Origin: Deltaproteobacteria bacterium
GTDB taxonomy: Bacteria > Desulfobacterota > Dissulfuribacteria > Dissulfuribacterales > QOAL01
DNA length: 41,033 nt
Direction of reading: 5' to 3'
Assembly (NCBI GenBank): GCA_015489365.1
Contig: WFZW01000085.1
Location: 1-41,033, forward strand
Part shown: in pieces, positions 1 to 41,033 of the stretch
Position numbering within the stretch: position 1 is the first letter of the stretch
Layout of the letters: every line of letters begins with the position of its first letter
Translations under genes and position numbers: made by a program
The notes under the pieces: model-generated
What the model was told of the DNA's origin: nothing
The model's input: only the letters and a program-made list of their open reading frames with translations
Databases searched by the model: none

Positions 1-98
1 CGGGTAAAGGCGGGGTTTTCCCCCGCCCTCCCTACACCACCTGGCATGCAGGTCCGCACCAGGCGCTTTCCAAGGGTTACCGGGCTATAGCCGGGTAA
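1..98 (-). mobile_element. Group II intron 3' remnant (D4 base, D5, D6)
   Basis: Read on the minus strand, positions about 67-35 fold like group II intron domain V. There is a lower helix GCCUG/CAGGU, a two-nucleotide bulge on the 3' side, a five-pair upper helix closed by GACC, and C-G, G.U, C-G pairs matching a CGC catalytic triad. Positions 34-1 follow as a domain-VI-like hairpin (arms 9-15 and 21-27) with an unpaired A close to the 3' end. Positions 77-98 form a perfect inverted repeat that could be the base of domain IV. No intron-encoded reverse transcriptase is present; IS21 remnants begin about 50 bp away. The true 3' end lies at or beyond the left edge. The call rests on folding by eye and family knowledge. 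Confidence 0.55.
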
Positions 99-144
99 TG
101 GATGTTTACTCACAGCTCTTTGACAGCAAACCTTGCTCATTCAG

Positions 145-600
145 CTACTTATTGGTCATCCCCAATTGGGTCGCCAGGGTCTTGGCAAGTCGGTATGGTC
201 TCTTGCAGCTCAGGCCGATGGAAAAGGCCAGCCGCAGGTTTGTACCGAGTTTGACCAGTTCGCGAACCTTGGTCCGGCACCAGCGCCAGGACGGCGGTGA
301 ATTGCACCTTGTAGCCGGCGTCAACTGCCTCTTGGCCGATGCCGAGGCCAGGCGGGTCTTGCCCACTACGAGCGGGCCGATGAAGATCAGATTGGCGCGT
401 TCGTCGATGAAGCTGAAATCCAGCAGCTGGTTGACCTGACGCTTGGTGATGGTGGTCTGGTGCCGGTGGTCGAACTTGGCCAGGTGCTTGTCCACTGGGA
501 AGCCGGCCTTGCGTCGGTTGAGGGCGATGCGCCCTTGGACGATGTGATTACAGAGGACACCTCGGTACTGGCTGGCGACCTGTTCGATGGAAATACTCAT
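145..600 (-). pseudogene. istB: IS21-family helper ATPase IstB, degraded
   Basis: IstB is the AAA+ ATPase that assists the IS21 transposase. The N-terminus from the ATG at 600 (MSISIEQV) and the segment LLDFSFIDER...GKTRLA match IstB. The Walker A reads GPLVVGKT where GPPGVGKT is usual. Shortly after GKT the reading frame is lost: the expected continuation (AVDAGYKVQFTAVLALV) lies in another frame, and the protein ends about halfway through the family's normal length of about 250 residues. It is therefore frameshifted and truncated. It lies directly downstream of the istA remnant, as in intact IS21 elements. The base composition looks richer in G+C than the neighbouring chromosomal genes. Confidence 0.75.
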
Positions 601-1425
601 GGGCGACCTCCTATGCGTGTCCCTGCCTACCGCCTTGTCGCGGCAGTAATCATTGTTGTGGATGACTGGATCCTTGCCCTGAGAGCGCCTGTGGCGGGCG
701 ATTCCCCAGCCGTCCTCCAGGTCAGTGAGGATTAAGGTTCCGTCCTCGGTACGTACCCTGACCCGGGTACCCTGATAGGCCATGGGAGCGGAATACTTGT
801 TGGCGTGCCATGAGAACAGGCCGGTCTTGTCCACCTTGCGACTCTCCACAGGCACCTGTTGCCCAAGGGACGCCTGGGTCAGGTAAGGTCCCATGATAGG
901 CTGGACCGCCTCCGGCGCCCAGTCTATCGGGGCCGCTCGTTCTGCTCGCCGTGAATAGGACAACCGAAGACCACAAAGTACACCGCAGCCTCGACCCTGC
1001 CAATACGAACCCAGCACAGCTCGCTGCCATCGACCTGGCATTGCACACCAGGCACGCTCTCGACAACCGGCTCGTAGTAGCGCTTCTAGCGCAGGATCAC
1101 CATCTCCTTGAACTCGCTGTAGCGGCGTGCCGAGCGGTCCGAAACCTACAGCTCCGGGTGTTTCTGGTTGAGCTTGTGCAGCACCTTCACTGCACTGAGG
1201 TTGGGAAACTGCCCCGGCAGGGAGACGATGTAATCCCGGTGTGCATCGAGCCGCTTGTGCCGCCTACGCTGCCTTTGCTGTGCCTCAATGACGGCCTCGT
1301 CATGCACAGGTGCTTCCTTACCGTGTTGCGGGATATGCCCAGTTAGCAGGCAATGGCGCGAATCGTAAGGGCGTTGCCCTTGTCGTAGGGCCAAGGACGG
1401 ACAAAAAGGCCGTTTATGGAGGGAT
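601..1425 (-). pseudogene. istA: IS21-family transposase IstA, degraded
   Basis: Fragments of IstA occur in order on the minus strand but in different frames. They are a helix-turn-helix piece (LTIRAIAC-stop-LGISRNTVRK) near 1370-1320, a segment LDAHRDYIVSLPGQFPNLSA, then after a stop VSDRSARRY, after another stop EPVVESVPGVQCQVDG, and finally the C-terminal piece VDKTGLFSWHANKYS at about 820-770. At least three in-frame stops and several frameshifts are visible. The region between the first catalytic Asp (QVDG) and the C-terminal part is far too short, so most of the DDE core is deleted. This element cannot move by itself. Its upstream end abuts the 3' end of the NapH-like gene. Confidence 0.75.
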
Positions 1426-1431
1426 AGTTGG

Positions 1432-2463
1432 CTAGCCACCGATCATCATCTGGTAAATTCTTGAAAACACCTCTGCCGGAATCTGGCTCTCCCAGTGACC
1501 TGTTAGCTTTGCAAGCCCCCAGCCGGCAAGGAGAACAAATACGGTGCCTGCCGGGATCAATATCTTAGGTACCAAGGGTCTGGTTGAAAGCCCTGGGAAT
1601 GACAGGCCTGGCGACAGACATCCTTTGGGGCATGCAGCCGCACACTCTGTACAGCCGATACATTCACAGTTCCTCACCGCCTCATAATCTGTAATCTTGA
1701 TACCTGAAGGGCAGACTTGTTCGCAACCCTTGCAGCCACTACAGGCATCCCTATCGCGCCTCAATTGGATAGGGCTCAACAAGGCCAGGAACCCTAAGAG
1801 CAACCCATAGGGACAGAGGTACCTACACCAAAAATTCCTTATCAATACCGACAATATGGCAAGCCCTGCTATCACTTCCAGGGCCATGTACGATGGCGAG
1901 AGGAAAAATCGTAGCATCTTGGCATCGGCCGCCATGTTGTATGGCGAAAAAAGAAAATCATTTGCCTGCCTAAGGTCCATCTTCCAAAATATAACATAGA
2001 TAAAAAAACCCAGGAGCAGGTATTTGGCAGATAGCAAGGGATAGTCCAACCAAGGTGGAAGCTGCCTTGCCATGTGGATACGCCGGCCCAATTTCTCCAA
2101 CTTATTGGATAGTGTTCCCACCGGGCAGACCCAGCCACAAAAACCCTTTCTGAACAACAGTGCCGAAACCATAACCGCAATGAAAATAGTGAGCCCCGCT
2201 GGATGGACCTGGTCATACTGGCCGCTAAGGATGAGACGTTTGAGCCCCACGAGGGCACTTATGGGAAGAAAGGCCTCGACGGCTGCCGGCCTCGACAGCG
2301 GCTGCCCCTGACCGTTCATGGCCCATTGATAAAACTGGTAGAATCTAAAGCCTACGAAGAGGCTAAATAGCAAGTAAATATTTTGAACCGCCTTTCTAAG
2401 GCCTGGAAGCAGGATATTGGGTATGTCAAAGCCTTTACTAATCATGCCAGCCAATACTAGCAT
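1432..2463 (-). CDS. NapH-like 4Fe-4S membrane protein
   Basis: A 343-residue polytopic inner-membrane iron-sulfur protein of the NapH/RdxH type (4Fe-4S binding, CxxxCP motifs), probably an electron-transfer module between quinones and other carriers. About six hydrophobic segments are visible, near residues 28-46, 88-106, 143-163, 190-210, 217-232 and 300-320. Two CxxxCP motifs (GFCGWVCPVG and FWCRYLCPYG) lie at membrane borders. Two ferredoxin-type clusters follow (CSGCKGCEQVCP and CECIGCTECAAACP), then a last membrane segment. The ATG at 2463 has an AGG six bases upstream. The stop codon lies where IS21 debris begins, so the C-terminus may have been shortened by the insertion. The partner and physiological role cannot be read from the neighbours. 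Confidence 0.8.
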   Translation of the reverse strand: MLVLAGMISKGFDIPNILLPGLRKAVQNIYLLFSLFVGFRFYQFYQWAMNGQGQPLSRPAAVEAFLPISALVGLKRLILSGQYDQVHPAGLTIFIAVMVSALLFRKGFCGWVCPVGTLSNKLEKLGRRIHMARQLPPWLDYPLLSAKYLLLGFFIYVIFWKMDLRQANDFLFSPYNMAADAKMLRFFLSPSYMALEVIAGLAILSVLIRNFWCRYLCPYGLLLGFLALLSPIQLRRDRDACSGCKGCEQVCPSGIKITDYEAVRNCECIGCTECAAACPKGCLSPGLSFPGLSTRPLVPKILIPAGTVFVLLAGWGLAKLTGHWESQIPAEVFSRIYQMMIGG

Positions 2464-2524
2464 TTAAACCTACTTAGTAAAGGATCTGATTTATTGGGCC
2501 AATTACAAACAATCTGCGGGCTTG

Positions 2525-2617
2525 TCAGAAAATCAGCGCATTATCTTTCGCCACCAACAACTCCAGAAGATCCAACCAGTCACGGGCAGACATGAAACCT
2601 ACCCAATGGGCATCCAT
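2525..2617 (-). CDS. Possible 30-residue small ORF before the NapH-like gene
   Basis: An ATG at 2617, with AGGA four bases upstream, opens a 30-residue frame upstream of the NapH-like gene on the same strand. The peptide begins MDAHWVGFMSARDW and continues with an amphipathic leucine-rich stretch (LDLLELLV). The composition looks protein-like rather than random, but 30 codons can arise by chance. It could be a leader peptide, a real small protein, or the tail of a lost gene. No family is recognised. Confidence 0.25.
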   Translation of the reverse strand: MDAHWVGFMSARDWLDLLELLVAKDNALIF

Positions 2618-2666
2618 ACATCCTGTGATGGAACTGTAACCCGATGGTTAAGGCTTGACAGATCCT

Positions 2667-2695
2667 TTGACAAAATGCTACCTCTCCAATAAAAG
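2667..2695 (+). promoter_or_regulatory. Sigma-70-type promoter for the 2745 gene
   Basis: TTGACA at 2667-2672 is followed after 17 bases by TAAAAG at 2690-2695, a consensus -35 with a 4/6 -10 box. Transcription would start near 2702. That supports translation from the ATG at 2745 and not from the TTG at 2655. Confidence 0.45.
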
Positions 2696-2744
2696 AATAT
2701 GGATTAAACTGAAATTATTAATTTTTTGCTGGCTACGCCATTTC

Positions 2745-3908
2745 ATGGAAAGTACCTATCTATTCTCCAGCCCACTAGGAGACATCCAAGCAGGGCCATC
2801 TGACCTCAAAAAGCCCTTCAAGCTCTCCTTGTCCAAGGAACATGAGTTTCTGACCCTGGGGGATTATTTCCGTTGTATAGAAAACTTCCTCTGCACCGTG
2901 GGATTACTCCCCCTCTCTGCCCTGTTCAAGACCCTCCCATCAAACAAGGACGAAAATAAAAAGAGGCCCACCCTAAAACGCATCCTAATCCGCACAGAAA
3001 AACACGGGGCCCTATATCATATGGCGAGTGCCGATCTCTTCACGGATGACGAGATGGCAAGGCTCTGCATAGCCTCTGCCATCTCCGAAGCAGGAAAGAT
3101 ATATCTTGATAACGAATACGAATTGATCCAACAACTAAACAGGAAAACCGGCCTTTCGTATTTGCCACATCCCTATGTAAAGGCCCCGGTAACCTGCCAT
3201 TGCCATGGCAGGTGCACGGAATTCATAATGACTGCATACCAATGGTTCGACGACTTCCACGAATGGCATTTTTCAAGGGATAAAACCGATGGCTTGGCAA
3301 TACGTCTATGGGATACTAGGAGGGGCTACAGGTGGCTAGAACGAAATGAGGCGCTTCAGCTCTTTTTCGAGATCTCCTTTATCCTCACCATGTATTACGA
3401 TGTAGAGACAATGAGACGAATAGGCCCATGGCACAACGGAGCAGGTGACTTCATCGTGAAAACATCAAAACAACCAATGGAAGTCAGGTTGACTACCGTG
3501 AGGGGATATGAATCGCTTTTTTACGATACAGCCACTGATCCCTTCATCGGCCTGATCTATTTCTTCCTGGAGCACATGATCCAGATACGTATGGATCGAC
3601 TTGATGGAACCGGGGAACCCGTATGGGCACCGAAAGAATACCTTGAATCAGCGGTAACTGGCTTTTTTAGGGCCTTAGAAAGAAAGGAGAGAAATGGGAG
3701 CCCGTTACCAGCCTCTGCCCACATGATAGAAAAGACCCTTGCAGACCTGGACGTTGGAGAAATACGTCGTCTTTATACCCCAATAGAGGGGGAATACCGG
3801 CATGGGCCTGAAGGGCAATGGAAGGTCATCGATCAGAACCTGGGCACACATGTTAAGGAATTGACCACTGCCATAAGGTATGCATATCAAAGATCACCTG
3901 CCTGTTGA
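2745..3908 (+). CDS. Conserved hypothetical protein
   Basis: A 387-residue soluble-looking protein that I cannot assign to a named family. The frame is open back to a TTG at 2655, but a likely promoter lies inside that extension and residues before METSYL-like start (MESTYLFSSP) look non-coding, so the ATG at 2745 is preferred. Visible features are a Cys/His cluster CHCHGRC around residues 153-159, a string of aromatic residues (YQWFDDFHEWHF), and a motif PWHNGAGDF near residue 230 followed by VRLTTVRGY. The HxGAGDF signature recalls phosphotransferase-like loops, but no complete kinase motif set is present, so no function is claimed. The 3' end overlaps the convergent histidine kinase gene by 22 bp. 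Confidence 0.7.
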   Translation: MESTYLFSSPLGDIQAGPSDLKKPFKLSLSKEHEFLTLGDYFRCIENFLCTVGLLPLSALFKTLPSNKDENKKRPTLKRILIRTEKHGALYHMASADLFTDDEMARLCIASAISEAGKIYLDNEYELIQQLNRKTGLSYLPHPYVKAPVTCHCHGRCTEFIMTAYQWFDDFHEWHFSRDKTDGLAIRLWDTRRGYRWLERNEALQLFFEISFILTMYYDVETMRRIGPWHNGAGDFIVKTSKQPMEVRLTTVRGYESLFYDTATDPFIGLIYFFLEHMIQIRMDRLDGTGEPVWAPKEYLESAVTGFFRALERKERNGSPLPASAHMIEKTLADLDVGEIRRLYTPIEGEYRHGPEGQWKVIDQNLGTHVKELTTAIRYAYQRSPAC

Positions 3909-5431
3909 TTCAATGGAAGATAGATAGAAAAGGTCGCCCCCTTTCCCAACCTGCTCGACACACCCACCCTACCCCCATGGATCTGCACTATATGTTTTAC
4001 TATGGCAAGGCCCAATCCAGCACCTCCCGATTCAAAATGGACACGATGTGTAGATTGAGGCTGGTTCCCTGCACCATGGAGTGCAGACCCGGATGGGCAG
4101 GCCGTATCGGTGATCCTTGTTCGTGCTCTTTCACCCCGATAGAACCTTTCAAAAAGTCTCGGCAGGTGCTTAGCCCCAATACCTGGCCCGAAATCCTGCA
4201 CGCTTATGACCACCTCCTTCCCTCCTGACGAGGTGGCAATGGCGCCCCGTATAAGCACATCACCTGATTTGCCACTATATCTTATGGCATTTGTAACCAG
4301 ATTTGTTATTGCCTGTTCCAACAGCCTGAAATTTATAACGGCCTTTATATCTTTTGGACAAGAGACCTTCAGATTTACATGCCTATCCCTGGCCTTCAAG
4401 GCACATATCTCTCTTGCCGATTCCAATACATCCGATATCCTTTCCTCTGCAAATGGGATATCGTATTCTCTAAGACCCTGCTCAATACTGGATAGGGCCA
4501 GGAGGTCCCCAGTAATCGCCCCAAGGCGATCGGCCTGCCTGCATATAATCTCCAAGAAACGTCTAGCATAGGCAGGATCATCAAGGGCACCATTCAGCAA
4601 TGTCTCAGCATATCCCTTTATCGACGTAACCGGGGTCCTGATCTCGTGGGACAGGTTGTCCACAAAGTCCCTACGGGCACGCTCCAAACGCTTAAGCTCT
4701 GTCAAGTCATCTAGGAGGATCAAGGTTCCCTCGAAATCCCCATCCTTGCTCCTCAACGCCACCATGTTAACCTGGAGATAGCGTCTCCTTGCCCCCTCGT
4801 GGAGGACCAATTCCCTCCTGATCCATCCCCTGGAATTACGGGCACTTTCTATCTGGCCTTTGAAATCCAGGCTTCTGATGATGCCGTGGATAGAATGGCC
4901 CAAAGCCCTATCCATGTCCATCTTTAAAAGGTCAAATGCCGCATTATTTAGCCTCAATATCCTGTCATCGAGATCAAGCAGCAGCACCGGCTCCTTCATG
5001 TTTTTAAAAACAAGCTCCAACTCTTGACCCTGGCGAGAGATTTCCCGAAAACGTCCTTCAAGGCCTGCGGCTGTATCATGGATGGAATAGACAAGATCCT
5101 CCAACTCCATAGGGACCATCCAGCATCCCAGTTGCCTGCTATTGGAATCACCCCTTGCAAGCCCTTCGACCATGTTCCGGAGCTCCACAAGTGAACAGCG
5201 CATAAGGCGCGAAATCCAATATGACAACAGGAGATAAATAGCTAGAAAGACGAAAATGGCTGTAAGCAGTTCCAGCCAAGAATAGGGCAAAAGAATAGGG
5301 TGCATCCCATGTTGATGTACCCTTCCGCCCTTGAGGATGGCCTCCGCACGCCAAGCAAGAAGGATCATGACACCCGTAATGGCCAGGATACCGGGTAAGG
5401 ACACATACCACATAAGATTTTGTTTCTTCAT
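3887..5431 (-). CDS. PhoR-like sensor histidine kinase
   Basis: A 514-residue membrane sensor kinase. Transmembrane segments are near residues 10-27 and 53-75, enclosing a short periplasmic loop, followed by a HAMP-like linker, a PAS domain at about 135-245, a HisKA domain with phospho-accepting His262 (NLSHEIRTP) and a HATPase domain. The latter has an N box (NLVTNAIRYS), a G1 box (DFGPGIG) and a G2 box (GAGLGLAIVKH). About 27 residues (440-466, bases 4034-4114) are inserted between FERFYRGERARTR and ESGGAGLG, where relatives run straight through, which enlarges the ATP lid. The frame stays intact. No response regulator lies beside it, so the signal and partner are unknown. PhoR is the closest architecture, but phosphate sensing is not shown. 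Confidence 0.88.
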   Translation of the reverse strand: MKKQNLMWYVSLPGILAITGVMILLAWRAEAILKGGRVHQHGMHPILLPYSWLELLTAIFVFLAIYLLLSYWISRLMRCSLVELRNMVEGLARGDSNSRQLGCWMVPMELEDLVYSIHDTAAGLEGRFREISRQGQELELVFKNMKEPVLLLDLDDRILRLNNAAFDLLKMDMDRALGHSIHGIIRSLDFKGQIESARNSRGWIRRELVLHEGARRRYLQVNMVALRSKDGDFEGTLILLDDLTELKRLERARRDFVDNLSHEIRTPVTSIKGYAETLLNGALDDPAYARRFLEIICRQADRLGAITGDLLALSSIEQGLREYDIPFAEERISDVLESAREICALKARDRHVNLKVSCPKDIKAVINFRLLEQAITNLVTNAIRYSGKSGDVLIRGAIATSSGGKEVVISVQDFGPGIGAKHLPRLFERFYRGERARTRITDTACPSGSALHGAGNQPQSTHRVHFESGGAGLGLAIVKHIVQIHGGRVGVSSRLGKGATFSIYLPLNQQAGDL

Positions 5432-5518
5432 TGAGATGTAAATCCAGAAGGAGGAGAAGAAGACCTATAAACTCTACGCCTGCGCTCTCATACGAAGCAG
5501 TGGACTTGTGATGAATAC

Positions 5519-5718
5519 CAAAACCTTTATGCAGTCGTATCCCCTAGGTTGTACCCCCAAGGGCATGAAGACATTGCCCTTAGCCGGAATGTACCTTCAC
5601 GGTAACAGTAATTCCAGAAGCTGGCACAACGAAGTATGAAAATGCGCCCCTGGGACCATTTTGCTTTTGTCCATCTGTGTCCTTGTGTGTCCATGGCTAA
5701 GTAAAAAATGCATTCTCA
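5519..5718 (+). repeat. Dispersed intergenic repeat, copy 1 (full)
   Basis: This element fills about half of the 409-bp gap between the kinase and the VOC-methyltransferase gene. The left half contains GTACCCCCAA then GCATGAAG, with a hairpin (TGAAGACATT 566-575 against AATGT 588-592 and CTTCA 595-599). The right half carries ACAACGAAGTATGAAAATGC and ends in CCTTGTGTGTCCATGGCTAA. The same blocks recur at nine other places in this window, all in this orientation. I see nothing else in the rest of the gap (5719-5840). Confidence 0.8.
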
Positions 5719-5840
5719 GGTGATATTATGCACTTTAAATACCGAACAAGGGGCTACTGCCCGCCAGTTGACGTGCCAAAGCCACCCCCAGGGATTAAAC
5801 TGTATGACGGCTAAATGTGCCACCAAGGGAGGGAGACAAC

Positions 5841-6896
5841 TTACTCTATACGGCCACCTCTTCGCTCAAGGACCACGAATATCCCCTTCGGATGTGCAGG
5901 AAGATTACCCACAAAGGTAACGGCCCGGATGGACCTTATTATAAACCTTTTTCCAAAATATCCCTCAATATCCTCTTCCGAGAACCGAAACGGGCCCCAA
6001 TCGCCTGGCTCGTCCTTGCTGAAGACCTTAAGGAATAGGCAGCCACTCGGCTTGAGGACAGATAGTACATTGGAAATATATAGATCCCGCTTTTCAGGTG
6101 GTAAGGTATGGAAACAACCCCTATCGAATACATAATCAAAGGTACCCAGGTGGTCCATGGATCGAAGGACATCGGCTACCTCGAAGGTAAGCCGGGGATT
6201 CCCCCCATACACCCTTCTTGCATAGCGTATGGCCCCTGGTGCTATATCCACGGCCACAACCTCATAGCCCAATGCGGCGAGCCTAGAGGCAACGGTACCT
6301 GCCCCGCATCCAAGCTCAAGGAATCGACCAGGCAACTTGGCCATGGTGCACAGGCATTCGGCAAGCTCCTGGTCCAACACCTCTGTATACCAGGGCATAC
6401 GGTGTACAGGGGCCTTATCATAGAGGCCCTTCCAGCGCCCTGGGTCATGCCTGGCCCCTGGACGCTCAGGTGATAACGGCCTACCCCGCTTAAGCTCTTC
6501 CGGGGTCCCAATGGCCCTAATTTCTATGTGATGCCCATCAGGATCCCTAAGACGCAGGGCCTGGTATCTATCCTCTATATTTTCAGGCCCAGAAACAGGG
6601 ATGGCAAAGGACCTTATACGTTCCAAGGCGCCCAGGATCTCCCATATTGGAATCTCGAAAACCATGCTGTATGGCTGCTTGATCATGTCGGTTTCTTCAA
6701 CAAGGAGTGAAAAATTGCCGAGAGAAAGCTCAAGGACCTCTCCATCCTGCCTTGGTACCAGGCCCAACACGTCCCTATAAAAGGCCATCGATGTGGCCTT
6801 GTCGGTTACAGGCAGGGAAACACCCTTGACATGCCGCAGTACCAGAGGTCTTTGGCCAACCTCCTCTGGCTGATTTTGCACCTCTTTTCTATTCAA
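5841..6896 (-). CDS. VOC domain fused to SAM methyltransferase
   Basis: A two-domain protein of about 351 residues. The N-terminal half is a vicinal-oxygen-chelate (glyoxalase/bleomycin-resistance) domain, from GVSLPVTD through FYRDVLGLVP to RDPDGHHIEI. The C-terminal half is a class I methyltransferase with motif I LELGCGAG, VVAVDIAPGAI as the acidic motif II, and FDYVFDRGCFH. The first VOC metal-ligand position is Ser, not His/Gln, so metal catalysis is doubtful. The frame is open to 7007, but that would run through tRNA-Arg, so the start must be internal: TTG 6896 (AGG four bases upstream) or GTG 6881. The methyl acceptor is unknown. Thiopurine-type or small-molecule detoxifying methyltransferases are the nearest look-alikes. 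Confidence 0.75.
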   Translation of the reverse strand: MNRKEVQNQPEEVGQRPLVLRHVKGVSLPVTDKATSMAFYRDVLGLVPRQDGEVLELSLGNFSLLVEETDMIKQPYSMVFEIPIWEILGALERIRSFAIPVSGPENIEDRYQALRLRDPDGHHIEIRAIGTPEELKRGRPLSPERPGARHDPGRWKGLYDKAPVHRMPWYTEVLDQELAECLCTMAKLPGRFLELGCGAGTVASRLAALGYEVVAVDIAPGAIRYARRVYGGNPRLTFEVADVLRSMDHLGTFDYVFDRGCFHTLPPEKRDLYISNVLSVLKPSGCLFLKVFSKDEPGDWGPFRFSEEDIEGYFGKRFIIRSIRAVTFVGNLPAHPKGIFVVLERRGGRIE

Positions 6897-6979
6897 TGTA
6901 CCTAAAACCAGGCTACAATATAGGGAATATTTAGATGGAGGCCAGATACTTGACCGGCGCCCATGAAAAGCGATCAGGA

Positions 6980-7056
<77 letters not shown>

Positions 7057-7145
7057 TTGGACTTATTTATCCTAATTTGACCTCATAGGCTTGTCAATCA
7101 GGACAAAATACTATCAAATAGCGATAAATTAAGGCAGGAGTAATG

Positions 7146-8714
7146 ATGGTAAGCCCTATAGAGATCCAAATACTCAACAAACGGCTCACATCCGTAGCTG
7201 AAGAGATGGGAATTGTGCTTCAAAAAAGCGCATTCTCACCTAATATAAAGGAACGACGTGATTTTTCATGTGCAATCTTCGATCAGGCAGGCAACCTGTT
7301 GGCCCAGGCGGCACACATACCGGTACATCTGGGTGCCATGCCGGAGACACTAAAATCCGTAAGACAGCTCTTTACCCTTAGGCCTGGAGACATAATCATT
7401 ACAAACGATCCCTTTCTGGGAGGAACCCACCTGCCTGACATAACGCTGATTACCGGTGTCTTCCTAGAGGATAAGACAAGGGCCTCCTTCTATTTGGTCA
7501 CAAGGGCACACCATGCGGATGTAGGTGGGATCACCCCTGGTTCGATGCCTGTGGCTACACGCCTTGAGCAGGAAGGTGTTCTCATAGAACCAAGATACCT
7601 GGCCAGAAATCACAGGATGGATAACCGATTTCTGAAGGAATTAACAGGCAGGATGCGAAATCAAGAGGAAAGGATGGGTGACTTGAAGGCCCAGATCGCC
7701 TGCCTGGACCGGGGTAGGAAAAGGCTCAGTGAGATTGTAGCCAGTGAGGCCCCGGATACCCTTTATGAAAAGATCGACCTCCTGTTGGACTATGGTGAAA
7801 GGGTCATGAGAACCGTCGTCTCCGCCCTCCCTGATGGGGAATATAAGTTCAAGGATTACCTGGACGATGACGGATTAGGAAGCGAACCAATCCCTATATT
7901 GGTAAGGATATGTATCTGGCAAGGCAATGTAGATGTCGATTTTTCAGAGACGGCAGATCAGGTGGCCACGGGACTCAATACGGTCAAGAGTGTAACCAAG
8001 GCAGCTACCCTGTATTGCTTCTTCTGCCTGCTAGGCGGGAATTATCCCATAAATGCAGGTTCACTCAGGCCCATAAGGATAATTACCCGACGCGGAAGCC
8101 TTCTGGATGCCATGCCGCTGGCGCCTGTAGCAGCTGGGAATGTGGAGACATCTCAAAGAATCGTGGACTGTGTACTCGGGGCCCTTGCCCAGGCAGCTCC
8201 TGAACGCATACCTGCTGCCAGTTGCGGCTCTATGAATAATATTGCAATCGGGGGCAAGGACGAATCGGGAGGGGAGTACACCTACTACGAAACCATCGGA
8301 GGAGGTATGGGAGGCAGGCCAGGAGCAGATGGCCTTTCGGGCATACAGGTGCATATGACCAATACGTTAAACACCCCTATTGAGGCATTGGAACAAGCCT
8401 ATCCCTTCCTGATAGAAAGGTATTGTCTGAGGCGCGCTTCGGGTGGAAAGGGTAAATTCAAAGGTGGAGAGGGAATAATCAGGACGTACCGGTTCTTGAG
8501 ACCTGCAATGGTAACGTTACTTACGGAAAGACGAAGACTCGCACCCTATGGACTTTCCGGTGGGGGAACAGGTGCCAGGGGTGAAAATATCCTGATACAA
8601 GGAAAGGGACAGAGTAAAAGGCTCTCGGGCAAGGGCCACTTCCATGTGGAAAAGAATGACCTTATAGAGATCCGTACCCCAGGAGGAGGGGGATGGGGAA
8701 AGTATAACCCTTGA
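7146..8714 (+). CDS. Hydantoinase B/oxoprolinase family protein (HyuB-like)
   Basis: A 522-residue member of the HyuB family, the ATP-dependent N-methylhydantoinase/acetone-carboxylase beta-type subunit. Typical landmarks are VSPIEIQILNKRL at the N-terminus, DFSCAIFD, AHIPVHLGAMPET, GDIIITNDPFLGGTH, the glycine-rich GGGMGGRPGADG, TNTLNTPIEALE and the terminal TPGGGGWG. Length is normal for the family. Two ATGs are in tandem (7143 and 7146); the second has better spacing from GCAGGAG. HyuB normally works with HyuA encoded beside it, yet no hyuA is in this window. The substrate cannot be deduced. It lies in the same direction as the aminotransferase and serA, with a 168-bp gap. Confidence 0.85.
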   Translation: MVSPIEIQILNKRLTSVAEEMGIVLQKSAFSPNIKERRDFSCAIFDQAGNLLAQAAHIPVHLGAMPETLKSVRQLFTLRPGDIIITNDPFLGGTHLPDITLITGVFLEDKTRASFYLVTRAHHADVGGITPGSMPVATRLEQEGVLIEPRYLARNHRMDNRFLKELTGRMRNQEERMGDLKAQIACLDRGRKRLSEIVASEAPDTLYEKIDLLLDYGERVMRTVVSALPDGEYKFKDYLDDDGLGSEPIPILVRICIWQGNVDVDFSETADQVATGLNTVKSVTKAATLYCFFCLLGGNYPINAGSLRPIRIITRRGSLLDAMPLAPVAAGNVETSQRIVDCVLGALAQAAPERIPAASCGSMNNIAIGGKDESGGEYTYYETIGGGMGGRPGADGLSGIQVHMTNTLNTPIEALEQAYPFLIERYCLRRASGGKGKFKGGEGIIRTYRFLRPAMVTLLTERRRLAPYGLSGGGTGARGENILIQGKGQSKRLSGKGHFHVEKNDLIEIRTPGGGGWGKYNP

Positions 8715-8882
8715 CAAGAGGGCCTAAAGGGGCAAAAGTCCAGTTCGCAGTCATGTGACCATAATCTGAAGGGAAGCCTTAAAAGCAGTATCTTCACATC
8801 CGGGTGGTACAGGCAAAGGTATGTCCCAGAGAAGGCCTGAACTTACTATTTTCAGACAACAATAAAAGGAGAGAGAGGATAG

Positions 8883-10031
8883 ATGAAAAAGCAATACTTA
8901 ATGGCCCCAGGGCCTGTAGCCGTGGCACCCCATGTGCTGGCAAAGATGGCCGAACCCCTTATACACCACCGGTCTCCACAGTTTTCAGCGCTTTTAACCC
9001 AGGTAAGGGAAGATCTCAAATACCTGTACCAGACCAAAAATGAGGTTCTCATCCTGGCGTCCTCTGGCACAGGGGGTATGGAGGCAACGGTCGCCAACCT
9101 ACTTTCCCCTGGTGACAAGGCTATCGTGATACGTGGAGGAAAATTCGGCGAACGCTGGGCCGAACTTTGTGAGGCCTACGGGGTAAAACCCATAAATATC
9201 GATGTACCATGGGGGGAAGCCGTAGAGCCCAAAGGTGTTGAAGAGGCCCTTAAAGACCACCCTGATGCAAAGGCCGTACTGGTTCAGGCCCATGAAACAT
9301 CTACTGGTGTCAAGCATCCAATTGAAGAGCTTGGAAGGATAGTAAGAGAAAAAGATGAAACCGTCTTGGCAGTGGATGCAATCAGTGCGCTTGGTGTGTA
9401 CGATATAAAAACAGACGATTGGAACCTGGATATAGTGGTAACCGGCTCGCAGAAGTCTTTGTCCCTACCACCAGGGCTTGCCCTTGTCAGTGTCAGTGAA
9501 AAGGCATGGCAAATGGCCCAAAGGACTAAGTCCTCCAGGTATTACTTCAATTTTCTGAAAGAAAAAAAGGCCATAGAACGCCAGACTACCGCATTCACCC
9601 CGGCGGTTTCACTCATCACAGGCCTTAGTGTAGTACTAAAGGACATAAGAGAAACCGGATTAGACGCACTCTTTAAACACCACAAAAACCTGTCCGAGGC
9701 AACCAAGGCCGGCATAAGGGCCTTGGGACTGGAACTCTTTGCCAAGGCACCAAGCGAGGCCATAACTGTCATAAAGGCACCCGATGGAATAAATGGCCAA
9801 GATGTAGTAAAGATTCTCAGGGAGGATTATGGTATTACTATCGCTGGTGGACAGGCCCAGGCCAAGGGCAAGATCTTCCGAATCTCGCATATGGGGCATC
9901 TGTGCCAGTGGGATATGATAATCGCCTTGGCCGCAGTGGAAAGGGCACTCAAAGAACTCGGACACCCAATCGAGCTAGGCAAGGGAGTAGCAGCGGCCCA
10001 GGAATACTTCGCAAATGTTCACACAGCCTGA
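8883..10031 (+). CDS. Class V aminotransferase (serine-pyruvate/alanine-glyoxylate type)
   Basis: A 382-residue fold-type I PLP enzyme of the AGXT/serine-glyoxylate family. The start (KKQYLMAPGPVAVAP) and SSGTGGMEA at residues 60-68 match the family. AVDAISALG supplies the PLP-ring Asp, and GSQKSL holds the Schiff-base lysine, Lys191. Start ATG 8883 follows a GGAGAGAGGAT purine stretch. It sits 78 bp before serA. In several anaerobes and methanogens, homologues replace SerC by transaminating 3-phosphohydroxypyruvate, so phosphoserine formation is a reasonable inference here. Alanine-glyoxylate or serine-pyruvate transamination remains possible. Confidence 0.88.
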   Translation: MKKQYLMAPGPVAVAPHVLAKMAEPLIHHRSPQFSALLTQVREDLKYLYQTKNEVLILASSGTGGMEATVANLLSPGDKAIVIRGGKFGERWAELCEAYGVKPINIDVPWGEAVEPKGVEEALKDHPDAKAVLVQAHETSTGVKHPIEELGRIVREKDETVLAVDAISALGVYDIKTDDWNLDIVVTGSQKSLSLPPGLALVSVSEKAWQMAQRTKSSRYYFNFLKEKKAIERQTTAFTPAVSLITGLSVVLKDIRETGLDALFKHHKNLSEATKAGIRALGLELFAKAPSEAITVIKAPDGINGQDVVKILREDYGITIAGGQAQAKGKIFRISHMGHLCQWDMIIALAAVERALKELGHPIELGKGVAAAQEYFANVHTA

Positions 10032-10109
10032 ATATCCGGTACCGCGGCTCGTGGAATATATTTTCGCGGTTAATCAGGCAAAATTCTCAGAAAGGATTAA
10101 ACGCAGACA

Positions 10110-11690
10110 ATGAAGGTTTTAATTACAGATCCAATTGCCCAGGATGGAATTGATATCCTGAAATCCGCAGGGCTTGAAGTTGAGGAACGCCTTGGATTAA
10201 CTCCGGAGGAGCTTAAAGAGGCGGTAAAGGACGCAGACGGGCTGGTAATACGCAGCAATACCAAGGTCACACCGGAGTTGGTTGAAGCCGCAAAAAGGCT
10301 AAAGGTGGTTGGAAGGGCGGGAACTGGCCTGGACAACGTAAACATCGCCGCCTGTAATAAGCGGGGTATCGTGGTCATGAACACACCTGGCGGCAACACA
10401 AACTCGGCAGCCGAGCATACCATCGCGATGTTGATGTCCGTATCAAGACACATACCCCAGGCTACCGCCTCCATGAAGGCCGGCAAGTGGGAAAAGAAAA
10501 AATTTCTTGGGCAGGAGGTAGCAGGAAAAACCCTTGGCATTATAGGCAGTGGTAGGATCGGTGCCATCGTTTCACAGATAGCCAAGGGCCTCAAGATGAA
10601 GGTTATGGCATATGATCCACACATAAATCCGAGCATAGCGGAGAAACTGGGTATTGAGCTCACAGACCTGGATACCGTGCTTGAAAATGCCGATTACATC
10701 TCGGTTCATACCCCTCTAACCAGCGAAACTAGAGGGATGCTCAACAAGGATCTGTTCTCTAAGATGAAAAAGGGGGCCATTGTCTTGAACTGTGCACGAG
10801 GTGGTATAGTAAACGAGAAGGACCTCTATGAAGCCCTGACCTCTGGCAAGCTTGGTGCTGCAGCCCTTGATGTCTTCGAGGTTGAGCCTACCACCTTGGA
10901 AAATCCCCTCTTGTCCCTGGATAACTTTATCTGTACCCCTCATTTGGGTGCCTCTACCAGGGAAGCCCAGGAAAACGTTGCCGTGGCAGTGGCAAAACAG
11001 ATCTCGGACTACCTTACCAAGGGCGAGGTAAGAAACGCGGTCAATGTACCTTCGGTCAGTGGCGAATTATTGACAAGGCTGGCACCTGTGCTCAATCTTG
11101 CGGAAAAAATGGGGGCCTTCCTGGCCCAGATATCCCACGGCGCCATCGAAGAGGTTACAATTTCCTATCAAGGTGATCTGGCTGATATAGATACGGCCCC
11201 TGTCACCATATCGGCAATCAAGAGTCTCCTAGCCCCGGTAGTCAGGGAAGACGTAAATTTCGTAAATGCGCCTATCATAGCCGAAGAAAGGGGCATAAAG
11301 ATCATCGAGTCAAAGAGTAAGACCTCTGAGGACTTCAATAACTTGCTGGCCATATCCGTAAAGACCGCCAAGGACAAAAATACCATAGTGGGAACCATCT
11401 TCGGCAAGAAGGAACCCCGCATCGTAAGGATCAACGACTTCAGGCTGGAAGCGGTTCCTGAGGGACATATGCTCCTCATCTATAATGAGGACCGTCCTGG
11501 GGTAATAGGCAGGATAGGCACGACACTTGGTGATACAGGTGTCAACATAGCCAGGATGCAGGTTGGACAGGACCCAGGCCATAACCGTAACGTCATTCTA
11601 CTTACTATAGATGTGAAGGCCACACCGGAAGTCCTAACCAGGCTCCTGGAACAAGACGGGGTCACCCAGGCACAAGCAGTTGAGTTGTAA
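10110..11690 (+). CDS. serA: D-3-phosphoglycerate dehydrogenase
   Basis: A 526-residue long-form SerA that oxidises 3-phosphoglycerate to 3-phosphohydroxypyruvate with NAD+, the first step of serine synthesis. Residues about 1-100 and 285-315 form the substrate domain. The Rossmann motif GIIGSGRIG is at about 143-151, catalytic Arg230 is in NCARGG, Glu259 in FEVEP and His278 in TPHLGAST. An intervening ASB domain follows, then a C-terminal ACT domain (about 452-526, NEDRPGVIGRIG) that usually mediates serine feedback. AAAGGATT lies upstream of the ATG. The preceding aminotransferase probably supplies the next step; no serB is seen nearby. Confidence 0.96.
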   Translation: MKVLITDPIAQDGIDILKSAGLEVEERLGLTPEELKEAVKDADGLVIRSNTKVTPELVEAAKRLKVVGRAGTGLDNVNIAACNKRGIVVMNTPGGNTNSAAEHTIAMLMSVSRHIPQATASMKAGKWEKKKFLGQEVAGKTLGIIGSGRIGAIVSQIAKGLKMKVMAYDPHINPSIAEKLGIELTDLDTVLENADYISVHTPLTSETRGMLNKDLFSKMKKGAIVLNCARGGIVNEKDLYEALTSGKLGAAALDVFEVEPTTLENPLLSLDNFICTPHLGASTREAQENVAVAVAKQISDYLTKGEVRNAVNVPSVSGELLTRLAPVLNLAEKMGAFLAQISHGAIEEVTISYQGDLADIDTAPVTISAIKSLLAPVVREDVNFVNAPIIAEERGIKIIESKSKTSEDFNNLLAISVKTAKDKNTIVGTIFGKKEPRIVRINDFRLEAVPEGHMLLIYNEDRPGVIGRIGTTLGDTGVNIARMQVGQDPGHNRNVILLTIDVKATPEVLTRLLEQDGVTQAQAVEL

Positions 11691-11839
11691 TTCTAGATAG
11701 CCGGGTGAGACACTCGTCCCTTGTCGTGATCAGGCTTGGGACGGTGCAATGCCACGTGGCATCCTTGGCTACAAAGGCATGAAGCGATGAAGACGTGATT
11801 CAAAAGCACCAATTACGTAATGCATCGAGGGCCTCTTAA

Positions 11840-12895
11840 TTGAAAAACAAAAATCCCTACGGACATAATACAGGCGTCGCCATCTTTGCGCTCATATGCC
11901 TTCTTGTCATCATGGCATCATGGGGATGTGCGCTACATAGACAGGAAAGGGCCCAGGGCATCCAGGAACAAACCGTATCAAAGGGAGAAAAGGGCCAGGA
12001 AAAATCCTCTAAAGAGGCCCGCCAGGAAAAACTGGAAGAAAGAATAATAAGCTCTCCCATGCTGATAACAGAGGATTACTTCCGACAAACAGCGGGTTCC
12101 AACAAGCCGATCTCCCTTTTCGGTAATTCAAAGAAAGAAAAACAGCTCGAAGCACGCCTTGCACGACTTGAGGAACGGCTAAAGGGGCTGCCCCAGCGGA
12201 CTACTGACAAACAAGGCATGCCGGTACTGCGTCGAAAGGTGGTCCTTTTATCCCTACTTGGTGACCTTGGATTGGACGTGCTTTCTCTTCTTCCTGCGGC
12301 ACTTAGAAGGACCAATGGCGTCGTGCCTGTAGATGCTAGCCAGCTTTCTAGGCTTTTGAAGGAACGGGGAGAAACGGTGAGTGACCTTGCATCCGCATCG
12401 GTGCGGAGGGAAATAGCCGCCGCCGCCGGGATACATGCCTACATTCTGGTATATTTTCCCCAGGGCAAACCCCCGACAAAGGGTTCTGGTTCTCCATTGC
12501 GCATAGACGTAATCCATGCAACCGAAAGTGTCCTGATAGGTTCCTATCTTGCCACTGTAAATCAGTTTGACACGGTAGCCAAGAAGATATCAGAGGATGT
12601 CATACGGGGGACCGCATGGTCGTGCCGCATAGTAAAGGTCGCCCCCGATGGCATCTATTTAAATGCAGGCAGGCTCACTGGGCTCCGGCCAGGAGATAGG
12701 CTCAAGGTATTCGGCCTAGGACAGGAGATAATCGATCCGCTTACCGGACATTCACTAGGTTTTGCACCAGGCCCCTTTAAGGGAGAAATCAAGGTAAATG
12801 CACTCTTCGGTACGGATGCCTCAAAGGCTGTCATTATCTCCGGCCAGGGGTTTAAGCCTGGTGACATAGTAAAGATATCAGAGCTTGCCCCATAG
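11840..12895 (+). CDS. Lipoprotein with FlgT/CsgG-like C-terminal part
   Basis: A 351-residue predicted lipoprotein of unknown role, starting with TTG. The N-terminus has a hydrophobic signal (VAIFALICLLVIMA) and a lipobox ending in Cys35 (SWGC), then a charged stretch likely to form coiled coil (residues 40-130, including QLEARLARLEERL). The C-terminal 80 residues (IVKVAPDGIYLNAG, GLRPGDRLKVF, GFKPGDIVK) resemble the C-terminal domain of FlgT and related envelope lipoproteins. The middle part (ASQLSRLL, AAAAGIHAYILVYF) is reminiscent of the CsgG/FlgT-middle fold. A promoter or terminator is not obvious in the 149-bp gap after serA. Envelope assembly is inferred only from fold resemblance. 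Confidence 0.7.
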   Translation: MKNKNPYGHNTGVAIFALICLLVIMASWGCALHRQERAQGIQEQTVSKGEKGQEKSSKEARQEKLEERIISSPMLITEDYFRQTAGSNKPISLFGNSKKEKQLEARLARLEERLKGLPQRTTDKQGMPVLRRKVVLLSLLGDLGLDVLSLLPAALRRTNGVVPVDASQLSRLLKERGETVSDLASASVRREIAAAAGIHAYILVYFPQGKPPTKGSGSPLRIDVIHATESVLIGSYLATVNQFDTVAKKISEDVIRGTAWSCRIVKVAPDGIYLNAGRLTGLRPGDRLKVFGLGQEIIDPLTGHSLGFAPGPFKGEIKVNALFGTDASKAVIISGQGFKPGDIVKISELAP

Positions 12896-12920
12896 CCCTG
12901 GTACGACAGAATTCTTCCAA

Positions 12921-13090
12921 ATCTTCATGCTGCCTTAGCCCTTGCGCCGCATCCCTGGATATGAAAACATCACCATTATCTAGGATCTATTTTCACGGTA
13001 ACCACCATTCCCAGGGCGGTCAAAACGAAGTATGAAAATGCACCCGCCTGGGAACTTTTGCCTCCTGTCATGTATATCCATGGCTAAAGG
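12921..13090 (+). repeat. Dispersed intergenic repeat, copy 2 (full, degenerate)
   Basis: It occupies most of the 329-bp gap between the lipoprotein gene and iorA. TCTATTTTCACGGTAACC is at 12985-13002, ACGAAGTATGAAAATGC at 13025-13041, and the tail TATCCATGGCTAA ends near 13087. The remaining bases up to iorA hold only an A-rich stretch. Confidence 0.7.
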
Positions 13091-13224
13091 CCTTCATCTT
13101 GATGCCAAGGTAAATTTGTGCAGGTGAAAAAGTATACAGTGAAAATGTACCTGAAGTTCCAAGGAATGAATAGTCATCTGTGGAAATCCGCAATGTGCAT
13201 CTCTCATGATTAAAGGAAAAAAAC

Positions 13225-14916
13225 ATGCATCCACTCCTAACAGATGATCCGGGCAAAAATATGTTGTTGCTCGGTAACGAGGCTATTGTAAGAGGGGCAC
13301 TTGAGGCCGGCCTTGCGGTTGCGGCCGCCTATCCCGGAACCCCGTCGTCTGAAATAGGCAATAATCTATTCCAGCTAACTAAGGAGCCAGAGGCACATCT
13401 ATATTTCGAATTTTCCACCAATGAAAAAGTAGCCATGGAAGTAGCAGCAGCCGCCTCTGCCGCTGGGCTCAGAAGTCTCACGTGTATGAAACACGTGGGC
13501 ATGAACGTTGCCTCAGACGTACTGATAACCCTGGCCTATATAGGTACGAAGGGCGGCATGGTGATAATCACTGCAGACGATCCTTCTATGCATTCAAGCC
13601 AAAATGAACAGGATAATCGCTACTATGCCAAGTTGGCTAACCTGCCCATGCTTGAGCCTTCTGGTCCACAGGAGGCCAGGGATATGACCAAGGCCGCCTT
13701 TGAATTATCCGAGGAGCTTGAGCTTCCTGTAATAATTCGAACCACTACCAGGACATCCCATGTCAGGGGACCGGTTGAGCTGGGTCCATTGCCTGCAAGG
13801 AAGCAGGTCGTTGGAAATTTTGAACGGGCTCCAGGGAGATGGGTGCCTGTGCCAGGAGTTGCACGGGTACGGCACAAGGTCCTACTCGAACAGATGGAAA
13901 AGGCACAAAAGAAGGCTGAATCATCGGTTTTTAACCGTATAGGTGGCTCAGGTAAAACAGGTATAGTGGCCAGTGGTGTGGCTTCCTGCTATGTCCATGA
14001 CACTATCATGGAACTAGGCTGTGAAAACCAGGTAAGCTTCTTGAGGCTCGGTTTCACCTATCCCCAACCACGGGAACTTCTGAGCGAATTCTTGAGATCC
14101 GTGGACAAAATACTAGTTGTCGAGGAATTGGAATCATTTCAAGAAGATGCGCTGAAGGCGTTGGCCAATGAGCTTAAGATCAATGTACCCATTTTGGGAA
14201 AGGCAAGTGGGCATTTCTCAAGGCTTTATGAATTTGATCCTGCCATGGTAAAGAACGCAATCGCCGACATCCTTGGATACAAGGTCCAACGCCCCAAAAC
14301 TCCAGATCTTTCCCGTCTGCCGAAACTGCCCATGAGGCCGCCTTCACTCTGCCCTGGTTGTCCCCACAGAGAGACATACAATGCAGTCAAGAAGGCCCTT
14401 GACCTGCTGGGATATACACCAAAGACTATATACCCTACGGATATAGGCTGTTACACCCTGGGGCTCTTGCCACCGATCCAGATGGCAGACTACCTTATTT
14501 GCATGGGGTCCAGTGTGGGGACCTCTGCTGGTTTCTCCGTGGCCACAGACCAAAAAATCGTGTCTTTTATAGGGGATTCAACCTTTTTCCACTCTGGGAT
14601 CTCCTCACTGGTCAATGCGGTTCACAACGAGCATAATTTTTGTCTAGTGGTACTGGATAATTCTACTACTGCGATGACCGGTCACCAGCCAAATCCCGGG
14701 ATAAAGCTAAGGCCCCCTGGTTATGAAAAACCCCGTGTACCCATAGAGGATGTAGTAAGGGCATGTGGTGTCAAGGTGGTGAGGAAGGTAAATCCCTACA
14801 AAAAGAAGGCAACCATAGAGATATTCAAGGAGGTATTAACCAACGATAAACTTTCGGTGGTGATTGCAGAGGCCCCTTGTATCCTATATTACAGGCGGGT
14901 AGGAGGGAAAAAATAA
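13225..14916 (+). CDS. iorA: Indolepyruvate ferredoxin oxidoreductase alpha subunit, no ferredoxin domain
   Basis: A 563-residue TPP-dependent catalytic subunit that oxidatively decarboxylates aryl pyruvates from aromatic amino acids to aryl-CoA with ferredoxin as acceptor. The N-terminal pyrimidine-binding domain shows AAYPGTPSSEIG and FEFSTNEKVAMEVA. The central part has LCPGCPHRETY at residues 375-385. The TPP/Mg motif is GDSTFFHSG at 450-458 with LDNSTTAMTG downstream. The usual C-terminal module with two 4Fe-4S clusters is missing: the protein stops after EAPCILYYRRVGGKK, where relatives continue into CxGCxxC motifs. No frameshifted remnant lies downstream because iorB starts immediately (TAATG overlap). 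Either a separate ferredoxin serves it or the enzyme differs from classical IOR. Confidence 0.92.
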   Translation: MHPLLTDDPGKNMLLLGNEAIVRGALEAGLAVAAAYPGTPSSEIGNNLFQLTKEPEAHLYFEFSTNEKVAMEVAAAASAAGLRSLTCMKHVGMNVASDVLITLAYIGTKGGMVIITADDPSMHSSQNEQDNRYYAKLANLPMLEPSGPQEARDMTKAAFELSEELELPVIIRTTTRTSHVRGPVELGPLPARKQVVGNFERAPGRWVPVPGVARVRHKVLLEQMEKAQKKAESSVFNRIGGSGKTGIVASGVASCYVHDTIMELGCENQVSFLRLGFTYPQPRELLSEFLRSVDKILVVEELESFQEDALKALANELKINVPILGKASGHFSRLYEFDPAMVKNAIADILGYKVQRPKTPDLSRLPKLPMRPPSLCPGCPHRETYNAVKKALDLLGYTPKTIYPTDIGCYTLGLLPPIQMADYLICMGSSVGTSAGFSVATDQKIVSFIGDSTFFHSGISSLVNAVHNEHNFCLVVLDNSTTAMTGHQPNPGIKLRPPGYEKPRVPIEDVVRACGVKVVRKVNPYKKKATIEIFKEVLTNDKLSVVIAEAPCILYYRRVGGKK

Positions 14917-15506
14917 TGGCATTTCAACGGATCCTTTTCACCGGTGTAGGGGGACAGGGGACACTTCTGGCATCCAGGCTCCTTGGAGAGGCCGTAATGG
15001 AAGAAGGCTTGCCTGTAAGGGTAAGCGAGGTTCACGGCATGGCCCAGAGGGGAGGAGTAGTAGAATCCACGGTAATATTAGGAGGACTGGAAGGGCCCAT
15101 AATCTCAAATGGAGAGGCCGACATACTAGTTAGCTTTGAGCCCCTTGAGACCCTGCGCGCCCTGCCGAAATGCCATGAAGATTCCTGGATTATCAGTAAC
15201 ATTATCCCCATCCAGACTCTTACAGTAAGACTTGGACAGGCTGAATATCCTGATCCCGACAGATGGATCGATTTTATAAAACAGCACTTCAAGAACACCG
15301 TGGCATTTGATGCTGAATCCCTTGCCAAGGAGGCAGGGATCACACGGGCTGTCAACATCGTTCTCCTTGGTGCGCTGGCTGGCTGTGGAACAGTACCTGC
15401 GTCGCCCGAACGTCTTAAGAGGGCAATAAAAAAAAGAATAAAGCCAGAATTCGTTGAGGCCAATCTCAAGGCCTTTGAGCTTGGATTGGCCCAGGTCTCA
15501 AGATGA
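14916..15506 (+). CDS. iorB: Indolepyruvate ferredoxin oxidoreductase beta subunit
   Basis: A 196-residue gamma/beta-type subunit of 2-oxoacid:ferredoxin oxidoreductases that pairs with IorA. The family start RILFTGVGGQGTLLASRLLGEA is visible, followed by SEVHGMAQRGG and the CoA-domain-like DILVSFEPLETLRA. The ATG at 14916 overlaps the iorA stop (TAATG) and follows GGAGGG, so translational coupling is likely; an in-frame ATG at 14877 lies inside iorA and is not favoured. Length is normal. Confidence 0.94.
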   Translation: MAFQRILFTGVGGQGTLLASRLLGEAVMEEGLPVRVSEVHGMAQRGGVVESTVILGGLEGPIISNGEADILVSFEPLETLRALPKCHEDSWIISNIIPIQTLTVRLGQAEYPDPDRWIDFIKQHFKNTVAFDAESLAKEAGITRAVNIVLLGALAGCGTVPASPERLKRAIKKRIKPEFVEANLKAFELGLAQVSR

Positions 15507-15520
15507 TACAAGGACCGATC

Positions 15521-15793
15521 ATGAACAGGAAGCTTGCCGTCATTCTATTGATATTTTTGTTAATCCTTGGGCTTGGAGGATGTACCGAGAGACAGAGGAA
15601 GAACCTCAAGCACTTCAAGTCTGATATCATAGGCCTTAAAAGGCGGGTGACCCTATACGATTGCCAGGGTAACCCTATAAGGAAGTGGGAAGGGCGTTTC
15701 AAGATCGAGGTACAAGGTTCATTCATATCATTCATAGATGATAACGGAAAGGACATAAAGCTGAGCGGAACGATAGTAGTGGAAGAGCTATAA
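15521..15793 (+). CDS. Small lipoprotein
   Basis: A 90-residue predicted lipoprotein. The signal LAVILLIFLLILGLGGC contains the lipobox LGGC with Cys21, and the mature part is about 70 residues of mixed charge (LKHFKSDIIGLKRRVTLYD, then an alternating beta pattern to SGTIVVEEL). AAGGA at 15510-15514 is six bases before this ATG, so the upstream ATG at 15503, which overlaps iorB, is less likely. Its look recalls short beta-rich lipoproteins of unknown function found in Firmicutes. It is packed between iorB and scpB. Confidence 0.65.
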   Translation: MNRKLAVILLIFLLILGLGGCTERQRKNLKHFKSDIIGLKRRVTLYDCQGNPIRKWEGRFKIEVQGSFISFIDDNGKDIKLSGTIVVEEL

Positions 15794-15800
15794 CCGTGAA

Positions 15801-16394
15801 ATGGCAAATCACAACAGCGATGTCCCGACCCTGAAGGCAATCATAGAGGCGGTACTCTTCACGGCAGGCGGGCCACTCACACTGTCTAGCCTTTGCAAAC
15901 ATCTGCCGGAATATAGCAGAGCCGAGATAAAGACGGCCTTGAAGGAGCTTACCAGGGATTATGATGCTAAATCACGTGGCATGGAGCTTGTCCAGGTAGC
16001 CGGCGGCTACCGCCTTCAAACCCGAAGGGAGTTAAAGAAATGGATATTGAGGCTTAAAAGGGTGCCTCCCCTTAGACTCAGCAAGGCATCCCTTGAGACA
16101 TTGGCGCTCATTGCCTATCGTCAACCAGCCACCCGGGCTGAAATAGAGGAAATAAGGGGGGTGGATTCCAGTGGCACACTGCGTTTTCTCTTAGAAAAAA
16201 AACTAATAAGGATCTCTGGCAGGAAAAGTGTCCCAGGCCGTCCCTTGCTCTACCAGACTACAAGACACTTCTTGCAGATATTCCAACTAGATGACCTATC
16301 TTCCATGCCCACGATCAAGGAATTAATCGAATTGGAAGAGGGAAATGTAGCCTCCCAACCACCCCTATTTGATCCGGGAGTAGACGCTAGCTAA
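15801..16394 (+). CDS. scpB: Segregation and condensation protein B
   Basis: A 197-residue ScpB with two winged-helix domains. ScpB dimers bind the kleisin ScpA in the SMC condensin that helps compact and segregate the chromosome. Typical segments are KAIIEAVLFTAGGPLTLSSL at the start, MELVQVAGGYRLQTR, LSKASLETLALIAYRQPATRAEIEEIRGVDS and GRPLLYQTT. It starts seven bases after the lipoprotein gene, suggesting one transcript with iorAB. scpA, often adjacent, is not in the window. Length is normal. Confidence 0.95.
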   Translation: MANHNSDVPTLKAIIEAVLFTAGGPLTLSSLCKHLPEYSRAEIKTALKELTRDYDAKSRGMELVQVAGGYRLQTRRELKKWILRLKRVPPLRLSKASLETLALIAYRQPATRAEIEEIRGVDSSGTLRFLLEKKLIRISGRKSVPGRPLLYQTTRHFLQIFQLDDLSSMPTIKELIELEEGNVASQPPLFDPGVDAS

Positions 16395-16437
16395 GCAAAA
16401 ATAAGGCCGAGTAAACAAAACCTCCATTGTAGCTGTG

Positions 16438-16615
16438 CCCTTCACGCTGCACTTTCGGTGCATAAAGATAAAGCCAGCATTCAGGGTGTATTTTCACGCT
16501 AACAGTCATTCCAGAGGCGGACACAACGGGTATGAAAATATCCCCCTGGGGACATACTGTCTTTCCCCCCTTGTCCGTCCTTGTACGTCCATGGCCAATC
16601 AAAAAATGCATCCTT
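16438..16615 (+). repeat. Dispersed intergenic repeat, copy 3 (full)
   Basis: It lies between the convergent scpB and eno genes. GTGTATTTTCACGCTAAC is at 16486-16503, CCAGAGGCGGACACAACG at 16511-16528, TATGAAAAT at 16531, and the tail GTCCATGGCCAATCAAAAAA at 16587-16606. The left-half hairpin is poorly preserved here. Confidence 0.75.
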
Positions 16616-16648
16616 GGATAAAAGATAAGAAAAATCCTACTATCCTGC

Positions 16649-17923
<1,275 letters not shown>

Positions 17924-17976
17924 TCATTTTCCTCCATTTATTTAAAAAAGGGGGTCGCTGTCGGGCTACCGGACCA

Positions 17977-18004
17977 GTTATAATTAAAAAGGATCTTAAG
18001 TCAA
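17977..18004 (-). promoter_or_regulatory. Sigma-70-type promoter of eno
   Basis: On the minus strand TTGACT (18004-17999) and TATAAC (17982-17977) are separated by 16 bases, about 50 bases before the eno start codon. Both boxes match 5 of 6 consensus positions. Confidence 0.6.
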
Positions 18005-18049
18005 GCATCAGCAGACAGTGCAAACTGATCAATCATTAAGGAGTCCATG

Positions 18050-18241
18050 ATGTGTCAATCCACTGTTTACATAAAAAAAGGAGACACCGAGGAAGAAATT
18101 CTACAGGATGCAATCCTTGTGGAACCATGTCCGGAAGGGGTAAAAATACAGGGTTTCTTCGAGGAACCAAGGATAATACCGGCGAAAATTGTCACGATAG
18201 ATCTCTTGAAACACAAAATTATCCTTGAACCAATTACCTGA
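18050..18241 (+). CDS. CooT family small nickel-binding protein
   Basis: A 63-residue protein of the CooT family, small proteins linked with nickel delivery to CO dehydrogenase. The family starts Met-Cys, and Cys2 is the nickel-binding residue. The second of two tandem ATGs gives MCQSTVYI and sits six bases after TAAGGAG, while the ATG at 18047 is only three bases away, so 18050 is chosen. The short beta-rich sequence ends KIILEPIT. No CODH gene is in the window. The nickel role is family knowledge and not shown by the neighbours. Confidence 0.82.
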   Translation: MCQSTVYIKKGDTEEEILQDAILVEPCPEGVKIQGFFEEPRIIPAKIVTIDLLKHKIILEPIT

Positions 18242-18421
18242 AGATAGATTATTGGACAAGGATATTTTTCATATTTAGAGAGGCAGCGCCAAGGGTATAA
18301 ACCGCATGAAAGTTTGGATGAAACAACTTGAAAAACACGAAAAAATAGCTTCTATTCTTTAGAGCATGAAGATATTGGGCCTGTTTCTAAAATCTATCAA
18401 TTTGCGTAGAAGGTATAGCAC

Positions 18422-18637
18422 ATGACAAGTATAGAAAAATTGAAGGTATTAATACCTCACTGGATAACCCACAATGAAGAGCATGGCAAGGAATTCGCCA
18501 AATGGGCGGAACAGATGAAACAGGAAGGAAATACACAGGTAGCAGATGCCATATTGGAGGCATTTTCTGCACTTCAACAGGTGAATGAAGGATTGAAGAA
18601 GGCCCTGAACATGACAGATGGCGAATCGGAAGGCTGA
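18422..18637 (+). CDS. Small charged helical protein beside the CooT-like gene
   Basis: A 71-residue protein, mostly predicted helix and rich in charged residues, with no signal peptide or membrane segment. The N-terminal half (LIPHWITHNEEHGKEFAKW) carries two His and several Glu that could bind metal. The second half has LEAFSALQQVNEGLKKAL. AGAAGG lies eight bases before the ATG. It follows the CooT-like gene after 180 bp in the same direction. Similar short proteins occur near CooT-family genes as far as I recall, but I cannot verify this here, so a nickel link is inference. Confidence 0.7.
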   Translation: MTSIEKLKVLIPHWITHNEEHGKEFAKWAEQMKQEGNTQVADAILEAFSALQQVNEGLKKALNMTDGESEG

Positions 18638-18750
18638 TTTCTAGACAATCAGCTACTTAATAGGTCCATGGCCGAAATGAAATACCATTTGGGGGTATTT
18701 AGGGGGGAAACCTTTTTATCTGCCATCAAACACTTACACTAAAAATGAAC

Positions 18751-18766
18751 GGTCCTGATTAGGACC
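18751..18766 (+). promoter_or_regulatory. Hairpin just upstream of thrC
   Basis: GGTCCT (18751-18756), a GATT loop and AGGACC (18761-18766) form a perfect stem ending 13 bases before the thrC ATG. No clear ribosome-binding site is visible, so the hairpin overlaps the initiation region. It may modulate translation. A second stem (AAATACC/GGTATTT, 18680-18700) lies further upstream. Confidence 0.3.
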
Positions 18767-18779
18767 AACGTACCAAGAC

Positions 18780-20177
18780 ATGAAATACATAAGTACCCGG
18801 GGACGGGTTGAGCCACTAAGATTCAAGCAAGCGGTAATGATGGGCCTTGCCACCGATGGGGGACTGCTCCTACCGGAGCATATCCCGTCCATTAGCCAGG
18901 ATACCATCATCAGGTGGCAGGATCTAGGTTATCAGGACCTTGCCTGTGAGATCATGGGGCTTTTCATCGATGATATCCCACGTGCTACGATAAAACAGCT
19001 CATCAAAAGGTCCTATGCCACCTTCGACACCACCGAAATCACCCCTATAATCAATACTGGTAAGGAATATATACTGGAGCTCTTTCACGGTCCCACATTG
19101 GCATTCAAGGACATTGCGCTTCAATTTCTTGGGAATATCTTTTCTATCCTGCTCGAGGAGCAACATTCATGCATGAATATCCTTGGAGCCACATCAGGTG
19201 ATACTGGCAGTGCTGCCATATACGGGGTAAGGGGTAAGAAAAACATAAACATATTTATATTGCACCCCAAGGGCCGAGTAAGTCCTGTACAGGCCTTGCA
19301 GATGACCACCGTCCCTGACAAAAATGTCTTCAATATTGCCGTGGAAGGTACATTTGATGACTGCCAGAATATAGTAAAGGAGATATTCAATGACCTTGAT
19401 TTTAAGGCCAGATATCGGCTTGGTTCAATCAACTCTATCAACTGGGCCAGGATACTGGCCCAGATAGTCTATTATGTTTATGCCACCCTGAAGCTCGTCT
19501 CCACGACAAGGGCAGAAAGGGTCAACTTCTCGGTTCCAACCGGAAATTTCGGGGATATATTTGCCGGTTTCCTGGCACGGAGAATGATCACTCCTCTTAT
19601 CGACCGGCTTATACTTGCCACTAATGAAAATAACATCCTGACCCGGTTCGTCCTTGAAGGCAAATATTCAAGAGGTGGGGTCGTACCCACCATCAGTCCT
19701 TCTATGGATATCCAGGTGGCAAGCAACTTCGAACGTTATCTATACTACCTATATGATCAACAGCCGGAAAAGGTAAGGAATGCCATGGAGGGATTTCATG
19801 CAGGCGGAGAGATCGTTTTTTCCCAAGAAGAACGGTCACAAATAAGAAGGGATTTTGCATCTACGTCTGTCAATCAGGAAGAAACCCTGGCTACCATAAG
19901 GGAGACCTATCAAGACAGTGGTTATGTCATTGATCCACATACAGCAGTAGGGGTAGCCGGGGCAAGAAGGCTGAAGGCACGGATTCTTGAAGGGCCTGTG
20001 GTATGCCTTGCCACGGCCCATCCTGCAAAATTCCCGGATGCGGTACGAAGGGCCATAGGAAGGGAACCTAAACAGCCCAAGTCCATGAGGGGATTAGAAA
20101 AAAAGGCGACCCGCTGTAAGGATATGCCGGCAGATACCGCCCTGGTAAAGAAATATATCATGGAAAACGCCCTATAG
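18780..20177 (+). CDS. thrC: Threonine synthase
   Basis: A 465-residue PLP enzyme that converts O-phosphohomoserine and water to threonine and phosphate, the last step of threonine synthesis. It starts KYISTRGRVEPLRFKQAVMMGLA as in the long ThrC type. PLP-binding Lys110 lies in HGPTLAFKD, the phosphate-binding region is GATSGDTGSAA, and VPTGNFGDIFAG and HTAVGVAGAR are further family segments. Length is normal for the long bacterial class. The C-terminal 30 residues are basic. No other threonine gene is adjacent. Confidence 0.96.
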   Translation: MKYISTRGRVEPLRFKQAVMMGLATDGGLLLPEHIPSISQDTIIRWQDLGYQDLACEIMGLFIDDIPRATIKQLIKRSYATFDTTEITPIINTGKEYILELFHGPTLAFKDIALQFLGNIFSILLEEQHSCMNILGATSGDTGSAAIYGVRGKKNINIFILHPKGRVSPVQALQMTTVPDKNVFNIAVEGTFDDCQNIVKEIFNDLDFKARYRLGSINSINWARILAQIVYYVYATLKLVSTTRAERVNFSVPTGNFGDIFAGFLARRMITPLIDRLILATNENNILTRFVLEGKYSRGGVVPTISPSMDIQVASNFERYLYYLYDQQPEKVRNAMEGFHAGGEIVFSQEERSQIRRDFASTSVNQEETLATIRETYQDSGYVIDPHTAVGVAGARRLKARILEGPVVCLATAHPAKFPDAVRRAIGREPKQPKSMRGLEKKATRCKDMPADTALVKKYIMENAL

Positions 20178-20199
20178 ATCTCATCCTGGCAGGCCAAGG

Positions 20200-20310
20200 A
20201 CCTGTCCCCAGGGCAGGCACAACGAAGCATGAAAATGCGGCCCTGGAAATATTTTGTCCTTGTCCATGCTGTCTTGTGTATCCATGGTTAAGCAAAAAAA
20301 TGCCTTTTAA
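20200..20310 (+). repeat. Dispersed intergenic repeat, copy 4 (right half)
   Basis: Only the right half is recognisable: GGCACAACGAAGCATGAAAA begins at 20216 and the tail TGTATCCATGGTTAAGC is at 20276-20292, between thrC and the CsgG-like gene. Confidence 0.7.
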
Positions 20311-20394
20311 GTTTAACTATAAGGATCGAGAATGAAAATGAAAAAAAATGGCATCCCATGGAGGCTTTATCACATCAATTATTAAGGAGGTATT

Positions 20395-21174
20395 ATGGTA
20401 AAAAGTATCTTTTATGTGCTCTCTGGGCTCTCTGCAGCGCTCTTAATGGTGATATTTACCGGCTGTGAGTCCATGGTTCAGCCGACTGCCAAGGTCGACA
20501 ATACCATGGCCCAGCAGTCCTTCTCATGTCCTGGCAAGGCCAAGGTGGCTGTTGCACGATTCGACTGGCGTGTTGGTGGCGGTGGAGGAACCACGATCAG
20601 GGGACCAGGAGGGACCTATACTATCAGCCATGAATCAGGCGTAATGACAGGGCTCAGGGATATGCTAGTAACAAGCCTTGTACAGACAAGGTGCTTCCGG
20701 GTACTCGAAAGACAAGACTTTGGAGCGCTTACCGAGGAAATGAAGCTCCGGGAGCAGGGCTATACCAGAAATAAAAGGAGCCGAAAGGGCCATATCAAGG
20801 AGGCAGACCTGCTAATTGTAGGTTCCGTAACTGGCTGGGAGCCTGGAACATCGGGGGCCAGGGGTGCTGTAGGCGGGCTGTTTGGCAACGTACTGGGGGG
20901 TATCACTGGTGCATTCAGCAAAACCTCCATGGCCATGGATATCAGAATAATCGACGTAGATACATCCGAGGTCATTGCCGCTACCCGGGTCGAAGGAACT
21001 GCCAGGGCCATATCTGCAGGCGGGCTTCTTGGCGGAGTTGTTGGCAGCACCCCACTTGGGGGTGGGCTTGGTGCCTATGCCAAAACCCCTATGGAAAAGG
21101 CTATCAGAAATTGCATATATGAGGCGGTAAAGTTCATCGTAAACAACACCCCACCTAAATATTTCAAAAAATAA
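20395..21174 (+). CDS. CsgG/HfaB-like outer-membrane lipoprotein
   Basis: A 259-residue predicted lipoprotein of the CsgG (curli assembly) family. The signal with lipobox TGC (Cys24) follows hydrophobic segment LSAALLMVIFTG. The CsgG-type core has KVAVARFDWRVGG, LRDMLVTSLVQTRCFRVLERQD, ADLLIVGSVTGWEPG and MAMDIRIIDVDTSEVI. Between these lie glycine-rich loops resembling glycine zippers (GGLFGNVLGGITGAF and GGLLGGVVGSTPLGGG). CsgG proper forms a secretion pore for amyloid subunits, but no csgA/csgE/csgF is nearby, so export of curli is not implied. AAGGAGG directly precedes the ATG. Confidence 0.82.
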   Translation: MVKSIFYVLSGLSAALLMVIFTGCESMVQPTAKVDNTMAQQSFSCPGKAKVAVARFDWRVGGGGGTTIRGPGGTYTISHESGVMTGLRDMLVTSLVQTRCFRVLERQDFGALTEEMKLREQGYTRNKRSRKGHIKEADLLIVGSVTGWEPGTSGARGAVGGLFGNVLGGITGAFSKTSMAMDIRIIDVDTSEVIAATRVEGTARAISAGGLLGGVVGSTPLGGGLGAYAKTPMEKAIRNCIYEAVKFIVNNTPPKYFKK

Positions 21175-21194
21175 TCTCTAGGCTGCTGTACAAA

Positions 21195-21225
21195 AAGGGC
21201 ATGGCTATTATCAGGCCGTGCCCTT
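21195..21225 (-). terminator. Bidirectional terminator hairpin (csgG-like / dnaJ-like)
   Basis: An 11-pair stem (195-205 with 215-225 after 21000) around a nine-base loop lies between the convergent csgG-like and J-protein genes. On the minus strand it is followed by a run of U, so it fits best as the terminator of the J-protein gene. Confidence 0.55.
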
Positions 21226-21264
21226 CAAGGGTTTCTGTCAGATTGTCCTGAAAAAGGTAGCAAG

Positions 21265-22218
21265 TCAAAGCCCTTCCCTATCCAATTCCTGGACAAGTTT
21301 TTTCTGCCTCCTTGTCAACCGCCGGGGCACATCCACTATGATCCTGACCAGTTGGTCTCCCCTTGTGCCATTGGCATCCACCAGGCCCTTGCCCCGCAAA
21401 CGCAGTTTTTGCCCACATGCCGTACCTGCAGGGACCCTAAGACGTACACGCTGGTTATCAAGGGTGGGTACCTCTATCTGGGTACCGAGGCAGGCCTCTG
21501 AAAACCGGATCTTGTGATCTACCTCTACATCGGCCCCATCAATCCTGAAACCAGGGGGAACCAGCATCCCTATACGCAGGTACAGATCACCCCTACCACC
21601 AGGGCCTGGGATTCCTTTACCCTTGACTCTGATCTTCGTGCCAGCCTTGATCCCTTTGGGCACCCTGACCGATATCCTTTCCGGTTGGCCGCTGGTGTGG
21701 AGTGAAATAATCTTTTTCGTTCCCCCAAGCGCCTCCTGGGGAGTAATTTTTAAGTCCAGTACAACATCCCTGCCCCTTGGCTGGGATTGCTGGAATCCAT
21801 AGGTACCACGGCTGGTATATCTTCCTGCTCCAGTAGTCTTAAAGGGCTGTGAGAAAATATCCTCAAAGCCTGCAGCACCTGACCTGCCGCCAAAGAACAT
21901 CCTGGTAAATATGTCCGTTCCCATTCCCAGGTCCTTGAAAACATCGGAAAAATCAAAGCCCTGGAAAATATCCTCTTGGGAATATCGCCTATGGAATTCA
22001 CCTGAGCCGAAGGCGTCATACTGCCTCCTCTTTTCCGGGTTGCTCAGTACCGCATAGGCCTCGTTAATTTCCTTGAAACGTTCCGCAGCTGCCTCGTCTC
22101 CCTTATTCTTGTCAGGATGATATTTTATGGCCAGCCTCCTAAATGCCTTCTTGATCTCATCAGCAGAGGCATCCTTGGCCACCCCAAGAATTTTATAATA
22201 ATCCTTCTGACTATTCAT
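21265..22218 (-). CDS. DnaJ/CbpA-type co-chaperone
   Basis: A 317-residue J-domain protein of the CbpA type that stimulates DnaK ATPase. The J domain is at about 6-70 with the HPD motif at 34-36 ([11 protein letters not shown]). A Gly/Phe-rich linker follows ([20 protein letters not shown]), then the two beta domains of DnaJ-C ([43 protein letters not shown]). The cysteine-rich zinc finger of full DnaJ is absent, which distinguishes the type. Length is normal for CbpA. Possible symbol cbpA, not assigned because orthology is uncertain. Confidence 0.9.
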
Positions 22219-22333
22219 GGTTCAACGCCCTATCAGACACAACCACCGACCCTCCCAAAACAAAGGGACACAAGGCCCCCCGTTTTAGTTTTTTCCTATA
22301 CGGTTCTGCATTCCTTTAACCTCTATTCGCTTC

Positions 22334-22413
22334 TAAACTTTATGCGGCCCGCACCTTGGCGTACCCCCAATACATGAAGATACAGCCCATAAACCCTGTA
22401 TTTTCACGGTAAA
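22334..22413 (+). repeat. Dispersed intergenic repeat, copy 5 (left half)
   Basis: The left half with its hairpin: TGAAGATACAG (22375-22385) pairs with CTGTATTTTCA (22396-22406), one G.U pair included. It belongs to the 498-bp gap between the J-protein and LD-carboxypeptidase genes. The bases between this copy and copy 6 (22414-22588) show nothing recognisable. Confidence 0.8.
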
Positions 22414-22588
22414 ACTGCTTTTTTCCAACAGCTGTCACATATCCCAAGTATGCGTATGCTGCGTCTTTTTCTGCTCCTCGGACCTTGCACTTGAAAAAAT
22501 AATAGTTGTTTCTTCAGAAGCCTCATTAAGGGATGAGAACCAATCTAGGATAGATTATGATATTAAAAGAGATGTCGGTGATTGCTCA

Positions 22589-22672
22589 TAAACTTTCATG
22601 CGGCCCGCACCTTGGTGCCGCATCCATAATACATGAAGATACAGCCCATAGACTCTGTATTTTCACGGTAAA
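22589..22672 (+). repeat. Dispersed intergenic repeat, copy 6 (left half)
   Basis: A near-duplicate of copy 5 in the same gap. TGCGGCCCGCACCTTGG is shared exactly, and the hairpin arms are 22634-22644 and 22655-22665. Downstream, CATATGTCTCAATGAGACTA (22680-22699) contains an inverted repeat of unknown meaning before the carboxypeptidase start. Confidence 0.8.
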
Positions 22673-22716
22673 TCTTAGTCATATGTCTCAATGAGACTAA
22701 ATGATAAAATAAGTAC

Positions 22717-23661
22717 TTGGCAATAATTTGTCAATCAATTACCCTGGGACACCTATTGCACAATTTTTGTAAAAATAACAAAGAAATATATAAGATAGCC
22801 CCTCTATTGCCCGCAAGCCCTGCTTCCCCTGAAGAGGTTAAATATGGCCTTGCACTAATCAAAAGGGAGGCCCCATTTTTGCGGCTTGAAGCCCCTAGTG
22901 AAGGAATCGTTCCCAAGGGGCCTGCAGGTTCTCTTGCATACCTGGCAGACACGGATCAAAACCAGGCACAGCGCTTTGAAAAAAGGCTAATGAGCCATGA
23001 CCTTGACTTCATATGGGGTGTAAGAGGCGGCTACGGGTGCCTGCGTTGGCTCAAATGGATAAATTGGGATCTCCTTACCCGACATTCCCCGATGATTATA
23101 GGATATAGCGACCTTACATTCATCCATGCGGCCATAAATTCCCAGGGTATGGTTTCCCTTCATGCCCCCATGATCACATCCCTGCCAACCATCTCGTACG
23201 ATGCAAGGCAGGCCCTTTGGCAGGCCCTCAAAGGTCAGCTTCCGAAATTGACTGGAAAGGGACTGTTTCATGGAAGGGCAGAAGGCATCCTGATAGGGGG
23301 TAACCTGACATGCCTCTGCCATACAATAGGAACACCTTTTGAACCTCCATGGGAAGGGGCAATACTAGTATTAGAAGACCATAAGGAACCCTTGTACAGG
23401 ATAGATCGAATGCTGACCCAACTACTACTAAGTGGGCGTTTGAACAAACTGGCAGGACTAGCAGTGGGGAATATGAAGGATACAGGCTTTCCTGAAAAGA
23501 CCCTTGTCAGCCTCTTGAAAGACCGGCTATGTGGCTTGGGCATTCCGGTGATCTACGAACTGCCCATTGGACATGTCCCTGACAATTATCCCATATTGTT
23601 GGGCGGTCTCTATGTACTGGATGCGGAGGTAGGCAGACTCACTCCTTCCAATCTGGAATAG
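22717..23661 (+). CDS. LD-carboxypeptidase (peptidase family S66)
   Basis: About 314 residues. S66 serine peptidases trim the D-Ala from tetrapeptides of recycled murein. The catalytic triad parts are visible: Ser131 in IIGYSDLT, Glu in LEDHKEPLYRIDRML, and His in LPIGHVPDNYP. Also visible is the family segment WGVRGGYGCLRWL. The N-terminus is poorly defined: the frame opens with TTG 22717, but TTG 22756 would give the usual distance to IAPLLPASP. A possible earlier disruption of the start region cannot be excluded. The 3' end overlaps the convergent aldolase gene by 23 bp. Confidence 0.86.
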   Translation: MAIICQSITLGHLLHNFCKNNKEIYKIAPLLPASPASPEEVKYGLALIKREAPFLRLEAPSEGIVPKGPAGSLAYLADTDQNQAQRFEKRLMSHDLDFIWGVRGGYGCLRWLKWINWDLLTRHSPMIIGYSDLTFIHAAINSQGMVSLHAPMITSLPTISYDARQALWQALKGQLPKLTGKGLFHGRAEGILIGGNLTCLCHTIGTPFEPPWEGAILVLEDHKEPLYRIDRMLTQLLLSGRLNKLAGLAVGNMKDTGFPEKTLVSLLKDRLCGLGIPVIYELPIGHVPDNYPILLGGLYVLDAEVGRLTPSNLE

Positions 23662-24253
23662 GACGTAGAGTACCCAACATGCTACCAAGGGCAAGGATCT
23701 TGGCTGTATTCTCTAGGCACTCTGCCGCATAGAAGGCATCCTGAATCCTCTTTCCCCTGGTAACGGCACCATGATTTGCCAGCACTATTGCAGGCCCTTC
23801 TCCAAGCAGGTTCACCACCGCCCTGGCCAGGGCCTCTCCACCAGGCCTACAAAACGGCGCGACAGGTACATCCTTAAGGAATATCTTCGATTCCACCAAA
23901 TAATCCACCGGAAAGCTCCCCATGGATAGGGTAACTGCAAGGGTCCATGGCGGATGTACATGGACTATTGCCCTGGTTTTCTCTTCAGCCGCATATATGG
24001 CAAGATGCATGGGCAATTCCGAAGACGGTTGACCTTGGCCCTCGACCACCTTCCCATCCATCCCCACTACTAATAGGTCGTCACGGGATAATAGCCCCTT
24101 GTGGGTACTACTCGAGGTTATTAAGATCCTGTCCTTCCCTTTTAGCCTCAGGCTTACATTGCCGTCCGTCCCTGCAAACAACCCCTTATCATAGAGCCTG
24201 CGGCAGATGAAAATTATCTGGTCCCTTTCGTCTAGTGACTCCAGTTGGCTCAA
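23639..24253 (-). CDS. Class II aldolase/adducin family protein
   Basis: A 204-residue zinc-dependent class II aldolase-family protein (fuculose-phosphate aldolase type). The catalytic base Glu79 is in SSELPMHL, and the metal ligands His98, His100 and His161 are in IVHVHPPW and LANHGAV. GNVSLR and THKGLL are other family marks. The substrate is not predictable: fuculose-phosphate, ribulose-phosphate or methylthioribulose-phosphate enzymes share the fold. It overlaps the MoaE-like gene by 4 bp (ATGA type), so the two are likely translationally coupled. Confidence 0.9.
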   Translation of the reverse strand: MSQLESLDERDQIIFICRRLYDKGLFAGTDGNVSLRLKGKDRILITSSSTHKGLLSRDDLLVVGMDGKVVEGQGQPSSELPMHLAIYAAEEKTRAIVHVHPPWTLAVTLSMGSFPVDYLVESKIFLKDVPVAPFCRPGGEALARAVVNLLGEGPAIVLANHGAVTRGKRIQDAFYAAECLENTAKILALGSMLGTLRPIPDWKE

Positions 24254-24633
24254 GCACCAAACTCCTGTTTTTTTGTTACCTCTTCTTTTATACGGTCCAG
24301 GGTGCGGGCAAGTGCACCAATCACGTTTTGCCTTATATCCCCTGCAACCCCCAATAACATTATATCATCTCCAACATAGAGCCTACCGGTAACCAGCTCA
24401 ACATCTACTGCCAGGATTCCCGGCAGTTCCCTGGCCCAGGATATGATTTCATGAAGACGTTCTTCATCAACCGCCACCTCTATTGAAAAAACCTCATCCC
24501 CGTTCCTGCTGGTGGCCCGGACTATGCCGTTGTGTATGAGCACCATACCGGCTTTTTTGCTTTCAGGAGACGATTTCAACCTGTTAACAAAGGATTCTAT
24601 GTCCAAGGTACACGGCGCCTTAAATAATCGCAT
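24250..24633 (-). CDS. Divergent MoaE-like protein
   Basis: A 127-residue relative of MoaE, the large subunit of molybdopterin synthase. Visible family segments are GMVLIHNGIVRATSRNG with the conserved Arg, VDVELVTGRLYVGDDIMLLGVAG, and RTLDRIKEEVTKKQEF, in which two lysines match the catalytic ones. The usual SPHR motif is replaced by GDIR. No moaD or other molybdopterin gene is beside it; its partner is a class II aldolase with a 4-bp overlap. It may be a true but divergent synthase subunit or have a new role. Confidence 0.75.
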   Translation of the reverse strand: MRLFKAPCTLDIESFVNRLKSSPESKKAGMVLIHNGIVRATSRNGDEVFSIEVAVDEERLHEIISWARELPGILAVDVELVTGRLYVGDDIMLLGVAGDIRQNVIGALARTLDRIKEEVTKKQEFGA

Positions 24634-24714
24634 TTTTCACCTCAAAATCCCATTGACTCTATCCCTGGAAACACCATAGTTGCAAGGGGTTACAGAGTCA
24701 TTCCTACATTATGC

Positions 24715-24745
24715 GCTTGACAGGTCAAGCTTTTTTTAATACAAA
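24715..24745 (+). promoter_or_regulatory. Promoter with overlapping hairpin before the OMP gene
   Basis: A perfect -35 TTGACA (24718-24723) is followed after 16 bases by TACAAA (24740-24745). The same bases form GCTTGAC/GTCAAGC (24715-24721 and 24724-24730) and then seven T, which looks like an intrinsic terminator. The two readings are alternatives, since one -35 box lies inside the stem. Confidence 0.4.
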
Positions 24746-24818
24746 CCTCACTTAAGCTTTAATGATCACTCTATTTATAAATCTTCTAATCTTAACTAAC
24801 AATGGAGGGAAGCTGTTT

Positions 24819-26591
24819 ATGAAAAGGCTGTGGTTTGGATTCCTGGCATTTACCTTGATTTTCCCGGTAACGGCCATTGCCGGTGGCTATACTGCCCCCA
24901 GCACGGAAGAGCTGTTAAACAAAATTGATATGCTTAGCAGAGAACTTGAACAGGTCAAACAACAATTGAAAGAGGTCCGGGCACAGCAACAGCAGGCTAT
25001 GCACACGGTCAAGACTGTCAAGGAACAGCAGCAAGAGACCATGGAAACGGTTAACGATGTCTCTGAAAAGCTTGAAGATGTAACTGTAAACGGGGTGGAC
25101 CGGTTTAACCTTTCCGGGGATTTTCGTTTCAGGCTGGATTCTGCTAGGGCGCATGTCAAGGGATACTGGGCAGCAGATACCATACAAACAGCCATGGGAA
25201 CGATGGCAGGTTATGATGCCGCAAGCCTTGGGGCCTTCATGAGCCCCATGCTACCATCCCTCTCTCCTGCCCTACAGGCCCAAATGGGTGCTGTTATGGC
25301 GCAGTGGGACAGCATGAGTGTAAAACAGCGGATGGGTGTAATTGAGGGTATGATGGGAAGCCTAAACAAGAATCAAAGGATTGCCCTGTTAAACGCCATG
25401 AATCTCCACAAGACCTCTGGATTCAACCCGGATAACGACACCCTGTATACCACGCGCCTTCGTTTCAATGTAAAGGCCCAGGCAACTGACAATATCAACT
25501 TCAAGGGCCGCATTACCATGTACAAGATCTGGGGAATGGAGACCGCAAGGGCTACCGCGGCCCCGTTCTTCGCCCAAAACGGCTTTGCATGGGACCCGAA
25601 TATAAGCCGCCGGCCTAATGATACGGTTCTGCGTGTTGAAACCGCCTATGTCAACTGGACCAATATAGCCGACTTGCCCATTTGGTTCTCTGTAGGACGC
25701 CGACCCACGGTTGATGGCCCACCGCTTCAGCTCAAATACAATTACAGGAAGCGCTACGGTACGCCAGTTGCCCTAGGGGTTGATTGGACATTCGATGGTG
25801 CCACCATCGGTTACCAATATTTCAATCCATGGCCAGGCAAAATCCGCGTATGTTACGGCCGGGGATTTGAGTCGGGATTCAAGTACAGGGATCACAAGCT
25901 GGACGACACGGATCTATATGGCATAAGCTGGGACGTAATCAACGAGCCTGACAACCATGTATTTTCAAATATACAATTGTTCAAGGCCGCCGATGTACCA
26001 GACTTCATGGAAAACACCAATAATAGAGGGCTTCCTACCAATGCAACCGCAGAACTAGGCGACATTTATCACCTAAGTGGTGTCTACATGAATCGGTTCC
26101 GTGGAATAGATTGGTTCTTCAGCGCGGGTGTAAGCCGCACGGACAGCCGGGGCCATGGCTATATGGGTGCTGGCTTGTTGAACAATCCTGGCGAAGACGA
26201 AAATCACTGGGGATGGGCAACCTATGTAGGCGCCAGGGTTCCCCTTGAACAACTAAGCAGCAAGGTCGGATTCGAGTACAACTATGGTTCCCGTTACTGG
26301 ATCAACTTTACCCCTGCGGCTGACGATCTGTATCTTTCGAAACTTTCTACCAGGGGCCATGTAGGGGAGATCTACTGGATATGGGATATCCCTGAGACCC
26401 CGCTTTCAAAATATGGCAGGGCATTTATCAGGGCAGGTTATCAGTATTACTGGATAAATTATACGGGTAGCGGGTCATGGCTTGGAAAGCCGATTGATGT
26501 AGACGACCTTGATGATCCGATGAATGCCCAGATGTTCATGCCACTAGATAGGCTACAAAACTTCTATCTTACCTTCGAGGTCTATTTCTAG
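24819..26591 (+). CDS. DUF3373-type outer-membrane beta-barrel protein
   Basis: A 590-residue protein of the DUF3373 type, typical of sulfur- and sulfate-metabolising Desulfobacterota. A signal peptide (LWFGFLAFTLIFPVTAIA, cleavage after AIA) is followed by a coiled coil at about 30-85 (LNKIDMLSRELEQVKQQLKE). Residues about 95-590 contain many alternating beta strands rich in aromatic residues and Gly (FNLSGDFRFRLDS, IWFSVGRRP, FEYNYGSRYW), ending in LTFEVYF with the C-terminal Phe typical of BamA-recognised barrels. GGAGGG eight bases before the ATG at 24819 decides the start; the TTG/ATG upstream at 24762 is out of place. A terminator follows. The transported substrate is unknown. Confidence 0.88.
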   Translation: MKRLWFGFLAFTLIFPVTAIAGGYTAPSTEELLNKIDMLSRELEQVKQQLKEVRAQQQQAMHTVKTVKEQQQETMETVNDVSEKLEDVTVNGVDRFNLSGDFRFRLDSARAHVKGYWAADTIQTAMGTMAGYDAASLGAFMSPMLPSLSPALQAQMGAVMAQWDSMSVKQRMGVIEGMMGSLNKNQRIALLNAMNLHKTSGFNPDNDTLYTTRLRFNVKAQATDNINFKGRITMYKIWGMETARATAAPFFAQNGFAWDPNISRRPNDTVLRVETAYVNWTNIADLPIWFSVGRRPTVDGPPLQLKYNYRKRYGTPVALGVDWTFDGATIGYQYFNPWPGKIRVCYGRGFESGFKYRDHKLDDTDLYGISWDVINEPDNHVFSNIQLFKAADVPDFMENTNNRGLPTNATAELGDIYHLSGVYMNRFRGIDWFFSAGVSRTDSRGHGYMGAGLLNNPGEDENHWGWATYVGARVPLEQLSSKVGFEYNYGSRYWINFTPAADDLYLSKLSTRGHVGEIYWIWDIPETPLSKYGRAFIRAGYQYYWINYTGSGSWLGKPIDVDDLDDPMNAQMFMPLDRLQNFYLTFEVYF

Positions 26592-26625
26592 GAGAATACC
26601 TAGAAACCAAAGATAGACAATCATG

Positions 26626-26656
26626 AAAGGAAGGGGTAATTCCCCTTCCTTTTTTT
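26626..26656 (+). terminator. Intrinsic terminator after the OMP gene
   Basis: Arm AAAGGAAGGGG (26626-26636), loop of five, then CCCCTTCCTTT running into seven T. This is a textbook rho-independent terminator 35 bp after the stop codon. Confidence 0.9.
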
Positions 26657-26779
26657 ATCTTCTTTGCGGGAAATATTTCAAGGCCTTGCCACAGGCCATC
26701 AGGTTTGGATGACAACATGCAGATCATCTGGTAAAAGGATAGATAATTAGATGACCTGATCTTATACTGGAGGAGACGC

Positions 26780-27040
26780 ATGCCAATCCATGAATTTCAG
26801 TGCAAAAGCTGTGATTATGTATTTGAACTGCTCTTGATGACCAAAAAAGAGACGGAAAACGTACGGTGTCCTAAATGCCAAAGCCCTGAAGTAGGAAAAC
26901 TCATGAGTGCCCCGAACATCTCCGTAGATGGTGGAGGTGGAAAGGCCAGTGGATATAGCCACAGGCCTTCCGTGCAGGAACACAGATGCAAGTCGGGAAG
27001 CTGTACGAATATCAACATCCCTGGCTATTCGAGGGACTAG
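26780..27040 (+). CDS. FmdB-type zinc ribbon protein
   Basis: An 86-residue protein of the FmdB regulatory-like family. It begins PIHEFQCKSCDYVFE, and CPKC follows at residues 34-37, so two CxxC pairs form a zinc ribbon. The tail is disordered and Gly-rich (GGGGKASGYSH), ending in CKSGSCTN, a further Cys pair. Strong GGAGGAG precedes the ATG. The family is widespread in anaerobes; its function is not settled. Confidence 0.9.
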   Translation: MPIHEFQCKSCDYVFELLLMTKKETENVRCPKCQSPEVGKLMSAPNISVDGGGGKASGYSHRPSVQEHRCKSGSCTNINIPGYSRD

Positions 27041-27066
27041 ACAGGTGGTCTTTGACCATGGATATG

Positions 27067-27092
27067 CAACTATTTTATATAAAAAAGTTGCG
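27067..27092. other. Stem-loop between convergent genes
   Basis: GCAACT and AGTTGC (27067-27072 and 27087-27092) enclose complementary T and A runs, giving a stem of about ten pairs with one mismatch. It lies between the FmdB gene and the methyltransferase gene, which end facing each other. There is no T-run, so termination is possible but uncertain. Confidence 0.35.
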
Positions 27093-27139
27093 GGTCATAC
27101 CTTTGCCCTAGGCAATACAAGTTCGTGCTTAAAGAGGGA

Positions 27140-27880
27140 TCAAGCCTTCTGCCTTAATCTTACAAGCACAACCTCGATAGTCTCATCGTCGGAACGTAGG
27201 GTCTGCTTCTGGGCCGCTATCTCATAGCGTTCTTTACACCGTTCTAGAAACGGTCTAACACTCTTTCTTCTGGCATCGTGGGCCAAGTAGATGGTTCCGC
27301 CAGGTGCAAGATATCTAGCAAAGACATCCAGGAGTGGATCGAAAAATTTCTCGTGGAAAAGGACCTCCGAACCAATTATCGTATCAAAAAGACCGAGCTC
27401 CGAAGGATTGTTCCAATCCAAGGTAGTACATATGGGAGTGCACCCATTGACTGCCGAGGAGACCCGCACAAAATCGAGTATCTCATCTTTATAATCGGTA
27501 ATGGTTACATCGTGGCCGAAGGCAGAGGCAACGATACCGGCAACCCCCAGGCCAGCGCCTATCTCAAGGACCTTCTGGTCCGCAACAGGTTTACTGCGCG
27601 CCATGAAATGTGCCATTACCACGGCCGCCTCCCATATCTTGACCCAAAAGGGAAAGTCCGCTGTATCCTTGAAAATATCCTTGCCAGCAATAAGCGGTTC
27701 GATATCTGCAACCTTTAAAAAATAAAAAGGCCTACCCTTCACAGAAAGCTGTTCGAATTCCAGCTTGTATCTGGCCCTGAGTCGTCTACAAATATCCTTT
27801 GCGTGATCAGGGATAGAAATATCTGGCGGAAGTCCTATTATCGAACCAACATCTGTACCCTTATCCTTTTGCTTATCCAT
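27140..27880 (-). CDS. Class I SAM methyltransferase (Nnt1/METTL-like)
   Basis: A 246-residue Rossmann-fold methyltransferase of the Methyltransf_16 type, often protein-lysine N-methyltransferases. Motif I is LEIGAGLGVAGIVA with the acidic TITDYKDE as motif II. PFWVKIWEAAVVMAHFM and GSEVLFHEKFFDPLL complete the picture. It begins 30 bp after rpoC on the same strand, where many bacteria have rpsL/rpsG. Co-transcription with rpoBC is likely. The target is unknown; a ribosomal or translation protein is a speculative idea based only on position. Confidence 0.85.
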   Translation of the reverse strand: MDKQKDKGTDVGSIIGLPPDISIPDHAKDICRRLRARYKLEFEQLSVKGRPFYFLKVADIEPLIAGKDIFKDTADFPFWVKIWEAAVVMAHFMARSKPVADQKVLEIGAGLGVAGIVASAFGHDVTITDYKDEILDFVRVSSAVNGCTPICTTLDWNNPSELGLFDTIIGSEVLFHEKFFDPLLDVFARYLAPGGTIYLAHDARRKSVRPFLERCKERYEIAAQKQTLRSDDETIEVVLVRLRQKA

Positions 27881-27909
27881 TCATCTCACCTCGGCTGGGC
27901 CATCCCTGT

Positions 27910-30900
27910 TTATCCTTGTAATGGTACGGACCGCTTCCGCTCCTTTTCTTCATAGAAGACCCTTCCCGTACCTGCAGGTATCAGGCGTCCCATGATCACA
28001 TTTTCCTTGAGGCCACGCAGATGGTCCACCTTCCCCATGATAGAGGCGTCGGTCAGTACCTTCGTCGTCTCCTGGAAGGATGCCGCCGAGATGAAGCTGT
28101 CCGTTGTAAGCGACGCCCTGGTAATTCCAAGAAGCATGGGTTCAGCGGTTGCTGGCTCACCGCCCTCGGCAAGGATCTTTTCGTTTTCCTTCTCGAATTC
28201 AGTACGCTCTACCTGTTCACCAAGCATAAAGTGGCTGTCCCCTACGCTGGTTATCTTGACCCGGCGAAGCATCTGTCGCACGATGACCTCTATGTGTTTA
28301 TCGTTGATCTTGACACCCTGCAGCCGGTATACCTCCTGGATCTCATCCACCAGATATCTTGCCAACTCCTTGATACCCTTAACCCGCAAGATATCGTGTG
28401 GATTGACTACACCATCCATCAGTGGCTCGCCAGCCCGGACATAATCGCCTTCATGAACATTGATATGTTTTCCCCTCGGTACTAGATATTCCTTTGGCTC
28501 ACCAAACTCGGGCGTGATTATGATACGACGTTTACTCTTTATGTCCTTTCCGAAGGATACAACACCATCTATGTCGCTGATGATGGCATATTCCTTGGGC
28601 TTTCGAACCTCGAAAAGCTCAGCCACCCTTGGTAGACCCCCTGTTATATCCTTGGTCTTGGTGGTTTCCCTTGGAATCTTGGCCACAGGCTCACCGGCCT
28701 GGATCATATCCCCTTCATTGACCGTAATAATGGCCCCCACAGGTAGGAGGTACCTGGCCTCGCCCTTTGACTTGACCAATTTTAGTGTACGGCCCCGTTC
28801 ATCCTTAATGGAAACCCTTGGCCTGTATTCAGCGGCCTTGTGCTGAATCACCACCTTGCTGGCCTTACCGGTTACCGGGTCCACCTTCTCCTGGATGGTT
28901 ACACCCTCTATGATATCACCAAACTTGATCTTACCTGAAACCTCGGTGAGTATCGGAATGGTAAATGGATCCCATTGTGCAAGCTTCTGGCCTGGCTCCA
29001 CCTCTTGGCCTTCCTCCACCAGCAATTCTGCACCGTAGATGACCGGATATCGCTCTCGCTCACGTCCATCAGGGGACACGATAACGATCTCACCATTTCG
29101 ATTGAGGACCACGTTACGGCCCTCGGCATTCCTGACCGCATTGACCCTCTCAAGCCTAACCGATCCCTTGCCCCTTGAACGGATCTCGGCCTGTTCCACC
29201 TTGCCACTGGCCGTTCCACCGATGTGAAATGTGCGCATGGTGAGCTGTGTCCCTGGTTCACCAATAGACTCTGCAGCGATGATACCCACGGCCTCGCCCT
29301 GGGCAACGAGCCTTCCCCTGGACAGGTCCCTGCCGTAACACTTTGAACATACGCCGAATGGTGCCCTACAGGCCAACACCGACCTTATTTCCACCTTGGA
29401 TATCCCGGCATCTTCTATCTTCTTAATGCCCTCTTCGTCGATTTCCTGATTGGCTGGTACTAGGACCTCCCCTGTCACAGGGTCAACGATATCCATCAAG
29501 GCTACACGTCCCAGGATCCTTTCACCAAGACGCTGGATTATCTCTCCACCCTCCATCAGGTGTTCTATCTCGATACCGTCTATGGTACCGCAGTCTTCCA
29601 TGGTAATGGTGGAATCCTGTGCGACATCCACTAACCGCCTGGTCAAATAACCGGAGTTGGCTGTCTTGAGTGCAGTGTCTGCCAACCCCTTCCTAGCGCC
29701 GTGGGTGGATATGAAATATTCGAGCACACTCAGGCCTTCTCGGAAATTCGCCTGGATCGGTGTCTCGATGATCTCGCCCGATGGCTTGGCCATGAGTCCG
29801 CGCATACCGGCAAGCTGCCTGATCTGATCCTTGCTACCCCTTGCCCCTGAATCGGCCATGACAAATATAGGATTGAAGCTGGAAACCGCAACGCTCTTGC
29901 CTTCCTTGTTCTTGACATATTCTACAGAGATCTCATCCATCATCTCCTTGGCAACATCATCTGTAGCCCGACTCCAGATATCAATCACCTTGTTATATCT
30001 TTCACCATCTGTAATGAGGCCCTCGGCATACTGGTTCTGCACCTCGGCAACCTCTGACTGGGCCTTTCTAAGAACTTTTTCCTTATTGACCGGCACCTTC
30101 ATGTCGCTTATAGCAATGGAAATACCGGCATAGGAGGCAAATTTATAACCTACATCCTTTATTCTGTCTGCAAGAATACAGGTTTTCTTAGCGCCTGCTT
30201 TCCTATAGCTGACGTCGATCAGCTTGGCCAGATCCTTCTTGCGAAGTACCTTGTTTAACAACTCGAATGGGACCTCTTCAGGTACGATGTCAGCAAGAAT
30301 GACCCTGCCTACTGTGGTATCCACCATCTTTCCTTTGATGCGAACCTTGATTCGGGCCTGAAGATGTACACTTCCCTTGTTCCAGGCCAAGATCACCTCT
30401 TCAGGTGACATGAAACTCTTGCCTTCACCGACCACGAAGGGCCTTTCCCTGGTCATATAGTAGATCCCAAGTACTATATCCTGGGTTGCCATGATAATCG
30501 GTTCGCCATGGGCCGGGGAAAGCACATTGTTAGTAGACATCATCAAGACCCTTGCCTCGGTTTGGGCCTCGATTGAAAGTGGTACATGGACCGCCATCTG
30601 ATCCCCGTCGAAATCGGCGTTATAGGCAACGCAAACAAGGGGATGAAGCATTATCGCCTTGCCCTCCACAAGCACCGGCTCAAATGCCTGTATACCAAGC
30701 CTGTGCAACGTTGGGGCACGGTTCAAGAGGATTGGATGTTCCCTTACAACCTCATCAAGCGCATCCCATACCTCGGGAAGTTCCTTTTCCACCATCTTTT
30801 TTGCGCTTTTTATGGTGGTAACCAATCCCTTCTGCTCAAGCTTATTGTATATGAATGGCTTGAACAACTCGATGGCCATCTGCTTTGGCAGGCCACACTG

Positions 30901-31992
30901 GTGAAGCCTAAGCTCTGGCCCCACCACGATCACGGACCTGCCCGAGTAATCCACCCTTTTCCCTAGGAGATTCTGGCGGAAACGCCCCTGCTTTCCCTTG
31001 AGCATATCGGAAAGCGACTTCAAGGGCCTCTTATTGGGACCAGTAACTACCCTTCCCCTGCGACCATTATCGAAAAGGACATCTACCGCCTCCTGGAGCA
31101 TCCTCTTCTCGTTCCTGATAATGATCTCAGGGGCATCGAGTTCCTTGAGACGCTTTAGCCGATTGTTCCGGTTTATGACCCTTCGGTAGAGATCGTTCAG
31201 GTCAGAGGTGGCAAAACGGCCACCATCGAGGGGAACCAATGGTCTAAGATCGGGGGGCAAGACCGGGACCACACTCAATATCATCCACTCTGGCCGATTA
31301 CCCGAATCCCTGAATGCCTCCACCACCCTTAGCCTCTTGCCCAGCTTCTTCCTCTTGGCCTCGGAGCGGGTCTTTTGCATGTCTTGCCTGAGCTGCTTGG
31401 ACAATGAGTCCAGGTCCAGCTGGCTCAGTAATAGATGTACGGCCTCGGCGCCTATGCCCACCTTGAACTTATCGCCAAATTGCTCCAGGTTCTTGTGATA
31501 GGCCTCATCAGTCATCAGGGTACCCACAGGGATCTCAGGAAGCTGGGATTCTATGACGATATGGGATTCAAAATACAGTACCCTCTCCAGCTCCTTGAGA
31601 CTCAAGTCGAGAAGCGAACCTATCTTGCTGGGAAGGCTCTTTAGAAACCATATATGTGCAACCGGTGCAGCAAGGGAGATATGGGCCATCCTGCTTCGAC
31701 GGACCTTAGACTGGATTACTTCAACCCCGCATTTTTCGCATACGACCCCTCTATGCTTCATGCGTTTGTATTTACCGCAAAGGCATTCATAATCCTTTAC
31801 CGGACCGAAAATCTTTGCACAGAACAGGCCGTCCCTTTCGGGTTTAAAGGTTCGGTAATTTATAGTTTCGGGTTGTTTTACCTCACCGTGTGATCTTTTC
31901 AGTATATTTTCAGGGGAAGAAACCGATATACGTACTGCCTTAAAATTCAAAGGATCCTTGGGCTTGGTAAAAAGCGATAGAAGATCATCCAT
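27910..31992 (-). CDS. rpoC: RNA polymerase beta' subunit
   Basis: A 1360-residue beta' subunit of RNA polymerase. The first zinc site uses Cys70, Cys72, Cys85 and Cys88 (CLCGKYKR...CEKCG). The catalytic Mg is held by Asp460, Asp462 and Asp464 in [29 protein letters not shown] belongs to the bridge-helix area, and the second zinc site is near residues 885-900 ([14 protein letters not shown]). The protein is full length. It follows rpoB after 95 bp, a gap holding part of a dispersed repeat. GCAAACCT-like purine context before the ATG is weak, and coupling to rpoB is interrupted by the repeat. Confidence 0.99.
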
Positions 31993-32003
31993 TGAGCAAA
32001 CCT

Positions 32004-32056
32004 CTTGTCTATATATGTCCTTGGGTGTCCATGGCTAATCAAAAGAATGCATTTCA
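32004..32056 (+). repeat. Dispersed intergenic repeat, copy 7 (right end only)
   Basis: ATGTCCTTGGGTGTCCATGG (32015-32034) followed by CTAATCAAAAGAATGCATTT matches the tail of copies 1, 3 and 8. It occupies half of the rpoB-rpoC gap and runs antisense to these genes. Confidence 0.65.
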
Positions 32057-32087
32057 GATAAAATGGCTGGCCATGTCCAGCTGCCAA

Positions 32088-35000
32088 TTACTCCAATAAA
32101 TCAATATCCATGCACAGTCCCTGAAGCTCCTTTACCAGCACGTTGAAGGATTCAGGGAGACCTGCCTCAAGGAAGTTATTACCCTTCACTATCTTTTCAT
32201 ACATCCTTGAACGACCTACCACATCATCGGATTTAACGGTCAAAAACTCCTGAAGGGAATAGGCAGCACCATAGGCCTCCATGGCCCATACCTCCATCTC
32301 ACCCAATCGCTGCCCCCCGAACTGGGCCTTACCACCCAGGGGTTGCTGGGTTACAAGGGAATAGGGCCCTGTAGATCTTGCATGTATCTTGTCAGACACC
32401 AGGTGATGGAGCTTTAACATGTACATCACCCCTACCGTTACCTTTTCGGCAAAGGGTTCGCCTGTTCCACCATCATACAGGGTGACCTGTCCAAGCTCCG
32501 ACTGATTGGACTCCACCAGAAACTTGCGTATCGTGTGCTCGTCGGCACCATCGAACACCGGCGTTGCCACAGGTATGCCGTTTCCAAGATGAAGCGCCAG
32601 TTCCCTCACCTGTTCATCATCGAGCCCATCCAACAGGGCCGACAGCTCTTCAGGTGAATATATCCTTGCGAGCTTGGCCTTGATCTTCTCAACCTGGAAT
32701 TTTTTGGCCATGGCCTCCAACTGACGCCCAAGGCTCTTGGCTCCCCAACCCAGGTGTACCTCCAGAATCTGGCCTACATTCATGCGGGAAGGCACACCGA
32801 GGGGATTTAGTATTATGTCCACTGGCGTACCATCGGCGAAGTAGGGCATGTCCTCTTCAGGGACGATCTTTGATACCACACCCTTGTTACCGTGACGGCC
32901 TGCCATCTTGTCTCCAACAGAAAGCTTCCTCTTCATGGCCACATAGACCCTGACCATCTTGATGACACCTGGTGGAAGATCGTCACCCTTTTTGAGCCGC
33001 TCGATCTTGCCCTCAAAAAACGAACGTATCCTTTCAATCTCTCCTTCATACCAGCTGAGCACATCAGCAACTACTGGATCGATCTTCGTCTTTCCCTCAA
33101 GAACTATGTCGGCCAAGGCATGAAAGGGTACCTTCTCAAGTACCGCCTCTGTAATCTCCTCACCAGCATCCAATAACAGTTCGCCACGGACATCCTTTAT
33201 GGGCATGGCGGTTTTTCGGCCTGCAAAATGACGATAAAGCTTCTTGAGAGCTGTACGCCTGATGACCTTTATCTCGTCCTCCTGGTCCTTGAGGATCGCT
33301 GCAATTTCAAGATCTTCAATGGCCTGTGCCCGTTCATCCTTTGGCACCCCCTTTCTACAGAAGACCTTAGCATCAATCACTACCCCCTTGACGCCCGGAG
33401 GTACCCGAAGCGAGGTATCCTTTACATCACCGGCCTTTTCACCAAATATCGCCCTCAAGAGCTTCTCCTCCGGTGACAATTGGGTCTCCCCCTTGGGGGT
33501 GACCTTTCCAACCAAGATATCGCCGGCCTTGACCTCAGCCCCTACCCTGATGATTCCCGAATCATCCAGGTTTCTCAGGGCCTCTTCACCGACATTGGGT
33601 ATATCCCTTGTAATCTCTTCCTTGCCCAATTTCGTATCACGGGCCTCTACCTCGAACTCTTCTATATGCACGGAGGTAAATACATCCTCCTTGACAAGCC
33701 GCTCACTGACTATGATCGCATCCTCGAAATTGTAGCCACGCCAAGGCATGAAGGCTACGACCACGTTCTTGCCAAGTGCCAACTCACCATATTTAGTAGA
33801 TGGGCCATCCACTAGCACCTCACCCTTGGAGACCCTCTGGCCAGGTTTTACGATGGGAATCTGGTTCAAGGTGGTAGTCTGATTCGATTTTTGGTATTTG
33901 ATCAACTTATGAATCTCTACCTCTACAGGAAGACCTGCCTCCTCGTCCTCGCCATAGGCTATAATCAGGCGGGTGGAATCTACATTCTCTACCCATCCGT
34001 CCCTCTTGGCCACTATGGTCACCCCGGAATCCACTGCCACCTTCCGTTCCATTCCAGTACCTACCAGGGGGGCATCACTTATCAAAAGGGGCACTGCCTG
34101 GCGCTGCATGTTTGATCCCATCAAGGCCCTATTTGCATCATCATTTTCAAGGAAGGGGACCAATCCTGCCGAAACACTGACAAGCTGATTCGGGGCAACA
34201 TCTATCGCTGTTACCTCCTCGGCCGGAACAATAAAGAACTCGCCCTTTCGCCTGACACCTACATGGTCATCTATTATCTTACCATCTTCATCTATGGATA
34301 TAGTTGCCTGGGCAATGGTCTCATCCTCCTCCTGGGAGGCGGTCATGTATACGATCTCACCTGTCACGCGGCGGTTTTTCACCTTCCTGTACGGGGTCTC
34401 AATAAAGCCGTATTCGTTTATGCGCCCATAGGTACTAAGGGAGACGATAAGTCCTATGTTAGGCCCTTCAGGGGTCTCAATGGGACAAATCCTGCCGTAG
34501 TGGGTAGGATGTACGTCTCGCACCTCGAACCCTGCACGTTCCCTTGAAAGACCTCCAGGCCCAAGGGCGGAAAGACGCCTCTTGTGCGTAACCTCAGAAA
34601 GCGGGTTCGTCTGGTCCATAAACTGGGACAGCTGGCTCGAGCCGAAAAATTCCTTGATGACCGAACTTACCGGCTTGGGATTGACCAGGTCGTTAGGCAT
34701 GAGGGCCTCTATCTCCTGGAGAGTCATCCTTTCCTTGATGGCCCGCTCCATTCGCACAAGGCCTATCCTATATTGGTTTTCAATAAGCTCTCCTACCGAC
34801 CTGACCCTTCTATTGCCCAGGTGGTCTATATCATCCACCGTACCCTGGGTATCCTTGAGTCTTACCAATTCCCTGACGGTCTCCAATATGTCCTCAGGGG
34901 TCAAAACCTTTTGGGACAAGGGCGTATTCAGGCCCAAGCGCTGATTTATCTTGTATCTGCCCACCTCGGATAAATCATAGGTATCAGGATTAAAGAAAAG

Positions 35001-36179
35001 GGAGTTGAAAAACTTCTGAGCTACCTCGAGTATCAAGGGGCTACTGGGCCTTAACCGCCTATATATCTCGATTATCGCATCCTCTTGCGTCTCTACCTTG
35101 TCCAGACAAAGGGTATCCCTAAGAGAGGAACTGACACGTATGCCATCGATGAAAAGGGTCTTGATCTCAGAAATACCTGCCTCTCTACACCTTTCGATGT
35201 CTGCCTGTGAGATTACGGTATTGATCGGGATAATTATCTCCCCGGTGGAAGGATCTACCACGTCCTTGGCAGTCACCTTGCCTTCTAACTCCTCAGGCTG
35301 CACAGGCACCCTGGTTATGCCCAACTCATCGAGCTTCCTCATCATGGTCCTTGAGAACTTCCTGTTTTTACGGACCAGGATATCCCCTGTTTCAGGATTA
35401 ATCACATCCATCGTGGCCCTTTGGCCGACCAGGGTCTTGGGGTTTACCTCGCGATAGACAAGGGAACCATCCAGGATATACGTATCCCAATCGTAAAAAA
35501 TGGAAAGTAGATCCTCAGTGGAATGACCTAGGGCCTTGAGGAGGATAGTAGCCGGAAACTTTCTGCGCCTGTCTATCCGGACATGTAGGATATCCTTTGG
35601 ATCGAACTCAAAGTCTATCCATGATCCCCTAACTGGTATCATCCGGCAGGAATACAGTAACTTACCACTGGTATGACTCTTACCCTTATCGTGATCGAAA
35701 AACACCCCAGGGGAACGCTGAAGCTGGCTCACCACCACCCTCTCTGTCCCATTGATGATAAAGGTTCCAGTCCTGGTCATCAGGGGCAAGGTCCCAAAAT
35801 AGATCTCCTGTTCCTTGATGTCCCTGATACTCTGGACACCGCTCTCCTTGTCCACATCATAGGACAAGAGCCGAACGACTATCTTCATTGGCGCCTCAAA
35901 GGTGGCACCCCTGGAAATACACTCTTCCTGCGTATACTTCGGTTCGCCTATGGTGTATTGAACAAATTCCAGCGAAGAAGCCCCGGTAAAATCGGTTATT
36001 GGAAAGACACTGTTGAACGCAGCTTGCAATCCAGTATCCTCCCTGGCTTCTGGGGCTACGTCCTTCTGCATGAACTTAGCATAGGAACGTCGTTGCATTT
36101 CGATCAAATGCGGGATGTCTACAATCTTCTTTACGTGACCGAAATTCTTTCTTAAAGGGAGTGTTTGAAACTTTAACAT
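32088..36179 (-). CDS. rpoB: RNA polymerase beta subunit
   Basis: A 1363-residue beta subunit. The rifampicin pocket ([11 protein letters not shown], Asp522, His532, Ser537) keeps the residues found in sensitive enzymes. AYNFED-type segment [27 protein letters not shown] and the C-terminal clamp ([27 protein letters not shown]) are intact. The domain order is standard and the length normal. AGAGG lies upstream of the ATG at 36179. The 499-bp gap before it, unusual within this operon, holds a 35-bp palindrome and a dispersed repeat. Confidence 0.99.
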
Positions 36180-36233
36180 ATGGTGCTGCCTCTAACTGGC
36201 TATTGAGAGAGTATTTAGAAAGGAAATTTTTTA

Positions 36234-36257
36234 TAACTGTTCAGCGTAACTGTTCAG
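36234..36257. repeat. Tandem 11-bp direct repeat before rpoB
   Basis: TAACTGTTCAG occurs at 36234-36244 and 36247-36257, 55 to 78 bp before the rpoB start. It could be a protein-binding site; nothing known matches. Confidence 0.35.
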
Positions 36258-36449
36258 TATGTTTCTGATTTTTTGCCTTAAACATACATGGATTTGCCTG
36301 GACATATTCCTTTTCTTCACACCAACAGGACATGAAGAAAGGCCTAGCCCACGTACCTGTTATAACCATTGAGCGCTAAGAAGGATTTTGAATATTTATC
36401 CCATGGCCAGTCGGCCAGTAATAAATGCCTTTTCTCATTGTTTGTGTCC

Positions 36450-36574
36450 TTATTTTCATGGTAACCACCATTCCTGAAACGGACACAACGCAATATCAAA
36501 AGCCCCACTAGAAGCATTTTGCCGCTTGTCCGTGTATGTCCTTGTGTGTCATGGTTAATCAAAAAATCATTTTC
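36450..36574 (+). repeat. Dispersed intergenic repeat, copy 8 (right half)
   Basis: TATTTTCATGGTAACCACCA begins at 36451, GGACACAACGCAATATCAAA at 36481, and TCCTTGTGTGTCATGGTTAA ends near 36557. It lies between rplL and rpoB, in antisense orientation to them. Confidence 0.75.
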
Positions 36575-36593
36575 AAATAAAATTTATAACAAA

Positions 36594-36628
36594 AATTTGT
36601 ACCAGGACATGATGTCCTGGTACAAATT
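36594..36628 (-). terminator. 35-bp perfect palindrome, likely rplL-rpoB attenuator
   Basis: Two 17-base arms (36594-36610 and 36612-36628) are exact reverse complements around one G. On the minus strand, the direction of the operon, the stem is followed by a U-rich tract (AAATTTTTGTT). Transcription would partly end between rplL and rpoB, as at the attenuator known at this place in E. coli. Confidence 0.65.
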
Positions 36629-36678
36629 AACGGGATTTGAATCTGAAAAAAATCTGTGGCCTTCACAAAGAAATTTCT

Positions 36679-37062
36679 TTACTTGATCTCCACCTTTGCG
36701 CCTACTGCCTCGACCTGTTCCTTGATCTTTTCTGCCTCTTCCTTGGATACCCCCTCCTTGATAGCCTTTGGCGCACTTTCAACCAATTCCTTGGCCTCTT
36801 TCAGGCCAAGACCAGTGACCGCCCTTACCTCTTTGATAACCTTGATCTTCTGGCTACCGATATCTTGAAGTATCACATCAAATTCTGTCTTCTCTTCAGC
36901 CGGGGCAGCACCACCTGCCTCGGCACCAGGTGCTGCTGCAACTGCCACAGGAGCCGCTGCACTTACACCGAACTTTTCTTCCATCTCCTTGATGAGCTCT
37001 GAAAGCTCAAGCACTGTCATATTGGATATAAACTCGATAACATCTTCCTTAGTTATAGCCAT
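36679..37062 (-). CDS. rplL: Ribosomal protein L7/L12
   Basis: A 127-residue stalk protein that recruits translation factors to the ribosome. The N-terminal dimer helix region ([21 protein letters not shown]) is followed by an Ala/Gly-rich hinge (about 33-57) and the C-terminal domain ([29 protein letters not shown]). Length and domains are normal. AGGAGGACG precedes the ATG. It lies 64 bp after rplJ. Confidence 0.98.
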
Positions 37063-37126
37063 CTTAACGTCCTCCTAAAATCTTTAAGGGCCCCCCGGGG
37101 CCAAACTTGTATTTTCTTCCTCAAAA

Positions 37127-37651
37127 TTATTGTTGTTTTGCTTCCTCGATCGCCCGAAGGGCATATAATAGTTTTCTAGGAATACCCGCGAGTACCTGAA
37201 CCAGATTGGTAGGTGTCGCCACAAGCACTGAAAGTAATTGGGCCAGCAGAACCTCACGGCTCGGCAACTTACTAAGTGCCTCGATGCCCGCTGCGTCCAT
37301 AAGCTTTCCATCGAGCATACCGATCTTTATCTCAACGGACTTATTTTCCTCTGCGAACTTGACCAGGACCTTTGCCACCGCAACGGGATCATCATAACTC
37401 ATGACCACTGCATTGGGTCCTGTAAATTGATCGGCAAGTACTTCTGCCGAGGTCCCACTAACCGCTCGCCTCAATAGGGTATTCTTGGCAACCTTGAACT
37501 CACCCTCTTTTTCCCTCAATTCTTTCCTGAGGCTGTTGGCAGCGGATACGCTTAGGCCGGAAAAACCGGTTACGATTACGCTGACCGCATTGGAAAATTT
37601 GCTGTGAAGGTCCTCAACTATGGCCTCCTTTTCATTCCGTTTTAATGCCAA
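37127..37651 (-). CDS. rplJ: Ribosomal protein L10
   Basis: A 174-residue base of the L7/L12 stalk. It starts ALKRNEKEAIVEDLH, and KNTLLRRAVSGT and SYDDPVAVAKVLVKFA are typical. The C-terminal helix binds L7/L12 dimers. Length is normal. The 436-bp upstream gap carries an L10 leader RNA, so L10 autoregulation is likely. AAAGGGGGG precedes the ATG. Confidence 0.98.
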   Translation of the reverse strand: MALKRNEKEAIVEDLHSKFSNAVSVIVTGFSGLSVSAANSLRKELREKEGEFKVAKNTLLRRAVSGTSAEVLADQFTGPNAVVMSYDDPVAVAKVLVKFAEENKSVEIKIGMLDGKLMDAAGIEALSKLPSREVLLAQLLSVLVATPTNLVQVLAGIPRKLLYALRAIEEAKQQ

Positions 37652-37710
37652 ATTTCATCCCCCCTTTCTACCATAGGCAGTTTATTTACTGCCAAAGGCA
37701 GAGGACTAAG

Positions 37711-37784
37711 TGTCTCGGTAGGTGGTGGCTTCGTTTCCTCTTAAAGCCCCCATTAAACACCTTGAAGTACCTACTGTCTTTGAC
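37711..37784 (-). ncRNA. L10 leader RNA (autoregulatory)
   Basis: On the minus strand ACAGTAGGT (5' side) and ACCTACCGAGAC (3' side) pair to form the base of a structure with internal hairpins (GGGGGCTTTA ... GAAGCCACC) about 60 bases before rplJ. This matches the L10 leader of other bacteria, where L10(L12)4 binds and represses its own operon. The following stem CTGCC/GGCAG may be an expression platform. Confidence 0.75.
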
Positions 37785-37900
37785 AAATCTTTTATCCAAA
37801 TGACCTTAACAAGGGCATTTCCTTTCTTGCCAGGTGACCTCATCGATTCTGTCCCAAAAGGGCCCCTTGGCACCGCCTTGTTTCAAGCAATAGAAAGCCC

Positions 37901-37984
37901 AAACTTTGCAACCCACATCCTCTGCGCTAACACCCCAGGGCATGAAGATACTACCCTTACCAAGGATATATTTTCACAGTAAAA
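37901..37984 (+). repeat. Dispersed intergenic repeat, copy 9 (left half)
   Basis: AAACTTTGC at the start, then AGGGCATGAAGATACT (37938-37953) and ATATATTTTCACAGTAAAA near 37966-37984, with an eight-pair stem (37943-37950 with 37969-37976). It lies in the 436-bp rplA-rplJ gap, antisense to the operon. The rest of the gap beside the L10 leader shows nothing recognisable. Confidence 0.7.
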
Positions 37985-38087
37985 GAATTCCTTGATTCAC
38001 AAATGTGATATCCTGTGGAGGTCCATGCCTTATGGAAGGCCCTTGGTCCCTATGCTAAACGTTGCCGGTCGCGAACTGGATATTATA

Positions 38088-38798
38088 TCAGGCCGCAATA
38101 TTTTTTACTTCGGCTGGGTCCAGTTTTATGCCAGGCCCCATGGTAGTAGACATGGCAAGACCGCGCACATAAGCGCCTTTACTCGTCGAGGGCTTTAACC
38201 GCTGAATCGTCTCTGCCAGGGCAGCAAAATTTTCCTTTATCTTTTCAGGACCAAAGGATACCCTGCCAATGGGTGCGTGTAGCACCCCTGCCCTATCTAC
38301 CCTGAAGTCTACTTTGCCCGCCTTGATATCCTTTACGGCCTTGGCAACATCAAAGGTTACGGTTCCAGTCTTGGCATTAGGCATCATCCCTCTAGGGCCT
38401 AGTATACGTCCCAAGCGTCCCACTACAGCCATCATATCCGGTGTTGCAACCACCTTGTCGAAGTCAAGCCATCCCTTCTGGATCTTTTCTACCAACTCCT
38501 CAGCACCAACAAAATCGGCACCGGCCTCTTCTGCCTCCTTGGCCTTCTCTCCCTTGGCAAAAACGAGTACCCGCAACTTCTTACCCGTGCCATGGGGAAG
38601 GACTACCGACCCCCTTATGTTCTGATCCGCCTTCCGTGGATCCACACCTAGATTTATGGCAACGTCAACACTTTCATCAAAATTGGCATAATGGGTACCA
38701 AGCACGGCCTGAATCGCCTCATCCAATGAATAACGTTTATTGACATCTACCTTGTTTTTTACCTGTAAATATTTTTTCCCGTGGCGTCCCATGGACAA
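38088..38798 (-). CDS. rplA: Ribosomal protein L1
   Basis: A 236-residue L1-stalk protein that helps move tRNA from the E site and can repress its own operon. It starts [15 protein letters not shown], and [52 protein letters not shown] and [14 protein letters not shown] are typical of the family. Length is normal. It starts five bases after rplK. Confidence 0.98.
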
Positions 38799-38803
38799 CT
38801 CCT

Positions 38804-39229
38804 CTAATCTACTACCTCTATTCCCATACTACGTGCAGTACCCTCTATGGTCCGCATGGCTGCCTCGATCGTGGCAGCCGTAAGATCAGGCATCTTGGTC
38901 TTCGCTATCTCTTCCACTTGGGCCTTGGTGACCTTGCCCACCTTATCCAGGTTGGGAACACCGGAGCCCTTCTCTATTTTGGCCGCCTTTTTGAGCAGTA
39001 CAGAGGCTGGCGGCGTCTTTAAAACGAAGCTAAAGGACCGATCTGCATAGACAGTTATGACCACTGGTATGATCATACCCGGCTGGTCCGCCGTCTTGGC
39101 ATTAAATGCCTTAACGAATTCCATTATATTAACGCCGTGCTGGCCCAAAGCTGGCCCAACTGGCGGAGACGGACTCGCCTGTCCAGCAGGGATCTGCAAT
39201 TTTATAAAACCTGCAATTTTTTTCGCCAT
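38804..39229 (-). CDS. rplK: Ribosomal protein L11
   Basis: A 141-residue protein of the GTPase-associated centre. It has the proline-rich N-terminal domain ([27 protein letters not shown]) and C-terminal rRNA-binding domain ([25 protein letters not shown]). Length is normal. Spacing to rplA is five bases, so coupling is likely. Confidence 0.98.
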
Positions 39230-39374
39230 ATTGAAAATTCTCCTTACGAAATATTTACCTGAAAATACACCTCGCTATCAGTTGCTGTATTTTCGTGTCC
39301 AGGAATGCCTTATGATAGCCTGGCAATCATGAAGTCTTAGGACAACTTGGAGGAAGGATCAGCTAAGCTCTGCC

Positions 39375-39908
39375 TCAACCGGCCTTATGGACATGACCAA
39401 ACTCCAACTCTATAGGGGTAGAGCGGCCAAAGATAGATACCAATACCCTTACCTTACCCTTTTCCGGTTTCACCTCGTCGATGATGCCGCTAAAGTTTGC
39501 AAATGGACCATCGGTAACGATTACCTTGTCCCCCTTTTCAAACCTATATTTCGGCACCGGTTTCTGGGACATCTCCTCCATGTGCCTGATGATCTTTTCA
39601 GCTTCGGCATCAGGCAATGGTACAGGATCATGTTGTCCGCCAACGAATCCAGTCACCTTTGGTGTATCTTGAACCAGGTGCCATGTATCTTTATTTAATT
39701 CCATTCTTACAAGTATGTAACCTGGATAGACCTTCCGGGAGGAGGTCTTTCTCTCCCCCTTTACGATCTCGACCACCTTCTCCGTGGGGACCACAATATT
39801 GGAGAAAAAATCTTCCATACCCCGCTGTTTGATTCTCTCTTCAAGCGAGGCCTTAACCTTGTTTTCAAAGCCAGAATAGGTATGTACTATATACCATTTA
39901 TGTGCCAT
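39375..39908 (-). CDS. nusG: Transcription termination/antitermination factor NusG
   Basis: A 177-residue factor that binds RNA polymerase and links it to Rho or the ribosome. The NGN domain begins KWYIVHTYSGFENKVKASLEERI and contains PGYILVRMELN and TPKVTGFVGG. The C-terminal KOW domain (about 122-175) has FEKGDKVIVTDGPFANFSGIIDEV. Length is normal. A likely promoter lies about 70-100 bases upstream (39976-40005). Confidence 0.98.
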   Translation of the reverse strand: MAHKWYIVHTYSGFENKVKASLEERIKQRGMEDFFSNIVVPTEKVVEIVKGERKTSSRKVYPGYILVRMELNKDTWHLVQDTPKVTGFVGGQHDPVPLPDAEAEKIIRHMEEMSQKPVPKYRFEKGDKVIVTDGPFANFSGIIDEVKPEKGKVRVLVSIFGRSTPIELEFGHVHKAG

Positions 39909-39975
39909 AAAATTGCTTTATCTCTTTCACATCTCGCTACTAAAGCCTTTGATATCGAAAATAAAACCAAGGTAG

Positions 39976-40005
39976 AATATATACTCGCCGGCAAGATAAG
40001 ATCAA
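39976..40005 (-). promoter_or_regulatory. Possible promoter for nusG
   Basis: On the minus strand TTGATC (40005-40000) is followed after 16 bases by TATATA or after 18 by TATATT, about 70 bases before the nusG start. It would give the rpl-rpo genes their own promoter, separate from secE. Confidence 0.45.
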
Positions 40006-40163
40006 AATCCCTTGTTCAACACTTCGTAAAAAGACCTTGCTATATAGGATCAATTTACCTTAACTATACATCCTAGGATAAAGGCGGTGTATTTTTATAT
40101 CCATGGACGCGGGCCGAAGAAAGTTTATCCCAAAACGGGGTACTTAGAACGATGCTACACCGG

Positions 40164-40201
40164 CATGAAGATACAGGTTTTATGGGTACTGTATTTTCAT
40201 G
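40164..40201 (+). repeat. Dispersed intergenic repeat, copy 10 (hairpin core)
   Basis: CATGAAGATACAG (40164-40176) pairs along all 13 positions with CTGTATTTTCATG (40189-40201), counting one G.U pair. It lies in the 354-bp secE-nusG gap. Apart from the nusG promoter candidate, nothing else is recognisable in that gap. Confidence 0.75.
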
Positions 40202-40262
40202 ATAGGTTACAATGCAGTTACCGGACAAAAAATTCTTTGAAAGGCCCATCCAAAACCTGGCC

Positions 40263-40595
40263 TTAACCAATCAAGAATCCCACTACCTTGGATAAGGCCA
40301 TATCCACCAATCCCAGATAACCGGTAAAAAAAATAGTGATGGCTATGACCGCACTGGTGAGTGCCACGGTTTCCTTCCTGTTTGGCCATGCTATTTTGTC
40401 GAATTCCGCCCTGACTTCCTTCAAAAATTGTACGGCATGTGCCAATTTCCCAGAAACTGTAGGTACCGTGGCTCGACTTGTTTCCTTGTTCTCTGAAGTC
40501 TTGAGCGGTGAAGGTTTGAGTACCTTGAGCGGCGTGCCACCTCTATCTTTAGTACCTTGGCTGGCCTTTAATTTTCTAAGTTTCTTTTTTGTCAA
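40263..40595 (-). CDS. secE: Preprotein translocase subunit SecE
   Basis: A 110-residue inner-membrane subunit of the SecYEG channel. The conserved region FLKEVRAEFDKIAWPNRKE is followed by a single membrane helix at about 80-104 (VALTSAVIAITIFFTGYLG). A basic, low-complexity extension of about 50 residues precedes it and is longer than in the minimal type. It sits between tRNA-Trp and nusG as usual. Confidence 0.95.
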   Translation of the reverse strand: MTKKKLRKLKASQGTKDRGGTPLKVLKPSPLKTSENKETSRATVPTVSGKLAHAVQFLKEVRAEFDKIAWPNRKETVALTSAVIAITIFFTGYLGLVDMALSKVVGFLIG

Positions 40596-40638
40596 CTTCC
40601 ACCTCTATGAAAGGCCTTAACCCTGCCTATTTAAACAA

Positions 40639-40714
40639 TGGCAGGCCAGGAGGGACTCGAACCCCCAACACCCGGATTTGGAGTCCGGTGCTCTACCATT
40701 AGAGCTACTGGCCT
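40639..40714 (-). tRNA. tRNA-Trp (anticodon CCA)
   Basis: Minus-strand cloverleaf with acceptor stem AGGCCAG/CTGGCCT, anticodon stem CCGGA/TCCGG around loop CTCCAAA (anticodon CCA), GGTTCGAGTC in the T loop, discriminator G and encoded CCA at 40641-40639. It lies between rpmG and secE, a common position. Confidence 0.97.
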
Positions 40715-40750
40715 GCATAGCATATACGTATTTATAAGTAAGACTTAGAA

Positions 40751-40900
40751 TTACTTAATTTCCTTATGCAAGGTATGCTTTCTGTCGAAGGGGCAATACT
40801 TCTTTAATTCCAATTTGTCTGGCGTGGTCCGCTTGTTCTTGGTAGTGGTATAGTTTCGCCGTTTACATACTGTACATGCCAAGGTAATTATCTCTCTCAT
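40751..40900 (-). CDS. rpmG: Ribosomal protein L33
   Basis: A 49-residue protein of the large subunit: [17 protein letters not shown], then [18 protein letters not shown] and [14 protein letters not shown]. Cys9, Cys12 and Cys36 are kept, but the fourth zinc ligand is replaced by Asp39, as in several deltaproteobacteria. Too short for most gene finders, it is found by reading upstream of tRNA-Trp. Confidence 0.95.
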
Positions 40901-40916
40901 CTGAAATATTTCCCCT

Positions 40917-41033
40917 TTATTCCATTATCTTGCTAACCACTCCTGCGCCCACTGTCCGGCCGCCTTCACGGATAGCAAAACGAAGACCTTCCTCCATGGC
41001 TATGGGCTGAATCAAAGAGGCATCTATAGTCAC
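40917..41033 (-). CDS. tuf: Elongation factor Tu, C-terminal end (partial)
   Basis: The last 38 residues of EF-Tu, running off the window: [13 protein letters not shown], then [20 protein letters not shown] and SKIME before the TAA. EF-Tu carries aminoacyl-tRNA to the ribosome. It lies 16 bp upstream of rpmG in the same direction, the standard order. The 5' part is outside the window. Confidence 0.97.

Follow-up and report, generated by a model that had tools for sequence, protein, structure and literature searches.

An indolepyruvate oxidoreductase α subunit that lacks the ferredoxin module and keeps its proximal cluster site across a bacterial order

The window (the whole stretch of 41,033 nucleotides analysed here) encodes an IorA of the aromatic 2-oxoacid oxidoreductase type without the C-terminal ferredoxin module. 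This short form is real, occurs order-wide among the relatives of the source organism and has kept the site of the proximal [4Fe-4S] cluster. IorA and IorB probably constitute a working two-subunit aromatic 2-oxoacid (indolepyruvate/phenylpyruvate-type):ferredoxin oxidoreductase, from a lineage without the intramolecular module, in which electrons would pass directly to a free ferredoxin.

The short IorA and its missing module

The two genes and the C-terminal tail of IorA are arranged as follows.

13225–14916, plus strand: iorA, short form, 563 amino acids, with a POR_N domain (residues 24–203) and a TPP-binding domain (residues 406–547) and no C-terminal ferredoxin domain
14881–14913, plus strand: C-terminal tail ILYYRRVGGKK of IorA, corresponding to the long-form linker into the ferredoxin module
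14916–15506, plus strand: iorB, 196 amino acids, POR γ-type subunit, PF01558 (2.7e-36)

The stop codon of iorA (TAA, 14914–14916) and the start codon of iorB (ATG, 14916–14918) overlap by one base, in agreement with the shared TAATG noted when the DNA was read from its sequence only. IorA scores 722.7 bits against the NCBIfam equivalog model of the IOR α subunit (TIGR03336), which passes the cut-off of 650.9, and it nests among ordinary IorA sequences in our trees. The idea that it could represent a distinct enzyme class, put forward in that sequence-only reading, is therefore abandoned. IorB stays under the curated cut-offs of the NCBIfam IOR β models (186.8 versus 205.8 and 204 versus 238).

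The alignment with TIGR03336 pairs residues 13–560 of IorA with positions 3–539 of the 595-position profile, and the unmatched 56 positions (540–595) are the ferredoxin module. A Pfam scan finds PF01855 (POR_N, residues 24–203) and PF02775 (TPP_enzyme_C, residues 406–547) in one chain and no Fer4 domain in IorA. In the alignment, the core of the long-form relatives is followed by a basic linker and then by two cysteine motifs. The window protein ends in ...EAPCILYYRRVGGKK, and a GGK-type C-terminal ending is present in 20 of the 28 rows of its clade.

The AlphaFold model of IorA (pLDDT 88.7, pTM 0.89) superimposes on PDB entry 6n2n with Z 33.1 and an r.m.s.d. of 2.9 over 319 aligned residues. 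Residues 10–356 match the α subunit of StOFOR (5b46_A; 330 aligned, Z 31.4, r.m.s.d. 3.1), and residues 9–563 match the Desulfovibrio africanus PFOR (1b0p; 506 aligned, Z 31.5) with an r.m.s.d. of 17.6, so that this last match holds domain by domain. All rows above Z 29 in the VIA comparison of the model are 2-oxoacid oxidoreductase-type chains; Foldseek alone does not discriminate, as generic ThDP enzymes rank beside the OFORs.

A profile of the ferredoxin tail was built from 65 IorA tails and run over three frames of the segment that starts 60 bases ahead of the end of the iorA core and extends 400 bases past it. Among 158 loci with iorA, some of which represent one genome twice, five are cut by a contig end and two are fusions, leaving 151. 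The 52 short loci all score 1.0 bit or less and the 99 long loci all score at least 56.2 bits (partly by construction, the 65 tails having made the profile), with no intermediate among the 151. In the six frames of the window the profile has no match near 14900–15500. The module is thus absent cleanly and has left no frameshift remnant next to iorA, as had been proposed. The only C..C..C...C motifs in the window lie at 1630–1743 on the minus strand. The ORF at 1432–2463 codes for a membrane-like protein of 343 amino acids with two four-cysteine Fe–S motifs, NapH-like by eye.

At E ≤ 1e-60, iorA is present in 34 of the 46 genomes of the order, and in all 34 of these the TIGR03336 match ends at profile positions 538–545. 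This common end, together with the lack of a remnant under the tail profile, rules out a frameshift or a sequencing error at the 3' end, which had been named as a possible refutation. Homologues sharing the short form and showing classical activity had been named as another: those of the order do share the form, and a reported activity was found for none of them. No second full-length iorA was found in the genome that the window comes from (assembly 99% complete, 239 contigs); it is unlikely that one lies on a contig missing from the assembly.

Descent and gene neighbourhood of the short forms

In a quick tree of 107 rows (LG+G4) the window-type short forms make up one clade of 28 rows (SH-aLRT 99). 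In a more careful tree of 41 chosen rows, calculated with a mixture model, 16 window-type short forms again form one clade (100/99) and two Fraserbacteria-type short forms are placed on a separate branch (99/95); the latter type has its own branch in both trees. A single clade of all 18 short forms is not rejected (p-AU 0.123), and for this reason the number of losses behind the window clade and the Fraserbacteria pair is left at one or two. Bins assigned to Thermosulfurimonas and Thermodesulfatator are among the named members of the window clade. Thermodesulfobacteria-type bacteria lead an anaerobic life. More distant short homologues occur in L184, L186 and L187 and also in L188 and L189. 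The distant short homologues of IorA at L244:3030–4577 and L245:3235–4743 lack two of the four cluster cysteines, and the stretches covered at both loci contain no iorB match; these proteins are perhaps non-redox ThDP enzymes. The IorA of Bacteroides is also about 530 amino acids long.

In 14 of the 15 short loci of at least 9 kb, iorB follows iorA, in L111 behind a flavoprotein gene. The short iorA in a 12 kb locus of genome G036 (L044, with the same iorA as L020) has no iorB match at E ≤ 1e-8. No ferredoxin gene was seen beside a window-clade short iorA where the flanks allow a view, many of them being short. ORFs with the strict motif were found in only three of 33 distinct short loci (L038, L045 and L111), a partial view as 13 of the 33 are shorter than 4.7 kb. 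In L038 and L045 they are found upstream, at 2.8 to 7.7 kb from the iorA stop; in L111 they are the flavoprotein and an upstream ORF of 387 amino acids.

Other genes recur around the short forms. The small lipoprotein-like ORF behind iorB (15503–15793) has relatives in at least 23 of the 33 short loci and the lipoprotein-like ORF of 351 amino acids before iorA (11840–12895) in at least 19, and an scpB-like ORF follows in at least 20. Elsewhere in the window, the ORF at 145–1041 consists, by eye, of joined pieces of IS21-type IstA and IstB.

Two other arrangements in which a flavoprotein accompanies iorA were found.

L111:6001–10052 and L239:1992–6046: operon of short iorA, flavoprotein and iorB in Fraserbacteria-type genomes
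L243:2890–5874: fusion of IorA, ferredoxin motif and pyridine-nucleotide flavoprotein, 994 amino acids, followed by iorB

The flavoprotein gene stands between short iorA and iorB in both loci of this lineage, from Candidatus Fraserbacteria (L111) and genome G351 (L239). The L111 protein has Pfam matches to Pyr_redox_2, Fer4_20 and Fer4, and the IorA tail profile gives 48.4 and 52.0 bits for the C-termini of the L111 and L239 proteins. Tails of this kind may have a different explanation in GltD-like proteins, and we therefore do not claim common descent of the flavoprotein and IorA tails. The operon possibly encodes an NAD(P)-linked indolepyruvate oxidoreductase.

The proximal cluster site and the exit of the electrons

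The residues that are relevant to electron transfer are given below; the four cysteines align with the β subunit of StOFOR (5b48_B), and conservation is counted over the window-clade rows and over the long or fused rows.

14350–14352, plus strand: Cys376, putative first ligand of the proximal [4Fe-4S] cluster, in CPGC; 28/28 and 67/67
14359–14361, plus strand: Cys379, putative second ligand; 28/28 and 67/67
14371–14373, plus strand: Glu383, at the fourth position past Cys379; an acidic residue in two short lineages and in none of the long forms compared
14449–14451, plus strand: Cys409, putative third ligand, in DIGC; 28/28 and 67/67
14878–14880, plus strand: Cys552, putative fourth ligand, in EAPC, 11 residues before the C-terminus; 27/28 and 67/67

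In phmmer, residues 375–555 of IorA pair with the Sulfolobus OFOR β subunit (5b48_B, E 6e-4) such that the cysteines of the CPGC, IGC and PC motifs coincide. In L027, the equivalent of Cys552 is displaced by one residue. By analogy with this homologue, the four cysteines are likely to bind the proximal [4Fe-4S] cluster. The sequence-only reading had stated that electrons from the TPP intermediate need another cluster protein. An outside carrier is indeed needed, but the first electron step requires no other protein because the cluster site beside TPP is kept, with its four cysteine ligands conserved.

In the reaction that we envisage, TPP bound to IorA would decarboxylate an aryl-2-oxoacid, and the electrons would move singly to the one [4Fe-4S] cluster of the same chain (Cys376, Cys379, Cys409 and Cys552). 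A free dicluster ferredoxin would then dock at the site of the absent module and take the electrons directly, as in the two-subunit OFORs of Sulfolobus, and CoA would release the arylacetyl-CoA. A PaaK-type ligase encoded elsewhere in the genome could interconvert arylacetyl-CoA and arylacetate, and the IorAB reaction may run in either direction. Direct transfer to a free ferredoxin is favoured because, in the available part of the published account, the StOFORs have no intramolecular domain and StOFOR1 reduces a free ferredoxin (PMC5020499).

At least three small free ferredoxins are encoded in the genome of the window, on contigs C201 (61 amino acids, L133), C189 (85 amino acids, L190) and C100 (63 amino acids, L191). 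With no second iorA found, the separate small ferredoxin is the better supported of the two options that had been offered. No other single-domain protein among those compared matches the missing tail as well as the C201 ferredoxin (TIGR03336 positions 528–595, E 5e-8; 40.0 bits with the tail profile). The first motif of the C201 protein is CxxDxxC, and it matches PDB entries 1xer and 2vkr, the latter titled a zinc-containing ferredoxin. A match to it is present in 42 of the 46 genomes of the order, 31 of the 34 with iorA (no match at E ≤ 1e-12 in G034, G037 and G042) and 11 of the 12 without, and the protein is thus available to IorAB and not dedicated to it. Of the small ferredoxins seen, the C201 protein would be the most probable acceptor.

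A PaaK-like gene scoring at least 390 bits co-occurs with iorA: it is found in 31 of the 34 iorA-bearing genomes (all except G021, G031 and G037) and in one of the 12 others (G013, 55% complete). This association ignores kinship, as ten of the 11 genomes lacking both genes belong to one family, and five of these ten have weaker PaaK-like matches (119–142 bits). The PaaK-like matches lie under the TIGR02155 cut-off in all 46 genomes. Among the 39 long-form loci of at least 9 kb, paaK starts no more than 220 bases past the iorB match in eight and lies upstream in one more; it adjoins iorAB in none of the 15 short loci of this size. The PaaK-like gene of the window's own genome (L237:2447–4217) adjoins, by eye, an ACT-domain-like ORF and a pyrG-like ORF; the former is a possible amino-acid-sensing partner.

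Clade-specific columns were taken as those in which at least 90% of the window clade share one residue and at most 10% of 56 sister long rows have it. There are nine, among them Glu383 and Cys87. All 28 window-clade rows have Glu at position 383, whose residue in all 68 long and outgroup rows is Ala, Ser, Gly or Pro; it is Asp in L184, L186 and L187, Ala in the Fraserbacteria-type L111 and L177, and Leu and Pro in L188 and L189, respectively. An acidic residue thus marks two short lineages without an adjoining ferredoxin partner and not the flavoprotein lineage, with the proviso that the position was picked out after the fact and that two lineages are only two events. A role of residue 383 in acceptor docking is a guess. 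It is conceivable, if unlikely, that the ferredoxin module is an exchangeable plug: residue 383 would be acidic where the module is gone without a partner gene and the face is remade for a free acceptor, and Ala where a flavoprotein brings the tail in trans, such that one IorA core is wired to ferredoxin or NAD(P) by its partner and the window clade represents a ferredoxin-less OFOR in anaerobes.

The electron carrier might also be a stable subunit. A dedicated two-cluster polypeptide encoded elsewhere, for example the 97-amino-acid POR δ-like protein of contig C76 or a polyferredoxin, could bind IorAB and restore the three-cluster wire, only the gene arrangement then being different. The C76 protein matches the missing tail (TIGR03336 positions 541–595, E 1.3e-4; 36.2 bits with the tail profile) and split D subunits are known in other OFORs, as the available part of the report on HpdD describes (PMC13285125). 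However, the C76 gene lies by eye within a pyruvate-type oxidoreductase cluster, its product has a weaker match to the tail than the C201 ferredoxin, and the window-clade loci seen, many of which have short flanks, show no gene for a two-cluster subunit linked to iorAB. We consider this quite improbable. Less probable again is an NAD(P)-linked enzyme whose electrons go to a GltD-like flavoprotein with an IorA-like ferredoxin tail, as the Fraserbacteria-type operon and the fusion in L243 would suggest. The genome of the window does contain an 834-amino-acid relative of this flavoprotein with a Fer4 match (on contig C237), but such relatives are present in all 46 genomes of the order, with or without iorA. 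Of the 52 short loci (32 of them shorter than 4.7 kb), moreover, only L111, L172 and L177 have the flavoprotein beside iorA; these belong to the other lineage, which has Ala at position 383 where the window clade has Glu.

That electron transfer has been lost altogether, leaving a non-oxidative decarboxylase or a decaying gene, is highly improbable. ThDP decarboxylases share the fold, and the distant short homologues in L188 and L189 lack the equivalents of Cys379 and Cys552, but the window clade keeps the ligand positions in every row (27 of 28 for Cys552), the gene has the same form in all 34 genomes of the order that retain it, and iorB follows it almost throughout the longer short loci. 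A two-subunit oxidoreductase that hands its electrons directly to a free ferredoxin therefore remains our preferred reading.

Comparison with known 2-oxoacid oxidoreductases

The Pyrococcus enzyme is the type case of the classical IorAB. The window enzyme resembles it in having POR_N and TPP domains in this order in one chain, a separate iorB, the proximal-cluster cysteines and a score above the IOR α cut-off, and differs in lacking the C-terminal two-cluster ferredoxin module (profile positions 540–595). The IOR α model includes the ferredoxin tail, and a clade whose electrons leave by another route is therefore likely to be annotated as ordinary. A keyword search of the literature found no match on a short IorA, which may still have been published.

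A closer parallel in terms of electron transfer is found in Sulfolobus tokodaii. According to the available part of Yan et al. (PMC5020499), StOFOR1 and StOFOR2 have no intramolecular ferredoxin domain, and their sole proximal cluster lies next to a large pocket; for StOFOR1, a free 7Fe ferredoxin serves as acceptor, with a Km of 2–3 µM. The enzymes of Halobacterium and Aeropyrum and the KorAB of Hydrogenobacter are also named there as two-subunit OFORs without a ferredoxin domain. The window IorA shares the absence of this domain and the four aligned cysteines, and its acceptor would likewise be free. The domains are distributed differently: the StOFOR α subunit comprises domains III–I–II and the β subunit domain VI, whereas the window IorA joins I/II-like and VI-like parts and IorB is III-like. 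The same part of that paper states that, as of 2016, OFORs without a ferredoxin domain had been seen only in aerobes, while the window clade is found among Thermodesulfobacteria-type bacteria; if the exchangeable-plug conjecture is true, the clade contradicts this remark. The design with a single cluster, known from enzymes that act on pyruvate and 2-oxoglutarate, would also be extended to an aromatic enzyme.

In HpdDEFG of Clostridium scatologenes, a 4-hydroxyphenylpyruvate:ferredoxin oxidoreductase, a polypeptide of its own, HpdD, makes up the ferredoxin domain, as given in the available part of its description (PMC13285125). The window enzyme would share with it an aryl-2-oxoacid substrate. 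HpdDEFG has four subunits with HpdD encoded in the gene cluster, whereas the window operon contains no D gene. The short iorA genes of Candidatus Fraserbacteria (L111) and G351 (L177 and L239) resemble that of the window in having no ferredoxin tail and in keeping the cysteine ligands; unlike the window clade, they lie on a separate branch and have a flavoprotein with a ferredoxin tail before iorB. Taken with this operon and the fusion in L243, the ferredoxin module appears as a movable part that may be fused, absent or carried by a flavoprotein, and the short IorA lends itself to a compact test of the contribution made by the two additional clusters.
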